In this document: piece after piece, positions 1-64,000 of the stretch | Layout of the letters: every line of letters starts with the position of its first letter | Position numbering within the stretch: the first letter of the stretch is position 1 | Origin: Proteinivorax tanatarense | GTDB lineage: Bacteria; Bacillota; Proteinivoracia; Proteinivoracales; Proteinivoracaceae | Direction of reading: 5' to 3' | Assembly: GCF_040267685.1 (NCBI RefSeq) | Contig: NZ_CP158367.1 | Coordinates: 2,356,001-2,420,000 of the forward strand | Length of the DNA: 64,000 nt | The notes under the pieces: generated by a model | The model's input: only the letters and a program-made list of their open reading frames with translations | The model's database searches: none | What the model was told of the DNA's origin: nothing | Made by a program: the position numbers and the translations under genes

Positions 1-20
1 GTTAAGGAAGTGATGAAATA

Positions 21-542
21 ATGAAGTTAGATAATTTAGCTTTTAAATCCATTGGTGTAGAAAATCTTAATGATTTATTTAAACTTCAAAGTGTAATTAT
101 GGAATCCCTTGATGACACTGATTTATTTGAAAAAGAAAGTGAAGAAACTCTTCTCCCATTTCTCAACAAAAATCAAATGTATATCCTGGGATGTTACTCT
201 AATGATGCTTTAATAGCTTATGGAATAATGTTATTCCCTAAGTTTGAAAAGGAAAACCTAGGCTATGATTTAGGGTTTGCTAAAGATGACCTACCCTATA
301 TTGCCCACATTGATAGCATCGCAGTTAACCCAAAATATAGAGGGCTTGGTTTGCAGGTTCTTATAGGTAATTATCTAGGCAACATTGCTAAATCTCTAGG
401 TTATATCCATCTAATGTCAACAGTTTCTCCTGAAAATTATCATAGCATCAACAATGTTTTTAAACAGGGTTTTAAAATTAAAAAACTCACTAAAAAGTAC
501 AATGGTAAAAAAAGGTATATTTTTCATAAAAAAGTGTTATAA
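21..542 (+). CDS. GNAT-family N-acetyltransferase
   Basis: This 173-residue protein has the acetyl-CoA-binding signature of the GNAT fold: SIAVNPKYRGLGLQ at about residues 98-111, followed by a helix (LIGNYLGNIAKSLGY) and a C-terminal strand. The family transfers an acetyl group from acetyl-CoA to an amine. The acceptor cannot be read from the sequence. The ATG is preceded by AAGGAAGTGATG, a usable but distant ribosome binding site. The gene is alone on the plus strand, convergent with the GH85 gene, and shares a bidirectional terminator with it. The family is secure; the specific function is unknown. Confidence 0.8.
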   Translation: MKLDNLAFKSIGVENLNDLFKLQSVIMESLDDTDLFEKESEETLLPFLNKNQMYILGCYSNDALIAYGIMLFPKFEKENLGYDLGFAKDDLPYIAHIDSIAVNPKYRGLGLQVLIGNYLGNIAKSLGYIHLMSTVSPENYHSINNVFKQGFKIKKLTKKYNGKKRYIFHKKVL

Positions 543-557
543 CCCTGGTTCCTTAGA

Positions 558-610
558 AAAGAGACACCATATAGCATAGACTTATACGTCTATTTATATG
601 GTGTCTCTTG
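558..610. terminator. Bidirectional terminator between the acetyltransferase and GH85 genes
   Basis: A long inverted repeat pairs AGAGACACCATATA with TATATGGTGTCTCT, with an inner ATAGAC/GTCTAT stem. It lies between two convergent stop codons, which fits a shared intrinsic terminator. Confidence 0.75.
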
Positions 611-629
611 TTAGGGGTAATTTGTGTTT

Positions 630-3383
630 TTAAAGTTCTCCAGGTATTCCGCGAGCTTCAAATTGATAAATTCTTGCAGCGCTATCTGAACCCTGAGTTG
701 GCTTTGTTACTACCAATCTTACATATCTAGCTTCAACAGCTTTAAACGTAGATAACGTGGTAGCATCAGAATTGTTGGTCACCTCTAAAACCTCGGTAAA
801 ATCCTCTCCATCGTCACTTACTTCTACTATATATCTTTCTGTGTTCATTAACTCGCTTTCTCCACCAGCTTCTGCATGGGCGACAAACACTTCACTAATA
901 GTTTTTGTTTTGCCTAAATCAACAGTAATATGGTGAGGAGCTGGGCCAGTAACACACCATTTTGTATCTAAAGTACCGTCCACCGCAAAAGGTGGTGCTT
1001 CGTTATCATTAACATACCCTGAAGCATCAACATCTTTATCTAGCGCTAAGTTTTCAAGTTCTCCCTCAACTTTAGAGCTTACAGTAATAAATTCATCTTT
1101 TTCAATAATGTCTTCACCTTCATCATTTTTTGCTGTAAGTTGTACTTTAAATGTACCTTCTTCGTTAAAGGTAACTGTAGGCTCATCGTCAGTACTTGAA
1201 TCAATATCAGCACCCTCAAAGCTCCAGTTTAGCTCTTCAGTATTTGCGGTGCTAGTACTGTTAAAAGTTACAGAATCACCGGGGGCTATCAAGGTTTGAG
1301 AAGCTTCAAATCCAGCCCTAGGTAGTCTATTATCAGGCCAAGTCATCTCTGTTGTATCAGATGTACCTCTGGCTCCATGTTTATTGACAGGAACTACTTT
1401 AAAAGTAGATTCTAATCCTTCTTCTTCTCTTTCTATCCCGTTAATAAAAAAGCCTGGGTTTCTTGTAACACCTAAAAATGATTTTGTATCATTATCATTT
1501 GTGCGATATACTTCATAAAACTCACTATTATCATCTTTGTCCCAAGTTAATCTAATGCCAGCATAAATATTTTCTTCATCAAACTCTTTATCAATCACCT
1601 GTAAGTTTGATACTTCTGTTTCTTGATTTTCAGTATTGTTTAGGATAGAAAGTCTACCTAAACTCAGTTCATAAGGGTCTTTATCTTCTTTTGTTGAAAC
1701 TTCTAAACCTATAGTTTGAATAACTTCCCCTTCATAGGAGCTTAAGTCAAACTCAACTTCTGTCCACTGATTTTCAACCTCTTTATCGCCCTCTATAACT
1801 TCTGTATTTCCATCTTCAAAAGTTAAAACAGCGTTGAGTTCAGTTGACTCCATAGCTTTTGCAGTTGCTGTAAATCTATAATCCTCTTCTATTTCTAGAT
1901 CTGCACTAAATAAAGTTATTGTTGATTTTTTGTCACTTTCCATGTTTCCTCTGAACTTAATTGAGGTTCCGCCATAGTATGCATCGGCATAATCTATTGA
2001 AGCTGTTAAGTCGTTATTTCCTTCATTGTCTATTATCCATCTATAAGTCGGCATCACATCCATCATGCTACGGTTATTCCAGTTCATTTTAGACACCTGT
2101 TCACCGTCAATAAAAAAGTTGTATCCATTTCCCATGTTAAAATTAGTTGTAAAAGGAACTGAGTTTAGTACAGTACGCTCAACAACGTAAGATGATATGC
2201 CTCGCCAATCTTTTCCCGTAGCGTTATGGGGATTTCTTGGATCTCCATTGTTGTTTACCCAAAATAAGTTTTCATTCTCATGAAACTCATTAACGTTGCT
2301 AGCTGAGTAATAGGTCCAACTAGGGCAATATAAACCTAAAGAAGTTAAAGGAACTCCGTTATCATCCTCAAATAAGTCCCATCTAATAGGAGTAAATAGA
2401 CCGTCTGCTTGTACATCTACACCAGCATATAAATCATAGGGATCTATACCTAATTCATCAGCTTTATCATTTGAATATTGGATTAACTCTTTATCTGCAA
2501 GTTGTTGCACTGTCCACCAAAAATTCAAGAACATACTGTCTGCTACAGGCTCTTCTTTTTCATCTATTAAAAAGAACGCATTTTCATCAGTTAGTGCATT
2601 TTGCCATCCCATTTCCCCTTCTTTGGTCATGGCATCATACCACATGATCTCTAAATGAGGGGCTTGATCTTTAAACGCTTTAATAAATTCTTGCATTAGT
2701 TTAGCATGCTCATCGGTTACAGGTTCATCTTCTGTTCCAGCAATTTCTTGATTAATAAACCAACCATCAAATTGATAAACTGATGCAACTTCAATTAATT
2801 TATCTGCCATAGGGAAGTTTCCATCATCGTCTTTAACTAAGAACTGCTCTAACCATTTCATTTGACCTCCGTAGTCTTCTGGAGGAAAGAATACAGTTCC
2901 AAGAACTGGTACACCATTTTTGTGTGCTGCATCTACAACGTCTGGACTTGGGGGCACTATTATTCCTTCACCAGAGGAACCACCCCAATACACAAGCTGG
3001 TCAATATATTGCCAATAAGTAAATGTGTTTGAATCGAATTCATTGGTTCCATTTGATGGGTTACCGCTGGTACTACTGTTCATAATGCTCAAAGCCACAA
3101 CATTAACATCTTTGTTTTGAGAATTATTGATTGTTGGCAGTCGATCCCTTGAAACTCGATCTGCCAAAGGAACTGTACTTTTATTAAACAATAAATCAGG
3201 ATCTTCAGAGGGATCCCACTCTAACAATTCATCAGGAAACCAATAAGAAGATATTGGACCATTTTCCATAGCCACCTCAGGATTAGCTTCTTCTGTCATC
3301 TCAAACTGTGCCATATCTTCCGAACAAGCAGCTAAATTCAAGGCCATGAGAAAAACCAATAAAATCAAAAAACTTTTTTTCAT
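630..3383 (-). CDS. Secreted lipoprotein endo-beta-N-acetylglucosaminidase, GH85
   Basis: 917 residues. The N-terminal signal ends in the lipobox LAAC (lipidated Cys20), so the enzyme should be anchored outside the membrane. A GH85 catalytic barrel follows (about 90-450) with the hallmark FDGWFINQE at 205-213, where Asn211 and Glu213 are the expected catalytic pair. Downstream come a carbohydrate-binding-like beta domain, an FnIII-like module (about 600-690), a PKD-like domain (about 695-775) and a C-terminal F5/8 type C (discoidin) domain with the LALDKDVDASG start. GH85 enzymes cut the GlcNAc-GlcNAc core of N-glycans. Neighbouring alpha-mannosidases and importer genes support release of high-mannose glycans for uptake. 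It lies downstream of, and may be co-transcribed with, the ABC ATPase gene. Confidence 0.9.
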   Translation of the reverse strand: MKKSFLILLVFLMALNLAACSEDMAQFEMTEEANPEVAMENGPISSYWFPDELLEWDPSEDPDLLFNKSTVPLADRVSRDRLPTINNSQNKDVNVVALSIMNSSTSGNPSNGTNEFDSNTFTYWQYIDQLVYWGGSSGEGIIVPPSPDVVDAAHKNGVPVLGTVFFPPEDYGGQMKWLEQFLVKDDDGNFPMADKLIEVASVYQFDGWFINQEIAGTEDEPVTDEHAKLMQEFIKAFKDQAPHLEIMWYDAMTKEGEMGWQNALTDENAFFLIDEKEEPVADSMFLNFWWTVQQLADKELIQYSNDKADELGIDPYDLYAGVDVQADGLFTPIRWDLFEDDNGVPLTSLGLYCPSWTYYSASNVNEFHENENLFWVNNNGDPRNPHNATGKDWRGISSYVVERTVLNSVPFTTNFNMGNGYNFFIDGEQVSKMNWNNRSMMDVMPTYRWIIDNEGNNDLTASIDYADAYYGGTSIKFRGNMESDKKSTITLFSADLEIEEDYRFTATAKAMESTELNAVLTFEDGNTEVIEGDKEVENQWTEVEFDLSSYEGEVIQTIGLEVSTKEDKDPYELSLGRLSILNNTENQETEVSNLQVIDKEFDEENIYAGIRLTWDKDDNSEFYEVYRTNDNDTKSFLGVTRNPGFFINGIEREEEGLESTFKVVPVNKHGARGTSDTTEMTWPDNRLPRAGFEASQTLIAPGDSVTFNSTSTANTEELNWSFEGADIDSSTDDEPTVTFNEEGTFKVQLTAKNDEGEDIIEKDEFITVSSKVEGELENLALDKDVDASGYVNDNEAPPFAVDGTLDTKWCVTGPAPHHITVDLGKTKTISEVFVAHAEAGGESELMNTERYIVEVSDDGEDFTEVLEVTNNSDATTLSTFKAVEARYVRLVVTKPTQGSDSAARIYQFEARGIPGEL

Positions 3384-3504
3384 AGAAAGTGCTCCTCTCT
3401 TTTATTTGGTTAGCAACTTAAATTTACATGATTATCTAGTTTTTTAAAAGTGTAAAAAATTTAGATAACATGCACAAACAAAAGACTACTTAAATTTAAG
3501 TACA

Positions 3505-4620
3505 TTAATACAATATAGACTCCTCTGTTTGTTTATCAAACAGATGTATTTTAGCTGGATTTAAAGCTAGCTTAGTCATTGTATTAGGTTTTAATTGTGA
3601 ACTGGACTCAACTCTAGCGACTAAATTTTGTCCGTCAATATCTACAAACAAAGAAGCATCAGCTCCCATAATTTCAGTGACCTCTACTTTTCCTTCAATA
3701 CTTGATTTAATAAATTTTTCTATAGTAGCAGAATCATTGAAAATATCCTCTGGTCTTATACCCATAATCATCTCACTGCCACTTAGATATCCTTTTTCAT
3801 TAACAATGCTACTTTTATCCTCTGGCAACTGGATATAATTTTCTCCAAAAACAAAAAACGTGCTATTGTTTTTAACTTCTATTTTCCCTTGTAAAAAATT
3901 CATTTGAGGACTGCCAATAAACCCGGCTACAAAGAGATTAATTGGATTGTTATAAAGATTTAAAGGAGTATCTACTTGATTAATAACTCCATCTTTCATT
4001 ACTACAATTCTATCCCCCATTGTCATAGCTTCTGTCTGATCATGGGTTACATAAATAAAAGTTGTTTGCAACTTCTGATGTAATTTAGCAATCTCTGTTC
4101 TCATAACAACCCTTAGCTTTGCATCTAAGTTTGACAATGGCTCATCCATTAAAAACACTTTGGGGTCACGAACGATAGCTCTTCCTAAAGCGACTCTTTG
4201 TCTCTGCCCTCCCGATAAAGCTTTAGGCTTTCTATCCAATAATTCTTCTATTTCTAAAATTTTTGCAGCTTCCTGAACTCTTTTATCAATTTCATTTTTA
4301 GGCATTTTTTTAAGTTTAAGACCAAATGCCATATTCTGAAAAACTGTCATATGCGGATATAGTGCATAATTTTGAAATACCATAGCAATATCTCTATCTT
4401 TAGGCGCAGTTTCATTAACTTGTTCATCGCCAATATACACTTCACCTTGTGATATCTCCTCTAAACCGGCAATCATCCTGAGAGTTGTTGACTTTCCGCA
4501 ACCAGATGGTCCCACCAACACAATAAATTCCTTATCCTTTATCTCAAGATTAAAGTCATTAACAGCCGTAACTTTTTCATCAAATATTTTATAAACATTT
4601 TTTAAATTTAATGATGCCAT
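3505..4620 (-). CDS. Sugar ABC transporter ATP-binding protein, MsmX/UgpC type
   Basis: 371 residues with Walker [10 protein letters not shown] (37-45), signature LSGGQ (135-139), Walker B VFLMDE (155-160) and a C-terminal TOBE/OB regulatory domain (about 235-371), the layout of CUT1 sugar-importer ATPases. Lpl-type importers usually lack a dedicated ATPase and borrow MsmX. Here an ATPase lies in the same block as the binding protein and permeases, so it most likely powers them. The start follows an AAAAGGGGGAAAA ribosome binding site. It is separated by 20 bases from manA upstream. Confidence 0.92.
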
Positions 4621-4640
4621 CGTTTTTCCCCCTTTTAAAA

Positions 4641-5594
4641 TTATATATAGGACACAAATATTTCAAGATTTTCTCCATGTATGGAAAATTTTTCGACCAT
4701 ACAAGGCAATATAAAGTGGGAAGATTTTGCTATACTATACTCTTTCTCATCTATAACCAATTTGCCATCACCTTTTAAAACGCTACATATCATAAATGGC
4801 TGGCTTTTATCAAAACTTCCTGCATCCTCAATATTCCACTTTTGTACAGTAAAAAATGAGTTGTCAATAAACTTGGTTTTTAAAACCCCATCTCTTTTCT
4901 CCACAGTTGGCTTATTTTTTGGTTCGTCGTGAGGAGTGGCTATTACATCTATAGCTTGTTTTAAATGGAGTTCTCTAGTATTTCCTAACTCATCTTTTCG
5001 GTTGTAGTCATATAATCTATAAGTTGTGTCAGAACTTTGTTGCACCTCTAACACTACTGTGTTTTTACATAACCCATGGATTGTTCCACTAGGAATATAG
5101 ATAAAATCTCCTGGTCGAATTTTCTTCTTTGTCAACAAAGATTCAAACTTTTTGTTATAAACTAGTTTTTTTAGTTCATCATGGGTCTTTGCTTTATGTC
5201 CTAAAACTATTTCTGCATCTTCATCACAATCCACTATGTACCAACATTCAGTCTTACCGAGGCCGTCCACTTCATTGGCTTTAGCATATCGGTCATCAGG
5301 ATGTACTTGCACTGACAAATCTTTATTTGCATCAAGAATCTTAATCAGCAACGGAAACTTTTTTTGTCTAGGGTATCCAAAAACTTGTGGGTAATCTTCC
5401 CAAACTGTTTTTAATGATTTTCCCTTAAGCTTAGAATTTAAAATTATACTTTCTCCACTGGGATGGGCAGATACTGCCCAACACTCTCCTGTTTTATTAC
5501 TGGGGATATCATAATTAAAATAGGTTTTTAATTTTTTACCTCCCCAGAGCCTTTCTTTAAACACAGGCCCCAAAAACAAAGGTTCTTTTATCAT
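4641..5594 (-). CDS. manA: Mannose-6-phosphate isomerase, type I
   Basis: 317 residues. It interconverts mannose-6-phosphate and fructose-6-phosphate in the cytoplasm. Zinc-site motifs of the cupin-type isomerase are visible: VQVHPDD near residue 96, GKTECWYIV shortly after, and IPSGTIHGL near residue 150. Length matches the short Firmicute form. It lies 2 bases from the ROK kinase stop-start junction, so the two are translationally linked. With the kinase it forms the route by which mannose released by the GH38/GH125 enzymes enters glycolysis. Confidence 0.93.
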
Positions 5595-5596
5595 GC

Positions 5597-6454
5597 CTAT
5601 TCTCCTTTTTCTTGTAGTGCTAGTGCCAAAGCTCCTCTTATACCTTGTTCATCATTTAATTTAGGTTTGACTATAAATTCAGGAGGAATTTTTACATATC
5701 CATTGACCATTTTTTCCAATTTCCCCTTAATTTTAGATATAACATGACTTTGTTTCATAACGCCTCCGCCTAGAATGATTTTATGAGGAGATAATATTAA
5801 GGTATAATTCATAACAGCCTGAGCTAAGTAATAGCTCTCTAATTCCCAAACATCATCTCTGTGGCTTAGTTCACTTGCTTTTACCCCATACCTTTTTTCT
5901 ATAGCTGGACCAGATGCTAACCCTTCCAAACAGTCGCTGTGATAAGGGCAAACACCTTGAAAATCATCTTCCTTTGAACGCTTAACCCTTATATGACCCA
6001 TCTCAGGGTGATTTACTCCATTTAACGTCTGACCATCTTTAACAAAGCCAGCTCCAATACCTGTGCCAACGGTTACGTATAAACAGCTATTGTTTTCTTT
6101 CGCTGCTCCCCACCTATACTCACCTAAAGCAGCCACATTTACATCGGTATCTAAATAAACTGGTATATCATAATAGTTTTTAAATTTCTTATAAATATTA
6201 AAATTTCTCCACTTTCTCTTTGGTGTGCTCAATATTTCTCCATAATTGCCCTGACTTTTATCTATTTGCACAGGACCAAAGCAGCCTATTCCAAGTCCTT
6301 TTAATGGATAATTTTTAAAAAAATTAATCACGTTGTTTATGGTTTCTTCTGGTGATTGTGTAGAAATCTTTGTTTTATCAATAATTTCACCATCTTTATT
6401 ACCTACGGCACAAACAAATTTTGTGCCTCCTGCTTCGATTGCTCCGTAATACAC
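5597..6454 (-). CDS. ROK-family fructokinase/mannokinase
   Basis: 285 residues with the ROK ATP-binding start (AIEAGGTKFVCAVG) and a zinc motif of the fructokinase type: HPEMGHIRV followed by CPYHSDCLEG, about residues 145-178. This is the YdhR/GmuE/ScrK arrangement rather than the glucokinase one. Enzymes of this branch phosphorylate fructose and often mannose. Immediate coupling to manA and the mannoside context favour mannose as the physiological substrate (inference). Start ATG has an AGGAGGGG site upstream. Confidence 0.85.
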   Translation of the reverse strand: MYYGAIEAGGTKFVCAVGNKDGEIIDKTKISTQSPEETINNVINFFKNYPLKGLGIGCFGPVQIDKSQGNYGEILSTPKRKWRNFNIYKKFKNYYDIPVYLDTDVNVAALGEYRWGAAKENNSCLYVTVGTGIGAGFVKDGQTLNGVNHPEMGHIRVKRSKEDDFQGVCPYHSDCLEGLASGPAIEKRYGVKASELSHRDDVWELESYYLAQAVMNYTLILSPHKIILGGGVMKQSHVISKIKGKLEKMVNGYVKIPPEFIVKPKLNDEQGIRGALALALQEKGE

Positions 6455-6473
6455 TTAAGCCCCTCCTAATACT

Positions 6474-6502
6474 GAACCCTGTTGCTACATACAACAGGGT
6501 TC
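6474..6502 (-). terminator. Intercistronic hairpin between solute-binding protein and ROK genes
   Basis: An 11-bp perfect stem (GAACCCTGTTG / CAACAGGGTTC) with a short loop lies 8 bases after the binding-protein stop codon. No clear U-run follows on the minus strand, so partial termination or protection of the upstream mRNA are both possible. Confidence 0.55.
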
Positions 6503-6510
6503 ATCATCAG

Positions 6511-7962
6511 TTATTGTTGATGTGCACGCCATTCATCATATTGTTCTTGAATCTCATCAAGTACTTTTTGCATACCTGCTTCATATAATCTTTCATTAAA
6601 TACATCTAAATACACATCTGGATCAACTGCTCCTTTTAATAGAGCGGGTGCAAACTCACTTGTTACGTTAGAAATTGCTGCAATTTCTGTTCTTACTGCG
6701 CTTGGGTCAAAATAAAACCCTAAAGCTGGTGAAGGAATTGAGTTATCGTTAAATTCTTCAAAAGCTTCCCATTTATCCTCGGGCTCATCGTCATGCAAAG
6801 GCAAAATCAACTGGTTGCCTATTGCAAAACTCGGCATGTTGTAATCCTCTACTCTTGCCGGTAAATCGGTTATTGTTCCATCATCATTTAGCTCATAATG
6901 AACTCCCTCTATACCTTTATCAACTAAGGTTCTTAAATAAGGATCTGTGTTTAACAGATTTAAAAACATCATAGCTCTTTCTGGATTTCTTGAAGTAGCT
7001 GAAATAGCTTGCATAGAGCCCGTCACCGAGTTATTAAATACATATGGTTCTTGTAAAGGCACATAATCTATTTCATATCCTGATGAACGGGACCATAATA
7101 GTTCTGCATATGGTTGATATAGCTCTTTTCTAACAAACCAATTTTGCACATCCATAGGCCATGAATCTGTGCTTGTAGCAGCATCTGACCTTATATATCC
7201 CTTGTTATAGTAGTCATGCATAGTACTCAAAATATCATGGGTAATTTCTTCCTCATACTTATTTATAACTTCAGTTGTATCTCCTTCTAGCCTAAAGGCA
7301 AAAGGCATTTCTTCTTGAAGTAGCGAATCAAATGGCAAAAATGCATCAAAAGTAGCTATGGGACTTACTCCAGATTCCTCTTCTTTTATTACTTGAAAAT
7401 ATGGTTCCATATCTTTTATACAAGTTACATCTGACAAATCAAGATCATGCTTATCTGCTAATTCCTTGTTATAAGCTAATACAGCCTGCTGCCCAACTTC
7501 TTTATTTGTTGGCACCGCGTATAAACCACCGTCTATTTGTGCTCCTTCAAGGAAGGCAGGATCTATAGCCTCTTGCATTTCTTGTCCATATTCATCCATA
7601 AGATCTGTAAGTTCTAAAAAAGCGCCTCGTCTTGCATTTAAGGAATAGTTGTTTGCCCATGAACTTGTAAAGGCAATATCATATTCTTCTCCAGACGTAA
7701 CAATAACTTGCATCCTATCATCATACTCGCCCCAATCTAACATGCGCAAATCTATGGTAGCGTTTATTTTTTCAAGTGTGTATTCGTTAATTTCTTCTAG
7801 TACTTTGTCAAGGTCAGATTGTGGTGTTCCAATTAAGTACCAAGTTAATGTAACATGGTCTAACTCATGGTCAGGGTTGCCTTTAACTTCTTTTTCTCCT
7901 CCACAGCCAGCAGTAAAGCTGAGCACCATAATAATAACTAAAAACAAAGATAACTTTTTCAT
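6511..7962 (-). CDS. Lpl-type extracellular solute-binding lipoprotein
   Basis: 483 residues. A basic N-terminus and hydrophobic stretch end in FTAGC, a lipobox, so the mature protein is a membrane-anchored binding protein. The overall layout (EKINATIDLRMLDWGEYDDRMQVIVTSGEEYDIAF, quoted here only as separate blocks around residues 65-100) is that of LplA/DUF3502 carbohydrate-binding components. It is followed in transcription order by the kinase and manA and preceded by two permeases. The ligand is presumably an oligomannose or N-glycan fragment because of the surrounding hydrolases (inference). Confidence 0.88.
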   Translation of the reverse strand: MKKLSLFLVIIMVLSFTAGCGGEKEVKGNPDHELDHVTLTWYLIGTPQSDLDKVLEEINEYTLEKINATIDLRMLDWGEYDDRMQVIVTSGEEYDIAFTSSWANNYSLNARRGAFLELTDLMDEYGQEMQEAIDPAFLEGAQIDGGLYAVPTNKEVGQQAVLAYNKELADKHDLDLSDVTCIKDMEPYFQVIKEEESGVSPIATFDAFLPFDSLLQEEMPFAFRLEGDTTEVINKYEEEITHDILSTMHDYYNKGYIRSDAATSTDSWPMDVQNWFVRKELYQPYAELLWSRSSGYEIDYVPLQEPYVFNNSVTGSMQAISATSRNPERAMMFLNLLNTDPYLRTLVDKGIEGVHYELNDDGTITDLPARVEDYNMPSFAIGNQLILPLHDDEPEDKWEAFEEFNDNSIPSPALGFYFDPSAVRTEIAAISNVTSEFAPALLKGAVDPDVYLDVFNERLYEAGMQKVLDEIQEQYDEWRAHQQ

Positions 7963-8014
7963 TTTCTTCCCCCTTATTTCTTTTGTTATTTTAAAAAAGG
8001 TTTTCCTTTTTTAA

Positions 8015-8986
8015 TTACTCTTTTACCCCACCAATAGTCAATCCTCTAACAAAATATTTTTGAAAGAAAGGATAAGTTAAAGCTATCGGCAAGGTTGCTA
8101 TAACCACTATTGCCATTTGAGCAGAATCCTGCGGTATAGACGCCATTAAGGATTCACTTTGTGCACCTATATGAGCATTTTGTGCTATGAAATCTAAGTT
8201 ATTTTCAATCCTCATCAACAACGATTGTAGCGGAATCAAATTAGGATCGTCTATAAACAGCAATGCATTAAACCAGTCATTCCAATAAGCTAATGTACTA
8301 AAGAGAGCTATGGTTGCTATTCCTGGAATAGCCAGTGGCAAAACTATAGTAAGAAAAATTCTAAATTCTCCAGCACCATCTATTCTAGCTGATTCTATAA
8401 TAGCTTCTGGTACAGAACGCTGAAAGAAAGTTCGCATTATAATTATATAAAAAGCGTTTACTGCTAAGGGAAGTATCAGCGCCCATATACTATTTTTTAA
8501 GCCTAAAAATTGGGTCATTACAATATAAAATGGCACCATACCCCCACTAAACAACATTGTAAAAAACACTAGAAAAGTAAACTGCCGTCGGTAAATAAAC
8601 TGTTTTCTTGATATTGCATATGAATACATCGAGATCATGGCAACACTCAAAAGCGTACCTACTACAGTTATAAATATAGTTATTCCGTATGCTCTAAGCA
8701 GCTGAGACCTCATCATCCACAAGTATCTATATGCATCTAAACTCCACTCTTGGGGTATCACTCTATAACCATGCATTGCCAAGGACTGCTCACTGGATAA
8801 AGAAATAATAATCACATATACAAAAGGAAAAATGCAAAGAAATGCAAAAAGTGCCAACAAAATATTCATAACAATATTAGTCTTTTTAGAAAAAGAATGA
8901 GGATCATATTTCTTTTTTTTGCCTAAATTTACAACTTCTTCACTGCTTGCTTTTGTTTGCTGTGAAATTTTTTCAAAACTTTTCAT
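8015..8986 (-). CDS. Carbohydrate ABC transporter permease, LplC/YtcP type
   Basis: Inner-membrane permease of a CUT1 importer with about six transmembrane helices and the EAA loop (ESARIDGAGEFRIFLTIVLP) that contacts the ATPase. The longer frame reaches 9028, but the ATG at 8986 has TAGGAGG nine bases upstream, so I chose that start. The upstream permease gene ends at 9006, leaving a 19-base gap that contains the ribosome binding site. It pairs with the next gene to form the channel. Confidence 0.9.
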   Translation of the reverse strand: MKSFEKISQQTKASSEEVVNLGKKKKYDPHSFSKKTNIVMNILLALFAFLCIFPFVYVIIISLSSEQSLAMHGYRVIPQEWSLDAYRYLWMMRSQLLRAYGITIFITVVGTLLSVAMISMYSYAISRKQFIYRRQFTFLVFFTMLFSGGMVPFYIVMTQFLGLKNSIWALILPLAVNAFYIIIMRTFFQRSVPEAIIESARIDGAGEFRIFLTIVLPLAIPGIATIALFSTLAYWNDWFNALLFIDDPNLIPLQSLLMRIENNLDFIAQNAHIGAQSESLMASIPQDSAQMAIVVIATLPIALTYPFFQKYFVRGLTIGGVKE

Positions 8987-9005
8987 TTTATTAATCCTCC
9001 TAAAC

Positions 9006-9944
9006 TTAGAATAATGCATTCTCCTCATCTATTTTCCGCACAATATAGTTAGTAATCATAATCAAAACAAATCCTACAGTAGCCTGGTATAATCCTGCTG
9101 CTGTACTCATACCTATATCTCCCATAGACATTAGCCCTCTGTATACATAGGTATCTATAACGTTTGTAACCGGATATAATGGACCAGAGTCTCTCGGAAT
9201 CTGATAAAACAATCCGAAGTCAGCACTAAATATATTACCGATACTTAACAGCGTAAGTATTATCATCAAAGGTTTGAGCATAGGAATGGTAACATGCTTT
9301 ATTTGTTGCCATTTACTAGCCCCATCAATCAAAGCCGCTTCATAGTAGTTTTTATCAATACCCACTATGGCTGCTAAATAAATAATACTGTTAAACCCAA
9401 CACCTTTCCATTGGCTGATTCCTACTATAAAAAACGGCCAAAACTTGGGTTCGTTATACCAAAAAACAGGGTCTTGTCCAAAAGCCTCTAATATCCTATT
9501 GAACATTCCCCTTTCTACGCTTAAAAATGCAAACACAAAATGGCTTACTACCACCCAAGATAAAAAGTGAGGGAAAAGCATTCCTGTTTGATACACTTTA
9601 GTTAATCTTTTGTTAGCAATTTCGCTTAACACGATAGCAAAACCAACTGCTAAAACTAGCCCTAGTACTATAAAAACCAGATTGTACAACACTGTGTTTC
9701 GAGTTATCACCCAGGCATCTCTACTACCAAACAAAAACCTAAAGTTATCAAGCCCCACCCATTCACTATGATAAATACTTGCTAAAAAACCATCGGGGTG
9801 GAATTTAAAATCTTTAAAGGCCAGGATTTGTCCAAACATTGGTATGTATTTTAGAACTATTAACCATATAAGTCCAGGTAGTGTCATCAATAACCACACG
9901 CGATTTTTTTTAATGTTTTTTGCTGTCCTTTTAAGTCGCCACAT
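9006..9944 (-). CDS. Carbohydrate ABC transporter permease, LplB type
   Basis: 312 residues with six predicted membrane helices and an EAA motif (YEAALIDGASKWQQIKHVTIP, near residue 205). The N-terminal pattern (KKNRVWLLMTLPGLIWLIVLKYIPMFG, described in blocks) is typical of LplB/YteP permeases. It is the first gene of the importer operon, with GGGAGG before its ATG. Homologues in Bacillus and Paenibacillus act with a YesMN-type regulator, and such a pair lies directly upstream here. Confidence 0.9.
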   Translation of the reverse strand: MWRLKRTAKNIKKNRVWLLMTLPGLIWLIVLKYIPMFGQILAFKDFKFHPDGFLASIYHSEWVGLDNFRFLFGSRDAWVITRNTVLYNLVFIVLGLVLAVGFAIVLSEIANKRLTKVYQTGMLFPHFLSWVVVSHFVFAFLSVERGMFNRILEAFGQDPVFWYNEPKFWPFFIVGISQWKGVGFNSIIYLAAIVGIDKNYYEAALIDGASKWQQIKHVTIPMLKPLMIILTLLSIGNIFSADFGLFYQIPRDSGPLYPVTNVIDTYVYRGLMSMGDIGMSTAAGLYQATVGFVLIMITNYIVRKIDEENALF

Positions 9945-9980
9945 GTTATGCCTCCCTTTACGTTATTTGCTTCTATATTT

Positions 9981-10009
9981 ATTATATTAAACCTAAGGTT
10001 TTCTAGAAA
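9981..10009 (-). promoter_or_regulatory. Possible promoter of the importer operon
   Basis: A TATAAT box (complement of 9981-9986) is followed, 17 bases away, by a poor -35 hexamer (TTTCTA). A weak -35 would suit activation by the adjacent AraC-type response regulator. This is a motif match only. Confidence 0.3.
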
Positions 10010-10055
10010 GTTGAGATAACATAGATTTACTGTTAAAAATAAATATACTTTCATT

Positions 10056-10090
10056 AAAACAGGCTAACCCCTTTAAGGTTAGCCTGTTTT
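10056..10090 (-). terminator. Terminator after the response-regulator gene
   Basis: The stem AAAACAGGCTAACC / GGTTAGCCTGTTTT overlaps the stop codon of the response-regulator gene and is followed by T-rich sequence. It separates the two-component genes from the importer operon. Confidence 0.75.
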
Positions 10091-11608
10091 AGTATATTTT
10101 TTTCTCCACTGTGAAGGCGTCATCTTTTCCTGCTTTTTAAACTGTTTGTAAAAGTAAGCAGGGTCTGCATAACCAACTTTATTTCCTATAGAGCCAGCTT
10201 TTTCATATGAGTTCAAAAGATATTCTTTAGCTTTCTTTATTCGGACGCTGTTCAAGTATTTCGTAAAAGAATAGTTGACTTCTTTTTGAAATAGTTGCCC
10301 CAAGTAAATTGGGCTTATATGGTAAAGAGCTCCTAGTGTTTTTAAGGACATATCTTCTGCATAGTTTTGGTGAATATGCTTTAATATAGTTTCTATAATA
10401 GGGCTGTGTTTGCTTTTATCTTCAATTTTTGAGGTCTCCAAAAGCTCAATACAGTGAGTTAGGGTAATTTTAGCCTCTTCAACCGATTGAAGGTTTAGTA
10501 TAGCATGGACTTTTTTTACATACTGTTCATGTTCTAACTGCAGAAAGAAGTTATTCTTGATAAAAAATAATAGTTCCAATAATATGCTTTTTACTATAAC
10601 CTTTAAATTTTGGGAATTATAGTAATCAAATGTTTTTCCCAGTTCTTTTTCTACTAAGTCATATTCCCCCTCTGTAATCTTTTCAATTATTTCTTGGCTT
10701 AGATGATTACTTAAGTAGGTGTGTTCTTCTTTAACATTTTTCGATTCTTTAAAGTAAATGTAATCAATATTTTTATGCTCTTGTTTAGGCAGAAGCATTT
10801 TCAATTCACTAGCCATTTCAATTTCCTTAAAAGCATCGTGTATTTTCTCTGGTTCTTTTACTTTCTTACTATAAACTAAAATGTATTCACCTTTTTCAGT
10901 ATCCTTTTTTAACCTTTTTTTTAAGTCAGCAATTTCTTCTTTTAATTTATCTTCATCGATGCCACACCATAAGAAAAACATGTGCCCCAAAGGGGATACC
11001 ACAGCTATAGTTTTTTCTCTCTTTTCCATTTCTTTCTGGAGTCTGTTAATGAGTATTTCACTACTTTGCTGGCACTCAATCTTTAACAGTCCAATATTTA
11101 TAGGAAAAGTAATGTCCATTCCTGTGTAAAATGATAGCCTTTGCCTTAAATCATCAAAGCTCATTTGTCCATTGATCCATCGCCACAGCCCCTGATCCCG
11201 CATAACTAAACTAGATTTTTGCTGTATCAATGTATTATTTATCTTTTCTTTAACACCCTTTAAAGATAATAAAAGCTCCTCTTGGTCCACTGGCTTTAGC
11301 AAATAATTTTCTATTCCAAGCTCTAAACCTTTTTTAACATAATCAAATTCTTGGAACCCAGATAGTACGATTGATTTAACCTCATTATTTTCTGCTTTTA
11401 AGGCTTTAATTAATTCTAACCCTCCCATGTTAGGCATTTTTACATCTGTTATTACAAGATCAGCAGGATTAGCTTTATATTTTTCTATAGCTTCTTTTCC
11501 GTGAGAAGCTATAGAAACGACTTTAAAACCAAAAGATTCCCAGTTTATAATATTTTTAAGTCCTTCCAGTATTAACGGTTCATCATCAACAAGCATCACT
11601 TTAACCAT
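10079..11608 (-). CDS. YesN-type response regulator with AraC DNA-binding domain
   Basis: 509 residues. An N-terminal receiver domain (1-120) has acidic DDE at 8-10, phospho-acceptor Asp55 in LVITDVKMPN and a conserved Lys near 105. A long helical middle follows, and a C-terminal double helix-turn-helix of the AraC family (about 405-509; motifs LGALYHISPIYLGQLF and YADPAYFYKQFKK). It overlaps the sensor kinase gene by 8 bases. Such pairs activate neighbouring Lpl-type sugar importer operons in response to extracellular glycans, so it likely controls this locus. Confidence 0.92.
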   Translation of the reverse strand: MVKVMLVDDEPLILEGLKNIINWESFGFKVVSIASHGKEAIEKYKANPADLVITDVKMPNMGGLELIKALKAENNEVKSIVLSGFQEFDYVKKGLELGIENYLLKPVDQEELLLSLKGVKEKINNTLIQQKSSLVMRDQGLWRWINGQMSFDDLRQRLSFYTGMDITFPINIGLLKIECQQSSEILINRLQKEMEKREKTIAVVSPLGHMFFLWCGIDEDKLKEEIADLKKRLKKDTEKGEYILVYSKKVKEPEKIHDAFKEIEMASELKMLLPKQEHKNIDYIYFKESKNVKEEHTYLSNHLSQEIIEKITEGEYDLVEKELGKTFDYYNSQNLKVIVKSILLELLFFIKNNFFLQLEHEQYVKKVHAILNLQSVEEAKITLTHCIELLETSKIEDKSKHSPIIETILKHIHQNYAEDMSLKTLGALYHISPIYLGQLFQKEVNYSFTKYLNSVRIKKAKEYLLNSYEKAGSIGNKVGYADPAYFYKQFKKQEKMTPSQWRKKYTKTG

Positions 11609-13331
11609 AGCTTTGCACCTCTTTTATAATTGGTAACTTTACTTTAATTAAAGTTCCACAGCCATATTCACTTTCTATTTTTACACCGTAGTTTTCACCA
11701 TGTTTTAGCACTATCCTTTGATTGACATTACTAAGTCCTATAGACTCAGAATCGCTATCTAAGTTGTTTATTTTCTTTTCTATTTCTTTTACCTTTCTGC
11801 TGTCTATACCGATTCCATTATCTTCAATTATTATCGATAACTGCTGTCTCTCTTCTTCTATTTTAATGAAAAGTTTATTATCATCTCTATCCCTTTTAAA
11901 GCCATGCATCAAAAAATTCTCTATTAATGGTTGTAATATAAAAGGGATTACATAGCAGTTTTCTACCTTCTTCCCTACTTCAAATCTACAAATAAGTTGA
12001 TTAGGAAAGCGATTTTTAAATAATTCGATATATTCAAAGGCATGATTTATTTCTTCCCGTATAGTTACCATTTCCGCCTTATTTAAGGAATGTCTAAATA
12101 TTTTGGACAACTGTACAATCATTTTAGCAGAAGTTTGTCCTCCCTCAGCCATTGATTTCATTCGTATAGCTTCTAAAGTGTTGTATAAAAAATGGGGGTT
12201 TATTTGTGCTTGTAAGTGAGCTAATTCTGCCTCTTTTTGCTTTAGCTTTGAAAAGTACATCTTATTTAGATAGTCATCTAAGGTATCTAGTGTTTCATTA
12301 AACGTATGAGCAATTATAGAGAGATCATCACAAACCTTAACATTGGAGATTCTAGCTTTCATGTCTCCATTTTGAACTTCTTTCATTTTGCCAATAATCT
12401 CATCTACCCTTTTAGAATAACTTCTCAAAGAAAAATAAGGAATAGCTATAGCTATAAACGCTAACCCTGAAGTCATTAAAACCACTCTAAACCCATATCC
12501 ACGCAAGTTTTTTACTTCGTTTCTAGGCAGTATGGAGGTTACCATAACCTCACTCATTGGCTCAACTGAAGAGTTTACAAAGTAAGTCCCTCCTGATTTC
12601 AGTTCTTTATTACCAGAACCAAACTCAGGACTTATTTCTTTATATTTTTCTCCATAAGTATAATAGTTTTTCCCTTCTTTATTACTTAAGGTTACTGACC
12701 CTTTTAAAGGTTCATCTACCCTAGATAACACTCTATCAAACCCTTGATAACTATAATATGCAGTCATGGTTCCAATTCTTTCCAAAGAAACAGGGTCGTT
12801 AATCGATACCTTTACTGTATAAAATCTCTCTTTGGCATCAACATCATCATTCATTTCACTTATATACCAACTACTATGGTCAAATAAATATTGGTATTGC
12901 GTGTTTAGCACTTCATTTTGGATTTGCAATGCCACAATATCAGGATTTCTGGAATAATAATTTTTTATAAATAGGTCAAAATTATATGGAACAAAAGAAT
13001 CACTTTCAGCAAACTTATTTAATCTATATTCTAAGTAATCCTGATAATCATGCTGTAACGCAAAAACTAAATCCTCAATTAAGTCTTCTTCGAAATATAA
13101 CTGTCTTACCCCTTGTTTGGTAAACTCATGCTTATATGCAAGCTCAGACTTAACTTCTTTTATAATGTTTTCTCTTTGGTACAGCTCTCTTTGAATAATC
13201 AGTTCAGAATAATAACTCCAAACAAATAAAAAAAGCAATGCCATAGTTAAAAGAATTATGGTGGAGTAGGTAAAAAATACCCTATAAAACATCCTAACTT
13301 TTATTTTTTTTGCTAACTTAAAAGCTTGCAT
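11601..13331 (-). CDS. YesM-type sensor histidine kinase
   Basis: A membrane sensor with one helix near residues 24-42, an extracellular region of about 240 residues, a second helix near 285-305, a HAMP linker, and a His_kinase domain. The phospho-accepting His lies in AQINPHFLYNTLEAI (near 385), and the ATP-binding lobe carries EDNGIGI. The frame can extend to a GTG at 13343, but the ATG at 13331 has the better-spaced GGGTG site. The gene overlaps its response regulator by 8 bases. The extracellular ligand is unknown; oligomannosides are inferred from context. Confidence 0.9.
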   Translation of the reverse strand: MQAFKLAKKIKVRMFYRVFFTYSTIILLTMALLFLFVWSYYSELIIQRELYQRENIIKEVKSELAYKHEFTKQGVRQLYFEEDLIEDLVFALQHDYQDYLEYRLNKFAESDSFVPYNFDLFIKNYYSRNPDIVALQIQNEVLNTQYQYLFDHSSWYISEMNDDVDAKERFYTVKVSINDPVSLERIGTMTAYYSYQGFDRVLSRVDEPLKGSVTLSNKEGKNYYTYGEKYKEISPEFGSGNKELKSGGTYFVNSSVEPMSEVMVTSILPRNEVKNLRGYGFRVVLMTSGLAFIAIAIPYFSLRSYSKRVDEIIGKMKEVQNGDMKARISNVKVCDDLSIIAHTFNETLDTLDDYLNKMYFSKLKQKEAELAHLQAQINPHFLYNTLEAIRMKSMAEGGQTSAKMIVQLSKIFRHSLNKAEMVTIREEINHAFEYIELFKNRFPNQLICRFEVGKKVENCYVIPFILQPLIENFLMHGFKRDRDDNKLFIKIEEERQQLSIIIEDNGIGIDSRKVKEIEKKINNLDSDSESIGLSNVNQRIVLKHGENYGVKIESEYGCGTLIKVKLPIIKEVQSYG

Positions 13332-13433
13332 AATTACACCCACTATTTTACATTTTTACTTTATTTTTTTCATTTATATATACTTATATAATTCAATTTT
13401 TTTATGCAAATCCCTGCACGTTTTAACGACAAG

Positions 13434-13457
13434 AAACAGAGATTATAATCTCTGTTT
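13434..13457. terminator. Terminator after the first GH38 gene
   Basis: A perfect 24-base palindrome built on CAGAGATTA / TAATCTCTG, extended outward by GACAA/TTGTC-like pairing, sits 11 bases after the GH38 stop codon. T-rich sequence follows on both strands. Confidence 0.65.
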
Positions 13458-13468
13458 TGTCTTTGGTA

Positions 13469-16400
13469 TTATTTAAACTCTACCTCTATAGTCTTTATTT
13501 CATAAGGTGAAAATTCTAACTCTATTGGTCCATGGTGCAAAGGCGATAAGCTTTCATTCTCAATTAAGTTTACTTCTTTCCAGTTATCAATTTCATACAA
13601 AGATTTAACTTTTATTTTAGATCTAGCACCTTCCATTTCATGGAACCTCACTATTATTTTGTTATCACTCCATTCAGAAATCTTTACAGCATCTAAAACG
13701 ACATTTTCTTTATCGATTTCTATAAAAGGAGCAGTGAACTCTTTTTTTGCTCCACCGGATAAAGCTTCTATAGGGGTATTTAGATAAGCAGCTTCTTTCT
13801 CAACCTCCCATTTATTTTTGAGCCCACCAAAGGGGAAAATTGAGTAAGTAAAGTAGTGCTGTCCTTCGTCTGCATTGGGGTCAGGGTGTACAGCTCCTTT
13901 TAACAGCGATAATTGTAGCACATTATCCTTGTTTGAGTATCCGTACTTGCTATCATTCATTAAAGCAACTCCATAATCTGTTTCAGAAATAGCAGACCAT
14001 TTATGCCCTACTGATTCAAATCTGGCCATGTCCCAAGATGTATTCCAGTTATTAGGTCTAGTAACATTTCCAAATTGGATATCATAAATAGCTTCTGTGC
14101 ATCTGATATCCAACGGAAACTCAACTTTTAAAAGTCTTTGCCTTACGTCCCAATCGACAATTGTTTCAAAATCTATTCTTTTAGTATAAGAGTAACAGTG
14201 CATTTTTTGAGTAATAGATACATTTTTCCACTGCCATTTAAATACAATAGTGGTTCGTATTTTTCCATTCTCTTCAACATAACACTCTTTTAGATTTCCA
14301 ACCTTGCTGCTTTTTTCTTTATAAAATAAATCAATGTCCCAGGCATCATGAGCCATTGGTTTATCTTCAAAAATCCTAAACACATTTCCTTTGCCTTTTA
14401 ATACCTCTCTACCAGCTTCTATATCAAAAATACTAGTTAACTGTCCTTGACTATCCCACTTTATTTCATAATAAGGAGTGCTCAAGAATTGTTTATGCAA
14501 CTCTACAGAGCTCAGTTGATTACTTTTTTCAGTCTCAGCTTCTTTTAAAGCTATATTTCCAAATGATAGAGGTCTTGCCTCATCAACTAACACTAAAAAA
14601 TCACCATTTTCTAATTTTTGTGCAGTTAAAGGTTTATCTTCTAACCAAAAATTTAAACTCTCAGGGTTGTTCTCTTTAGGAACTTTTACCACAATCGCTC
14701 CCTTATATTGTAAAGGATGAAAGTAACTTACTACGTTATCTTCTTTAACAACGATAGTTTCTATTTTATTTGTCATGATTTGGTTTTTAATTTCTTCTGC
14801 TTGTTGATAATCTTTATGACAATCCTCATAAACTTCTTTGATGGATGAACCCGGTATTATGTCGTGGAATTGATTTAATAATATCTTTTTCCAGCCTTTT
14901 TCAATTAACTCTTTTGGGTATTGTTTAAATTTATTTTTAAACCCTTCCCAAACAGATATCAGTTCTAATTTTCTATACTCATTTTCTAGCTGACGGTTTT
15001 TTTGTTTTACTTTGGCTTGACTTGTATATGTTCCTCGGTGGTACTCTAAATAAAGTTCACCATCCCATGTATGAAGATATCCATTGCTGTGATCTAAATT
15101 TTCATGTAGTTTGTCAAAATATTTTTCGGCGTTTGTGGATTGTACTTTAGGCATACCATCTACCTTATTGTACTGATTTTTCATTTCTAACATTTCTCTA
15201 TTTACGCCGCCACCACCATCTCCGTATCCATAAGCCAATAACAAATCATTATTGATTTCCTTATCACGGTATTTATTCCAAATACCTTTTAAGGTTTCAG
15301 CAGTTATTAAACCATTATAGGTATAAAACCAAGAGTTTTCATCCCTGCCTGGCTCCGGGGTCGTAATAAAGTGAGTTAGAACTTCACTACCATCTATACC
15401 TTTCCACTTAAAGGTATCATGAGGCATCCTATTATATTGATTCCAACTGATTTTTGTAGTTACAAAAGTTTCTATGCCTGATTTTTTTAATATCTGAGGT
15501 AATGCCCAGCTATAACCAAATACATCGGGAAGCCATAAAACCTTGCTATCTTTTCCAAACTCATCTAAATAAAACTTTTTACCGTATAAAAGTTGTCTTA
15601 CCAAAGATTCTCCAGATGGAATATTGCAATCTGCTTCAACCCACATTCCTCCTTCCACCTGCCACTGACCATTAGCTACTTTTTCTTTAATTTTTTTATA
15701 CAATTCTGGCTCTTCATCTTTTATCCACTGATATAATTGTGGTTGACTTTGCAGAAAAGTATAGTCATCATAAAGTTCCATCAATCTCAGAACGGTTGTA
15801 AATGTTCTTTTTGCCTTTTCTTTAGTATGTTTCACTCGCCAAAGCCACGCTAAGTCAATGTGGGAATGGCCTATTGTATGAATGTTAATATTCTGTTTAT
15901 TGGCAGATTTTAAATTAACCTTTGCTTTTAAAATATCCAAGGACTTATAAACTGATTGATAAAATTCTTCACTTTGGGGTTCGGTCCAGTCTATCACTAA
16001 AAAGGCATCATTAAGAGAAGTTAGAAGTTTAGCTCTCGATGGGTCATTTTCATCTAAAACTTTTATTGATTGTAAAACCGCTTTCGATAAATAATAAAGG
16101 CTATCAATTTTTTTATCTAAAAGTCCATGCCACGCTTCTTTTATGCGATAAAATTGTTGCTGAGGGTGCCCCCCACCCTCTAGTCCTGACCAAAGTAATA
16201 TATCCAGTTCCATTTTATCGCCAGCATTAGGCAGGATAACCTCTTTATGGTTACAGTCAACTGCCTGAAATGGCTCTTTGTTGAGATATAATAAGGCTTC
16301 AAAACCTGAGTTATTTCCACCACCAGTGCGACCTAAGTCCAAAAATAGCACTTGACGACTATCTTTTGATAAAGGGATAGATTTTATATTAGTATTAAGC

Positions 16401-16594
16401 CATAAATATTTATCCCTACCAGCCCAATGATCGTTGACTGTTAAAACTTCTGTAGAGTAATTTGTAGGTAATCTATTTTCTTCACCTTTTGTTGGATTAT
16501 AGGTTTTAAATGACTCTATCATCTTTATATTTTTATACCTTAATCTATCTAGTTCGTTGATACGGTTTTCTAGTTTCTCAATTTTAAAAAACAT
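13469..16594 (-). CDS. GH38 alpha-mannosidase, long form
   Basis: 1041 residues, no signal peptide, so cytoplasmic. The zinc-binding HSHIDLAWLWR motif (near 246-256) and the nucleophile Asp in GGMWVEADCN (near 320) mark a GH38 catalytic domain. An alpha-mannosidase middle domain and the large C-terminal beta domains follow. This is the 1000-plus-residue bacterial/class II form that removes alpha-linked mannose from oligosaccharides. It is transcribed after GH125 and the second GH38 in one operon with gaps of 12-15 bases. Linkage preference cannot be read from sequence. Confidence 0.93.
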   Translation of the reverse strand: MFFKIEKLENRINELDRLRYKNIKMIESFKTYNPTKGEENRLPTNYSTEVLTVNDHWAGRDKYLWLNTNIKSIPLSKDSRQVLFLDLGRTGGGNNSGFEALLYLNKEPFQAVDCNHKEVILPNAGDKMELDILLWSGLEGGGHPQQQFYRIKEAWHGLLDKKIDSLYYLSKAVLQSIKVLDENDPSRAKLLTSLNDAFLVIDWTEPQSEEFYQSVYKSLDILKAKVNLKSANKQNINIHTIGHSHIDLAWLWRVKHTKEKAKRTFTTVLRLMELYDDYTFLQSQPQLYQWIKDEEPELYKKIKEKVANGQWQVEGGMWVEADCNIPSGESLVRQLLYGKKFYLDEFGKDSKVLWLPDVFGYSWALPQILKKSGIETFVTTKISWNQYNRMPHDTFKWKGIDGSEVLTHFITTPEPGRDENSWFYTYNGLITAETLKGIWNKYRDKEINNDLLLAYGYGDGGGGVNREMLEMKNQYNKVDGMPKVQSTNAEKYFDKLHENLDHSNGYLHTWDGELYLEYHRGTYTSQAKVKQKNRQLENEYRKLELISVWEGFKNKFKQYPKELIEKGWKKILLNQFHDIIPGSSIKEVYEDCHKDYQQAEEIKNQIMTNKIETIVVKEDNVVSYFHPLQYKGAIVVKVPKENNPESLNFWLEDKPLTAQKLENGDFLVLVDEARPLSFGNIALKEAETEKSNQLSSVELHKQFLSTPYYEIKWDSQGQLTSIFDIEAGREVLKGKGNVFRIFEDKPMAHDAWDIDLFYKEKSSKVGNLKECYVEENGKIRTTIVFKWQWKNVSITQKMHCYSYTKRIDFETIVDWDVRQRLLKVEFPLDIRCTEAIYDIQFGNVTRPNNWNTSWDMARFESVGHKWSAISETDYGVALMNDSKYGYSNKDNVLQLSLLKGAVHPDPNADEGQHYFTYSIFPFGGLKNKWEVEKEAAYLNTPIEALSGGAKKEFTAPFIEIDKENVVLDAVKISEWSDNKIIVRFHEMEGARSKIKVKSLYEIDNWKEVNLIENESLSPLHHGPIELEFSPYEIKTIEVEFK

Positions 16595-16609
16595 ATAACT
16601 CCTCCCCGT

Positions 16610-17914
16610 TTATTTTTTGTTTGCTTTTTCTAAAGGGCTTGAAGGTACATATATACCTATCTGACTTAGAACAAACTCACTGAACATTGAATTTGCCCAA
16701 GCGAACCACGATCTAGTAAATTTTTTGGAGTTATCAACATCAAACCCTTCATGCATAAAATATGTAGACCCATGGGTGTTTTTGAAAAGCTCCAGTATTT
16801 TATCTTTTTCCTCTTTTTTAGTAGCCGTCATGCCCTGTATAGCCAAAGCTATATGCCAAGCATAATGATCTGGAGTATGAGGACTCCCAATACCTTTAGC
16901 TACTTCACCTTCATAGTAATATGGATTATGTCTACTTAATATAAACTCTCTAGTATTTAAATAGGTAGGCTCATCAAAGTCAGTATAGCCTAAATACGGT
17001 ATTGAAAGTAAGCTGGGCACATTAGCATCATCCATTAAATTAACATTACCTTTGCCATCTGTTTCATAAACGTACATATCTCCAAAAATTGGATGATTAA
17101 CTTTACCGTATTTTTCTATACCTTCCTTTATTTCTTCTGCTAGTACTTTCACTTTGTTCGCTAAAGTAGACTCTTCCATTTGTTCCAACATGCATTGGGC
17201 ATAGCCTAGGGATACACAAGCAAACATGTTAGCTGGAATTAAATACCCATACAGGCAAGCATCATCACTAGGCCTAAATCCAGACCAAGTCATCCCTGTT
17301 TTTACAGAATCCCCTCCTTTTCCATCTCTTAGTAAAGTATCTGACACACGACAATCTTTACGCTGGAACCTATAAGGGGATTTTTCTTCATGTTCCTGCT
17401 CTGTTTTCCACAGATCATATACAGTTTCTATCACCTTTTTAAGTTTATCGCTCAGTATACTGTTATCTCCAGTTGCCTTCCAGTAAAGGTAAGTTAACTG
17501 AATTGGGTAACACAGCGAATCCACCTCATATTTGCGTTCCCAAACAAGTGGACTCATTTCAGTTAAATCCTGTTGATGCCCATCTTTACTGGGACTTTGA
17601 TTAAAAGCATTAGCATAAGGATCGTGAAGAATATATTCCCATTGCCTCTCAATTACTCCTTTTATCAACTCAGCAACTTCTTTATCCTCATTAGCTACAG
17701 TTAAATAGGGCCTTATTTGGGCAGATGAGTCTCTTAACCACATAGCGGGAATATCACCTGTTATAACAAACACTCCTTGCTCATCCTTTTTTAATGTGGT
17801 TTGATAAGTATTTAAAAAACAGTTCTCAAACAGCTTATATGTGTCTGGATCATTTTTATATTTATTTTTAACCTTAGATAGTATTGCGTTAAATGAGTTT
17901 GGTAAGTTTTCCAT
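16610..17914 (-). CDS. GH125 exo-alpha-1,6-mannosidase
   Basis: 434 residues with the family's conserved PAMWLRDSSAQIRPYL block (near 55-70), a (alpha/alpha)6-barrel layout, and C-terminal HTPDHYAWHIALAIQG and MHEGF motifs. Characterised GH125 enzymes from Streptococcus and Clostridium remove terminal alpha-1,6-linked mannose from N-glycans. No signal peptide is seen, so it works on imported glycans. It sits between the two GH38 genes, an arrangement consistent with stepwise trimming of the branched mannose tree. Confidence 0.92.
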   Translation of the reverse strand: MENLPNSFNAILSKVKNKYKNDPDTYKLFENCFLNTYQTTLKKDEQGVFVITGDIPAMWLRDSSAQIRPYLTVANEDKEVAELIKGVIERQWEYILHDPYANAFNQSPSKDGHQQDLTEMSPLVWERKYEVDSLCYPIQLTYLYWKATGDNSILSDKLKKVIETVYDLWKTEQEHEEKSPYRFQRKDCRVSDTLLRDGKGGDSVKTGMTWSGFRPSDDACLYGYLIPANMFACVSLGYAQCMLEQMEESTLANKVKVLAEEIKEGIEKYGKVNHPIFGDMYVYETDGKGNVNLMDDANVPSLLSIPYLGYTDFDEPTYLNTREFILSRHNPYYYEGEVAKGIGSPHTPDHYAWHIALAIQGMTATKKEEKDKILELFKNTHGSTYFMHEGFDVDNSKKFTRSWFAWANSMFSEFVLSQIGIYVPSSPLEKANKK

Positions 17915-17926
17915 CTTGCTCTCCCC

Positions 17927-20638
17927 TTATTTTGTAATTTTTGAATTGGAAATAATTGTTGTTATTTCATGGGGCTTCACCTCAATGACGCCCTTTTTCT
18001 CACCTATTTTTTCTAACTTTTCCTCAACAATATTTGATTTAAATATTTCATTGTGTTTACCTGCACTCTCAACCTCCAGGCTTATACATTGTTCAGTGGG
18101 ATTATACCATCTAGCTATTATCTCATTTTCACCCTCACCTGCTTTTAACGCTGTGAGCACTAGTCCTTTGCCATTCCAAGTTAAATAGCTGCTTTGTTTG
18201 TCAACAGATCCATTACTTTGTTTTTGTTGTAAAATCAAAGGATTGTATGGAAAGCTATAGGCGTCTAAATAAGAGTTACTGGAAATAACATCATCCTTAT
18301 GTGGTATTAGCATAAATTCCACTTTATTTTCTCCTAAACATTGTGCTTCTGGAGTCTCAAAATGTCCCCAGTCTCCCATCTCTCCAACTGATCTAAGCAA
18401 AGTAACACAAATTGTACTATTATCAACTATTTCGTACTCATGAAGTCCTTTGGTGGCAATGGTTAGGCCATATTTGTTATTTAAGCTTACAAATCTTTGC
18501 ATATGATGATCAAAAGATGGGTTTTCCCAAGTTGAAGCTGGGTTATTAGGTCGCTTAGCTATTTCAAAAATACTATCTGCGAAATGGTATTCGGCTGTTT
18601 CTCCAATGGGAAACAAAGCTCTTAGCCTATGATCTTTTGCGTTGTTATCTACATTTACGGTAACCTTTAATCCTTTGCCTTGTTTTTCTAACTTTAACTC
18701 TGTAACTATAACAATAGTACTCTTTTCCTTCCCTCTCTCTGCTTTTCTATCCGGATGCCAAACTAAACTGCTTTTTTCTTTTTTCAAAGCATCATCAGCT
18801 TTTGTTGGTATTTCTAAGGTATTTGTCAGTCTTACTGTGGCTGATAAAGACGTGTTATTCACCACCTCTAATGCACATCTATTGTTTTCACTTGTTACAG
18901 TCAGCTCATCACCGGACTGCTTGTACATGTACTCGTTACCTATATCTCCTGTATTTTCATAAATTCCTAATTGCCTATATACCTTGTTGGTATTCTTGTC
19001 TTTTACGGTGTAACTACCATTTTCATTTATAGCAACAGCAATGTTGTCATTTTCTAATGTTTTACTTTTGGAATCCCAGATATTTGGGCTACTTTTGATA
19101 ACATCCTTCTCATGAGGTACTAGAAAACACCTTTCATAGCCGACAGCTCTTTTAGAGTCATATAAAAATGTCACTTCTACTTCTTTAGCGTAGTAAGGTC
19201 TTCTAAAGCCGTCTTTGGGCAAGTCATAACCAAACTTAATCCCTAAATCTTTAACTGCACAATCTACTACTTTATTATCTGCTCTTTCTACGACAAAATT
19301 GGGAAGGCTTAACCTTTCTAAGGTTTTTGGAATTTCTTTGAAACTCATCTCATCAAAATAAATTTTCTTTAGATGGAACTTTTTAGTTAGTACCTTCTTA
19401 TGTTGGTGCCCATAAGTATCAAATACTACAAAAGGGATAGCATCCTTGTTTGCATGGTTTGTATCTATTTCCACTGCAAAGCTATTCCCCAACTCAGTGG
19501 AAACTTTTTCAACCCCTTGCTTAACTTTTAAAAACCTAGTTTCCATCTCTTTATGAACCTCATCAACGCTACATCCACAGATGCTATCATGGGGGTGATT
19601 CTCCATAAGCATTTTCCAATAAAATTCACTATAATCTCTGTATCTATCTTTGTTAATAGCAAATATCCCCATAGGTTCTAGCCTTTTTTCTAACAACGTT
19701 TGGCAGTAGTCATTCTGGACTTTTAGATATACTCTAGATGATGCTGTATTAACTAGAGTAGCCCAACCATCTGTCTTTTGGTTGCGCAATTCTCCTTTTA
19801 TGGTTTGCAAGTTTGGGGAAAGATGCTTTTTAAGATTGCGGATATAATTTTCAAAACTTGAATGTTTAAAGACTACTTCAGAGTTTTGTCGGTTAGCTAT
19901 AGAAATCGCTTCAGTTATATCTTTTTGTAGCGGTTGGTGATCACAGCCATTCAAAAACAACAATTCTGACGTAGAAGCAAACTTATCTACCTCATTCAGC
20001 TTCTTTTCCCAATAAACTTTCGCTTTTTGCTCTTCAACAGGAATTTCATTTCCATTAGAATACCAATTTGCAAACAAAATCCCCAACACTTCAGACCCAT
20101 CAGGTGATTCCCATTTCAATTCTGAAAAAGGTGACGAATAATCATCACTGTGAAACACCTGATTATTAAAGCCTGTGGGGGTTACTCCTCGCCCAAAAGC
20201 AGCTACTTCTATTCCCGCTTGCTTTAATAACTGAGGAGCTTGACCGTATATACCAAAAGTATCAGGAAAATATCCTATCTGGCCTTTTTGCCCATATTTA
20301 TTTGTATCTTTTAAACCGTATAACAGATTTCTTATGTTTGCCTCAGAACTTGTTAAAAAGGCGTCTTGCAGCACATACCATGGTCCTATTATTAACCTGT
20401 TTTCTTTTATGTAATGCTCTACCTCTTCTTTTTTTTGCGGACGAACTGCTAAATAGTCATCAATTAAAATTGTTTGTCCGTCTAGGTGAAAACTATGAAA
20501 GTCAGGATTATTTTTGAACATGTCAAGTAAGTCATCCATAAGTTCCACTAAATGATATCTATGTTCTTCTAAACTCATATACCATTCTCTGTCCCAGTGA
20601 GAATGTGAAATAATATGAGCTGTTTTTTCGTTACTCAT
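17927..20638 (-). CDS. GH38 alpha-mannosidase, MngB/streptococcal type
   Basis: 903 residues. It starts with IISHSHWDREWYMSLEEHR, the metal site of the shorter GH38 group that includes E. coli MngB and streptococcal N-glycan alpha-mannosidases. The nucleophile Asp lies in WYVLQDAFLTSSEA (near 110-120). The protein is cytoplasmic by lack of a signal. Its start codon overlaps the stop of the DUF624 gene upstream (shared base 20638), so expression is coupled. In this context removal of alpha-1,3/alpha-1,2 mannose is more likely than mannosylglycerate hydrolysis (inference). Confidence 0.92.
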   Translation of the reverse strand: MSNEKTAHIISHSHWDREWYMSLEEHRYHLVELMDDLLDMFKNNPDFHSFHLDGQTILIDDYLAVRPQKKEEVEHYIKENRLIIGPWYVLQDAFLTSSEANIRNLLYGLKDTNKYGQKGQIGYFPDTFGIYGQAPQLLKQAGIEVAAFGRGVTPTGFNNQVFHSDDYSSPFSELKWESPDGSEVLGILFANWYSNGNEIPVEEQKAKVYWEKKLNEVDKFASTSELLFLNGCDHQPLQKDITEAISIANRQNSEVVFKHSSFENYIRNLKKHLSPNLQTIKGELRNQKTDGWATLVNTASSRVYLKVQNDYCQTLLEKRLEPMGIFAINKDRYRDYSEFYWKMLMENHPHDSICGCSVDEVHKEMETRFLKVKQGVEKVSTELGNSFAVEIDTNHANKDAIPFVVFDTYGHQHKKVLTKKFHLKKIYFDEMSFKEIPKTLERLSLPNFVVERADNKVVDCAVKDLGIKFGYDLPKDGFRRPYYAKEVEVTFLYDSKRAVGYERCFLVPHEKDVIKSSPNIWDSKSKTLENDNIAVAINENGSYTVKDKNTNKVYRQLGIYENTGDIGNEYMYKQSGDELTVTSENNRCALEVVNNTSLSATVRLTNTLEIPTKADDALKKEKSSLVWHPDRKAERGKEKSTIVIVTELKLEKQGKGLKVTVNVDNNAKDHRLRALFPIGETAEYHFADSIFEIAKRPNNPASTWENPSFDHHMQRFVSLNNKYGLTIATKGLHEYEIVDNSTICVTLLRSVGEMGDWGHFETPEAQCLGENKVEFMLIPHKDDVISSNSYLDAYSFPYNPLILQQKQSNGSVDKQSSYLTWNGKGLVLTALKAGEGENEIIARWYNPTEQCISLEVESAGKHNEIFKSNIVEEKLEKIGEKKGVIEVKPHEITTIISNSKITK

Positions 20639-21276
20639 TATAGCACCTCCATTTTTTTACATTCTTCTTCAGATATCCATTTTTTAAAATTATTTAAAGA
20701 AACTTTCATTATCCAATAACTAGGCATAACACCAGCAGTAAAGAGAACTAGCCCTGGCAACTGATAAATTAAATAGCATATCATAATAATACCTATCGCT
20801 ATTGTAGTGTTTCCTCTTAAGTTTAGTAAACCTATAATAAATGGCTGGAATAGGTAGTCTTTAAAACTTCCTTTAAAACAAACATAGTAGGAAAAAAGGT
20901 AAAAAAAAGCAAACACATAAAATATTAAAGCAAAGATAATAGCAATCATACACAACAAAGGAAAAAAACCTTGAATTTGAGTAACAATATACAAGTCCCA
21001 AACTAGGAAAACCCCCACAAAAGCGTAAGCCCAACCTAGCCCGTTTGCCACCCAAAAATTTTCTTTATAATAACGGTGAAACTCTCTCCAAATACCGTCA
21101 TCAATTCCACCTTTTAACCATTTTTTAGAGATATAAAACATAGATAATGTAGCAGGAAATAGCCCTAATACTACTCCCCCCAAAATGGTGTGTAAAATCC
21201 ATGCCCAATTTAGATGCATTATCCTCCAAACCCAAAGACTTGCTTGAGTAAAAACATTGCCAAGTTGGGTAAACAC
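20638..21276 (-). CDS. DUF624 (YesL-like) membrane protein
   Basis: About 212 residues with five or six hydrophobic helices, the early pattern MHLNWAWILHTILGGVVLGLFPAT described here by its WILHT-GG-LFPAT blocks, and a short charged C-terminus. The frame is open to 21324, but the GTG at 21276 has AAAGGGGGA six bases upstream and gives the usual DUF624 start, so it was chosen. YesL-like proteins commonly accompany YesMN and Lpl-type sugar importers; their biochemical role is unknown. First gene of the mannosidase operon. Confidence 0.8.
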   Translation of the reverse strand: MFTQLGNVFTQASLWVWRIMHLNWAWILHTILGGVVLGLFPATLSMFYISKKWLKGGIDDGIWREFHRYYKENFWVANGLGWAYAFVGVFLVWDLYIVTQIQGFFPLLCMIAIIFALIFYVFAFFYLFSYYVCFKGSFKDYLFQPFIIGLLNLRGNTTIAIGIIMICYLIYQLPGLVLFTAGVMPSYWIMKVSLNNFKKWISEEECKKMEVL

Positions 21277-21410
21277 TAAAAGTCCCCCTTTATCATCTAA
21301 AATAATAATTGCCAATCTTAACACTTAGTTATAAGCTTAATATTCTTAAATTGTCGCTATTCTTTGTAACTGGTAACTGTATCGCTACAGAAGTATGGTA
21401 AAAACTAGAA

Positions 21411-22796
21411 TTAGTTATTTTCAATTAATTTGTTGGTAGTAGCTAAATTATAAAACCAACGCCCACTTTTTTTGATAGTTCTTTTCTGGTTTAACAAATC
21501 CACCCTATACAATCCATATCTATTTTTGTATTCATTTAACCATGACCAATTATCTATAAAGGTCCAAACGTGATATCCAAAGCAGTTACTGCCTTCTTGA
21601 ATAGCTTTGTGTAACCAGGTCAAATGCTCGCTCATAAATTCTATCCTATAATCATCCATGACCATCCCATTTTTAATAAATTTTTCTTCTCCTTCAACAC
21701 CCATACCATTTTCTGCTACAAACCATGGTATATTACTATAGCAATCTCTTAAGTTTATAGCTATATCATAAATCCCTTTTTCATATATCTCCCATCCTCT
21801 ATGGGGATTCATTTTTGCTTTTGGCCACTTGTAACTTCTAAAATACTTTTCAAACCCTTGCTTGAAATTTGACTTAGAATCGCCTTTTTGAACCCTCCTA
21901 GGCTGATAATAATTAACTCCTAGAAAATCAACTTTATAGTTTTTTATAAGGTCAAGTTCTTCTTGGCTATAATTTACTTTTATCCCCTCAGTTTTCAGAA
22001 CATCCCTTATTACTCTAGGATATCTTCCTAAAACAGCAGGGTCCAAAAAACTTTTGTTAAAGAAGGCATCGGCAATTTCTGCTGCTCTAATATCTTCTAC
22101 ATTTTCTCCTTTAGGATAACTAGGAGTTAGGTTTAATATAATACCTATTTTCCCACCTTCTATATTTGCTTCTTTAAAAGCTTTTACCGCTTTTTTATGA
22201 GCAACCATAGTATTAAAACCAGCTTGCATCGCCCTTTCCATATCCCAAATCCCTGGAAGGTGTTTATCGTTGAGATAACCCATTTCTATGGGAACAATTG
22301 GCTCATTAAATGTAACCCAATCAAATACAAGGTCTCCAAAAGTCTCAAATGCCACTTTAGCATAATAATAAAATTCCTCTAAAACCTCTTTATTTTCCCA
22401 CCCTCCAATTTTATGTAACCTTAATGGCATGTCAAAATGGAATAAGTTAGCTATTGGTTTTATCCCCTCCTTGTTTAACCTTTCAAACAAGTCTCGATAA
22501 AAACTTACCGCTTCCTTATTTACTTTTTTTCCGTCGGGAATTAACCTCGCCCAAGATATTGAAGTTCTGAAAGAATTAAACCCTACATTTTTCATCAAAA
22601 CTATATCTTCTTTATATCTATAATAAAAGTTAGAAGTATGCTCAGGACCTCTCTTTTGATAAAACTTATCTGGTTCTTTTGCATACCAGTAATCCCATAC
22701 TGTTTTTGCTTTTTTAGCCTCACTACTGGCCCCTTCTAGTTGTTGAGCAGAAGCTGCAGCACCCCACAAAAATCCTTTCGGGAATTCTTTGGTCAT
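21411..22796 (-). CDS. GH1 family beta-glycosidase
   Basis: 461 residues, cytoplasmic. The acid/base Glu is in VTFNEP (near 165) and the nucleophile Glu in FVAENGMG (near 367); the N-terminus FPKGFLWGAAASAQQLEG is the standard GH1 signature region. Near the C-terminus the segment DNWSWLNEYKNRYG carries Ser where true beta-glucosidases have the Glu that binds the glucose O4/O6 hydroxyls, but lacks the Lys of phospho-glycosidases. Activity is therefore uncertain. In this locus the residual Man-beta-1,4-GlcNAc core is an attractive substrate (inference). Confidence 0.88.
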   Translation of the reverse strand: MTKEFPKGFLWGAAASAQQLEGASSEAKKAKTVWDYWYAKEPDKFYQKRGPEHTSNFYYRYKEDIVLMKNVGFNSFRTSISWARLIPDGKKVNKEAVSFYRDLFERLNKEGIKPIANLFHFDMPLRLHKIGGWENKEVLEEFYYYAKVAFETFGDLVFDWVTFNEPIVPIEMGYLNDKHLPGIWDMERAMQAGFNTMVAHKKAVKAFKEANIEGGKIGIILNLTPSYPKGENVEDIRAAEIADAFFNKSFLDPAVLGRYPRVIRDVLKTEGIKVNYSQEELDLIKNYKVDFLGVNYYQPRRVQKGDSKSNFKQGFEKYFRSYKWPKAKMNPHRGWEIYEKGIYDIAINLRDCYSNIPWFVAENGMGVEGEEKFIKNGMVMDDYRIEFMSEHLTWLHKAIQEGSNCFGYHVWTFIDNWSWLNEYKNRYGLYRVDLLNQKRTIKKSGRWFYNLATTNKLIENN

Positions 22797-22846
22797 TTAT
22801 TACGCCTCCCATTTTCAATAGTTAGTCTCATGTTAATAATATCTAT

Positions 22847-22885
22847 AAAAAAAAGGAGTTGGAATAACTTTGCTCCAACTCCTTT
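22847..22885 (-). terminator. Rho-independent terminator after the ROK gene
   Basis: A 12-bp stem AAAGGAGTTGGA / TCCAACTCCTTT is followed on the minus strand by eight Ts. Strong intrinsic terminator. Confidence 0.9.
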
Positions 22886-22916
22886 AAAATAAACATAAAA
22901 ACTTTAAAAATAACAC

Positions 22917-23813
22917 CTAACAATTTAAAGCCCCATATACAGCTCCTATTAAATTAGCATCATTTTTCAAAGCACATCTTTTTACATTAGGCATAACCTC
23001 AGCATAACCTAACTTGTCTAATATAGTTTTTAATCTTTGGCTTATTTGTTTATCTAAATCGTCTCTTGCACTAATTGCCCCTCCTACTATAATCATTTCT
23101 GGGTCATATATGTATTGTAGGTTATATATTCCTACAGCTAACTGCATATACCACTCATCTATAGCCTCTAAACATTCCTTATCATTTTTAGCGGCTAACT
23201 TAAATACCTCTACTCCATCCAACTGGCAGCTTTTAATCTGCTTGCGTTGAGCAACATTTTCTATTAATGCATTTGTGGAAGCTACCTCACTCCAGTTTTT
23301 AAATTTCCCTTTTTTAAAGTCTTTTTCTGCCAGCATATAGCCAAATTCTCCCCCATGTAAATTTTGTCCTACATGGAGTTGTTTATTTTTTATTACTGCC
23401 CCCCCTATACCAGTTCCACAAATAATAAATAGTACATCTTTACATTCCCTTGCAACCCCCTGCCACAGCTCAGCTAGGGCAGCGCAGTTAGCATCATTTT
23501 CCATATAAACCTTTAATTTTGTTTTTGCACCTAATATTTCTTTAATATTTGGCCCATGGATATAAGGTATTGCGGAAGTTCCTCTTATAACACCCTCTTT
23601 ATTGTCAACTGTTCCTGGGCAACTTAAAGCTACGCTTTCTATTTTATACTTTGCCGCAAAGTCCTTTGTCAGCTTTCCCATCAAGTCTATAAGATCCTTT
23701 ATATCTTTTCGTGGAGTGGGAGTTATCCCTTTGTCAACGATTTCTCCATGTTGATTGACAACTCCGTATTTTAAGTTTGTTCCTCCCAAATCAAAAGCCA
23801 TATAGTTTTTCAC
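22917..23813 (-). CDS. ROK-family sugar kinase lacking the zinc motif
   Basis: About 298 residues from a GTG at 23813, which is preceded by AGGAGGGGG and gives the normal ROK start MKNYMAFDLGGTNLKYGVV. The frame extends further upstream, but that part has no homologous look. The phosphate-binding and catalytic segments are present (MENDANCAALAEL; CGTGIGGAVI). The cysteine-rich zinc motif of NagC/glucokinase-type ROK proteins is absent: after HGGEFGYML no Cys-x-Cys follows. Beta-glucoside kinases (BglK) share this lack. Its closeness to the GH1 gene suggests a sugar or disaccharide kinase, specificity unknown. Confidence 0.8.
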   Translation of the reverse strand: MKNYMAFDLGGTNLKYGVVNQHGEIVDKGITPTPRKDIKDLIDLMGKLTKDFAAKYKIESVALSCPGTVDNKEGVIRGTSAIPYIHGPNIKEILGAKTKLKVYMENDANCAALAELWQGVARECKDVLFIICGTGIGGAVIKNKQLHVGQNLHGGEFGYMLAEKDFKKGKFKNWSEVASTNALIENVAQRKQIKSCQLDGVEVFKLAAKNDKECLEAIDEWYMQLAVGIYNLQYIYDPEMIIVGGAISARDDLDKQISQRLKTILDKLGYAEVMPNVKRCALKNDANLIGAVYGALNC

Positions 23814-23990
23814 TTTATCCCCCTCCTGGTTTTTAACTATTTTGGCGATTGTAAAATTCGACAATGCTTGATATATCTTTTTATTGTGGATAACTCCTAA
23901 GAATATCAATTTGTGCCTAAGAGATAACATATCACTTAGAAATAAACCCAGAGTGTCTATGTGTTTAAAATCTGTCCATTTTACAATAAC

Positions 23991-24599
23991 CTATTTAACT
24001 ATTTTAGTACCATGAACTTCCAAAGCTTTTGTATATTTTTGTAAACTTTCCCTGTTATCCTTAGTAATTCCTTTACCAGGCATAATAATAATTCTGCCTC
24101 GGGCATGACAAACCAACTCTCTAAGCTTTTCTTTGCCTTCCCAAGCACTTTCTTTCCCACCTTTTGTTAATATTCTATCTATGTTTAATTTTATAAGCTG
24201 CTCCATAGCTTTAAACTGGTCGTTAACTTCATCAAAAGCCATATGAAATGTTATTCTTAAAGGTTTGGCTTCCTCAACTAGCATTCTAGTTGATTTTATA
24301 TCAATTTTATCGCCCTTCAAAGCACCTATAGCTACTCCGTATGCCCCTAACTCTTTAGCCTTTTTAATATCATCTAACATTATTTGTATTTCGTCTTTAT
24401 CAAATTCGAAACTCCCTGGGCGTGGTCTTATCATAACTATAACTGGAATTTTTAAGGTGCTAACAGCCTTTTTAATAGTGCCATAGCTTGGAGTAACGCC
24501 ACCTTCTATGAGGTTGCTACAAAGTTCAATTCTATGAGCACCCAGATTTTCATTTTCTAAAGCCTCTTTATAATTTCCAACACAAGCTTCAAAAACCAT
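23991..24599 (-). CDS. cutC: CutC-family TIM-barrel protein
   Basis: 202 residues. The N-terminus MVFEACVGNYKEALENENLGA-like block, the RIELCSNLIEGGVTPS segment and the MIRPRPGSFEFDKDE segment are diagnostic for CutC. The family was named for copper homeostasis but has a TIM-barrel fold with no agreed enzymatic role. The protein is slightly shorter than usual (about 210-250). Its position at the end of a glycan locus rather than with metal genes argues against a copper function here (inference). AGGGGAT precedes the ATG. Confidence 0.85.
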   Translation of the reverse strand: MVFEACVGNYKEALENENLGAHRIELCSNLIEGGVTPSYGTIKKAVSTLKIPVIVMIRPRPGSFEFDKDEIQIMLDDIKKAKELGAYGVAIGALKGDKIDIKSTRMLVEEAKPLRITFHMAFDEVNDQFKAMEQLIKLNIDRILTKGGKESAWEGKEKLRELVCHARGRIIIMPGKGITKDNRESLQKYTKALEVHGTKIVK

Positions 24600-24721
24600 T
24601 TAATCCCCTCCGCATTTCCTATTTAAATTAATTATATATCTAACGATGTGACTATTCATTATAAAATCATCTTATAGGATAGAAATATATAATAATTACA
24701 GTTGATAAAAGTTATTTACAT

Positions 24722-24763
24722 TAAAAAGAGTACAATTCCTCTTTTATAGAAAAACTGCACTCT
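24722..24763 (-). terminator. Terminator at the end of the corrin operon
   Basis: On the minus strand AGAGTGCA pairs with TGTACTCT (one mismatch) across a loop, followed by TTTTTAA. It lies 15 bases beyond the cbiX stop codon. Confidence 0.65.
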
Positions 24764-24777
24764 AAAACTTATTCTAT

Positions 24778-25146
24778 TTATCCTTTAACAGCATTATCCA
24801 ACAATATATCTACTACTCTGTCATCCTCACCTACAGGCGTAGTCATCTTAAATTCAACACCGGGATGTTCTTTTTTAATTTCTTCTAGCAGTTTCGGTAT
24901 GTCCTTTTTTATGTGGTTACCTTTAAATAAAAACAACGGTACAATAACTACGCTTTCTGCCCCCTCTTTAACTAAAGTGTTTATCCCCTCCGCAAAAGAA
25001 GGTTTAGATAGCTCCATTGAGCCATATCCTACCAAATCAAACTCATTTTTTTTATTTAACCTTGCTTTTTCACTAATACTAAACAATTGGTCGTTTGCCT
25101 CAGCTGCTCTACTACCATGAGCTAGAATAAACAGTCCTTTTTTCAT
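24778..25146 (-). CDS. cbiX: Sirohydrochlorin cobaltochelatase, short CbiX form
   Basis: 122 residues from the ATG at 25146, which has AAAGGAG upstream; the longer frame to 25209 would overlap cbiJ. FILAHGSRAAEANDQL carries the metal/substrate His near residue 10, and LVVPLFLF-like and GNHIKKDIP segments complete the chelatase fold. This is the single-domain CbiX-S type that acts as a homodimer, inserting cobalt into sirohydrochlorin early in anaerobic B12 synthesis. It is the last gene of the operon although it acts first on the corrin branch. Confidence 0.88.
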   Translation of the reverse strand: MKKGLFILAHGSRAAEANDQLFSISEKARLNKKNEFDLVGYGSMELSKPSFAEGINTLVKEGAESVVIVPLFLFKGNHIKKDIPKLLEEIKKEHPGVEFKMTTPVGEDDRVVDILLDNAVKG

Positions 25147-25171
25147 ATTTATATGCTCCTTTATATATATT

Positions 25172-25945
25172 TCAACTATAATACTTTTCCACATACTCCA
25201 AAACATCATCTAACTTAGACGATATATTAGGATAGTTTATTTTCGGTCTATCTATTATTATGGGAGTTACACCTTCTAGTATTGCTCCTGTTAATTTTTC
25301 ATTTGTCCCCCCGACATCTCCGCTATCTTTCGTAACCATGTGTTGAATTGCAAAATGTTTATAAATTTGTTGATTCATTTGCTGAGTAAATGGTCCTTCC
25401 ATAGCTATGATTTGAGAGGAGTTAAAACCTAACATCTCACACTTGCCAATAACCCCTTGGCTAGGTAAAACTCTGATATAAAGTCTTTTTCTTTCTATAA
25501 CCTGAGTAAATTCTTCTAAGTTTTTGCTTCCAGTTGTCAAAAGTATATTTCCTTTTTTATTTTTCAACCATTGAGCTGCTTTTTTTACATCGGGGAATCT
25601 TTTTAGCTTAGGTGATTGATTAAATTTTCTACCTTCTAGAATAGAAGGCCTTTCATATCTAACATACTTTATTGACATACTTTTACATGCTAAAATAGCA
25701 TTTTGGGATGCAGAGGTGGCATAGGGATGGGTAGCGTCTACTAAAATTTTTATGTCGTGCTCTGCTATCACTAATTCCATTTGCTCAGCAGTTAGCCTTT
25801 GGGTAATAATCTTCATATTTCCAGTTTGGGGGATAAGACTACTCCCATATTGTGTAGCAGTGGTTATAACCATCTTATAACCTTTATCAGCTAACCGGTT
25901 TATTAAATTTCTACCATCTTTTGTTCCCGACATCACCCAAATCAT
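25172..25945 (-). CDS. cbiJ: Cobalt-precorrin-6A reductase
   Basis: 257 residues. MIWVMSGTKDGRNLI at the N-terminus and the VDATHPYA block near residue 70 are typical of CbiJ/CobK, as are TGSKNLEEF and the late VTKDSG segment. It uses NADPH or NADH to reduce the macrocycle of cobalt-precorrin-6A. Its start overlaps the cbiH stop by 4 bases (ATGA), indicating translational coupling. Confidence 0.92.
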   Translation of the reverse strand: MIWVMSGTKDGRNLINRLADKGYKMVITTATQYGSSLIPQTGNMKIITQRLTAEQMELVIAEHDIKILVDATHPYATSASQNAILACKSMSIKYVRYERPSILEGRKFNQSPKLKRFPDVKKAAQWLKNKKGNILLTTGSKNLEEFTQVIERKRLYIRVLPSQGVIGKCEMLGFNSSQIIAMEGPFTQQMNQQIYKHFAIQHMVTKDSGDVGGTNEKLTGAILEGVTPIIIDRPKINYPNISSKLDDVLEYVEKYYS

Positions 25946-26694
25946 ATTTTATATCCCCTGGGAGTAACCATAAACTGGTCGTCAACAGACATATGAGTTT
26001 TAGAATTACCTATAATTACCGTTGTAAACATATCTATAGAATGTTTTAACATATCTTTTAATGTAGTAATAGTAATCTTTTCATTTTGTCTTTTTACATT
26101 TGTTGCAATGGCTACAACTGTCTCTTCACTTTTATGCTTCAATAAAGTATCGTGGGCAATTTCTATTTGCCGTTGCCTACCTTTACTTTTGGGGTTATAA
26201 AGACAAATTACAAAATCTCCCCTTGCAGCCATTTCAACCCTTTTTTCAATTACTTCCCAGTCAGTAAGTAAGTCACTTAAACTGATGGAAACATAATCAT
26301 GCATTATCGGCGCTCCAATGGAAGCTGCTGCAGCTACAGACGCTGTTACCCCTGGCACAATTTCTATTTCCATTGTCTTTGTTGACTTGTTCTGGTCAGC
26401 TACTTCCAATAACAGCCCAGCCATTCCATAAATCCCAACATCGCCACTGCTTATTATAGAAACTATTTTGCCTTGCCTTGCTAAATCAACTGCTTTTTTG
26501 CACCGTTCTTTCTCACTTTTCATTCCATAAGAAATTATTTCTTTATCATGGATTAACGACTTTATTAAATCAATGTAAGTTTTATAACCAACAATTACTT
26601 CACTATCTTTTATCGTATTATAAGCCTTTATTGTCATATGCTCTATGTTACCGGGACCAATCCCTACAGCATAAACTTTCCCTTTTTTACTCAA
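25942..26694 (-). CDS. cbiH: Cobalt-precorrin-3 C17-methyltransferase (ring contraction)
   Basis: 250 residues with the tetrapyrrole methylase signatures VYAVGIGPGNIEHMT at the N-terminus and SSGDVGIYGMAG near residue 83, and the MVTPRGY C-terminus seen in CbiH/CobJ. It uses S-adenosylmethionine to methylate C17 with contraction of the macrocycle. It overlaps cbiG by 8 bases and cbiJ by 4. Confidence 0.92.
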   Translation of the reverse strand: MSKKGKVYAVGIGPGNIEHMTIKAYNTIKDSEVIVGYKTYIDLIKSLIHDKEIISYGMKSEKERCKKAVDLARQGKIVSIISSGDVGIYGMAGLLLEVADQNKSTKTMEIEIVPGVTASVAAAASIGAPIMHDYVSISLSDLLTDWEVIEKRVEMAARGDFVICLYNPKSKGRQRQIEIAHDTLLKHKSEETVVAIATNVKRQNEKITITTLKDMLKHSIDMFTTVIIGNSKTHMSVDDQFMVTPRGYKI

Positions 26695-27721
26695 TATTTT
26701 GCTCCTCCCAAATTGCTATAGTTACACCGCTTTCTTTTTTCTTGTGTAAAATTAATTTCCCTGTTTTATTTGAAGCTAAATAAGCACAGGGCTCACATAC
26801 TCCAAAAACACCGACTTTGCTTTTAACAAACTTAGACTGGTCAAACATATCCTCTACTTGCTTAATTTTCTGCTTGGTATATACCTTTAAAGGGATCTTC
26901 CTTTTCTGAGCTGCTTTAACTATTCCCTTTTCATCTTTTTTTAAGTCTATTGTAGCTATAGCTTTTATGCTTTTAGGGTGTAGCCGAAGTTTGCTTAAAT
27001 AGTTTTTGATAACCTCATCTATTTGTTGCCAGCCAACACCTTTTTTACAGCCTAATCCCACAACTATATTTTGGGGAATTAACCAGGTACTTTTAACATC
27101 CTTTTCATCGAGAGGTTCTTTGTTAGAAATATAGATTATCCCTTCTGCACCTTGTAAATCCATAGAAAACTCTTCGGGTATAATAAATTCTGTTTTTATA
27201 CCTACTTTCTTGTTATTTACCAATAGATAGGTAACTTCTTTTGCCGTTTCAAAATTTTCAATCCAACAATTTAGCTTTTTAGCTAACATATCAACTGCTA
27301 TAGTTTTGTTTATATCAGAAGCAGTTGTTATTACAGGCTGAGCCTTTATTTTATCAGCCAAATAAATTGCCTTATCATTAGCTCCCCCTAGATGACCTGA
27401 TAATAAACTAATTACATGTTGCCCCTTTTCATCCATTACTAGGACAGCAGGGTCTCTTTTTTTATGTTGTAAGTATGGTGCTATGCTTCGCACTACTATT
27501 CCTGTGGCCATTATAAAAATTATTGTGCGATAGCTACAAAATATACGCCCCACAAAATTTGTAAAACTATCTTCAATTATATCTATATCATTTGTTGAGT
27601 TACCATAAACAAGTTTCTTAGAAGTAAAAATCTTTACAGAATGGTCAGCTTTAAGTAGATTTGCAATTTTTTCAGCTTGTGCTAGTCCCCCTTCCGTTAG
27701 AGTTATTATAGCCCAACTAAT
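26687..27721 (-). CDS. cbiG: Cobalt-precorrin-5A hydrolase, with a probable ATT start
   Basis: CbiG opens the delta-lactone ring and releases acetaldehyde in the anaerobic pathway. The N-terminal domain contains FIMATGIVVRSIAPYL and LSGHLGGAND, and the C-terminal CbiG_C domain contains VVGLGCKKGV. In-frame ATGs exist at 27742 and further upstream inside cbiF, but lack good ribosome binding sites. AGGAGGGG sits five bases before an ATT at 27721 that overlaps the cbiF stop (ATTAG). Homologues begin exactly at this point (xxxAIITLT). I therefore chose ATT, giving 344 residues; the ATG at 27742 remains possible. Confidence 0.85.
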   Translation of the reverse strand: MSWAIITLTEGGLAQAEKIANLLKADHSVKIFTSKKLVYGNSTNDIDIIEDSFTNFVGRIFCSYRTIIFIMATGIVVRSIAPYLQHKKRDPAVLVMDEKGQHVISLLSGHLGGANDKAIYLADKIKAQPVITTASDINKTIAVDMLAKKLNCWIENFETAKEVTYLLVNNKKVGIKTEFIIPEEFSMDLQGAEGIIYISNKEPLDEKDVKSTWLIPQNIVVGLGCKKGVGWQQIDEVIKNYLSKLRLHPKSIKAIATIDLKKDEKGIVKAAQKRKIPLKVYTKQKIKQVEDMFDQSKFVKSKVGVFGVCEPCAYLASNKTGKLILHKKKESGVTIAIWEEQNIE

Positions 27722-28475
27722 GAGAACCCCTCCTATATTCATGACGGAAATTTTCATCATAAAGTTTAGAAAAACTATAATTATTTCCCAAGAAATCTCC
27801 AACCAAAATTTGTGCAGTTTTATAAATCCCAGCTTTTTTAACTTTTTCCTCTATGTCATTTAAAGTTCCCACAACAACTTTTTCATCATCCCACGAAGCT
27901 TTCTGAACCACTGCTATTGGTGTAGAAGCTGAGTAATATTTGCTAAGTTTCTCTACAACTTTATCAATCGATTGAACTGATAAAAAAATTGCCATAGTCG
28001 CTTTATGTTTTGCCAGCTCATCTAGGTTTTCTAACTTTGGAACTGGAGTTTTCCCCTCTATTCTTGTACAAATCACAGTCTGAGTTACCCCCGGTAAAGT
28101 AAGCTCTTTATTCATAGTAGCAGCTGCCGCAGTAAAAGAGCTTACCCCCGGTACGACTTCACAATCAATGTTTAATTTTTCTAAAATATCTATCTGTTCT
28201 CGTATAGCTCCATATAGGGTTGGATCTCCTGTATGTAAACGAACAACACTCTGTTTTTGCTCAACAGCTTGTTTTATCTCCGTTATAACTTCTTTTAAAG
28301 TCATAGAAGCACTGTTCAACGCTTTGCAAGTTTTTTTACGACAAGAAATAACTTCCTTGTTTACCAAAGAACCGGTATAAATAATAACATCGGCTTGCTC
28401 TATTATTTTTCTACCTTTAACTGTAATCAGCTCTGGGTCGCCAGGACCTGCTCCAACAAAAAAAATTTTACCCAT
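27717..28475 (-). CDS. cbiF: Cobalt-precorrin-4 C11-methyltransferase
   Basis: 252 residues. GKIFFVGAGPGDPELITVKG at the start and LHTGDPTLYGAIREQ near residue 80 are the SAM-dependent tetrapyrrole methylase motifs; the GVSSFTAAAATMNKELTLPGV stretch (in blocks) distinguishes CbiF/CobM. It methylates C11 before lactone opening by CbiG, whose start codon overlaps its stop. A gap of two bases separates it from cbiL. Confidence 0.93.
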   Translation of the reverse strand: MGKIFFVGAGPGDPELITVKGRKIIEQADVIIYTGSLVNKEVISCRKKTCKALNSASMTLKEVITEIKQAVEQKQSVVRLHTGDPTLYGAIREQIDILEKLNIDCEVVPGVSSFTAAAATMNKELTLPGVTQTVICTRIEGKTPVPKLENLDELAKHKATMAIFLSVQSIDKVVEKLSKYYSASTPIAVVQKASWDDEKVVVGTLNDIEEKVKKAGIYKTAQILVGDFLGNNYSFSKLYDENFRHEYRRGSH

Positions 28476-28477
28476 CT

Positions 28478-29176
28478 TTATACCCCTCTTCTTTTAATTA
28501 GAACTGTAGACAAATATGGCACCTTTTTATATAAATCACCTATATCATATGAAATAAGTTCTCCTTCTCGATGACATTTTGAAACTAACACAAAATTATT
28601 CTCTAGTTTTTTTTCTTTTAATATATCGGCCAGCTCTTTGTTTTTTTTAGAAGGTTTCATAACAATAATATTGTCAAATGTATCTATTGCATTCTTTAAT
28701 TCTTTTTCTTCTATTAAAGGTATAATACAAATGGTCTCATTCCCAGAGCAAAGGCTTGTGTTGACTCTACTAGCTATAGAACAAAACGAATTAACTCCCG
28801 GAATAGTTTCTATTTTAATTTCTTTATCCTTTAAATGAGGTAATACATACATGTAGGTGCTATAAGTGGTGGGATCTCCTAACGTTAAAAAGGCAACTTT
28901 TTTATGCGTGTTTATTAAATAGTTGATTTTTTCTGCATTTTCAATCCAACTTTTAGAAAGTTTATCCGAATCGTTGGTCATAGGAAAAACCAGCTGAACA
29001 ATCTTTGTTTTTTCACCTATAAATTTATTAGCTATTTCTAAAGCAATACTTGTGTTGTTGTCATCAATTTTAGGTGTAATGACCACATTTACTTTTTCAA
29101 GAGCTTTTATCGCCTTTAAAGTTATAAGATCAGGATCCCCAGGTCCAACACCTATCCCATAAAGTATCTTTTCCAT
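28478..29176 (-). CDS. cbiL: Cobalt-factor II / precorrin-2 C20-methyltransferase
   Basis: 232 residues with GIGVGPGDPDLITLKAIKAL at the N-terminus, TLGDPTTYSTYMY near residue 97 and PGVNSFCSIASR, the pattern of CbiL/CobI. It adds the C20 methyl group that is later removed. The family name must not be confused with the unrelated transport component also called CbiL nearby. It sits between cbiT and cbiF with short gaps, AGGGGAGG before its start. Confidence 0.92.
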   Translation of the reverse strand: MEKILYGIGVGPGDPDLITLKAIKALEKVNVVITPKIDDNNTSIALEIANKFIGEKTKIVQLVFPMTNDSDKLSKSWIENAEKINYLINTHKKVAFLTLGDPTTYSTYMYVLPHLKDKEIKIETIPGVNSFCSIASRVNTSLCSGNETICIIPLIEEKELKNAIDTFDNIIVMKPSKKNKELADILKEKKLENNFVLVSKCHREGELISYDIGDLYKKVPYLSTVLIKRRGV

Positions 29177-29189
29177 TAAACAACCTCCC

Positions 29190-29783
29190 CTAGCTTTTAA
29201 CTGCTGTAATCAAAAAGACAGGATTTTGACTTTTCATCATTGTTAATTCTTTTATAAATTCGCCTTTAGAAATTAAAACCTGGGTAACATCAATTTCTTT
29301 ATAGTTTTTTTGCTTTAACAACTTAACACATTTATATAAGTTTTCGATGGTTATTACATTAACAACTATTTTCCCACCACAAACCAACTTATGGTCTAGT
29401 CCGTCAAATATTTGGCTCAATTCTCCTTTAGAACCTCCGATAACTACACCGTTAAGTTTAGGTAGGTCTGGAATAACTACTGATCCTTTCCCCTGAACAA
29501 TCTTCATGTTTGCAATGCCAAACTTTTCTGCATTTCTTTTTGTTAAGTTAACAGCATCAGGGTTAATTTCTATTGAATAAACCTCTCCTTTTTCTGCCGC
29601 TAAAGCCATTTCTACAGAAATACTTCCAGTTCCTGATCCTATATCAGCTAAAATATCATTTGACTTTACCTGCAATTTACTCAGCGTAATACTCCTCACC
29701 TCTGACTTTGTCATTGGAACTTTTCCCCTATAAAACATACAGTCTGGAATCCCATAAGTTTTATACTCCCAGATTTTACTCAT
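29190..29783 (-). CDS. cbiT: Cobalt-precorrin-6B C15-methyltransferase/decarboxylase subunit
   Basis: 197 residues. GIPDCMFYRGKVPMTKSEVR is the typical CbiT N-terminus; ADIGSGTGSISVEMA is a class I methyltransferase SAM-binding motif. It methylates C15 and decarboxylates the C12 acetate. In aerobes this domain is fused to CbiE as CobL; here it is a separate gene overlapping cbiE by 8 bases. Confidence 0.92.
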   Translation of the reverse strand: MSKIWEYKTYGIPDCMFYRGKVPMTKSEVRSITLSKLQVKSNDILADIGSGTGSISVEMALAAEKGEVYSIEINPDAVNLTKRNAEKFGIANMKIVQGKGSVVIPDLPKLNGVVIGGSKGELSQIFDGLDHKLVCGGKIVVNVITIENLYKCVKLLKQKNYKEIDVTQVLISKGEFIKELTMMKSQNPVFLITAVKS

Positions 29784-30408
29784 CAGAGATCACCACTACA
29801 TTTAGACCATAGTCAATATTAGGTACATTTTCAATTTTAAACTTAAAGATTTTTTCATTTTCATAAGATAAGTTAGATCCAATGTACATCCATTTATCAG
29901 TAATGTTTTTATCTATCAAACGTTGTGCTATTTTGTTAGGATTCCAGTATTTATCTGTCAGAAGTATTACTTCTTTTTGCTTATTGACAATTTCTTCAAC
30001 TTCTATATTTCTACCATGCAAACTAGAAACATAAGCATTCTGCCACGGTCGCTTAAGTTTTGCATACATGTATTGAATAGAACTTAAACCGGGAACAACC
30101 TCTAGTCTAATTTCTTTTGCAAGGTTTTTTTTCAAATAACTTAGTAAACTATGAAAACCGGTGTCACCTGAAACAACAACTGCTATATCTTGGATAGTAT
30201 AATTGTTGGATATATAATCTTTAACCTCCACTAAGTTTCCTTCGATAACTATACTTTTCTTTGTTTCTAAGGTTGCTATTTGATTTATTGAATCTAGATT
30301 TCTTTTGCCGCCAATAATTACACCACATTTTTCTATGGTCTTAATAGCTTTAGGAAGAATATAATCACTGTGCCCGGGTCCTATTCCAACTATAAAAATT
30401 TTACTCAT
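29776..30408 (-). CDS. cbiE: Cobalt-precorrin-7 C5-methyltransferase
   Basis: 210 residues with IFIVGIGPGHSDYILPKA, GGKRNLD and VVSGDTGFHSLLSYL motifs of the CbiE branch of tetrapyrrole methylases. It works with CbiT on the cobalt-precorrin-6B/7 steps. It overlaps cbiD by 8 bases and cbiT by 8 bases. Confidence 0.92.
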   Translation of the reverse strand: MSKIFIVGIGPGHSDYILPKAIKTIEKCGVIIGGKRNLDSINQIATLETKKSIVIEGNLVEVKDYISNNYTIQDIAVVVSGDTGFHSLLSYLKKNLAKEIRLEVVPGLSSIQYMYAKLKRPWQNAYVSSLHGRNIEVEEIVNKQKEVILLTDKYWNPNKIAQRLIDKNITDKWMYIGSNLSYENEKIFKFKIENVPNIDYGLNVVVISDE

Positions 30409-31519
30409 TTTTAACCCCCAAAATGTTTTTTGCTTCGTTACAAGCTCCCAGTTTTCCGTATTTTTGCGAAAAAAGTATTGTACCTATGTTTATTTTATGG
30501 TTTGTTCTTTCTTTACATCGCTCACTAACTGCATCTGCCAGCTGAGGAAATACACACTGAAGATTAGCGTTATATACATAGTCTATCGCTTCTTCAGTGG
30601 TTGTACTGTCCATAATCATCTTAATTAGCTTTCTATCTTCTTTTAACAAAGCACAATGAGCAGCTAAAATTTCCAATCTTCCATCAGCAATATTGCTGTG
30701 AGTGTTAAAAATTCCACCAGCTACTTTTATCATCTTACCAATATGGCCTATAAATAAAATCTCTTTTATTTCTTCTTCTACAGCCTTATCCAGTAAAAAC
30801 CCTATAAAGTTACTGGTTTTTAATATTGGTTTATCAGTTATCCCCAAACGTTGTGCAAAATCTTTTCCGTAATTACCTGGGCATAACACTATTTTGTTAT
30901 GTTTTTCTTTAGAAACAACTCTAAGTTCTAAAGCTAGAGCATCTTTTAGAGCGTCATCAGACATCGGTTCAACTATGCCTGTAGACCCTAGTATAGATAT
31001 TCCACCTTTTATCCCCAATTTTCCGTTAAACGTTTTAAAGGCAATTTTTTCTCCTTCTGGAGCAAATATCTCTATTTCAACAGCACAGTTTTCTGGCAAA
31101 ACTTTTTTTACTTCTTCTTTGATACACCGCATTGGAACTGGATTGATAGCTTTCTCCCCTACAGGTACATAAAGACCAGGCCTTGTTACAGTACCGATTC
31201 CCTTGCCACCTTTTACAGTTATGCCATTTTGCTGGTCCTTTTTTCTAACTTTGGCATAAATTTTAATACCATGGGTTATATCAGGGTCGTCGCCAGAATC
31301 TTTTGTAACACTACATATAACTTCATCGACCTTAATTTCTATATCCTCTACCTTTAATTGCAATGTCCAACCTTTAGGGGTAGAAACGTTTATTGTTTCT
31401 AGTTTTTGTTGATCAAACAATATTTTAGTAGCTGCTGTTGCAGCTGCTACTGCACACGTCCCGGTAGTGTATCCATATCTTAGTTTTTTCCCTTTTTTAT
31501 TTATATATCTCTCCATCAT
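30401..31519 (-). CDS. cbiD: Cobalt-precorrin-5B C1-methyltransferase
   Basis: 372 residues. LRYGYTTGTCAVAAATAA near the start, TKDSGDDPDITHG near residue 75 and GSTGIVEPMSDDAL near residue 180 are the conserved blocks of CbiD, an enzyme diagnostic of the anaerobic corrin pathway. It methylates C1 using S-adenosylmethionine. Two adjacent ATGs (31519, 31516) follow the AGGGGAAT site; either may be used. It overlaps cbiC by 23 bases. Confidence 0.93.
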   Translation of the reverse strand: MMERYINKKGKKLRYGYTTGTCAVAAATAATKILFDQQKLETINVSTPKGWTLQLKVEDIEIKVDEVICSVTKDSGDDPDITHGIKIYAKVRKKDQQNGITVKGGKGIGTVTRPGLYVPVGEKAINPVPMRCIKEEVKKVLPENCAVEIEIFAPEGEKIAFKTFNGKLGIKGGISILGSTGIVEPMSDDALKDALALELRVVSKEKHNKIVLCPGNYGKDFAQRLGITDKPILKTSNFIGFLLDKAVEEEIKEILFIGHIGKMIKVAGGIFNTHSNIADGRLEILAAHCALLKEDRKLIKMIMDSTTTEEAIDYVYNANLQCVFPQLADAVSERCKERTNHKINIGTILFSQKYGKLGACNEAKNILGVKNE

Positions 31520-32168
31520 ATTCCCCTAGCTTTATCTTCATAAGCCCGTTTATAATTGCAGCGGCTACTGGACTTCCTCCTTTTCTACCACGCACAGAAA
31601 TATATGGGATATTGCTTTTTATCAATTCTTCTTTTGACTCTGCTGCACCAACAAATCCTACAGGAACTCCTACCACTAACGAAGGCATTTTATTATGTTT
31701 TTTAACTAAGTCAATAAGCTGAAAAAGAGCTGTAGGAGCGTTGCCAATAGCAAAAAAGTTAATTTCATTCTGTAAAAAAGCTTTTTCTAATCCCACCATG
31801 GATCTAGTTTCGCCTCGTTCTCGTGCAGCTTGTTTAACATCTTCATCATGGGTAAAGTTGAATACCTGTCCGCCTAACTTTTTAAAGTTAACTGAATTAA
31901 TGCCGGACAAGGTCATTTTTGTGTCTGTATATATAGTTAAACCTTTTTCCATAGCATTTGCAGCATTGTTGATAGCTTTAGGATGAATTTTAACCAAATC
32001 TTTATATCCCGTATCCCCTGTTGTATGGATGACCCTGGTAACAATCAACTTCTCAAATAAAGTGAGGTCTTTCATATTAACCTCTTCGCTAATTATTCTA
32101 AAACTTTCATTTTCTATACCTTTCGGATCTTTGATAAACATCTCCTCATCACCCTTTTGTTTTTTCAT
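31497..32168 (-). CDS. cbiC: Cobalt-precorrin-8 methylmutase
   Basis: 223 residues. RVIHTTGDTGYKDLVKIHP carries the substrate-binding His of the methylmutase family, and VGVPVGFVGAAESKEEL and RGRKGGSPVAAAIINGL are conserved. It moves the C11 methyl group to C12, producing cobyrinate. The first ATG forms a TAATG junction with the preceding gene; a second ATG at 32141 follows GATGAGGAG and is an alternative start. Confidence 0.92.
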   Translation of the reverse strand: MKKQKGDEEMFIKDPKGIENESFRIISEEVNMKDLTLFEKLIVTRVIHTTGDTGYKDLVKIHPKAINNAANAMEKGLTIYTDTKMTLSGINSVNFKKLGGQVFNFTHDEDVKQAARERGETRSMVGLEKAFLQNEINFFAIGNAPTALFQLIDLVKKHNKMPSLVVGVPVGFVGAAESKEELIKSNIPYISVRGRKGGSPVAAAIINGLMKIKLGEYDGEIYK

Positions 32169-32590
32169 TAACTATGACTTTTTTTCAATGTATTTTTTTT
32201 AGTAAAAAAGAAAGCTACCCCACCTAACACTATGACTACTCCTAATATTTTTAACCATTTTGTCCAGCTATCGCTATATGCTGCTTCATCACCAACAGTC
32301 CACTCTACTCTGTGTCCCATTCCATCCTCCGCAATTAAAGTTTCTGCTTCTGATTGGGCATCATAATTGAAAAGTCCTTCGCTATTTAAGCTGCCTTCTT
32401 CTAATAATTCCCCATCTTTATCATAGACTTTGACTACTACAGAACTAGAGGTTGTCCCATCATCAAACCCTACCCAAACCTTGCCATCTTCCTTTGGTTC
32501 AATTACCATTCTGTGAGCATAGGCTGTTGAAGGCAAAAACACCATAACAGCTAGTAACACAGCAATAATCTTAATTAACATATTGTTCAT
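32168..32590 (-). CDS. NikL/CbiL-like transport component
   Basis: 140 residues: an N-terminal membrane segment or signal (about 7-25, ending STAYAHR), an extracytoplasmic beta-rich domain of about 80 residues (VVVKVYDKDGELLEEG, a carboxypeptidase-regulatory-like fold) and a C-terminal helix (about 112-130) followed by basic residues. The same architecture occurs in the small auxiliary subunit of NikMLQO nickel transporters. It takes the place of CbiN, which is absent. It lies between cbiO and cbiC, overlapping cbiO by 4 bases. The job in transport is inferred from position. Confidence 0.75.
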   Translation of the reverse strand: MNNMLIKIIAVLLAVMVFLPSTAYAHRMVIEPKEDGKVWVGFDDGTTSSSVVVKVYDKDGELLEEGSLNSEGLFNYDAQSEAETLIAEDGMGHRVEWTVGDEAAYSDSWTKWLKILGVVIVLGGVAFFFTKKNTLKKSHS

Positions 32591-33387
32591 CTCAATCTCT
32601 CCCTTAATATTTTATTTGCCACACTAACACTTTTGACACAAATATCGGTACCCTCAAATACTCTAATTAATGTAGGGCTAGTCAGCCCTGCATGCTCTAA
32701 CAGTCTTTTATCATAAAAAACATCATCACCTCCTACTTTAAGTAACATTCCTTCTTGAAAAATCAAAAATTTTTCTCCCCAGGTATAGGCTATATCGACA
32801 TCATGGGTAGCAATAATTAAAGTGTGCCCTTTATCATTTAAGACCTTAAGAATATTTAACATATTTTGGTTAGAAACTGGATCCAATCCTGCAAAGGGTT
32901 CATCAAAGACTATAATCTGTGGGTTCATAGCCAAAACTCCTGCTATAACTACTTTCTTTTTTTGCCCAAAACTTAAGTTAAAAGGATATTCATCCTTAAG
33001 GCCTGAGATTCCAACAGCACTTAATGATTTGTTAACTCTTTCTTCTACTTCCCCGTTGTTTAAACCCATATTTCTAGGGCCAAACGCCACGTCTTCTCCT
33101 ACAGTTGAAGCTACAATCTGATCTTCAGGATTATCAAATACAATTCCCAACTTTTGACGAACTCTAGCTACGTTTTTTGAGCATATTTTCTCCCCATCGA
33201 TTAAAATAGAGCCTTGCTGGGGCTTTAAAAGACCATTCAAGTGCTGTATCAAAGTAGATTTCCCACTGCCATTTGCTCCTAAAATAACAACCTTTTCTCC
33301 TTTTTTGATTGAGAAACTAACTTTATTTAGGGCTTTGATGTCATCATTGTAATTAAAATTAAGGTTATTTACCTCTATATAATCCAT
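32587..33387 (-). CDS. cbiO: Cobalt ECF transporter ATPase
   Basis: About 266 residues from the ATG at 33387, which follows GGTGAGG; a TTG at 33405 is the alternative but lies inside cbiQ. Walker A GANGSGKST, Q-loop region FDNPEDQIVAST (typical of ECF ATPases), signature LSFGQKKK and Walker B IIVFDEPFAGLD are all present. Family members hydrolyse ATP to drive the CbiM/CbiQ membrane module. LSFGQ rather than LSGGQ is common in this group. Confidence 0.93.
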   Translation of the reverse strand: MDYIEVNNLNFNYNDDIKALNKVSFSIKKGEKVVILGANGSGKSTLIQHLNGLLKPQQGSILIDGEKICSKNVARVRQKLGIVFDNPEDQIVASTVGEDVAFGPRNMGLNNGEVEERVNKSLSAVGISGLKDEYPFNLSFGQKKKVVIAGVLAMNPQIIVFDEPFAGLDPVSNQNMLNILKVLNDKGHTLIIATHDVDIAYTWGEKFLIFQEGMLLKVGGDDVFYDKRLLEHAGLTSPTLIRVFEGTDICVKSVSVANKILRERLR

Positions 33388-33391
33388 ATCC

Positions 33392-34096
33392 TCACCACTT
33401 ATCAATTAAAATCAAACATAAAACGTTAATTATTATTCCACATCCAATAATCCAGTCCTTACGATGAATTCTTTGAGGAGATGGAACATAAAATTCTTTG
33501 GAAAAGCCTCTGCTTTTCATGCTATTATACAGTCGCTCCGATTGTCCTATACTCCTTAGAATGACTCCTCCCATCACTTCACCGTATATTTTAATTGTTT
33601 TTAAATCTGCTCTCGGTGAAAATCCTCTTGAAACTATAGATTTATAGCAGTTTTTTATTGTTTCTTTAAATATAAATAGGTATCTATAGGAAATAAATAG
33701 GACAGAACAAATGGTTTTAGGCAACTTTAAATGACTCAATCCCCATAACAACTCTTGGTCCTTTTCTGTAAACATCAGCAGTAGCATCAATAAAAACACA
33801 CTTAATGACTTTCCAAAAATTAAACTTATAAACTGGATATTTTCTAGTGTCACCTTAAAACCTTGTCCAATTAATAAAGGAAAAGCCATAAATAGCAAAA
33901 AGGGTAGGGGCAAAAGAATCTTCTTAAAAATAAATTTTAATGAAAATTTGCTACTCATCAATAAAGCTAAACATTGTAAAAAAACTATAGAAATTATCAA
34001 AATGTTCTCTAAAGAGATAATCATAAAAGCTGTTACAAAAATTGTTGAAATTTTTATTCTAACTTCCCATTGTTCTGCCCAACTTCTGTCTTTCAT
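33392..34096 (-). CDS. cbiQ: Cobalt ECF transporter transmembrane coupling subunit
   Basis: 234 residues with about five hydrophobic helices and the cytoplasmic coupling motifs SRGFSPRAD and MKSRGFS (the two Ala/Ser-Arg-Gly helices that sit in CbiO). It couples ATP hydrolysis to the substrate-binding CbiM. It is 4 bases from cbiO and 14 bases from cbiM. Confidence 0.9.
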   Translation of the reverse strand: MKDRSWAEQWEVRIKISTIFVTAFMIISLENILIISIVFLQCLALLMSSKFSLKFIFKKILLPLPFLLFMAFPLLIGQGFKVTLENIQFISLIFGKSLSVFLLMLLLMFTEKDQELLWGLSHLKLPKTICSVLFISYRYLFIFKETIKNCYKSIVSRGFSPRADLKTIKIYGEVMGGVILRSIGQSERLYNSMKSRGFSKEFYVPSPQRIHRKDWIIGCGIIINVLCLILIDKW

Positions 34097-34110
34097 AAAG
34101 CTTTCATCCC

Positions 34111-34707
34111 TTATATTACCTTTTTGCTTTTTGACAGATACCTTACTGCAAAAGCTGTTAAGCCACCCTCGATAAAAAGGAGGGGAGTATGGGCTAAAAT
34201 CAATAAGTTTATATTTGATATAAACCCTTCATGGTACCTAGCATCTGTCATCCATAGTACACCAACCAAAATTGTGGTACATAATATAACCCCTAATGCT
34301 CCAACTACCCCGCCCCATAAGGCGGGATTTTTATGTTTGGAGCTTAAAAAATCATATGCTTGCCAACTAATAATAGCAGGGATTCCAATTAATAAAGTGT
34401 TTACCCCTAAGGTGGTAATACCTCCGTGTTGAAATAACATGGCGTGAAGTAATAGTCCAACAAAGATGGCAATTGGACTTCGTCGTTTTAATGTTATGCC
34501 CAATAATCCTGCTAGCAAAGGGTGGGCGCTGCTAGGACCAATTGGGATACTTATTAAAGCGAAAGCAAAAAATGCCGCTGTCATAATACTGATTTTAGGT
34601 ATTTCATCCTCTTTAACTTTATATAAAGCATACCCAATTAATCCTGCAGCAGCTACCGATGTCCCCACAGCCACTTCAGTACTTAAAACTCCATCGGCGA
34701 TATGCAT
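34111..34707 (-). CDS. cbiM: Cobalt (or nickel) ECF transporter substrate-binding subunit
   Basis: 198 residues with about six helices. The invariant N-terminus MHIADGVLS supplies the metal ligands (Met1 amine and His2), and IPIGPSSAHPLLAGLLG and LFQHGGITTLGVN carry further His residues near 62 and 95. CbiM and NikM cannot be separated reliably by eye. The location in a cobalamin-riboswitch operon argues for cobalt, while the NikL-like partner would fit either metal. Confidence 0.88.
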   Translation of the reverse strand: MHIADGVLSTEVAVGTSVAAAGLIGYALYKVKEDEIPKISIMTAAFFAFALISIPIGPSSAHPLLAGLLGITLKRRSPIAIFVGLLLHAMLFQHGGITTLGVNTLLIGIPAIISWQAYDFLSSKHKNPALWGGVVGALGVILCTTILVGVLWMTDARYHEGFISNINLLILAHTPLLFIEGGLTAFAVRYLSKSKKVI

Positions 34708-34730
34708 AATTTTCCCTCCTCTTTCAATTG

Positions 34731-36023
34731 CTATCTAGTTAATTTTTTAAAGGCATCTCTTGCTTTTTCTATTGTAAAATCAATATGCTCATTATCCATT
34801 TTTGCATTTAGAAACAGCGATTCAAACTGGGATGGTGGAAGATAAACTCCTGAATTAAGCATCTCTTTAAAGTAGGCTATAAACTGTTCATTATCAGCTT
34901 TACTGACATCTTCAAAGTTTTTCACCTCTTTATCTGTAAAAAACATTGAAATCATTCCACCGACTCTGTTTACCGTTATATCAATATCGCTTAATTTTGC
35001 TGCCTCTCTAATACCTTTTTCCAATCTTAAGGCAAGTTTATCTAATTTATCATAAATTTGTGGATTGTTCCTCAGTTTAAGTAAAGTTTCATATCCTGCC
35101 CTCATAGCTAAGGGGTTCCCCGATAAGGTGCCTGCCTGGTAAACTGGTCCTATCGGTGCTAGCAGAGACATTATTTGCTGCTTTCCACCAAAGGCACCCA
35201 CTGGAAGACCACCGCCTATTATTTTTCCATAACAAGTTATATCCGGTTTAATATCTGGGTATAATTCATGAGCTCCCTTAAAGCCAACCCTAAACCCAGT
35301 CATTACTTCGTCAAAAATCAATACAGTTCCATATTTATCTGTTATTTGTCTTAACCCTTTTGCAAAATCATCTTCCATAGCAATAACACCCATATTACCA
35401 GCTACTGGCTCCACTATCACTGCAGCTATTTCTTCGGGATTTGCTTTAAATATGTTTTCTACACTTTCTAAATTGTTAAAACTGGCAGTAAGTGTATGTT
35501 TTGCTATCTCTGCAGGTACTCCTAAGCTATCCGGAACTCCATGGGTTAATGCTCCTGATCCAGCTTTGATTAAAAAACCTTCAGAATGTCCATGATAATT
35601 TCCTTCAAACTTGATTATTTTGTTTCTTTTTGTGTAGGCTTTTGCTAATCTAACTGCAGACATAGTCGCCTCAGTACCTGAATTTACCATTCTAACCATA
35701 TCTATGTTAGGTAGAGAATCAACCATAAGTTCTGCCATTTTCATTTCTATAGCTGTGGGAGCTCCAAAACTTGTTCCCGTTTTGATCACTTGATGAAGTC
35801 CATCTACTACATCTTTATCACAGTGCCCCAAAATCAGAGGTCCCCATGATCCTACAAAGTCGATATACCTATTATCTTCTTCATCAAAAATATAAGTTCC
35901 ATCTCCCCGTTTTATAAATGGCGGTTCCATTTTTACAGAAGAAAAAGCTCTAGCTGGGCTATTAACTCCTCCTGGAATGACCTTTTTAGACCGTTCAAAC
36001 ATTTTTTCTGATAGTGTTTCCAT
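34731..36023 (-). CDS. hemL: Glutamate-1-semialdehyde 2,1-aminomutase
   Basis: About 430 residues from the ATG at 36023, seven bases after GGGAGG. It is a PLP enzyme of aminotransferase class III that makes 5-aminolevulinate. VIPGGVNSPARAF, NSGTEATMSAVRLA, LIFDEVMTGFR and the Schiff-base Lys in CYGKIIGGGLPVGAFGG are visible. With HemA it forms the C5 route from glutamyl-tRNA. Confidence 0.94.
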   Translation of the reverse strand: METLSEKMFERSKKVIPGGVNSPARAFSSVKMEPPFIKRGDGTYIFDEEDNRYIDFVGSWGPLILGHCDKDVVDGLHQVIKTGTSFGAPTAIEMKMAELMVDSLPNIDMVRMVNSGTEATMSAVRLAKAYTKRNKIIKFEGNYHGHSEGFLIKAGSGALTHGVPDSLGVPAEIAKHTLTASFNNLESVENIFKANPEEIAAVIVEPVAGNMGVIAMEDDFAKGLRQITDKYGTVLIFDEVMTGFRVGFKGAHELYPDIKPDITCYGKIIGGGLPVGAFGGKQQIMSLLAPIGPVYQAGTLSGNPLAMRAGYETLLKLRNNPQIYDKLDKLALRLEKGIREAAKLSDIDITVNRVGGMISMFFTDKEVKNFEDVSKADNEQFIAYFKEMLNSGVYLPPSQFESLFLNAKMDNEHIDFTIEKARDAFKKLTR

Positions 36024-36039
36024 CACATTACCTCCCAAT

Positions 36040-37011
36040 TTATTTTTTACAAAGCTCCTTTGCTATCTCTTTAGCAAAGTAAGTAATAATTATATCTGCT
36101 CCAGCTCTTTTTATAGCAATTAATGTTTCAATCATACCTTTTTTTTCATCCACTAAGCCATTTTGAGCAGCTAGCTTAAACATGGCATATTCACCGCTAA
36201 CGTGATATGCAGCTATAGGAAAATCGTTTTTTACATCCCTTATTATATCTAAGTAATGAAGAGCTGGTTTTACCATCATAATATCTGCCCCTTCATCAAT
36301 ATCAATTTCTATTTGTCTTTTTGCTTCTATGCGATTGGCGGGGTCCATTTGATATGTTTGCCTATCTCCAAAACTTGGTTTAGATTGTACAGCTCCTCTA
36401 AAAGGACTATAAAAGGACGAGGAAAATTTTGCGCTATAGCTCATTATTAGTACGTTTTGTAATTCTGCCATATCCAAAGCATTTCTTATCGCCTTTACCC
36501 TGCCGTCCATCATGTCAGAGGGGGCTACAATATCTGCTCCGGCTTTTCCATGGCTTACCGCAATGCTTTGCAGCCTCTTTAAAGTTATATCATTATCTAT
36601 TTCTTTTTTTTCCACAACACCACAATGACCATCGATGGTATACTGACATAAACACACATCAGTAATAACAGTTAAAAAAGGGTAGTGTTTTTTTATTTCT
36701 CTTACTCCTTTTTGGACTATGCCCTGACTCGAATCAGCTTCACTTCCTAGTTTGTCTTTTTTATCGGGTAGCCCAAAAACAATCACTGCCAAAATGCCCA
36801 GTTGCACCACTTCTTTTAAACTTTCCTTTAGCTGATCTACACTATAATGATACTGACCCGGCATATTAGGTATAGGTTTTTTTATGTTATTTCCATTTGT
36901 AATAAAGATTGGATAAACAAAATCATCAACGCTAAGTGCGGTTTCGCGTACTAACCTTCTTATACCATCATTTTTTCGTAGCCTTCGGGATCTTATAAAA
37001 TCTTCACCCAT
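36040..37011 (-). CDS. hemB: Porphobilinogen synthase
   Basis: About 323 residues. It condenses two 5-aminolevulinates. The zinc triad is in VCLCQYTIDGHCG (near 118-130), and the two active-site Lys are in YSAKFSSSFYSPFR and MMVKPALHY. The ATG at 37011, with GAGGAGG seven bases upstream, is preferred over the one at 37017 that abuts the ribosome binding site. It overlaps the stop of cobA-hemD by one base. Confidence 0.94.
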   Translation of the reverse strand: MGEDFIRSRRLRKNDGIRRLVRETALSVDDFVYPIFITNGNNIKKPIPNMPGQYHYSVDQLKESLKEVVQLGILAVIVFGLPDKKDKLGSEADSSQGIVQKGVREIKKHYPFLTVITDVCLCQYTIDGHCGVVEKKEIDNDITLKRLQSIAVSHGKAGADIVAPSDMMDGRVKAIRNALDMAELQNVLIMSYSAKFSSSFYSPFRGAVQSKPSFGDRQTYQMDPANRIEAKRQIEIDIDEGADIMMVKPALHYLDIIRDVKNDFPIAAYHVSGEYAMFKLAAQNGLVDEKKGMIETLIAIKRAGADIIITYFAKEIAKELCKK

Positions 37012-38525
37012 TAACATTCCTCCTCTACTATCCTTTCTACTAAACCGTCTATTGTGTAGCTACCAGGTATTATATCAGCAGTCAACCCCATATCTCGACA
37101 GGCTTTTTGGGTAACTGGGCCAATAGCTCCAATTGTGCTTTTTTTTATCAGCTTATTATTTATGCTTATACCTAAATCCGTTAAACTTTCGCTGAAATAT
37201 TTAACAGCTGATGGGCTTGTGAATAAAATATAATCAAAGGTCTTTTCTTTAATTTTCTCTAATCTCTCCAAATCTTTTACCTTTTTAACTTCATAAACCA
37301 CTTCTTCAAAGACACTAACCCCTATCTTAGTTAGTTCCTCTTTAACCACCTGTCTTCCTAAATTTCCTTTTATATGATATAAAGTGTCGCCTGCCTTCAC
37401 TTTACTGGACAACGCTTCAACAACACCCTCTAAAGTAAAAGTGTTGGGAACAATATCAACGACGACTCCCTTTTGTTCTAATGCATTTTTAGTTGAACTT
37501 CCAATGGCTGCAATTTTAGTTTGATGAAAATGGCGAAAATCTATTTTTTTATCCCTCAAATTGGTCCAGAAAGCCTCTACACCAGTTGGACTGGTAAAAA
37601 GAATAAACTTTGACTTCATTATTTTATTAAAAGTTTCTTTTGTTAAATTAACTTTATGATTAACAGAAATAGAAGGGTAAGTAATTACTTCAGCTCCGAG
37701 ACGTAAAAGAGTATCCTTTAACTGCTTTTGCTTTTTATCTCTAGTAGTTAAAATGCGTTTCCCATTCAAAGGCAAGCTTTTTCGCCAGTTAATCACTTTC
37801 CCAAACTCCACAACTTTACCAACCGTTATAATTCCCGGTGCTTTAATCCCCTTTTTTTGCACTTCATCTTTAATGAGTTTTAAAGACGAAAAAACTTTTT
37901 TTTCGCTAGCGGTACAGCCGCAACTTATTACTGCTGTTGGTGTATCAGGGTCTTTACCATGTTCAATCAAAGAGTTAGTAATTTCCTCAATTCTCTCTAT
38001 ACCCATTAAAAAAATTAATGTCCCATCTAATTTGGCCAAAGCTTGATAGTTAACTTGGGTATCACTCTTATTTGGATCCTCACTTCCAGTTATAACATGA
38101 AAAGAAGTGCTTACATCTCTATAAGTTACAGGAATACCAGCATATTCGTTAACTCCTATGGGGGAAGTTATTCCCGGTATAATTTCATAATTTATGCCAG
38201 CCCTCTCAAGACTCACAGCTTCCTCTCCACCCCTACCAAAAACAAAAGGGTCACCACCTTTAAGTCGAACAACAATTTTTCCCTGAGCAGCTTTACTAAC
38301 TAACAGATTGTTAATTTCTGATTGTGTTAACTTATGCTTATTAGGAGCTTTCCCAGAATCTATTAACTGACAATTTGGTTTGGCATATTGTAAAACTTCT
38401 AAAGGAATTAACCTATCATATAAAATAACATCTGCTTCTTTTATCGCTCTTAAGCCTTTTATTGTAACCAACTCACTATCACCAGGACCTGTGCCAACCA
38501 GATATACATTTGTTTTATAGCTCAC
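37011..38525 (-). CDS. cobA-hemD: Fused uroporphyrinogen-III C-methyltransferase / uroporphyrinogen-III synthase
   Basis: 504 residues with two domains. The first (1-245) is a CobA/SumT methylase: VYLVGTGPGDSELVTIKG, VVRLKGGDPFVFGRGGEEA and GITSPIGVNEYAGIPVTYRD. The second (about 250-504) is a HemD synthase with GKRILTTRD, FTSPTGVEAFW and FTSPSAVKYF repeats. The fusion closes the ring and then directs the product to precorrin-2, committing flux to corrinoids/siroheme. This fusion is common in Clostridia. It abuts hemC with no gap. Confidence 0.94.
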   Translation of the reverse strand: MSYKTNVYLVGTGPGDSELVTIKGLRAIKEADVILYDRLIPLEVLQYAKPNCQLIDSGKAPNKHKLTQSEINNLLVSKAAQGKIVVRLKGGDPFVFGRGGEEAVSLERAGINYEIIPGITSPIGVNEYAGIPVTYRDVSTSFHVITGSEDPNKSDTQVNYQALAKLDGTLIFLMGIERIEEITNSLIEHGKDPDTPTAVISCGCTASEKKVFSSLKLIKDEVQKKGIKAPGIITVGKVVEFGKVINWRKSLPLNGKRILTTRDKKQKQLKDTLLRLGAEVITYPSISVNHKVNLTKETFNKIMKSKFILFTSPTGVEAFWTNLRDKKIDFRHFHQTKIAAIGSSTKNALEQKGVVVDIVPNTFTLEGVVEALSSKVKAGDTLYHIKGNLGRQVVKEELTKIGVSVFEEVVYEVKKVKDLERLEKIKEKTFDYILFTSPSAVKYFSESLTDLGISINNKLIKKSTIGAIGPVTQKACRDMGLTADIIPGSYTIDGLVERIVEEEC

Positions 38526-39452
38526 TTATACTCCATCCTCTGCTTTTAAAATTTCCTTTGCACCTTTTGCCGCTAGTTTTTCCCCGAGTTTTTCCCCTAA
38601 ACTTAGATAGCTACTAGGCTCACCTTTTATTTCGTCATATAAAAAGACATTACCATCTGAACTTCCAACCATGGCATGTAAATGCAACTCATCACCTTTT
38701 ATCTTCCCAAAACAACCTATGGGAGCATGGCATCCACCTTGTAGGGTTTGTAAAAAGCTTCGTTCTCCCATCACCGAAACAAAGGTATTATAATCATTAA
38801 TTGTTTGTAACATTTCATTAAGCTCATTATCTGTCTGTCTAATTTCGCATCCAATTGCTCCTTGTCCTACTGCAGGAACAAATTCCTTAGTATTTAGAAC
38901 CTGAAAATTTTCGGGAGTTATCCCTAATCGATTTAAACCTGCTGCAGCTAATATAACTCCGTCCATATGCTGGTCATATAATTTTCTAAGTCTTGTTTTA
39001 ACATTTCCCCGCAACCCACAAGTTTTTAGGTCATTTCTCATTTTTAGTATTTGGCTTTGCCTTCTTAAACTGCTAGTGCCGATAATTCCTCCTTCAGGAA
39101 GCTGCTTAAGACTTCTTTGAGAGTTGAAAATAAGCACATCCCTAGGGTCTTCCCGTTTAGGCATAGAAGAAATCATCAGTCCATTTGAAGTTTCCTGGGG
39201 CATATCTTTCATGCTATGGACTGCCATATCTATTTTTTCGCTTAATAACAACTCTTGAATCTCCTTTACGAATAATCCTTTTCCGCCAATTTTACTTAAA
39301 GTCTTATTTAAAATTTGATCCCCTTTGGTGGTTACAGTTACTATTTCATATTTGTATTGAGGAAAAAAGCGCTTAAGTAAGTTAATGATAATCTCACTTT
39401 GAATAATTGCCAATTCACTTTTTCTTGACCCCACCTTAATGGTTCTTGTCAT
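38526..39452 (-). CDS. hemC: Hydroxymethylbilane synthase (porphobilinogen deaminase)
   Basis: 308 residues. TIKVGSRKSELAIIQSE at the N-terminus, AVHSMKDMPQE, and LQGGCHAPIGCFG, whose Cys binds the dipyrromethane cofactor, identify HemC. It polymerises four porphobilinogens. It overlaps sirC by 17 bases. Confidence 0.94.
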   Translation of the reverse strand: MTRTIKVGSRKSELAIIQSEIIINLLKRFFPQYKYEIVTVTTKGDQILNKTLSKIGGKGLFVKEIQELLLSEKIDMAVHSMKDMPQETSNGLMISSMPKREDPRDVLIFNSQRSLKQLPEGGIIGTSSLRRQSQILKMRNDLKTCGLRGNVKTRLRKLYDQHMDGVILAAAGLNRLGITPENFQVLNTKEFVPAVGQGAIGCEIRQTDNELNEMLQTINDYNTFVSVMGERSFLQTLQGGCHAPIGCFGKIKGDELHLHAMVGSSDGNVFLYDEIKGEPSSYLSLGEKLGEKLAAKGAKEILKAEDGV

Positions 39453-40116
39453 GTTTACTCCCCCTTTGAAAAATTTTATTGTATTCTTTTAATAATATTT
39501 CATTTAAATACTTAAAATGCTGATCTGATAAATTTTCTATTTCACACAAACTTGAGGGGAGGTTCTTTTCTGCTATTTCCCAAAACTGTCTTTTGCATTG
39601 GGAACAAGGCTCGTTAATGCTTTTGACCCTATATTTATTTAAAATTTCAGCTAGCTTTTCAGATTTTTCTGAGAAAGATTTAGCCAAAATGTTTTTTAGG
39701 TACTTAGATAAAAATGGATTTTTGCCGTGAGTGGATACTGATATTGAGATAAACTCTTGTTGATGGTTTGCTGGCATTATAAAGGTGGAATCTTTATATG
39801 ATGTAACATTGTTCACTAGTACATTGTGTTTTTCTCCTTCTAAAAATATATTCTTGTTTAGGTTAACGTCATCGGTGGCAGCAAAAACTATATTATTATC
39901 AAGTAAATCCTTATTGTTAAATTTTCTTTTATAAAAAGTTACTTTTCCATTTTTTATAAGGCTATCAAAATTAGAAATCAGTTTTGGACTTACAACTTTT
40001 ATCTCACACCCTTTATCTAAAAGAGCTGAAACCTTCCTCCAAGCTACTTTTCCTCCACCCACTACCAACACTTTTTTACCTGTTATGTCTAAAAAAATTG
40101 ACAAGTTATTATTCAT
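39436..40116 (-). CDS. sirC: Precorrin-2 dehydrogenase (SirC/Met8-type)
   Basis: 226 residues. The Rossmann motif VLVVGGGKVAWRKVSALL (15-32) and VFAATDDVNLN near residue 77 match the NAD-dependent dehydrogenase domain of siroheme synthase. It oxidises precorrin-2 to sirohydrochlorin, the substrate of CbiX. A C-terminal stretch has three Cys (EPCSQCKRQFWE and SSLCEIENL, about 168-190) that I do not recognise from the family. Its start directly adjoins hemA (base 40116). Confidence 0.88.
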   Translation of the reverse strand: MNNNLSIFLDITGKKVLVVGGGKVAWRKVSALLDKGCEIKVVSPKLISNFDSLIKNGKVTFYKRKFNNKDLLDNNIVFAATDDVNLNKNIFLEGEKHNVLVNNVTSYKDSTFIMPANHQQEFISISVSTHGKNPFLSKYLKNILAKSFSEKSEKLAEILNKYRVKSINEPCSQCKRQFWEIAEKNLPSSLCEIENLSDQHFKYLNEILLKEYNKIFQRGSKHDKNH

Positions 40117-41369
40117 CAGTTTTTACATCCTAAATATTTTTTTGCAAACTCCAATGCTTCTTCGCAGTCACCCTGCTCACTTGCATATTTCATCTGAATA
40201 ATTGGTTTTTTCCACATTCTTTTAACCATGCTTTTGATAGTTTCCTCAATTATTTTACATTCTCTTTGATTTAAGTTATCTATTTTCTTAAACATTTGTT
40301 CCAGTCCTTCATCTACCAATAAGTCATTGTGATGATGAATTTCCGCTATTTTCGAATGTATCGGAACACTCCTTCGCCATCTTATAAAGTCATTTACTCT
40401 AGTTTCAATTTCCCTGCTAATTTCATTTAATAATTTTTCTCGAAACTTTATATTTTCCTGAGCTATTTCTTTTAGATTATCTATATGATATAAACTAGCC
40501 CCTTGTATATTTGATATTCTTGGATCAATATCCCGAGGTATAGCAATATCGATTAACACAATAGGGTTATTTCTATAGGTTTTTTCAAAATCATTATAAT
40601 GATAAATATAGTGTGGAGCTGAAGTAGCGCTAATTATAATATCTACCTTATTTATAAAGTCATATTTCTCCTTATAACTTACAGAAGTAATTTCCTTACT
40701 TTTATTTGTTTTTACTTTCTCTGGGCTTCGGTTGCATATGTATACTTCTCTGACTCCTAGCTCCAGAAGGTGGGTAACTGTTAATCTGCTCATCTTTCCA
40801 TAACCAACCACCAATGCTCTACTATTTTTTAAGGAACCAAGCTTTTTTTGTGCTTGCTTTACAGCTATATAGCTTAACGAAAGAGGATTTTCGGAAATCT
40901 TGGTGTTAGAGCGTATATCTTTTGCCGCAGTCACTGCCCCCAAAAAAAGTTTATTTAAAATTTTACCGCTTGCTCCCTTTTCCATAGCCTTTTCATGGGC
41001 CTTTTTAACCTGACCCAGTATCTGATCTTCACCTAACACAATTGACTCTAATCCACAACAAAGCCTATATAAGTAAAAAATAGCTTCATCATTTTTTTTA
41101 AACTCGTATTTTCCCGCCATTTCCCACTCAGCTATGCTAAAAGTATCGTAAAAAATCTTTTTACACCATTTTTCTCCCAAAGTTAAATCATCAAAACTAC
41201 CAATTAACTCGGTGCGGTTACAGGTAGATAAAATTACTCCCTCTTTACAAATAGAACTTTTCTTTATTATCTCTAAAACTTTATCAATGTCTTTATTTTT
41301 AAATGCTACTTTTTCTCTAAACTCTATATTTGATTTTTTGTGATTAATGCTGAATACTAGTATACTCAC
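40116..41369 (-). CDS. hemA: Glutamyl-tRNA reductase
   Basis: About 417 residues from a GTG at 41369 that follows GGGAG and gives the family start VSILVFSINHKKSNIEFREK; the frame upstream to 41402 lacks a good site. The nucleophile Cys is in LSTCNRTEL. GLESIVLGEDQILGQVKKA and the NADPH-binding ALVVGYGKMSRL are present, as is the C-terminal dimerisation region. It is the first gene behind the cobalamin riboswitch and the entry point of the tetrapyrrole pathway. Confidence 0.94.
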   Translation of the reverse strand: MSILVFSINHKKSNIEFREKVAFKNKDIDKVLEIIKKSSICKEGVILSTCNRTELIGSFDDLTLGEKWCKKIFYDTFSIAEWEMAGKYEFKKNDEAIFYLYRLCCGLESIVLGEDQILGQVKKAHEKAMEKGASGKILNKLFLGAVTAAKDIRSNTKISENPLSLSYIAVKQAQKKLGSLKNSRALVVGYGKMSRLTVTHLLELGVREVYICNRSPEKVKTNKSKEITSVSYKEKYDFINKVDIIISATSAPHYIYHYNDFEKTYRNNPIVLIDIAIPRDIDPRISNIQGASLYHIDNLKEIAQENIKFREKLLNEISREIETRVNDFIRWRRSVPIHSKIAEIHHHNDLLVDEGLEQMFKKIDNLNQRECKIIEETIKSMVKRMWKKPIIQMKYASEQGDCEEALEFAKKYLGCKN

Positions 41370-41448
41370 ATCAAACTCTCCCTTAACTAATGAGCTGAAC
41401 ATTCAACAGTGGGTAACTTACTCCCCTCGCTGCTTGAAGTTCGCTTGC

Positions 41449-41487
41449 AAAAAAATAATACCCATGTAGCCATGGGTATTATTTTTG
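41449..41487 (-). terminator. Riboswitch expression-platform terminator upstream of hemA
   Basis: A 13-bp stem (AATAATACCCATG / CATGGGTATTATT) is followed on the minus strand by seven Ts. It lies between the cobalamin aptamer and the hemA ribosome binding site, so B12 binding would be expected to favour termination. Confidence 0.9.
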
Positions 41488-41549
41488 AGATACAGTCCTA
41501 AAATGCATCAAAAAATAAAACCCACTTCCCTCCGAAGGAGTTTACTTGC

Positions 41550-41717
41550 AATTTTAGGCTGGTATCCTGACTCGTGAATCTCTTTACTCTTGACGCCTTC
41601 CCTTTATCAAAAAAGATAACAGTGGCTTATGTCAATTTCATCCTCACTCACAGTAGCGGGGGCTGTAGTGGATTTGCACCACTTTCCCATTTAACTCTAC
41701 TTGAGCACCTAAAATTA
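41550..41717 (-). promoter_or_regulatory. Cobalamin riboswitch controlling hemA-cbiX
   Basis: Read on the minus strand, the P1 stem AATTTTAGG / CCTAAAATT closes an aptamer with all landmark segments in order: GGTGCTC, AATGGGAA, GTGGTGCAAATCCAC, GCCCCCGCTACTGTGA, AAGCCACTG, GGGAAGGCGTC and the B12 box GAGTCAGGATACC. Together with the downstream terminator it makes the whole tetrapyrrole/corrin/cobalt-uptake operon B12-repressed. The 41370-41830 intergenic stretch is otherwise empty. Confidence 0.96.
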
Positions 41718-41830
41718 TATATTTAATTTTAATCCTCTTACATTAATTTTAATGCTATCAGATAATGGTAAAAACATCAATACTGTTTTGTAAAAAAAAG
41801 AATATTTTTTCCATTTAAAAATCCAGCATC

Positions 41831-42307
41831 TCATGTTACCCTTCTTATGCCCTCACTATCAAGTTTTTTAACAATATCTTGGATGTGTGAACCATCAATA
41901 AGGATATCATTATTTATTTCCCAAAGTGGAATCATTACAAAAGCTCTTTCTTTCATTCTTGGATGTGGAATAGTAAGCTTCTCATCATCACTTGCAAAGT
42001 TTTCATAAAGTAGTATATCAATATCTATAGTTCTAGGTCCCCAGCGAATGGTCCTTTTTCTATGTAGTTGAGTTTCTATTTCATTTATATACGATAAAAG
42101 TTCATAAGGAAGCAAGCCAGTTTCTATCACAACCACTAGGTTCAAAAAACTATCCTGTTCCTTATAGCCCACAGGATCGGTTTCGTAAAAGGACGATGAT
42201 GAAAGAGAAAAAATATCTTTATGACTTTCTAGTTTCTTGATAGCTTCTAAGAGGTAAGCCTTTTTGTCACCTATATTACTTCCCAACCCCAAATATACTT
42301 TAGCCAT
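41831..42307 (-). CDS. folK: 2-amino-4-hydroxy-6-hydroxymethyldihydropteridine pyrophosphokinase
   Basis: 158 residues with VYLGLGSNIGDKKAYL at the start, and RKRTIRWGPRTIDIDILLY and LTIPHPRMKERAFVMIPL, the Mg/ATP-binding HPPK signatures. It transfers pyrophosphate from ATP to the pterin. Last gene of the folate operon, overlapping folB by 8 bases. No clear terminator is visible before the cobalamin riboswitch, so some read-through is possible. Confidence 0.94.
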   Translation of the reverse strand: MAKVYLGLGSNIGDKKAYLLEAIKKLESHKDIFSLSSSSFYETDPVGYKEQDSFLNLVVVIETGLLPYELLSYINEIETQLHRKRTIRWGPRTIDIDILLYENFASDDEKLTIPHPRMKERAFVMIPLWEINNDILIDGSHIQDIVKKLDSEGIRRVT

Positions 42308-42665
42308 CTTTACTTCTCCTTATTTCAACTGCAAAGTAATCAAACTTTCCTTTTACAGGTGCTTCTGGTTTTTTAACTGTTACATCTATTGCTAAAACTT
42401 TTGCAAATTTATCTAGCACCTTTTGGGCTATGTTTTCTGCTAAAGCTTCTAGTAAGTGATATCTTTCTTTTTCAACTAAGATTTGAATTAATTCAAAAAC
42501 TTCAGCATAGCTTACAGTTTCATTAACATCATCTGTTACACCAGCCTTTTTAATGTCTAAAAACAGTTCAATGTCCACAATAAATTTTTGTCCTAATGCC
42601 TTTTCCTCTTCTAACACTCCATGGTTGCCATAAAAATACATGTTTTTCATAATAATTTTATCCAT
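42300..42665 (-). CDS. folB: Dihydroneopterin aldolase
   Basis: 121 residues, the normal size. IIMKNMYFYGNHGVLEEEKALGQ (in blocks) at the N-terminus contains the active-site Glu, and VKKPEAPVKGKFDYFAVEI at the C-terminus carries the catalytic Lys. It cleaves dihydroneopterin to the hydroxymethyl pterin used by FolK. It lies 5 bases from folP. Confidence 0.94.
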   Translation of the reverse strand: MDKIIMKNMYFYGNHGVLEEEKALGQKFIVDIELFLDIKKAGVTDDVNETVSYAEVFELIQILVEKERYHLLEALAENIAQKVLDKFAKVLAIDVTVKKPEAPVKGKFDYFAVEIRRSKDG

Positions 42666-42670
42666 ATAAG

Positions 42671-43504
42671 CTATCTCCTCACTATAGCATCTGTAACTTT
42701 TATAGCTCTTAAATTTGCCTCTATATCATGAACACGGATAATTTCCACCCCTTGGCTAACCCCAAGTACTGATGTAGCCAGTGTTCCCTCTACCCTTTGC
42801 TTAGGGGGCAGGTCTAAAATCTTTCCAAGCATTGATTTTCGTGAAGTTCCCAATAAAACTGGGTAACCCAATTCACGCAATTCACTCAGCCTTCCTAAAA
42901 CTTCAATATTCTGTTCCGCAGTTTTGCCAAACCCAATCCCAGGGTCTAAGATTATTTTTTCCTTTTCAACACCTGCCGCCAATGCTATTTCGATTGAGTT
43001 TCTTAAAAACTCTTTTATAGATTCTATGATATCCCCATCATAGGAAGTTCCTTTTTGATTATGCATCATTACGATAGGAGCGTTATATTGTGCTAGCACC
43101 GGTGCCATCTCTGGGTCTTTTTGTAATCCCCATACATCATTAATAATGTGTGCTCCTGCTTGCAAAGTTTCCTCTGCTACTTTAGCTTTATATGTGTCTA
43201 CAGATATAGGAACATCAGTTTGTTTTGCCAGCTCTTTTACAATGGGAACTACCCTCTTTAATTCAACATCCAGGGTAACTTCTTCCGCACCTGGTCTTGT
43301 TGATTCCCCCCCTACATCAATTATATCAGCACCTTGCGAAACCATATATTTAGCATGTTTTATAGCTTCCTCTATACTATAGTGGTCTCCGCCATCAGAA
43401 AATGAATCTGGAGTAATATTTAAAATCCCCATAATATAAGTTTTTACGCCCAATTGTAGTTTATATTTTCCGCATCTTATCACTTGCTTGTTTGAACCAA
43501 CCAT
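42671..43504 (-). CDS. folP: Dihydropteroate synthase
   Basis: 277 residues. MGILNITPDSFSDGG and DVGGESTRPGA are the two Prosite DHPS signatures, and DPGIGFGKT and LLGTSRKSM complete the site. It joins p-aminobenzoate to the pterin pyrophosphate. Gap of 19 bases to folE. Confidence 0.95.
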   Translation of the reverse strand: MVGSNKQVIRCGKYKLQLGVKTYIMGILNITPDSFSDGGDHYSIEEAIKHAKYMVSQGADIIDVGGESTRPGAEEVTLDVELKRVVPIVKELAKQTDVPISVDTYKAKVAEETLQAGAHIINDVWGLQKDPEMAPVLAQYNAPIVMMHNQKGTSYDGDIIESIKEFLRNSIEIALAAGVEKEKIILDPGIGFGKTAEQNIEVLGRLSELRELGYPVLLGTSRKSMLGKILDLPPKQRVEGTLATSVLGVSQGVEIIRVHDIEANLRAIKVTDAIVRR

Positions 43505-43523
43505 TTTAGTCCCTCCTCTATTT

Positions 43524-44090
43524 TTAGCTTCTAAACTGAATTAAAGACATGGCTTCAGCTCTAGACTTAGCTTCTTTTTTAAATATTCCTCGAACAGCAG
43601 AGGTAACTGTTTTTGAACCAGGTTTTTTTACCCCTCTCATTGTCATACACATATGCTCTGCCTCCACTACCACAATAACGCCATAGGGAGATAATTTTTC
43701 ATGGATAATATCAGCAACCTGGGAGGTTAATCGTTCTTGTAATTGTGGCCTTTTACTTACAGAGTCTACAACTCTAGCTAGCTTACTAAGTCCCGTCAAC
43801 TTACCATTTCTAGGTATATATCCCACATGGGCTTTTCCCCAGAAAGGAACTAAATGATGTTCACAGGTAGAGTAGAAAGGAATATCCTTTACCAGTACCA
43901 TTTCTTCATGATCTTCGTCTTGAAAGTAAATATCCAATTGTTTACTAGGGTCTTCTTTTAAGCCAGAAAAAATTTCTTCATACATATCTGCAATTCTTTT
44001 GGGTGTACCTTGTAGCCCTTCTCTTTTAGGATCCTCTCCTATTGCTTCTAAAATATCCCCTATAGCTTTTTCTATTTTCTTTTTGTCCAC
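43524..44090 (-). CDS. folE: GTP cyclohydrolase I
   Basis: 188 residues, type IA. The zinc ligands are in [20 protein letters not shown] (Cys75 and His78 by my count) and [11 protein letters not shown]. It converts GTP to dihydroneopterin triphosphate, the first folate intermediate. The gene is 2 bases downstream of pabC. No queuosine genes are nearby, and the neighbours confirm a folate role. Confidence 0.95.
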
Positions 44091-44092
44091 TT

Positions 44093-44917
44093 TTATCCCT
44101 CTTTCTGTTCAAGATAAGTTACCTTAAAGGCTTTTCTAAGCTTAGTGGTAACTATATTATTTTCTGTATTATACTTTTGCATTTCTATTTGCGAGACTGG
44201 CATTATTTCCAATAAAGAGTTTGTTATAAAAACTTCATCTGCACTTAGTAGTTCATTTTTGTTATAACAGCCGACCTTAGTTTGAAGTTTTGAGTTACGG
44301 GCTAAATGAATAACTTTTTCTCTCATAATTCCCGGCAAAATTCCACAGGTTATATCAGGAGTATATATAATGTTATTTTTTACAAAGAAAATGTTAGAAA
44401 TAGCCCCTTCCGCTATTTTGTTATGGATATTTAAAAATATCACTTCTTTAAAGCCAGCCTTCATCCCTTTTTCCTTTGCTAACCAGTTTTCTAGATAGTT
44501 CCCTGACTTAATATAGGTTAAACTTGAATAAGGGTTTCTTTTTTCATCAGCAAAACCCAGTTTAAACCCTTTGTCATATTCTTCTTTATTATAAGTATTT
44601 TCTCTACTACTTATAATAAGGTTATCAACATAGTCACCTTTTGCGCACAATATTTTTAAAACCCCTTTGGTAACTCTGTTTATATTCAACAAAGTATTGC
44701 ACTGATCGTACAGTTCTCCATAGGAGACCTGAGTTTCTATACCTACTTTTTTGCATGATTGTTGCAGTCTTTCAATATGGTCCTCTAAAAAAAATATTTT
44801 TCCTGCATCAACTTTTATAGTCTCAAAAACACTATGCCCATATTGAAAGCCTTTACTATCTATGGTTACCTTAGCATGATTTTTTTTTACAGCCTTTCCA
44901 TTTACTAAAATATACAT
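44093..44917 (-). CDS. pabC: Aminodeoxychorismate lyase
   Basis: 274 residues of PLP fold type IV. The N-terminal [20 protein letters not shown]-like block, the EVIFLN and [12 protein letters not shown] segments and the [18 protein letters not shown] segment fit PabC/branched-chain aminotransferase relatives. D-amino-acid aminotransferase is the alternative by sequence, but location between pabB and folE makes aminodeoxychorismate lyase far more likely. It releases pyruvate to give p-aminobenzoate. Confidence 0.88.
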
Positions 44918-44931
44918 TTCATCCCCCCTGT

Positions 44932-46311
44932 TTAACTATTCAGGGCTGCTATCAACGCTTTCGCCTTGTCAAATGTTTCCTGATATTCACTTTCTGCATC
45001 GGAGTCCCACACAATGGCTCCACCAACCTGCAAATACACTTTTCCTTCTTTATAGACAATTGTTCTAATTACTATATTCCAGTCCATATCTCCATTTAAC
45101 CCGATATAACCAATAGAACCTGTATAAATATTTCTTTGCGTTGGCTCTAACTCATCAATAATTTCCATAGCTCTAATTTTAGGTGCTCCTGTTATAGAAC
45201 CACCGGGGAAAGTTGCTTTAATACAATCTATGGCATCGCACTCTTTTTTAACTAAACCCTTTATGGTCGATACTAGGTGATATACAGTAGCATACTGTTC
45301 AAGATGAAATAACTCTGTCACTTCAACGCTGCCAGTTTGAGATACCTTGCTAAGATCATTTCTCTCCAAATCAACAATCATCAACAATTCCGCTTTGTCT
45401 TTTTCGCTAGAAAGCAAGTCTTTTCTCTGTTTAATGTCCTCTTCTGGAGTATCACCTCTTGGCCTAGTACCCTTAATCGGCCTAGTTTCTATAACATCAT
45501 TTTTAACTTTAATAAATCTTTCTGGTGAACTGCTTATTACATATCCCTCGCCGAAATTTATAAAGGAGGCAAAAGGAGCAGGATTTATCTTTCTTAATTT
45601 TTTATAAAGATTGTATGGGTTCTCTTCTACCTTTCCGGAAAATCGCTGAGTTAAATTGGCCTGATATATATCACCTGCTTTTATATATTCTTTAACTTTA
45701 TGTACAGCCTTAAGATACTCATCTTTTGTAAAATTGGAGGTTAAGCTTACTGAGGGAGGTTGTTTCCGTTGGATTGACTGTTCTTCATTATTTAATTGCT
45801 TTTCCCCCTCAAATAACTCTGAAGTTACCCTACCTACAACAACTTGTGGATCATCATTAATTCCCAAAGCAGTTACATAAACCTTATTCTTTTTATGATC
45901 AATTACTATAACGCCATCGTATAACCCCATAAAACAATCAGGAATATATACATCATCCACAGCTTTCCTTGGTAATTTTTCTATATAGTGGCAGAGATCA
46001 TAAGATAAATACCCTACAAAACCACCAATAAATGGCAAATCAGTGTCGTAATCAAACTTGTATCTACTATACAGTTTTTTAAGTTCGCTAAATGGGTTGC
46101 CAAAAACCGTTGTTCTTTTCCCACTATCGATTATGTCGATCTTATCACCTTTGCTTTTAAAGGTCACTAATGGTTCAAAGCCTATAAAAGAATATCTCCC
46201 TAGCTTATCTTGATCCATGCCACTATCTAAAATAAAGCTATAATCTTTGTCCTTAAAAATAGAGTATATATCAAAACTTTTTAGCGATGTTTTAACTTCT
46301 CTTATATGCAT
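44932..46311 (-). CDS. pabB: Aminodeoxychorismate synthase component I
   Basis: 459 residues. The chorismate-binding half has IKAGDIYQANLTQRF, PIKGTRPRGDTPEED and TFPGGSITGAPKIRAMEIIDELE; PIKGT indicates the PabB type rather than TrpE. With PabA it aminates chorismate at C4. It overlaps pabA by 10 bases. Confidence 0.93.
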   Translation of the reverse strand: MHIREVKTSLKSFDIYSIFKDKDYSFILDSGMDQDKLGRYSFIGFEPLVTFKSKGDKIDIIDSGKRTTVFGNPFSELKKLYSRYKFDYDTDLPFIGGFVGYLSYDLCHYIEKLPRKAVDDVYIPDCFMGLYDGVIVIDHKKNKVYVTALGINDDPQVVVGRVTSELFEGEKQLNNEEQSIQRKQPPSVSLTSNFTKDEYLKAVHKVKEYIKAGDIYQANLTQRFSGKVEENPYNLYKKLRKINPAPFASFINFGEGYVISSSPERFIKVKNDVIETRPIKGTRPRGDTPEEDIKQRKDLLSSEKDKAELLMIVDLERNDLSKVSQTGSVEVTELFHLEQYATVYHLVSTIKGLVKKECDAIDCIKATFPGGSITGAPKIRAMEIIDELEPTQRNIYTGSIGYIGLNGDMDWNIVIRTIVYKEGKVYLQVGGAIVWDSDAESEYQETFDKAKALIAALNS

Positions 46312-46901
46312 TTAAAACCACCTGCTTTATTTTCTTTTGCCTGTTTGACAAAGTTTTCTAAAAGTTCCATCCCCATTTCAGTTAAAATTGCCTCGGGGTG
46401 AAACTGAACTCCTTCTATCATGTATTCTGTATGCTTTATCCCCATTATCTCACCCGTAGCTGTTTGAGCAGTAACTTCCAGGCAACCTGGCAAAGAATTG
46501 CTATCTAAAATCAAAGAATGATACCTAGTTACTTTTAAAGGATTTTTTAAGCCTTTAAAAACACCTTTGTTTAAATGATTTATTTCATAAACTTTGCCAT
46601 GTATAGGCTCATTTGCCCTAACCACTTCTCCACCAAAAACTTGTCCAATTGTCTGATGCCCTAAACAAATTCCTAAAATAGGGATTTCTCCTTTAAACTC
46701 TTTAACTACATCTTTACATATCCCAGCCTCGTTAGGAGTACATGGACCCGGTGACAGCACTATTATATCGGGATTCTTTTTTTCTATTTGCTCAATGCTT
46801 ATCTTATCATTGCGATAAACTTCCACTTCTTCGTTTAAGCATGATAAATACTGAATTAAATTATAAGTAAAGGAATCATAGTTATCTATCATTAAAATCA
46901 A
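46302..46901 (-). CDS. pabA: Aminodeoxychorismate synthase glutaminase component
   Basis: About 199 residues from a TTG at 46901, six bases after AAAGGGGTG, giving the family start MILMIDNYDSFTYNL; upstream frame to 46922 is not homologous. The class I glutamine amidotransferase triad is visible: Cys in GICLGHQTIGQ, His and Glu in VQFHPEAIL. It supplies ammonia to PabB, and in many bacteria also serves as TrpG. Confidence 0.93.
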   Translation of the reverse strand: MILMIDNYDSFTYNLIQYLSCLNEEVEVYRNDKISIEQIEKKNPDIIVLSPGPCTPNEAGICKDVVKEFKGEIPILGICLGHQTIGQVFGGEVVRANEPIHGKVYEINHLNKGVFKGLKNPLKVTRYHSLILDSNSLPGCLEVTAQTATGEIMGIKHTEYMIEGVQFHPEAILTEMGMELLENFVKQAKENKAGGFKCI

Positions 46902-46931
46902 ATAGTTCACCCCTTTTATCAACTGTATGTA

Positions 46932-47411
46932 TTATACAAAAAATTTCACCTTTTCTCCATTAGCAAATCGTTTACACTTATCTCTACTCCCACAGCTAAT
47001 ACAAGGTCTAGAAACTTTATCACTCTCATACAGAACCTTGTCTAACTGAGTATACAATTTATTTTTGTTTCTATGTAACTTTATCGCCTGTACAATATGC
47101 TTTATCTCTTTTTCGCCAAACTTACAATCCCTTAAAATTTCCTTAGCAATATCTCCACTAACAAGGGCATGGTCCGTTCCATCTTTGTATTCTCTCCACC
47201 GCCCAATGTCATGTAGCAAAGCTGCAGCATAGATAGTTTCTTTGTCTATACTTAAATTTCTTTCTAATACAAATATATACCCTATCCTAGCAACATCAAA
47301 AAAGTGCTGTAATCCATGTTTACAAAAAGGCCTATTTTTTTCTGCATCTCTTATCTTATTTAGGTAAGTGATATATCCATCATGTGTTAATATATTATTT
47401 ATCCTTTTCAT
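46932..47411 (-). CDS. HD-domain metal-dependent phosphohydrolase in the folate operon
   Basis: About 159 residues; ATG at 47411 follows GGGAGATGG. The HD-domain metal ligands are in KHGLQHFFDVARIGY, LLHDIGRW and DHALVSG. A C-terminal CISCGSRDKCKRF segment may bind metal. It is the first gene of the folate/pABA operon. No FolQ-like Nudix pyrophosphohydrolase or FolQ alternative is in the operon, so this protein is a candidate for dephosphorylating dihydroneopterin triphosphate (inference from context and the known use of HD enzymes in archaeal pterin synthesis). Confidence 0.8.
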   Translation of the reverse strand: MKRINNILTHDGYITYLNKIRDAEKNRPFCKHGLQHFFDVARIGYIFVLERNLSIDKETIYAAALLHDIGRWREYKDGTDHALVSGDIAKEILRDCKFGEKEIKHIVQAIKLHRNKNKLYTQLDKVLYESDKVSRPCISCGSRDKCKRFANGEKVKFFV

Positions 47412-47460
47412 GTAACCATCTCCCATGACAAGATTTGTGTTTTCAATGGGCTTATCTATG

Positions 47461-47488
47461 ATTATAACATTTGATTATTATTTATAAA
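47461..47488 (-). promoter_or_regulatory. Probable sigma-A promoter of the folate operon
   Basis: On the minus strand TTTATA - 16 bases - TATAAT lies about 50 bases before the HD-protein start codon. Confidence 0.5.
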
Positions 47489-47647
47489 ATATTTGTTTGC
47501 TTATGTTTGAAATGTTTTTATTTATATATATATTAAATACAATTAATGCTAAAATAAAATTAGTCCATTTCTAGAAATTATTTGTAGAGGAGGTGAGTCA
47601 AAGCAGTAATTTTTAATATTAAAATTTAAGTTAAGGAGGGGAAATTT

Positions 47648-49630
47648 ATGCAAAGTATTAAATTTAAACTAATAGCTCTATTTTCAATTATATGCTCACT
47701 GGTTTTTATAGTTTCAGGTATAATTTTATATAATGTTTCAAGCAGTGAGCTAACAAGACTTTCAGAAGACCTAAGCTCTGATATCACGGAAAACAGTGCT
47801 GATGCTGTGGGTAGCTTGATTGAGCAAAACCTTTCTGAGTTAGCTATTATAACTGAATATGATGCAGTTAAAGAAATGGACATAGAAGATTCTAAAAGAT
47901 TTCTGCAAAAAGCAGAAAATAACACCCTATTTACAAGGTTGTCTATAGTTCACCCAGACGGAACAGCTTTTTCTTCTAATGGAGAACAGGGTGATTTTAG
48001 TGCAAGCGCTTACATGGAGCCTATTTTTCAACAAGGACAACACACCTATGTTACAAACCCTTTCGAAAGTTCTCTTGATGGCCAACTAATTACTGTTTTT
48101 GCCCATTCCATTACTAATTTTGACGGAGAGGTAGTGGGACTTATCTCTGGTTCTGTTCTGTTACAGGACCTAACCTCAGCTGTTGATCAGATTAATATAG
48201 AAGGTGAAGGCTTCGGTTGGGTTGTGGATGGCACCGGGGATATTATTGTCCATAGAAATGATAGCCGTATTGGAGAGAGTGTCACAGATAGCAGTAATAG
48301 TAGCTATTTAGGTGATAATTTAGATAAGATTATGTCTAATGATAACGGGGTGATCCGCACAGATATAGAAGGTGTAGATTCATATTTGCTTTTTTCAAAC
48401 ATAGACAACACCCATGATTGGAAATTGTTTATTCAAATCCCTAGAAGTACTTTATTAAGTGGTCTACAGCTGTTCACAAGGATTTTTGTTATTTTTGTTA
48501 TAGGGTCAATATTTACAATTCTCATCACATCATATTTTGGCGCTAATTATTTTACCAAACCAATTAAGTCTTTAACTACACATGCTAAAACCATAGCTGA
48601 TTTAGATCTTAGCTCTAATGTCCCCAATAACCTACTAGAGCGCAAAGATGAAATTGGTAGTCTGTCTAAATCTTTACAGCTAATAACTGAAAACTTCAAA
48701 GAAACTATTAACAAAATCAAAGGTTCTTCCCACACTGTACAAAGCTATTCAGAGGACCTAACTTCTTCTGCTAAAGATGCTGCTCAAATTTCTAAAGAGG
48801 TGTCTTCTGCTACGCAACAAATTGCTATGGGAGCTTCTTCACAGGCCACTGATACTGAAGATGGTTCTATCAAAGCAAGCAATTTAGGAAATTTGATAGA
48901 ACAAAACCAAGACCATATTAAAAATGTTTCTAACTTCTCCTCACAAGTATCTAGTGCAGTCAAAGAAGGTTTAGATAAGGTTCAAGAACTTACCCAAATT
49001 TCAAATGAAAGTAATCAAGAGGTACAAGAGGTACATAGTGCCATTGTGCAAACCAGTGATAGCGTGTCTAAAATTAGTCAATCAAGTCAATTGATTGCTT
49101 CCATTGCTGAACAGACAAACCTATTGGCTCTAAACGCTGCTATTGAAGCTGCAAGAGCTGGAGAGGTAGGAAAAGGATTTGCAGTTGTAGCAGAAGAAAT
49201 TAAAAAGCTTGCAGAAGAATCAACTTCTTCAACTAAAACCATTGATGAAGTTGTAACAGAGCTACAAAGTAATTCTAAAAAATCTGTAGAAAGTATGGAA
49301 AAAGTGGAAAACATATTATCGCAACAATCTAATATAGTTTCTATAACAAAAGACAAGTACTCTTTAATATTAGATGCCATAAAAACTACAGAGGTAGAAG
49401 TCCAAAATTTAAGCACCTCAGGTTCTGAAATGGAAAAAATGAAAAATGACATTCTTAACACCTTACAAAATCTATCTGCAGTTGCTGAAGAAAATTCTGC
49501 TTCTACCGAAGAAGTATCAGCATCAATGGAGCAAAACAACTCATCGATTGAAAAAATACAAAAATCAAGCTTGAATCTCGAAAAAATAGCTAAAGATATG
49601 AATGAAAATGTAACAAAGTTTAATCTTTAA
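47648..49630 (+). CDS. Methyl-accepting chemotaxis protein with Cache sensor
   Basis: 660 residues. Membrane helix near 8-30, an extracellular double-Cache-like ligand domain (about 35-275; [19 protein letters not shown] is a typical Cache element), a second helix near 280-303, a HAMP domain (about 305-358) and a long methyl-accepting coiled coil. The highly conserved hairpin tip [19 protein letters not shown] and [18 protein letters not shown] are intact, so it should couple to CheW/CheA. TTAAGGAGGGG precedes the ATG. Ligand unknown; no che genes are adjacent. Confidence 0.93.
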
Positions 49631-49663
49631 AAGAGACCTTTTTCAATAAAATGATTGATTAAC

Positions 49664-49690
49664 TTGACACAAATTTCAAAAAAGTATAAG
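49664..49690 (+). promoter_or_regulatory. Probable promoter of the cobT riboswitch transcript
   Basis: A perfect -35 TTGACA is followed 15 bases later by TATAAG, about 26 bases before the aptamer begins. Confidence 0.55.
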
Positions 49691-49715
49691 GTTATATTAG
49701 TTTTTATTACAATAA

Positions 49716-49876
49716 AAAGCGATAGGTGCCCGAAAGGGAGAATAGGGAATGAAGTGAAAGTCTTCAGCGGTCCCGCCACTGTAAAGGGGAGTTTCGTTTT
49801 TTAGTGCCACTGAACAAAAGTTTGGGAAGGTAAATGAAACTAGGAACCTAAGCCAGGAGACCTGCCTATACGCTTT
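49716..49876 (+). promoter_or_regulatory. Cobalamin riboswitch controlling cobT
   Basis: The aptamer is closed by AAAGCG..ATAGG / CCTAT.ACGCTTT and contains, in order, GGTGCCC, GGGAATGAAGTG, GCGGTCCCGCCACTGTAA, GTGCCACTG, GGGAAGG and the canonical B12 box AGCCAGGAGACCTGCC. A strong terminator follows, so the switch acts by transcription termination. Confidence 0.97.
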
Positions 49877-49894
49877 ATATCTAGTAGATGATGG

Positions 49895-49950
49895 AAAAGT
49901 CTACAGTCTATTTTTACATACAAAAATAGACTGTAGACTTTTTTATTTTA
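49895..49950 (+). terminator. Riboswitch terminator upstream of cobT
   Basis: A 21-bp near-perfect stem (AAAAGTCTACAGTC... with its exact complement) around a 6-7 base loop, then TTATTTTA. It is the OFF-state terminator of the cobT riboswitch. Confidence 0.92.
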
Positions 49951-49970
49951 TAAAAAAAGGAGGAGTAAAA

Positions 49971-51020
49971 ATGAAACTTTTGCAAAAAATTATTAAAAAC
50001 ATTCAACCTTTGGACAGCGAAATAATGAAAAAATCAAGAACGAGGGTGGACAATCTCATTAAACCGCCAAAAAGCTTAGGGAAGTTGGAGGCAATAACTG
50101 TACAATTAGCCGGGATAACTAAGAATATACATCCTAGCGTAGAGCATAAAGCTATTATCATAATGGCTGCAGATCATGGTGTCTATGAGGAGGGTGTAGC
50201 CCCTAATCCGCAAAGTATAACCATTGAGCAAACGTTGAACTTCCCTAAAGGTCTCACTGGTGTTTGTGCTATAGGTGAAATTTCCAATGCTAAAATTGTA
50301 ACAGTTGATATTGGAATCAATGGAGAACTTCCGTTAAATTCTGGTGTAATTAACAAAAAAATAAAATATGGGACAGATAACTTTGCTAAAGGCCCTGCTA
50401 TGACTAGAAAAGAAGCTGTTGATGCTATAGAAGTGGGAATAGAAATAGCTCAACAACAAATAAAAAGAGGAGTTAATCTTATTGGCGTTGGAGAAATGGG
50501 TATAACAAATACGACTGCTAGCACTGCCATACTGGCAGTGCTAGGAAATATACCTCCAAAAGAAATTACTGGTAAAGGGTCTGGCTTAGATTCTAAAGGG
50601 ATACAGCATAAAATAAAGGTTATAGAAAAAGCTATCGATATTAATAAACCAGATCCTGATGATGGACTGGACGTCTTGGCAAAAGTAGGTGGTTTAGAAA
50701 TTGGAGGAATGGCTGGTGTAATTTTAGGCTCAGCTGCCAATAGAGTTCCTGTTGTTATTGATGGGTACATAGCTACTGTATCGGCGCTAATCGCTAAGTC
50801 TATTGAACCTAAGGTCAAGGATTACTTAATTCCCTCCCACGCTTCAATGGAATTAGGTGGAAAAAGAGCCAGTGAGCTTTTAGGAGTTGAACCAATGCTG
50901 TATATGAATATGTGTTTAGGAGAAGGTTCAGGAGCTGCTTTAGCATTTCCAATAATAGATGCAGCGTGTAATATGAATGATAAAATGATAACTTTTAAGG
51001 AAGCAAGCATGAACCCTTAA
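49971..51020 (+). CDS. cobT: Nicotinate-nucleotide-dimethylbenzimidazole phosphoribosyltransferase
   Basis: 349 residues. KPPKSLGKLEAITVQLAGI, MAADHGVYEEGVAPNPQ, GEMGITNTTAST and the catalytic Glu in CLGEGSGAALAFP identify CobT. It makes alpha-ribazole phosphate, the lower-ligand nucleotide, from a benzimidazole-type base and nicotinate mononucleotide. It is alone behind its own riboswitch and separate from the corrin-ring operon. AAAGGAGGAG precedes the ATG. Confidence 0.95.
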   Translation: MKLLQKIIKNIQPLDSEIMKKSRTRVDNLIKPPKSLGKLEAITVQLAGITKNIHPSVEHKAIIIMAADHGVYEEGVAPNPQSITIEQTLNFPKGLTGVCAIGEISNAKIVTVDIGINGELPLNSGVINKKIKYGTDNFAKGPAMTRKEAVDAIEVGIEIAQQQIKRGVNLIGVGEMGITNTTASTAILAVLGNIPPKEITGKGSGLDSKGIQHKIKVIEKAIDINKPDPDDGLDVLAKVGGLEIGGMAGVILGSAANRVPVVIDGYIATVSALIAKSIEPKVKDYLIPSHASMELGGKRASELLGVEPMLYMNMCLGEGSGAALAFPIIDAACNMNDKMITFKEASMNP

Positions 51021-51150
51021 AAAAAATAATCCTTATGCGTTAATTGTTAATTAACCCTCGGCCTATACTAGATGTCGCCCCTAATAATTTTGAGTTCTTC
51101 AAAACAAGGTTGAAGAGCCAGCTAATCTGATATAAGTTAATGGCACCCTT

Positions 51151-52620
51151 TTAGGTGCCACAAAATGTTCTATAAGGCTCTTTCCCGGAATATGGCTTAG
51201 TATACTCATCTAGGCTTAGCTGGTAATCAAAAGGACTTGATAGAGCACTAATGAGCTTTTTAGTTAATCTAAAATCCTGATGTTCAACGGCAGCTTTTAA
51301 TGCTTCTTCTACTTTATGGTTTCGAGGAATTATTGATGGATTATTCTTTTCCATTATTTTTTGAGATTCATCTTTAGATTGACACTGATTTGCAATCCTA
51401 GCTCGCCACAGTTTCAACCAGTAATCAAATTCTTTATTTTTTAGGTCAGCAATATCTTCTAGGTTTCCAATGGTCAAAGCCCTAAAGGTATTAGTATAGT
51501 CAGCTTTGCTATACTCCAAAATGTCAAGAAGGTTGTTAATTAAGTCTTTATCTCCACCTTCTAAGTTAAACAAGCCTAACTTCTTTCTCATCCCTGACAT
51601 ATAGCTTTGATAATAATGTTTATTAAATTCTTCTACTGCTTCTTCTGCAAGTTCTTTAGATTTTTTTTCATCTTTACTTAACAACGGTAGTAAAGTCTCT
51701 GCTAGTCTAATCAAGTTCCACTTGGCAATAGAAGGTTGATTACCAAAGGAGTATCGTCCTTGTCTATCTATCGAGCTGAATACTGTATCTATGTCATAGC
51801 GGTCGATAAAGGCACATGGGCCATAATCAATGGTTTCTCCGCATATAGTCATGTTATCTGTATTCATTACACCATGTACAAACCCCGTCAACTGCCATTT
51901 GGCAATTAAAGATGCCTGTCTTTTTACAACTTCTTTAAGCATTGAAAGATAAGGGTTGTTGTCCTGCAATACTTCAGGGAAATGCCTATTTATTGTATAA
52001 TCTGCAAGCACCGTTAAGTCTGTAACCCCTCCCCAATGGGCTGCAAATTGAAACGTTCCAACTCGCAAATGGCTGGAAGCTATTCTTGTCAGAATTGCAC
52101 CAGGTAATAACTTTTCTCTCATAACTTCTTCTCCTGTGCTAACAACGGCTAGACTTCTCGTAGTTTCAATGCCAAGAGCATGCATAGCTTCACTAATAAT
52201 ATATTCTCGCAACATCGGACCTAATGTAGCTCTGCCATCGCCACCTCTTGAGTATGGAGTCCTTCCAGCTCCTTTAAGTTGTATATCCCATTTTGTCCCT
52301 TCAGGGGCAGTCTGTTCACCTATTAATATTGCCCTACCATCACCCAACATTGTAAAGTAACCAAACTGATGGCCAGCATATGCTTGTGCCAAAGGCACCA
52401 CATTTTTAGGTAACCTATTGCCTGCAAAATAATCTGCACCAGTGCAACTCAGCTGTCTGTCATCTAAACCCAAATCTTGAGCTAACTGATTGTTAAAAAC
52501 TATCATTTGTGGAGCTTTGACAGAAGAAGGCTTAAGCTTTGCATAAAACTTTTCTGGTAAGCTTGCATAGGTATTTTCTAAGTTCCATCCTGCGTTTTCT
52601 ATTGTTTTAATGATTGCAAT
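51151..52620 (-). CDS. selO: SelO/YdiU protein adenylyltransferase with an anomalous start
   Basis: SelO is a pseudokinase that transfers AMP to proteins. GDGRAILIGEQ, KGAGRTPYSRGGDGRATLG, SSHLRVGTFQFAA and HGVMNTDNM are conserved, and Cys lies near the C-terminus (TFCGT). The first ATG is at 52506, yet the frame continues upstream for 38 codons encoding ENAGWNLENTYASLPEKFYA, which matches the conserved SelO N-terminus. Between those residues and the TGA at 52621 there is no ATG, GTG or TTG. An ATT at 52620 lies 5 bases after AAGGAG and gives 489 residues, the family length. A one-base loss after an out-of-frame TTG is the alternative. Confidence 0.85.
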   Translation of the reverse strand: MAIIKTIENAGWNLENTYASLPEKFYAKLKPSSVKAPQMIVFNNQLAQDLGLDDRQLSCTGADYFAGNRLPKNVVPLAQAYAGHQFGYFTMLGDGRAILIGEQTAPEGTKWDIQLKGAGRTPYSRGGDGRATLGPMLREYIISEAMHALGIETTRSLAVVSTGEEVMREKLLPGAILTRIASSHLRVGTFQFAAHWGGVTDLTVLADYTINRHFPEVLQDNNPYLSMLKEVVKRQASLIAKWQLTGFVHGVMNTDNMTICGETIDYGPCAFIDRYDIDTVFSSIDRQGRYSFGNQPSIAKWNLIRLAETLLPLLSKDEKKSKELAEEAVEEFNKHYYQSYMSGMRKKLGLFNLEGGDKDLINNLLDILEYSKADYTNTFRALTIGNLEDIADLKNKEFDYWLKLWRARIANQCQSKDESQKIMEKNNPSIIPRNHKVEEALKAAVEHQDFRLTKKLISALSSPFDYQLSLDEYTKPYSGKEPYRTFCGT

Positions 52621-52662
52621 TCAAACTCCTTTTTATTTTTATATATAGCGTTCCCATATATA

Positions 52663-54303
52663 CTATATATCATTTCTCTTATGCTTATTTAAATCTATAA
52701 CCTCATCTGCTATGTTTATAAAATCGTGGTCATGGCTTATTATAATTGTTATCCTGCTTAACTTTGTTTCTACTATCAAATCTTTCAATTTATCAACACT
52801 TTCAACATCTAGCGCAGAGCTAGGCTCATCTAAGACTAACAATTCTGGACTTTTAAGAAAATTTCTAGCCAAATTAATTTTTAACTTTTCTCCCCCAGAA
52901 ATATTATTTGAAGCTTCATCTATAATTGTTTCTAATCCATTATCAAATTTTGCAGGATCCAGTTTCAGTTTATTTAATATTAAGCTTAAATTGTCAAAAT
53001 TATACTGCTCTAGACCATATGTAAAATTTTCTATCAATTTACTATTGATTGTTTTAGGTTCTTGCATGCAAACTCCTACAAAGTTTTTCCTAATATAATA
53101 CATATCTAAATTCTTAATTTCATTAGTGTCATAGTGTATTTTACCATCATAGTAATCGTTGTATATACCTAATAACAATTTAATTAAAGTGCTTTTACCA
53201 GTCCCATTGCTACCAATTACACAATAAACCTTACCTTTTTTAAATTTTTGATTAAAGTTACTTATTATTTTCTCAGATTTATTATATGAAAATGCTACAT
53301 TTTCTAATTTTATATTGCTTATGTTAAAAATTTTTTTATTACCGTTTATTTCTTTAGATTCGTCTAGTATTTGCTTTAATCTATCGTAAGAAACTAAGGC
53401 TTTTTGGTATGATTCGCCAAAGTTTAAGAAATAACTTATGCTTCCCATAATCATTGAAAAATAGCTTTTTATAATAGTAAATTCTCCTACACTCATGTTG
53501 CCACGTATTACTTCCCTTCCCCCAAAAAAGAAAATTAGTCCATTTGCTACAAGCATTGTAAATGAATTACTATTGGTGAAAAGTAAAGACAATTTAGTAT
53601 GTGATAGTAAAGATTTAAACATAGATTTAAAACTATTACTAATAACTTCGTGAGCTTCTGTAAAAGTTGCATTTATCTTAACTATATTTACATTTTGCAG
53701 ATGTTGGTTCATTTTAGAAAAAAAAATATTTTGTTTTTCTTTTAAATCATAATTTCGCCTATACAAAGGTTTTCGAAAAATATAGTACAGAAACAGGTAC
53801 AGAGGAAAAACTGGAATTAATATTAAAGTCATTTTAACATTTATAGTAAAAGATATATAAAAAAGAATGATTATGGTTAAAGCATTACTAACTATATTAA
53901 GAAGGTTGTCTAATAAAAAATTAACCACAACACTACTATCATTGTTAATACGATGATTTAAATAGCCACTATTTTTGTTTTCAAAGTACCTAATGGGCAT
54001 TTTTAACAAATGATTTAAAACATCAAAATTCAAGTCAATCATCGCTTTCGTTTGGATCTTTACATTTAAATACCTTTGAGCAAAAGATGAAACCATATTA
54101 AATATGCCAATAGTTATTATTATAAGAGTAATCTTAGTTACGATCTGAAAATCATTAGCTGTTATAAGTATATCTATATAATTCCCAGTTAAATAAGGGA
54201 AAAATATAGCCAGAGCTCTCGAAACGAAATTAAGAAGAATAAAAATTAATAAATAAATTTTATATTTCAAAACATATGTCATGGTAAATTTGATAATTTT
54301 CAT
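52663..54303 (-). CDS. ABC exporter, fused permease/ATPase, in the RiPP cluster
   Basis: 546 residues. Six membrane helices (about 1-300), then an ATPase with Walker A GSNGTGKST, signature ISGGEKLKI and Walker B LLVLDEPSSALD. The protein begins directly with the membrane domain, so the C39 leader-peptidase of bacteriocin exporters is absent. AAAAGGGGGGG precedes the ATG. It lies 417 bases downstream of two Cys-rich precursor genes and is the likely exporter, or alternatively an immunity pump, for the matured peptides. Confidence 0.85.
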   Translation of the reverse strand: MKIIKFTMTYVLKYKIYLLIFILLNFVSRALAIFFPYLTGNYIDILITANDFQIVTKITLIIITIGIFNMVSSFAQRYLNVKIQTKAMIDLNFDVLNHLLKMPIRYFENKNSGYLNHRINNDSSVVVNFLLDNLLNIVSNALTIIILFYISFTINVKMTLILIPVFPLYLFLYYIFRKPLYRRNYDLKEKQNIFFSKMNQHLQNVNIVKINATFTEAHEVISNSFKSMFKSLLSHTKLSLLFTNSNSFTMLVANGLIFFFGGREVIRGNMSVGEFTIIKSYFSMIMGSISYFLNFGESYQKALVSYDRLKQILDESKEINGNKKIFNISNIKLENVAFSYNKSEKIISNFNQKFKKGKVYCVIGSNGTGKSTLIKLLLGIYNDYYDGKIHYDTNEIKNLDMYYIRKNFVGVCMQEPKTINSKLIENFTYGLEQYNFDNLSLILNKLKLDPAKFDNGLETIIDEASNNISGGEKLKINLARNFLKSPELLVLDEPSSALDVESVDKLKDLIVETKLSRITIIISHDHDFINIADEVIDLNKHKRNDI

Positions 54304-54720
54304 ATAACCCCCCCTTTTCCTCTACCAATCGGTTTCATCTGTAAAATTAACTTGCTTATTTTGCTTAAATAATATTTTCGAGCACTTTTAGAAAAAGAAT
54401 TCAATTGGCTACCTTACCACCAAAATTTTATAACTTTTCTACTATTGTTCTCCAAAATCAGGTCTATAAAAACTTTATATAAATACCAAAAGCAAATCCA
54501 AAAGGATTTACTTTTGGCATATTTTTTCTTAATGATTACCTAATTCAATAATAATACACTTGCTTTAGTAACAAATTAATATTTAACCTTACAATTAAAA
54601 TAATAATTTGCAAATCCTTTCTTTCACTTATCTTCTAAAATTTAAGTTTATACTAGATTAAAATAATATTTTCTATCTCCTATAATGGCAAAAGCAAAAT
54701 CTGTGCTACTAAATTAACAT
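54304..54720. other. Intergenic region between exporter and precursor genes
   Basis: 417 bases of very AT-rich sequence with no credible coding frame on either strand. It contains one hairpin (54486-54530). It probably holds a separate promoter for the exporter, but I cannot point to convincing hexamers. Confidence 0.5.
54486..54530. terminator. Hairpin/terminator after the RiPP precursor genes
   Basis: The stem CCAAAAGCAAATCC / GGATTTACTTTTGG (one mismatch) has a 4-base loop. On the plus strand it is followed by six Ts; on the minus strand the tail is only moderately T-rich, so it may terminate the precursor transcript only partly. Confidence 0.6.
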
Positions 54721-54912
54721 TTATTCTGCCAATGGCATTACCTGCGCTGGATAACAAACTTGCCCCCCACAGAATTCGCACTGAGTGCAGCGGTCGTTAC
54801 AAAGTTGACCACCACATCTCGATGAGTCCGAAAAACATCCGCATTCAAACCCATCGTTACAGGTAAAAGTACATAGTTCTTCCATACTATTTCCTTCTAT
54901 CAAATAAGTCAT
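54721..54912 (-). CDS. Cys-rich RiPP precursor peptide 2
   Basis: 63 residues: nine-residue start MTYLIEGNS, a short acidic stretch, then ten cysteines at 14, 18, 24, 26, 33, 38, 42, 45, 48 and 53, and the tail YPAQVMPLAE. CGGQLC and CGGQVC are internal repeats. It is a close paralogue of the peptide 37 bases upstream; leader, Cys spacing and tail are conserved while the loops vary. GGGAGGTGA precedes the ATG. Position behind a radical SAM/SPASM maturase indicates a ribosomally made, post-translationally modified peptide. A metal-binding mini-protein is the alternative. Confidence 0.8.
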   Translation of the reverse strand: MTYLIEGNSMEELCTFTCNDGFECGCFSDSSRCGGQLCNDRCTQCEFCGGQVCYPAQVMPLAE

Positions 54913-54949
54913 TAATTCACCTCCCAGTTTTATTTTACATACGAGAAAA

Positions 54950-55150
54950 TTACTCTTCTACTAATGGCATTACCTGTGCTGGGTAGCAAACTTGACCACC
55001 GCAAAAACCTTCGCAATGATTGCATCGCGTATTGCAAAGTTGACCACCACATTTTGATGCATCAGAAAAACAGCCACACTCAAAATCTGAGCATTCAAAT
55101 TGACTACAAAGTACATCTACTAAGCTATTTCCCTCAATTAAATATGTCAT
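54950..55150 (-). CDS. Cys-rich RiPP precursor peptide 1
   Basis: 66 residues with the same MTYLIEGNS start, ten cysteines (15, 20, 25, 27, 34, 39, 43, 46, 50, 55) and YPAQVMPLVEE tail as its neighbour. The Shine-Dalgarno sequence AAAGGAGGTGA, an essentially perfect match to 16S rRNA, overlaps the last codons and stop of the maturase gene, and the ATG is 3 bases after that stop. This gives strong, coupled translation suited to a peptide needed in excess over its maturase. Where the leader ends cannot be seen; there is no GG cleavage site before the first Cys. Confidence 0.82.
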   Translation of the reverse strand: MTYLIEGNSLVDVLCSQFECSDFECGCFSDASKCGGQLCNTRCNHCEGFCGGQVCYPAQVMPLVEE

Positions 55151-55153
55151 AGT

Positions 55154-56479
55154 TCACCTCCTTTCCACTTTTTCATTATTTAATTCTCTATATTTGTTTA
55201 AAGCTATATTCTTAATATAACCTTCTAAAACATACTTGTAAGAAGTGCATCTATCTACTATATTATCTACTCTTCTTCTAGGGCACCCTCCCATACATAA
55301 CGGTAAAACTTCACAGTCCTTACAGTCCTCATCAATAGTAGGGTCATAAAGTATATATTGGAAAAATTTTTCCAAGTTAATCATTTTGTTCTCAGAAATA
55401 TTACTAATTTTATACTCACTCCTACCCACATCAGACCAACATTTATAAATGTCACCTTTAGGATCAATAACCATTGAATTTAGGTTATCTGCCGTACAAA
55501 CATTAGTTTTAATATATGGGTACTTATAATCTATATTGGGCACGAAATTTACTGCTTGTAGTCTCTCATGAAACTCATACTCAACTTTTGAAAAATCACA
55601 TACTTCTAAACAATTGTTAACGGAATAACAATCATTAGTTGGTTCAATATATCCTGGATATGTTGCTACTGTTTTTTCTAAATTATATTCCTTTATCACC
55701 TCTAAAATTTCTTCTAAACTTTTTATATTTTCTTTATCTATATTAACTCTTAGATTAGTAGAAGGTAGATACTTTTTATTTTCTGACAAGTTTGATAATA
55801 TACGTTCAAATGTTGGGCCTCCATTTTTTAAAGGACGTCTAGAGTTATGTGTTTCACCAGTTCCATCTATAGTAACTTGCATAGCTTTAATATTTAGTTT
55901 TTTTAATTTAAGTAAAGTATCCTTTGTTAAATTATATCCGTTAGTCACTATCATGGCGGAAAACTTGATTTTTTCCCGCTTAACAATTTCCAGTACTTTA
56001 TTAGTTATATTTTCAATAGCTTCCATGGCTAATAATGGTTCTCCTCCATACCATGATATGGATAATTGTTCAATAAATTTTGATTGCTTTTCTATAAATT
56101 TTATAATATTATTTTGTACCTCTTTAGACATATAGCCTTCATTTTTTCCCTTTTCATAACAGTAAGTACAAGCAAAGTTACAATCAAGGGTAGGAGCAAT
56201 AGTCAAGCCTAGTCCTTTAGAAGAATATCTACTAGCAAACATTTTAAATTTAAGTATCTCAAGTTCATTTATATCTGGTTCTATCAAAAACTCCCCTTTT
56301 TGCAGTTCCTTTAATAACTTTGCATCTTCAATTTGCACACCATTTTCAACATATTTTTTTAGTTCTGCGTAATCCTTTTTATTAATTAAAGCCAATGAGT
56401 TTGTTCTAGAATTGTAAGCTATCAATTTACTTGGGTCTTTTTGAAACTCATAGAAAAAATTATAACTTGATTCTTTCAT
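55154..56479 (-). CDS. Radical SAM/SPASM peptide maturase
   Basis: About 441 residues from the ATG at 56479 (GGGAGTG upstream; frame open to 56494). An N-terminal region of about 95 residues resembles the peptide-recognition part of RiPP maturases. The radical SAM cluster motif CNFACTYC has Cys at 105, 109 and 112 (counted from 56494), and SWYGGEPLL is the SAM-binding GGE motif. A C-terminal SPASM domain holds additional Cys: VCTAD, YKCWSDVG, CKDCEVLPLCMGGCPRRR and RCTSYK. Such enzymes form thioether or related links at Cys. It may belong to the clostridial Cys-rich-peptide maturase (CcpM-like) group; this is from memory and unverified. Confidence 0.88.
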   Translation of the reverse strand: MKESSYNFFYEFQKDPSKLIAYNSRTNSLALINKKDYAELKKYVENGVQIEDAKLLKELQKGEFLIEPDINELEILKFKMFASRYSSKGLGLTIAPTLDCNFACTYCYEKGKNEGYMSKEVQNNIIKFIEKQSKFIEQLSISWYGGEPLLAMEAIENITNKVLEIVKREKIKFSAMIVTNGYNLTKDTLLKLKKLNIKAMQVTIDGTGETHNSRRPLKNGGPTFERILSNLSENKKYLPSTNLRVNIDKENIKSLEEILEVIKEYNLEKTVATYPGYIEPTNDCYSVNNCLEVCDFSKVEYEFHERLQAVNFVPNIDYKYPYIKTNVCTADNLNSMVIDPKGDIYKCWSDVGRSEYKISNISENKMINLEKFFQYILYDPTIDEDCKDCEVLPLCMGGCPRRRVDNIVDRCTSYKYVLEGYIKNIALNKYRELNNEKVERR

Positions 56480-56523
56480 ATTTTTCACTCCCATAACTAT
56501 TATTTATTGTAAAAGAATTAATA

Positions 56524-56661
56524 CTATAAATTACTCGTATAGCTAAACCATTCATAGTCTTCATCTTTGTCGGCAATCTCATCATTATGACTTAAGCAAC
56601 AATAAAATTGACAAACAAGTAAAAACGATACTAATGCAAATATAATAAATTTTTTTTTCAC
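56524..56661 (-). CDS. 45-residue secreted-type micro-peptide, candidate pheromone precursor
   Basis: A GTG at 56661, four bases after GGGGGG, opens a 45-residue frame. It reads as a basic start (MKKK), a hydrophobic segment (FIIFALVSFLLVCQFYCC, residues 5-22) and a hydrophilic acidic tail ending WFSYTSNL. The layout is that of PapR/Phr-like pro-pheromones, whose mature peptide is cut from the C-terminus. It is the first gene upstream of the radical SAM gene on the same strand and is divergent from an HTH-TPR regulator. It was too short for routine ORF calling. An alternative is a small membrane or immunity peptide. Confidence 0.65.
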   Translation of the reverse strand: MKKKFIIFALVSFLLVCQFYCCLSHNDEIADKDEDYEWFSYTSNL

Positions 56662-56720
56662 TTTACCCCCCCTTTTTTTTTAAAATAATATTCTTAATAA
56701 ATATATAATATATTATTTAA

Positions 56721-56750
56721 AATATAGAATACGATTTTAATCGGGTTGAA
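56721..56750 (-). promoter_or_regulatory. Candidate promoter and operator of the RiPP operon
   Basis: On the minus strand TTCAAC - 18 bases - TATATT is a plausible promoter 60 bases before the micro-peptide start. The inverted repeat CGATT-TT-AATCG (56732-56743) lies in its spacer, the place expected for a regulator of the divergent gene to bind. The surrounding DNA is AT-rich, so chance matches are possible. Confidence 0.4.
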
Positions 56751-56783
56751 AAAAATATATTTTATGTTATGGAGGAATTTCAT

Positions 56784-57719
56784 GTGAATTACCACTTAAA
56801 ACTTTTTGGTGAAAAAGTAAAGTCAATCAGAAAAGAACTTAGAATTTCCCAAAGAGCCATATCTGAACAAACAGGAGTTAACATTGATACTATTCGTAAG
56901 ATAGAAAAAGGTATGGTTATACCTCGGCTTGATACGTTAGAAATTTTATCAACTGTATTAAAGCAAGATATAAGCAAATTATTTCTGGATTATCGGCTAG
57001 ATAATCAGGCTGCATTTAAAGAAGTTAAAGCTAAACTAGAATATAAGTTGAATAATAATAAGTATGAAGACCTATATTTAGAACGGGAACAACTTAAAAG
57101 GATAAAATTTTCTACAAAATCCGATTACTACCATCTTTTGATAACACAACTATTTTTTTTTGTTGATGCTATAATTTTATATAAAGTAGAAAATAAACCT
57201 GAAAAAGCTTATAAAAAGTTAATTAATTCATTAAAGGTAACTAACCAAAACTTTACTTTGGCAGATTATCAAATTTTTATCTACTCCTCTATGGAATTAA
57301 GAATTTTAATGAGTATTGGCTTCATTTTAAATAGTTTAAATGAGTCAAATAAGTACTTAGAAATTTTAGAGTTTTGCATGGAAAGGGTAGAAGTAGAAAG
57401 TTCGTTACATCCAAAATTGTGCCATAACCTATCCACAGCCTATAAAAGAAATAAGCAATATGAAAAAGCTCTTAGGTATTCAAATATAGGTATCGAATGT
57501 TGCAAAAAAAGTACTAATGTTACAGGTCTTCATATCCTTTATTACGGTAAAGGCGTTGTTGAATATTATTTAAATGATCCTAAATATATAAAATCAATAA
57601 AAACTGCATTATTATTATGTGACATCCTTGAACAAGAAAAGTTTAAAAATAAAATATTAAAAAACTGTAAAGATATACTTAAGTGCAAATATGAATTTGA
57701 AAACTTTTCTATTAAATGA
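56784..57719 (+). CDS. XRE-type HTH regulator with TPR-like C-terminal domain
   Basis: About 311 residues from a GTG at 56784 that follows TGGAGGA by 7 bases; an ATG at 56769 overlaps the ribosome binding site. A helix-turn-helix (IRKELRISQRAISEQTGVN and IRKIEKGMVIP) occupies about 10-65 and is followed by an all-helical region with TPR-like repeats, for example LSTAYKRNKQYEKALRYSNIG near residue 220. Size and layout match the RRNPP regulators (PlcR, PrgX, Rgg), which bind short imported peptides. It is divergent from the micro-peptide/maturase operon and is its probable regulator. Confidence 0.85.
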   Translation: MNYHLKLFGEKVKSIRKELRISQRAISEQTGVNIDTIRKIEKGMVIPRLDTLEILSTVLKQDISKLFLDYRLDNQAAFKEVKAKLEYKLNNNKYEDLYLEREQLKRIKFSTKSDYYHLLITQLFFFVDAIILYKVENKPEKAYKKLINSLKVTNQNFTLADYQIFIYSSMELRILMSIGFILNSLNESNKYLEILEFCMERVEVESSLHPKLCHNLSTAYKRNKQYEKALRYSNIGIECCKKSTNVTGLHILYYGKGVVEYYLNDPKYIKSIKTALLLCDILEQEKFKNKILKNCKDILKCKYEFENFSIK

Positions 57720-57728
57720 TTTTTTAAG

Positions 57729-57778
57729 AATACAAAAGAAAGGCGACCTTTATCATGGGGTCGCCTTTCTTTTGTATT
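57729..57778. terminator. Bidirectional terminator
   Basis: A perfect 20-bp stem (AATACAAAAGAAAGGCGACC and its complement) with a 10-base loop lies between the convergent regulator and methyltransferase genes, with A/T tracts inside both arms. Confidence 0.9.
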
Positions 57779-57784
57779 ACACCT

Positions 57785-58375
57785 TTATTTGATTCCTATA
57801 ACCACAAACATCTGTTCAGTATCTATTTTTTTTACTATATCCAATCCCGCTTTGTGATAATATTGTTTAATCACTGTAAAATCTGGAAGATTATCTTCTT
57901 TTACAGCTTCTCCTTTGCTTTTATGTAGATTATTTATTGCCTCTCTACTCTGAGAATGGCAAATCACTAACTTTCCCCCATTACTTAATTTAGACGCTAG
58001 CAATTTTACAGCTTGTTCTTTGTTTTGAAAGTGGGGAAACATTGAATAGCAAATAATATGGTCGTGCTCATTTTTATCTTCTTTAATTTTAAGAACATCA
58101 TCACACACAAATTCCACGTTGTCATAGTTATATTTTTTTTGAGCAACTTCTATCATTTTGTCGGCTATGTCTATAGCTTTAACATTACCGCTTAAACCTA
58201 CTTTTTTTGATAAAATGGGCACTAACACACCGGTACCAGTACCTACATCTAGAATTTTATCACCTTTTTTTATTTCTAATAAATCTAGAATATACTCCAC
58301 CTTATTCATGTCATGATTACATTTAACGTCCCATGAGCTTGCCATGCTGTTAAAAAATTCTTTTTGAGACTTCAT
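57785..58375 (-). CDS. Class I SAM-dependent methyltransferase
   Basis: About 196 residues from the ATG at 58375, which follows AGGGGTG; the frame to 58411 overlaps the upstream gene. Motif I is ILDVGTGTGVLVPIL (near 55 of the long frame), with AIDIADKMIEVAQKKY and FVCDDVLKIK as motifs II-III. The substrate is not evident. It is the last gene in an operon with an ECF S-component and hypA, 10 bases after the former. Confidence 0.85.
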   Translation of the reverse strand: MKSQKEFFNSMASSWDVKCNHDMNKVEYILDLLEIKKGDKILDVGTGTGVLVPILSKKVGLSGNVKAIDIADKMIEVAQKKYNYDNVEFVCDDVLKIKEDKNEHDHIICYSMFPHFQNKEQAVKLLASKLSNGGKLVICHSQSREAINNLHKSKGEAVKEDNLPDFTVIKQYYHKAGLDIVKKIDTEQMFVVIGIK

Positions 58376-58385
58376 ATTAACACCC

Positions 58386-58922
58386 CTAAGAAGCTTGTTG
58401 AACATTATCACTGAAATATTTATTTACTGCAAAAACAATTGCAGGAATAAATATCAGTTGTATAATGATACCAGGTATCCCTGTGGCAACTGCTCCTTTA
58501 ATAAAAATTATCGGACCAGGTAGTTGAGTAGTAAATAGGGTTGTCAAAAACCATACCATTACTCCCGCTACAACTCTACCACAAAACATACTAACTATAA
58601 GTGCTATATAAACATTAAGCTGATACTTTCGATAAATAAGACTTGCCACAGCTGCATATGTAGCCAATTCAAAAATCATTATTGGCAACATAGGAAATGC
58701 TGGAGGCATACCCGTTATAAAAGAACTGAGCATCGGAGTTAAAGCACCAACCATCAAGGCAAAAGGAATGCTTAAAAAAAAGCCTGCCAGCAACACTGGA
58801 ATATGCATAGGTAAAAAAACTGGCCCACCTCCACCTGCTGCATGAAACACCATTGGTAGTATCACCCCAACAGATATAAGCAGTCCAGAAAGTGTCAGTT
58901 GTTTTGAAATAGGTTTCTTCAC
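58386..58922 (-). CDS. ECF transporter substrate-binding (S) component
   Basis: 178 residues with about six hydrophobic helices. The FLPMHIPVLLAGFFLSIPFALMVG region (described in blocks near 38-60) and SSFITGMPPAFPMLP near 67-81 are characteristic of a group of energy-coupling-factor S subunits. It has no ATPase or T-component of its own, so it would use a shared ECF module. The ligand is unknown. CblT-type subunits for benzimidazole/alpha-ribazole have a similar look, and cobT is in the window, but this link is speculative. Confidence 0.75.
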   Translation of the reverse strand: MKKPISKQLTLSGLLISVGVILPMVFHAAGGGGPVFLPMHIPVLLAGFFLSIPFALMVGALTPMLSSFITGMPPAFPMLPIMIFELATYAAVASLIYRKYQLNVYIALIVSMFCGRVVAGVMVWFLTTLFTTQLPGPIIFIKGAVATGIPGIIIQLIFIPAIVFAVNKYFSDNVQQAS

Positions 58923-58947
58923 GTTAATCTCTCCTTGTGAAATATAT

Positions 58948-59289
58948 CTAACACGCTATGATTTCTTTAATTAAAAATTCTTTACCACTTAAAAGTTCAA
59001 GTTTCTCACTATCACAATAAGTACAACGGGTGGCTTTCTCAGAAAATTTAAATACTTTATCGCATTTTTTACACATTACATTTGCTGGAATTATTTCAAT
59101 ATCAAGCTTTGTCTCCTCTAAAGATGTACCATCAACAGCTGCAGGATAGCACGCCTCTACATACCTTGGAATCATTGAAGATAATTCCCCTATTTGTAAA
59201 ACTAATTTATCTACTTTTTGTAAGTTATTCTTTTCCGCAAAGTGTTCCACCGTCTCTACTACTTTTATCACAACTCCTAATTCATGCAA
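58948..59289 (-). CDS. hypA: Hydrogenase nickel-incorporation protein HypA
   Basis: 113 residues from a TTG at 59289 after GAGGTGAG. This start makes the protein begin Met-His-Glu (MHELGVV), which is required because His2 and the amino terminus bind nickel; longer frames bury it. The zinc site is CKKC - 13 - CTYC (MCKKCDKVFKFSEKATRC in blocks). HypA delivers nickel to [NiFe]-hydrogenase maturation. No other hyp or hydrogenase genes are in the window, which is unusual. Confidence 0.9.
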   Translation of the reverse strand: MHELGVVIKVVETVEHFAEKNNLQKVDKLVLQIGELSSMIPRYVEACYPAAVDGTSLEETKLDIEIIPANVMCKKCDKVFKFSEKATRCTYCDSEKLELLSGKEFLIKEIIAC

Positions 59290-59320
59290 AGGACTCACCT
59301 CATTCTTAATTAAATATAGC

Positions 59321-59343
59321 AAAGGGGACTCACGTCCCCTTTT
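59321..59343. terminator. Terminator upstream of hypA / after the membrane protein gene
   Basis: Stem AAAGGGGAC / GTCCCCTTT with a 4-base loop, 17 bases past the membrane-protein stop codon. Confidence 0.75.
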
Positions 59344-59359
59344 ATGGCTTAAAATTTAC

Positions 59360-60274
59360 CTATCCAGCTATGTTAGTTGGAGATTGATATTGGCTTGTGT
59401 CAGTCCAAACTTCTCCTTTTACAGGATTGCGGCGAAGCTTAACAATTCTATAAACTTGCCAGACAGCAAGAACGACATGAAGTCCCAAAGAGGTTATAGC
59501 CAATACCCAGTTTGCTGCAGGATTATAACTAACACTTACATTAAAAGTACTGCCCACAGCAAAAAATGCAGGGAAAGTCATTATCCATAACATCCAAAAC
59601 GATAGTGTATGAGCTCTATTCTGCATCCAAGTTCCTTTAGCCCAAAATAGAGCAGGAATTATGGGAGCGATATTAAGAGCTATCCCCGAATAAAAAGCAT
59701 TTCCAGGAGCACATGAATATACATAAGATATATTCCAAACTGCATAAGCTATTATATAAAGCATACTTAAATCAGGCCAAACCATATCTCTACGATTTCC
59801 ATTAGTTGCATAAATACCAACCCATCCGCATATCAATAACATGCTTAGCAAACCGGCTGCCGCGTTGACATAATTCCATCCACCGGAAATATAATACATG
59901 CCATCAACCATGCCTTCAAAACCGTTTATACCAACTTGTAGTTCTCTAATTGCCGCTTCGATAATATTTATAGCTAAAATTGCAGGAACTAAAACTAAAT
60001 ACCATTTATGTTTTTTATGATAATCGGTATATCTTATCACCATGTAAATTAAACTTCCAGCTAGTGCTGAATAAACCTTAACCCAATGGAACCATGATAA
60101 AAGTTCACTATCTGAGTTAAGCCAAACAAAAGTTAGCAAAACAGGCATTACGATAAATATAATAATACTTCCCCATTTACTTGCACGAACGATTTCATTT
60201 AATCCTATAAGAATTCCTAATACTGCGAACCACATTACCACGTTATGCAAAGGTATAGCTTCAAAAAAGAACAT
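59360..60274 (-). CDS. Multi-pass membrane protein of unknown function
   Basis: 304 residues with about nine hydrophobic helices and many conserved-looking aromatic residues (GGWNYVNAAAG, WNISYVYSCAPGNAFYSG, SFWMLWIMTFPAFF). I associate this pattern with an uncharacterised family (DUF5692), from memory and unverified. It has no transport or enzyme motif I recognise. It is transcribed after the large Fe-S flavoprotein with a structured RNA element in between, so the two may act together, perhaps as membrane anchor or electron/substrate partner (inference). Confidence 0.7.
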   Translation of the reverse strand: MFFFEAIPLHNVVMWFAVLGILIGLNEIVRASKWGSIIIFIVMPVLLTFVWLNSDSELLSWFHWVKVYSALAGSLIYMVIRYTDYHKKHKWYLVLVPAILAINIIEAAIRELQVGINGFEGMVDGMYYISGGWNYVNAAAGLLSMLLICGWVGIYATNGNRRDMVWPDLSMLYIIAYAVWNISYVYSCAPGNAFYSGIALNIAPIIPALFWAKGTWMQNRAHTLSFWMLWIMTFPAFFAVGSTFNVSVSYNPAANWVLAITSLGLHVVLAVWQVYRIVKLRRNPVKGEVWTDTSQYQSPTNIAG

Positions 60275-60308
60275 AGAGTAAACCCTCCTTAAAAATAATA
60301 TTTAATTT

Positions 60309-60357
60309 TTATGCCAATGGTAGACCGACAATGTCTGCAGACAAGTCGGCCTCCATT
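60309..60357 (-). other. Strong intercistronic RNA hairpin
   Basis: CCGAC-AA-TGTCTGCAGACA-A-GTCGG forms a nested stem with an exactly palindromic 12-base core, extended by GGTAATGG / CCATTGGC pairing. It begins 9 bases after the oxidoreductase stop codon. There is no U-run, so it is not a typical intrinsic terminator. Confidence 0.6.
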
Positions 60358-60366
60358 ACCAACTTT

Positions 60367-63057
60367 TTAATCCTTTTTAAACATTCCACCAAAGAAGTTT
60401 TTCATGTCTTTACCTTTAATTCTCACCTTACGTTTCAAGGCGTATTTGACAACTCTGGGTTTAACCTGTTCAAATTCTACGGTATTTTCATCATATTTTC
60501 TTTCTAATGAAATAGCGTCAAATTTACACCTAGTTACACAAGACCCACATCCTACGCACATAAATTCATCAACGTAAGTAGCTCCACAGTCTAAACAACG
60601 TTCTGCTTCACTTAAAAGTTGTTCTTCTGTAAATGTGCTACGCAAATCCTCAAAGGTTTCTTTTGCTTTATTTCCATCAACATGAAGGGACCTTTGTCTA
60701 GGTAAACGATCATAACCAGCAAGATCTAAGTTTTCTTTGTCTAGTGCTCTATATTCTTTTTTAGCACGTCCTATGGTTAAACTTTGGCCAGGGTGTACAT
60801 AGCGGTGGATAGAAATTGCGCCTTCTTTTCCTAGTGCAATGGCATCTATGGCAAATTTAGGTCCTGTTAATGCATCACCACCAGCAAAAACATCAGGTTC
60901 ATCAGTTTGATAGGTTGTAGCATCAGCTTTAATTGTGTTATTAGGATTTAGCTGTATCCCACTATCTTTAGTTAAGCCTCCCCAGTCCATCTGTTGCCCT
61001 ACCGAAATTAATACATTGTCAGCTTCAACTACTTTTGTGTCTTTATCATCAAATTTTGGATTAAAGTTCCCTTGTTTATCAAAAACAGAAATACATTTTT
61101 TAAATTCTACTCCTGTTACTCGTCCATTTTTAGTTACAATTCTTTTAGGTCCCCAGGAGTTATTTATATTTATTCCCTCTGATAAAGCTTCATCAACTTC
61201 TTCTTCAAGAGCTGGCATTTCGCTTCTATTTTCTAAACAGAACATATCTACCTTAGAAGCACCGATTCTAGTAGCAGTTCGTGCTACATCTATGGCAACA
61301 TTACCTCCACCAATTACAACCGTCGATCCTTTTATCTCTTTTTCTTTACCTAGGTTTACTTTACGTAAAAAGTCGACTCCTGTATCGACACCTTCAGCAT
61401 TTTCACCTTCTAAGCCTAATTTTCTACCAGCTTTTGCACCGATTGCTACATAAAACGCTTTATAGCGTTGGTTTCTCAGCTGTTTAATGGTGATATCTTT
61501 TCCAACTTCCACGCCTGTTTTAAATTTGACACCTAATTCCCGTAAAATATCTATTTCAGCATTTACAACATTTCTGCCTAGTCTATAAGAGGGTATACCA
61601 AGTGTTAACATCCCACCTAATATTTCTTCTTTTTCATAAACAGTAACGGGATACCCTTGAACAGCTAAATAATAAGCACATGAAAGACCAGCTGGCCCTG
61701 CTCCTACTACAGCGATTTTTTCTGTGTGCTCCCCTTTCTTTCTAGGCACATAACGATACTCTGATTTTAACTCTTGTTCAGCAATAAACTTCTTTATATC
61801 GTCGATTGCAACTGGGTCATCGATATCTGACCTTGTACACTCTGATTCACATTTTCTAGGACATACTCGTCCGCAAACTGCAGGAAACGGATTTTCTTCC
61901 TTAATTAGCTCTAGAGCTTTTGAGTACTCACCTTGGGCAGCAAGCTTGATATATCCCTGTATACCTATATGTGCTGGACATTCTGTTTTACATGGACTAG
62001 TCCCTGACTCTACAACAAGCTCTTTGTTGGTTCTGTAATCTGGATTCCATTTATCTGAACCCCATTCGGTATCGTAGGGTAACGGACGTTCTTTTTCTTC
62101 TAAAGGAGTTTTTGTACAAACCTTTTGTCCTAATTTCAATGCATTGGTTGGACAGTTTTCTATACATTCACCACAAGCAACACATTTTTCCTTATCCACT
62201 TTAGATACATAGTTTGAGCGAATCATGTCAGGGTTGTTAAACATCCCTGCTATTCTAAGTGCAAAACAAGAACAGCCACAACAATTACAAATGGCATGAG
62301 TTTTGCCAGGTCCATCTAAGTTCGGAATACTATGCATCAAACCATTTTTCTCAGCCTTATCTATAATTTCAAATGCCTCTTCTCGGGTAATTTCACGCCC
62401 TCTTCCTGTTCTGATATAATACTCAGCAGCATGACCTAGCTGAATACACATTTCTTCCTTTAAATGTCCGCATCCCTCGCCCATAGCTTCCCTGGAGGTA
62501 CGACAAGAACAGTCAGAAACTGAAAAAACATCATTTTCATTAAGATATTTCGAAACTTCCTCATAGGAAGCTCTTCGGGTTTCTCCTTGAATTGATTCTT
62601 CGATAGGAATAACACGCATAGGACCAATTCCTACTGGGAAAATCCCTGCCCCTTGGGGCCCTTTAACTTTGCCGTACTCATCAAAAGCTTCAGCAATTTG
62701 AGGGTATTTTCTTACATTTTCTCTATGGTTTGCCATCATTTCCATATGGCCTGGAACCCATATATCAATCCAAAACTTATCAACACCATCAACTTCATTA
62801 ACAAAAGCTGCACCACAATCAGCTAATTCCAACAAAAGTTCATGGGTTTTTTCCTCAGATTTTCCACATGCATCAGCCACTTCTTTTGCGCTTAGGGGTT
62901 TTCTGAACTCAAGGCAAAGACCAACCTCAGCCATTTCCTCTGTAACAACTGGCTCTAAAATTTTATATTCTGGGCGCTCTGGTGTAATTGCATCTTTTTT
63001 GCCTCTCTTAGTTCTGCTAATTTTATTAGCAAGATCTAAAACCTTTTCTTTTACCAT
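60367..63057 (-). CDS. Fe-S flavoprotein oxidoreductase, GltD-like with N-terminal Cys-rich domain
   Basis: About 896 residues; ATG at 63057 follows GGGAGGG. Residue numbers are from 63072. A winged-helix-like segment (58-95) leads a Cys-rich domain (DCSC at 187-190, CGHLKEEMC at 201-209, CNCCGCSC at 262-269). A 2[4Fe-4S]-type ferredoxin motif follows (C297, C300, C303, C307). Next is a glutamate-synthase small-subunit-like part: Fer4_20 Cys cluster (CKTECPAH and CGRVCPRKCESEC), FAD motif GAGPAGLSCAYYLA and NADPH motif GGGNVAIDVART. A C-terminal CVGCGSCVTRC ferredoxin closes it. It likely passes electrons between NAD(P)H and ferredoxin or a substrate; no partner glutamate synthase is nearby. 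Confidence 0.88.
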   Translation of the reverse strand: MVKEKVLDLANKISRTKRGKKDAITPERPEYKILEPVVTEEMAEVGLCLEFRKPLSAKEVADACGKSEEKTHELLLELADCGAAFVNEVDGVDKFWIDIWVPGHMEMMANHRENVRKYPQIAEAFDEYGKVKGPQGAGIFPVGIGPMRVIPIEESIQGETRRASYEEVSKYLNENDVFSVSDCSCRTSREAMGEGCGHLKEEMCIQLGHAAEYYIRTGRGREITREEAFEIIDKAEKNGLMHSIPNLDGPGKTHAICNCCGCSCFALRIAGMFNNPDMIRSNYVSKVDKEKCVACGECIENCPTNALKLGQKVCTKTPLEEKERPLPYDTEWGSDKWNPDYRTNKELVVESGTSPCKTECPAHIGIQGYIKLAAQGEYSKALELIKEENPFPAVCGRVCPRKCESECTRSDIDDPVAIDDIKKFIAEQELKSEYRYVPRKKGEHTEKIAVVGAGPAGLSCAYYLAVQGYPVTVYEKEEILGGMLTLGIPSYRLGRNVVNAEIDILRELGVKFKTGVEVGKDITIKQLRNQRYKAFYVAIGAKAGRKLGLEGENAEGVDTGVDFLRKVNLGKEKEIKGSTVVIGGGNVAIDVARTATRIGASKVDMFCLENRSEMPALEEEVDEALSEGININNSWGPKRIVTKNGRVTGVEFKKCISVFDKQGNFNPKFDDKDTKVVEADNVLISVGQQMDWGGLTKDSGIQLNPNNTIKADATTYQTDEPDVFAGGDALTGPKFAIDAIALGKEGAISIHRYVHPGQSLTIGRAKKEYRALDKENLDLAGYDRLPRQRSLHVDGNKAKETFEDLRSTFTEEQLLSEAERCLDCGATYVDEFMCVGCGSCVTRCKFDAISLERKYDENTVEFEQVKPRVVKYALKRKVRIKGKDMKNFFGGMFKKD

Positions 63058-63496
63058 AATTGTCCCTCCCAATTTTATAATTGATAGTCGATTGTAAAGC
63101 TTATAATTCCTGATGTGACAAAGTAACTATAGATAATTTTATATGATTTTAATCCGATACAGTGTTAATCAGGTTCTTTACAATCCACTAACCTACTAAA
63201 ATAATTTTAGTTTTCTCTGACCTCAACAATTGCCACATTATAAACCTTTTCTTCTTTGTCCCCCATTTCTCAAGTGATGTGAATGTTATAATTTTCTCAA
63301 CCTAAGTATAGATATTATGTCAGCATTTGTCAAAAATAAAAAAATCCTGTCACATCAGGGTTTTTCCCACTTTAGTTTTTAAGTTTGGTTTACACAGCCT
63401 CATTTTTCATAGACGATATAAATAAGTATTTTCCACTATTATATATGTTTAAAAGTGTAAAGTTTTCTCCAAAGTAAGAATAATTAAATAAAAATT
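63058..63496. other. Intergenic region upstream of the flavoprotein gene
   Basis: About 440 bases with no convincing gene. It contains the flavoprotein promoter region, a terminator (63341-63366) and an exact 12-base inverted repeat, CCTGATGTGACA at 63109-63120 and its complement at 63348-63359, the latter inside the terminator hairpin. Confidence 0.5.
63341..63366 (-). terminator. Terminator after the partial FAD oxidoreductase gene
   Basis: On the minus strand AAAACCCTG - 6 bases - CAGGATTTTTTT forms a short GC-containing stem followed by seven Ts. Confidence 0.75.
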
Positions 63497-64000
63497 CTAA
63501 AAATATTTTTTGACCAGATAGTTTGTATGTTTTATACAATTTTCCATAGAAACAGTACTCATAATTTCACCGGCTAAAAACACATTATCTCTTCCTTGCA
63601 TCTTTTCCATTTTTTCATAGAAACCTTTTTGTAAAACATTAGGTTTCACATAGGGTCCCTGCCATTGCCAGCTTTTATATTGATATAACCTGGGATTACT
63701 AACTCCCAGCTTTAACATATCTTTTTTCAAAATATCTAAGGTATCTGCTTTTGAGTATTTGTAGTTGTTATATGCGTACACAGTCAAAAGCTCCTCTTTA
63801 TTGGTTGAATCCCAGCGAGAATTCCAGATTACTAAATGTCCTTTTTTTGAGGCATCTAAATTTTCTAGTATACAACCGCATCCTTTAGGGAGATTGTCTC
63901 CAATAAAGGTATACACGGTATATAGATTATATTTAATGCTTCTTAAATAGTCCACCATCTCACTGTCATGGCAATACATATGGATAAATTGATTTAGTGG
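63497..64000 (-). CDS. C-terminal part of an FAD-dependent amine-oxidase-like protein (5' end outside window)
   Basis: The frame stays open to the window edge; upstream of the ATG at 63979 the codons read PLNQFIH without a stop, so the true start lies beyond 64000. The visible 167 residues end with DNVFLAGEIMSTVSMENCIKHTNYLVKKYF (in blocks), which matches the last FAD-binding segment of protoporphyrinogen-oxidase/amine-oxidase-type flavoproteins (G-x-x-FLAGE, then the helix start). KSWQWQGPYVKPNVLQ fits the substrate-domain exit. Substrate unknown. Confidence 0.65.
   Translation of the reverse strand, partial: PLNQFIHMYCHDSEMVDYLRSIKYNLYTVYTFIGDNLPKGCGCILENLDASKKGHLVIWNSRWDSTNKEELLTVYAYNNYKYSKADTLDILKKDMLKLGVSNPRLYQYKSWQWQGPYVKPNVLQKGFYEKMEKMQGRDNVFLAGEIMSTVSMENCIKHTNYLVKKYF

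Follow-up and report, generated by a model that had tools for sequence, protein, structure and literature searches.

What does Proteinivorax tanatarense make from two short peptides of ten cysteines each, encoded directly behind a radical SAM enzyme, and what would govern their production? The question is raised by a locus within the window, by which we mean the whole 64-kb stretch of DNA that was analysed, and five of its genes had been described in an initial annotation as a candidate new RiPP cluster. All five lie at the coordinates first assigned to them, and the locus is a small operon that probably makes and exports two Cys-rich, radical-enzyme cross-linked peptides.

Organization of the locus and its precursors

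Transcription on the minus strand runs from the maturase (55154 to 56494; 446 aa), a radical SAM/SPASM protein with a predicted RRE-like N-terminal domain, through precursor peptides B (54950 to 55150; 66 aa) and A (54721 to 54912; 63 aa) to an ABC exporter (52663 to 54303; 546 aa), which follows after a 417-bp gap. The regulator, of 316 aa with a Cro/CI-type HTH and helical TPR-like repeats, is encoded divergently on the plus strand (56769 to 57719). The original description of paralogous ten-Cys peptides behind a SPASM gene, with an exporter downstream and an HTH-TPR regulator divergent, is thus borne out by the coordinates, only 3 bp separating the maturase from the peptide genes. Between the precursors and the exporter, a hairpin of seven pairs with a T-rich tail (54498 to 54517, minus strand) is a possible partial terminator or processing site; Rfam gave no match anywhere over the locus.

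Both peptides are preceded by a ribosome-binding site (AAAGGAGGTGA for B, GGGAGGTGA for A), and B begins with the leader MTYLIEGNS and ends with the tail CYPAQVMPLVEE. They are 81% identical, with all ten Cys aligned and kept, and a Ka of 0.12 against a near-saturated Ks of ~2.6 (62 codons) argues that the protein sequence is under selection and that A and B are old, translated, conserved duplicates. They are the only open reading frames of 40 to 100 aa in the window with ten Cys, the next highest having seven, while none of 3,995 simulated ORFs from Markov sequence reached ten (maximum eight); the whole genome holds only these two copies. Neither peptide matched an NCBIfam family, a search of PDB sequences with the precursors returned nothing, and plasmids held no match to the precursor. 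Nor did they match the Clo7bot peptide model TIGR04333 at E<=1, under which a positive control was recovered at 43 bits (cut-off 31). A distinct modified peptide family had been proposed at the outset; the distinctness holds at sequence level, and modification is what the neighbouring genes suggest.

The exporter has clear ABC_membrane and ABC_tran domains in Pfam and no peptidase, the C39 domain included. It is most similar to exporters that adjoin maturases (G063, 56%; L034, 47%; G001, 39%; G312, 38%), other exporters compared being 23-32% identical, and exporter and maturase occur together in five lineages, which indicates that the two travel together.

The maturase and its relatives

The SPASM domain is recognized clearly (TIGR04085, 66.9 bits, cut-off 27), and the CxxxCxxC motif at residues 105/109/112 and the SPASM cysteines 333/352/391/394/400/404/416 are invariant in an alignment of 22 sequences. 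In the structural model (mean pLDDT 92) the N-terminal domain has three strands and three helices, with residues 9-92 predicted as b-b-b-a-a-a, and precedes the barrel and the SPASM domain. The best match in the PDB is CteB (residues 9-432, Z 28, rmsd 4.0, 388 aligned); the sulfatase maturase anSME reaches Z 27 over barrel and SPASM, its alignment starting only at residue 93, and TigE and SuiB are also in the fold list. Judged by fold, the N-terminal domain is predicted to be RRE-like, as it superposes on CteB from residue 9.

None of the curated models assigns the maturase to a named family, as it falls below every NCBIfam maturase cut-off. The nearest model is Clo7bot TIGR04334 (337 bits, cut-off 600), followed by TIGR04463 (271/525), FlmE/OhkG (223/500), CefB (220/600), PapB (148/340), anSME (102/349), CcpM (100/500) and SCIFF (100/425). 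The SCIFF score agrees with the first reading, which had found no SCIFF pattern, while the CcpM score speaks against the CcpM/CLI_3235-class relation then thought possible. An anSME identity, which would have placed the enzyme outside the peptide maturases, was rejected on its score and on the placement of the protein in a peptide-maturase clade. Elsewhere in the genome another SPASM protein (L109) reads, by eye, like a SCIFF enzyme.

A scan of public genomes with the maturase alignment recovered 80 loci, where a single-sequence scan of public genome contigs found no match. Named maturase relatives are mostly from Bacillota, and close maturases occur in 13 of 398 genomes of the phylum, the window's own included; plasmids held only distant maturases of Clo7bot/TIGR04463 type, and viral contigs gave no match. 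In a tree of 56 maturase sequences the window groups with L029 (57% identity), G063 and G001 (98/97 support), the G001 row being the two matched halves of an interrupted gene joined for the tree only. This group of four is nested in a 22-row clade (97/87), separate from a 12-row clade (100/99) that holds the Clo7bot enzymes L061 and L049, whose TIGR04334 scores are 772 and 588 bits.

By sequence, Clo7bot is the nearest described group, and the window lies outside it. The two are alike in the length and layout of their SPASM maturases, in their occurrence in Bacillota and in short Cys-rich peptides that open directly with a tag (MKYIVEP type in Clo7bot), but the window maturase scores well under the Clo7bot threshold and belongs to a different, supported clade, and its peptides are ~1.5 to 2 times as long, with ten Cys and a tag ending in G, not P. 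The literature library that was searched contained nothing on Clo7bot or its model numbers. The SCIFF system CteA/CteB (thermocellin) resembles the window in its Cys-rich precursor and in a structure that matches through the N-terminal domain, although CteB and the window maturase are 18% identical; the ranthipeptide pair PapA/PapB likewise combines a Cys-rich precursor with a SPASM maturase, but the PapB-model score is low and the window precursors have no regular C-X3-D/E repeats.

Precursors within the four-member group share a recognizable design. At the G063 locus, where the maturase is 48-49% identical to that of the window, three precursors are intact and a fourth is truncated; the starts judged most likely give MQMLVEGTELEHDTECFINC..., and the intact precursors take the form MQMLVEGTEL...AQVSPYDD. 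Two of the tails (...CKAAQVSPYDD and ...CGGAQISPTDD) align with ...CYPAQVMPL of the window, the leaders align with MTYLIEGNS..., and seven Cys, the leader L-x-E-G and a tail P are common to all five precursors. The G001 precursor (MKYLINGSDPNN..., MKYLINGSD type) has fewer Cys. Leaders of the group follow M-x-[YM]-L-[IV]-[EN]-G, against the usual M-x-[YFW]-[LIV]-x-x-P, so that a tag ending in G marks the group. Across the 80 loci, peptides with at least three Cys and a start of the type M-x(1-2)-[YFWM]-[LIVM]-x-x-[PGAKN] reach a density of 3.4 per 10 kb within 1.6 kb of a maturase on its own strand, against 0.17 elsewhere, a roughly 20-fold difference that is descriptive, since the pattern was drawn up after seeing the data; the last tag position is P in 69 of the 81. 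Proline-bearing tails, similar to C-x-P-x-x-x-P, can also be seen by eye elsewhere in the clade, for example in L042 and L034.

The distribution of the locus is patchy. G001 has the same order as the window, with regulator, propeptide, interrupted maturase, peptide and exporter. L029 has the closest maturase (56-57%) but neither precursor nor exporter, and a regulator in pieces, and is read as a decaying locus. G004, the other genome of the genus, has no close maturase and no precursors, and other genes occupy its SelO-hypA interval, among them an insertion sequence resembling the one that splits the G001 maturase. The absence in G004, the interrupted maturase and the decaying locus together suggest an accessory trait that is prone to loss, as a competition or signalling peptide would be. 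A search of the relatives for an ECF-like gene found none, a result that shows little because it ran without a positive control.

Regulator and candidate signal peptide

The regulator was first described as of peptide type, and a PlcR-like predicted fold and a candidate cognate peptide now agree with that description. It matches Pfam HTH_3 at 35.9 bits; the Pfam TPR models match weakly (E 0.02), so the RRNPP assignment comes from the fold, and the Rgg models gave no match. The model (mean pLDDT 73, three-row alignment) finds full-length PlcR-PapR as its best match at Foldseek E 2.3e-7 and VIA Z 17.4, values to be read with the middling confidence of the model and the high Z that helical repeats reach by chance; the PlcR match nevertheless stands above unrelated TPR rows, takes in the HTH and is nearly full length, with ComR second by Foldseek. 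With 316 aa, HTH_3 and this predicted fold, the protein fits an RRNPP receptor, taken here as 250-500 aa with an HTH and a C-terminal TPR fold. Homologues occur in only two of 90 other loci, G001 (44% identical, in the same place) and L029; regulator control is thus not universal, the G063 locus having none.

Between the regulator and the maturase lies a 45-aa ORF that does not appear in the initial annotation (56524 to 56661, minus strand, as the maturase; GTG start, ribosome site AAAGGGGGGG). Its product, the candidate signal propeptide MKKKFIIFALVSFLLVCQFYCCLSHNDEIADKDEDYEWFSYTSNL, has a basic N-terminus, a hydrophobic core (maximum 15-residue hydropathy 2.7) and an acidic/aromatic tail, and its counterparts in G001 and L029 are 34-35% identical, a weak conservation among three sequences. 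The published RRNPP signature (PMC10075063) places a secreted propeptide of 10-100 aa next to the receptor, no more than 400 bp away, and the ORF fits it in length and in its distance of 107 bp from the regulator. The intervening 107-bp divergent promoter region (56662 to 56768) shares an imperfect stretch, TCAACC..ATTAAA..GTATT, with G001 and in the window contains a short inverted repeat, CGATT-AA-AATCG, a weak possible operator seen by eye; the operator search returned weak AT-rich repeats only.

A proposed switch and its alternatives

The explanation that we consider probable is a quorum-sensing switch of PlcR/PapR type driving a thioether RiPP operon of sacti- or ranthipeptide-like character. 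The 45-aa propeptide would be secreted and trimmed, and its C-terminal fragment would re-enter cells through an oligopeptide permease and bind the PlcR-like regulator, which would then activate the divergent promoter and with it the propeptide, the maturase and the two precursors; the exporter, beyond the gap and hairpin, may be expressed by read-through or from its own promoter, and the system would switch on at high cell density. The RRE-like domain would recognize the short leader MTYLIEG, and radical SAM chemistry would bond the sulfur of Cys to carbon atoms in other residues. Given the Cys content and the match to CteB, thioethers are most likely what it forms; sacti- and ranthi-type links are indistinguishable from sequence. 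The ABC exporter would carry the product out and, since it lacks a C39 domain, any leader removal would fall to a protease outside the cluster. The secreted product would most likely be an antagonist or a signal peptide.

In streptococci, Rgg/SHP systems are known to control radical SAM RiPPs (PMC13361665, PMC8092268), a precedent from which we infer the same logic for the operon of the window. The radical SAM RiPP operons for streptide and tryglysin likewise have a peptide pheromone and an RRNPP regulator as neighbours, but the receptor of the window is closest in fold to PlcR and ComR, its propeptide is longer and looks Sec-type, and the precursors are unrelated. PlcR-PapR quorum sensing of the Bacillus cereus group combines this receptor fold with a short secreted propeptide encoded beside the receptor, the arrangement predicted for the window; identity is ~20%, and the pair in the window stands before a RiPP operon that it would control, as its position suggests.

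SPASM enzymes also make epimers, cyclophanes, C-C links and cyclopropylglycine, and the same operon could encode a maturase forming C-C or C-O cross-links, epimers or cyclopropylglycine, with the cysteines as disulfides in the secreted product. TigE and SuiB, with their other chemistry, appear among the fold matches, and the acidic acceptor residues are irregular, with none of the fixed C-X3-D/E repeat of PapA (PMC9413430). We hold this to be rather improbable, as conservation between the window and G063 peptides extends to seven cysteines but to few other core residues, most of the clade has Cys-bearing precursors, and the best structural match, CteB, forms thioethers. Far more improbable is a role of the peptides as metal-binding or ferredoxin-like proteins that carry no modification, with the SPASM gene an unrelated neighbour. 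Many Fe-S proteins share their CxxC/CxxxC spacing, and the peptide model weakly matches an apparent heterodisulfide-reductase subunit C, a 197-aa Fe-S protein in four genomes; these matches (E 2e-4 to 6e-4) look like Cys spacing and were rejected as such noise, no metallothionein was matched in Pfam or NCBIfam, and relatives of the peptides, all full-length ones included, were seen only beside a maturase, where relatives lacking a radical SAM partner would have contradicted the first reading.

Another reading is that the regulator acts on the operon with no diffusible peptide involved, the 45-aa ORF being a chance frame or a small membrane protein; the RiPP part is then in common with the explanation preferred here. 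It would account for the low conservation of the ORF and for a C-terminus that differs between relatives, although pherotypes are expected to vary at just that end; each of the three regulator-bearing loci has the ORF in this position and on this strand, with ribosome sites and the same charge and hydrophobic layout, and the closest folds of the regulator are peptide receptors. We therefore consider it unlikely, if the strongest of the three alternatives.

The pheromone-driven thioether reading can be carried further, to a new RiPP family defined by the M-x-[YM]-L-[IV]-[EN]-G tag, a proline-bearing tail of the AQ-[VI]-x-P type, many-Cys products densely networked by thioethers and a PlcR/PapR-type pheromone switch, a fuller claim that we put forward tentatively, as less likely than not. 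If true, it would to our knowledge be the first such pairing outside streptococcal Rgg/SHP. The original claim of novelty holds for the family and not for the kind, as short-leader SPASM systems are widespread: the locus represents a new branch within a type of peptide system that was already known. It adds a maturase and precursor branch outside all curated family models, and its ten-Cys precursors could yield a heavily bridged peptide. The likely pheromone-receptor pair offers a practical route to inducing production and finding the role of the product. As the short tag pattern stands beside maturases in many phyla, one biochemical result would help to read a large and mostly unstudied group.

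Maturases and precursors in relatives and elsewhere in the genome

The maturase gene of G001, a genome with a near relative of the window maturase, is split by an IS3-like insertion sequence of two ORFs (L019 8964-12122; G001:C1:644963-648121), and in G004, the other genome of the genus, an element resembling it occupies part of the SelO-hypA interval (L128 6715-8276). G063, which also encodes a near relative of the maturase, carries a fourth, truncated precursor copy downstream of the exporter (L020 6687-6779). In the further genome G312, a single stretch (L021 6536-14108) holds three maturase paralogues and an exporter, together with separate short peptides (MKFIVKPKPV... and MRFIFNASEN...). 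Additional SPASM proteins are encoded elsewhere in the P. tanatarense genome; by eye, L109 reads like the SCIFF maturase, and L111 is another peptide-maturase-like enzyme.

Genes flanking the cluster

The interval between the cluster and hypA is occupied by a methyltransferase gene and an ECF-transporter-like membrane gene (57785-58922), the latter not being found in four relatives by a search run without a positive control. On the other side lies SelO, a protein adenylyltransferase-like gene (51151-52506, minus strand), whose frame stays open upstream of the listed ATG (IENAGWNLENTYASLPEKFY...). The upstream stretch (52507-52620) contains no in-frame ATG, GTG or TTG, and the TTG that follows the ribosome site belongs to another frame. 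In contrast, the SelO starts of G004 and G001 are intact. The window gene carries a frameshift or else starts in a non-standard way.

Ribosome sites of the cluster

For both the propeptide and the exporter, a run of seven G appears to act as the ribosome site (at about 56668-56674 and 54307-54313, respectively; AAAGGGGGGG), and the length of such runs could be variable.

Follow-up and report, generated by a model that had tools for sequence, protein, structure and literature searches.

A 45-residue candidate pheromone propeptide beside a PlcR-like regulator at a radical SAM peptide cluster of Proteinivorax tanatarense

In the window, the stretch of 64,000 nt from the genome of Proteinivorax tanatarense analysed here, a small frame between a divergent regulator gene and a radical SAM maturase gene raises the question of whether it is a gene at all and, if so, whether its product is a self-made signal that governs the neighbouring cluster for a modified peptide. 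The frame (56524..56661, minus strand, read from 56661 to 56524) starts with GTG a few bases after a GGGGGGG ribosome-binding site and is translated as MKKKFIIFALVSFLLVCQFYCCLSHNDEIADKDEDYEWFSYTSNL, a product of 45 aa with a basic N-terminus, about 19 hydrophobic residues and an acidic tail ending in WFSYTSNL. Its stop lies 29 nt before the start of the co-directional maturase gene (56494), so the frame appears to head the maturase operon. The radical SAM/SPASM peptide maturase (55154..56494, minus strand), with homologs in loci L036, L074 and L086, has TIGR04334, the Clo7bot maturase, as its best NCBIfam match at 337 bits, under the cut-off of 600, and appears related to the Clo7bot maturases without being a member. 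Beyond it, on the same strand, come two putative Cys-rich RiPP precursor genes, copy 2 (54950..55150), with the leader M-x-YLIEG and related precursors beside the L086 and L074 maturases, and copy 1 (54721..54912), as well as an ABC exporter with TM and ATPase parts (52663..54303), which has homologs in the L036, L011 and L086 clusters. A weak terminator-like hairpin, a consensus match only, separates the precursor genes from the transporter gene (54498..54517).

The small frame and its regulator

Pfam, NCBIfam and PHROGs give the 45-aa product no family at a meaningful score, as would be expected if an open frame had arisen by chance in AT-rich intergenic sequence. However, a profile HMM trained on 16 other regulator-adjacent peptides, with the window peptide left out, and searched against 1232 ORFs of the window and the own-genome neighbourhoods ranked this peptide first among the window ORFs (E 2.5e-7; next ORF E 0.18), and also recovered two other held-out peptides, that of L007 (in L014, E 3.5e-4) and that of L002 (in L009, E 4e-3). 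With this match, the strong ribosome-binding site, homologs that keep a D-x-[IY]-E-W block and an operator conserved at a fixed distance, the probability of a chance ORF becomes close to negligible, and on the held-out HMM result we rejected it. At the level of sequence the frame is thus confirmed as a real gene, and its description in the initial annotation (GTG start, basic beginning, hydrophobic stretch, WFSYTSNL tail, regulator and maturase on its flanks) holds. The dN/dS values of one ortholog pair, 0.47 for the peptide and 0.22 for the regulator, fit coding, but the peptide is short.

The divergent regulator (56784..57719, plus strand) was listed with an ATG start at 56769; its homologs begin with M-x-Y-x-L, so the true start is probably the GTG at 56784, and a candidate ribosome-binding site, GGAGG, lies near 56771. 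An XRE-type HTH was detected at the N-terminus (PF01381, 35.9 bits, cut-off 23), and the AF2 model (pLDDT 89.6) displays this HTH followed by helices 80-302, which form five TPR pairs and a cap. Among solved structures the model is matched best by PlcR in complex with PapR and DNA (E 1.4e-8 in Foldseek), aligned over nearly the full length (Z 19.7-22.6; 271-278 residues at Z 22) with 20% identity, whereas unrelated TPR rows score lower, at Z of about 17-18; ComR, Rgg2, Rap and NprR also match, further down among general TPR proteins. The XRE-type HTH, the predicted C-terminal five-TPR fold and the adjacent short, putatively secreted propeptide are the features of five-TPR RRNPP(A) systems. Within this group, the 20% identity in the structural alignment speaks of no close relationship to PlcR, and on this evidence the regulator is no PlcR ortholog. 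The propeptide, with 45 aa, a Sec-like N-terminus and an acidic tail, differs from the short hydrophobic SHPs of Rgg systems, which have no classical signal sequence. Of the kinships named earlier, that to PlcR-PapR is favoured by the best fold match and the five TPRs, and that to the clostridial Qsr/QssR pairs falls away: PlcR and TprA are grouped in a clan of five-TPR receptors that are mostly linked to biosynthetic clusters, and QssR is grouped with the nine-TPR receptors (PMC12700828), whereas the window regulator has 311-316 aa and five TPR pairs.

Paralogous pairs, relatives and the predicted signal

Besides one remnant, the same genome carries six further intact regulator paralogs with 30-53% identity, and alongside every intact paralog (6 of 6) a small, putatively secreted peptide is encoded divergently, such as NDDDDYEWNSIENEII (L003), KKDPVIEWHQYNGTNSI (L005) and EDEEPEYEWNTIGNQLL (L006); the tail of the L002 peptide has diverged, and the L007 peptide, with GEEDVPR, is of a second type. 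The surroundings of the pairs vary from the rSAM RiPP cluster of the window to a TOMM cluster in L011 (SagD 242.7 bits, cut-off 219; SagB 144, cut-off 78), a second cluster of rSAM/SPASM type that includes SDR and ABC genes in L010, a bacteriocin-type operon in L012 (7TM immunity family TIGR01654, 197.6, cut-off 189), ABC-2 genes beside a small secreted protein in L013, a broken SPASM-like fragment in L009 and no evident antimicrobial gene in L014. Judging from these sequences, the element shared across the loci is the regulator/peptide pair, not the chemistry of the product.

Two further observations concern these loci. In L012, a near-identical three-gene block of ABC type (325, 431 and 224 aa; 5088-8035 and 10078-13025) flanks the regulator/propeptide pair. 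A resemblance to Lactococcin 972 of the small secreted proteins in L012, L013 and L087 was an idea by eye, and it is not claimed because no family match was obtained.

The distribution of the pairs bears on another reading, which takes the 45-aa product for a small membrane protein of the RiPP cluster (an immunity protein, a transporter accessory or a leader) and not for a signal. Its shortness, hydrophobic N-terminus and co-direction with the maturase would suit such a role, but the family adjoins the same regulator family at unrelated clusters (TOMM and bacteriocin-type operons) and includes tandem 9-mer repeats under purifying selection, so we consider a membrane protein very improbable. 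Very probably the gene encodes an RRNPP-type pheromone propeptide paired with the adjacent regulator; the initial proposal of a pro-pheromone next to an RRNPP-type, here PlcR-like, regulator gains strong support from the fold, the paralogs, the conservation, the tandem repeats and the conserved operator.

A contig scan with the single regulator as query gave no match, and a scan with the regulator alignment gave 25 loci. Loci with both partners come from within the family and class, and from Tissierella, [Clostridium] ultunense, Thermoanaerobacter and Proteiniclasticum. The conservation expected in relatives that keep the cluster is displayed by L036, from another genus of the same family, where the window order of regulator, peptide (..EKESDIYEWHMYDEFI), maturase, a small candidate precursor containing Cys, and ABC exporter is retained, with 49% identity to the window in the maturase and 39% in the exporter. 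An insertion element with two transposase-like ORFs (L036 5519-7098) splits the maturase of this window-like cluster. Thermoanaerobacter thermocopriae (L086) and a MAG (L074) harbor a window-type maturase in partly broken clusters, with precursors that share the M-x-YLI(E/Q)G leader and a GQVC-x-P core; the L086 cluster is decaying and its peptide is frameshifted, and two of the peptide genes of the congeneric sister genome are pseudogenes. No recognisable peptide was found near L016, L027, L030, L067, L068, L075, L076, L079 and L089, some of which lie at contig ends. The L016 regulator is the second closest to that of the window (51% identity) and, with no recognisable propeptide nearby, may listen to the signal of another pair.

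Several precursors of the family carry their tails in tandem, with at least six spacer-free copies of GEDDLIRLH in L069, four of GEEDMIWLH in L071, six of GEEDIPRIF in L021 and two copies of the tail in L025. The synonymous to nonsynonymous codon differences between copies amount to 45:0 in L069, 19:0 in L071 and 53:5 for the longer repeat unit of L021. The copies thus differ only, or nearly only, synonymously; selection therefore acts on the encoded short peptide, and a signal length of about nine residues follows from the repeats with no need of an experiment. The initial annotation had looked for the signal among the C-terminal residues; the repeat units align instead with the block directly after the conserved [IL]A-type cleavage site of many single-copy precursors. 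In the window propeptide, where the site was assigned by eye, cleavage probably falls near the junction of HNDEIA and DKDEDYEWFSYTSNL, and the signal is probably the block that follows, approximately DKDEDYEWF(SY), rather than the extreme C-terminus, so it would probably not be covered by synthetic 5- to 8-mers of the C-terminus. L021 (1025-1399) and L022 encode a second precursor type of tandem GEEDIPRIFGIP units, in association with a branch of the regulators at about 30% identity; this is probably a sister pheromone family.

The putative operator and the recognition helix

Of the 16 propeptide upstream regions, 15 carry a common 20-bp dyad at a distance of 57-77 nt from the start codon. An unsupervised palindromic motif search with the window left out scored 281, where shuffled sequences reached at most 153.5, and the matrix it produced had its best site in the 64 kb at 56728-56747 (19.5; next 14.4), which a hand-aligned matrix also picks. 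This putative operator, AATACGATTTTAATCGGGTT (56728..56747, between the divergent genes), is not perfectly palindromic, its arms agreeing at 7 of 11 positions. Its centre lies about 27 nt upstream of TATTAT (56705..56710, minus strand), the probable -10 hexamer of the propeptide/maturase promoter as placed from the letters, and about 40 nt upstream of the inferred transcription start. In the window the matrix gave no second operator near the transporter or the precursors, and a promoter scan of the AT-rich DNA was uninformative (43 found against 34 expected).

A genome-wide pattern match allowing up to two mismatches placed the window-type dyad in only two other places, upstream of the L004 peptide and in a relic in L092. 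In the latter (1209-1520; G000:C1 about 295550-295863), a truncated secreted ORF begins 70 nt downstream of the dyad and enters short tandem repeats, and the site looks like the relic promoter of a pheromone or effector. L092 (245-1220) also holds a 74-bp tandem array of a dispersed repeat with CGCAGGCAATGAATTAC, which is scattered near L006/L013 and L007/L014 and absent from the window.

The half-site tracks two recognition-helix residues in all 16 loci with a readable helix, the half-site classes and some cluster labels having been set post hoc from the first set and related loci being not independent. Helices of the type DT[IL]RK, which in the window reads DTIRK, go with (C/A)GATT, DTLRR with GAAT, [EKV]T-x-[RK]R with AC[AT]T and ETxRK with CAAT. 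In the diverged branch, outside the motif set, the half-sites are as predicted in L007 and L082 (D..R, CAGAA) and in L020 and L022 (D..K, GATT), and they agree only in part in L021 and L019; the dyads lie 56-68 nt upstream of the peptide in all of these.

The position of the dyad also bears on the sign of regulation. It lies between divergent genes and directly adjoins the -35 region expected for the propeptide promoter, as would suit the same pheromone/receptor pair working through an Rgg3-like repressor that the peptide releases from the dyad. On the other hand, the closest structural match is PlcR, an activator, a centre near -40 is a usual activator position, and this position together with the lack of a clear -35 hexamer in the window would fit activation. 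We therefore infer activation and regard the repressor as unlikely.

The proposed switch and known systems

We consider it highly likely that the locus is an autoinducing pheromone switch, in which a peptide from the exported 45-aa precursor acts with the adjacent regulator. The precursor would be exported via Sec, cut near DEIA/DKD and trimmed to a short acidic-aromatic peptide, approximately DKDEDYEWF(SY), which would build up outside the cell and be re-imported by an oligopeptide permease; nine SBP_bac_5 (Opp-type binding) proteins are encoded in the genome, none linked to the regulator/peptide system. Inside the cell, the peptide would dock in the five-TPR domain of the PlcR-like regulator, which would occupy the dyad at 56728-56747 and turn on the propeptide, the radical SAM maturase and the Cys-rich precursors jointly, with autoinducing, density-dependent control of the modified peptide as the outcome.

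More broadly, we give an even chance to the idea that this clostridial five-TPR RRNPP branch, hitherto undescribed, is a plug-in switch. In a single genome, every one of several paralogous sets of pheromone, receptor and operator would then govern an antimicrobial-peptide cluster of another chemistry (rSAM RiPP, TOMM, bacteriocin-type), the operator being set mainly by two helix residues (D/E before the conserved T and K/R after it). Since an operator type is common to the window and L004, and another to L005 and L006, those pairs may cross-talk. If this is true, a short peptide of predictable sequence could induce silent peptide-antibiotic clusters of these anaerobes, and the family would yield, from sequence alone, matched signal/receptor/operator sets for studying how quorum-sensing specificity diverges.

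Among known systems, PlcR-PapR of the Bacillus cereus group shares with the pair proposed here the HTH and five-TPR receptor, the secreted propeptide of about 50 residues and the short acidic-aromatic signal. Unlike in that system, the window receptor is only 20% identical, the predicted signal core is D-x-[IY]-E-W rather than that of PapR, the operator dyad is another one, the propeptide gene is divergent from the receptor gene and heads the target operon, and the putative targets of the family are bacteriocin-type clusters. In streptococci, Rgg/SHP pairs adjoin and govern radical SAM RiPP clusters (PMC8092268, PMC13361665), so that the initial view of such control as uncommon was overstated; SHPs are shorter and exported by PptAB, and the Rgg receptor is of another clade, with another maturase and other precursors. 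TprA/PhrA of Streptococcus pneumoniae, as cited in PMC10075063 from Hoover 2015, resembles the window by its description in having a five-TPR receptor beside an antimicrobial peptide cluster, and differs in signal and product class. The Qsr/QssR pairs (PMC7376267, PMC7206700) are also clostridial multi-paralog RRNPP pairs, but QssR belongs with the nine-TPR receptors (PMC12700828) and controls solvent formation and sporulation. Multi-copy propeptides are already known (PMC9765709, PMC11343458), and RRNPP_detector (PMC10075063) lists 196 candidate BGCs that adjoin RRNPP pairs, one of them in Tissierellaceae. The present family may be among the numbered RRNPP_detector clusters; what appears to be new is the family of receptor, peptide and operator, the array of pairs on different clusters within one genome, and the readable operator code.
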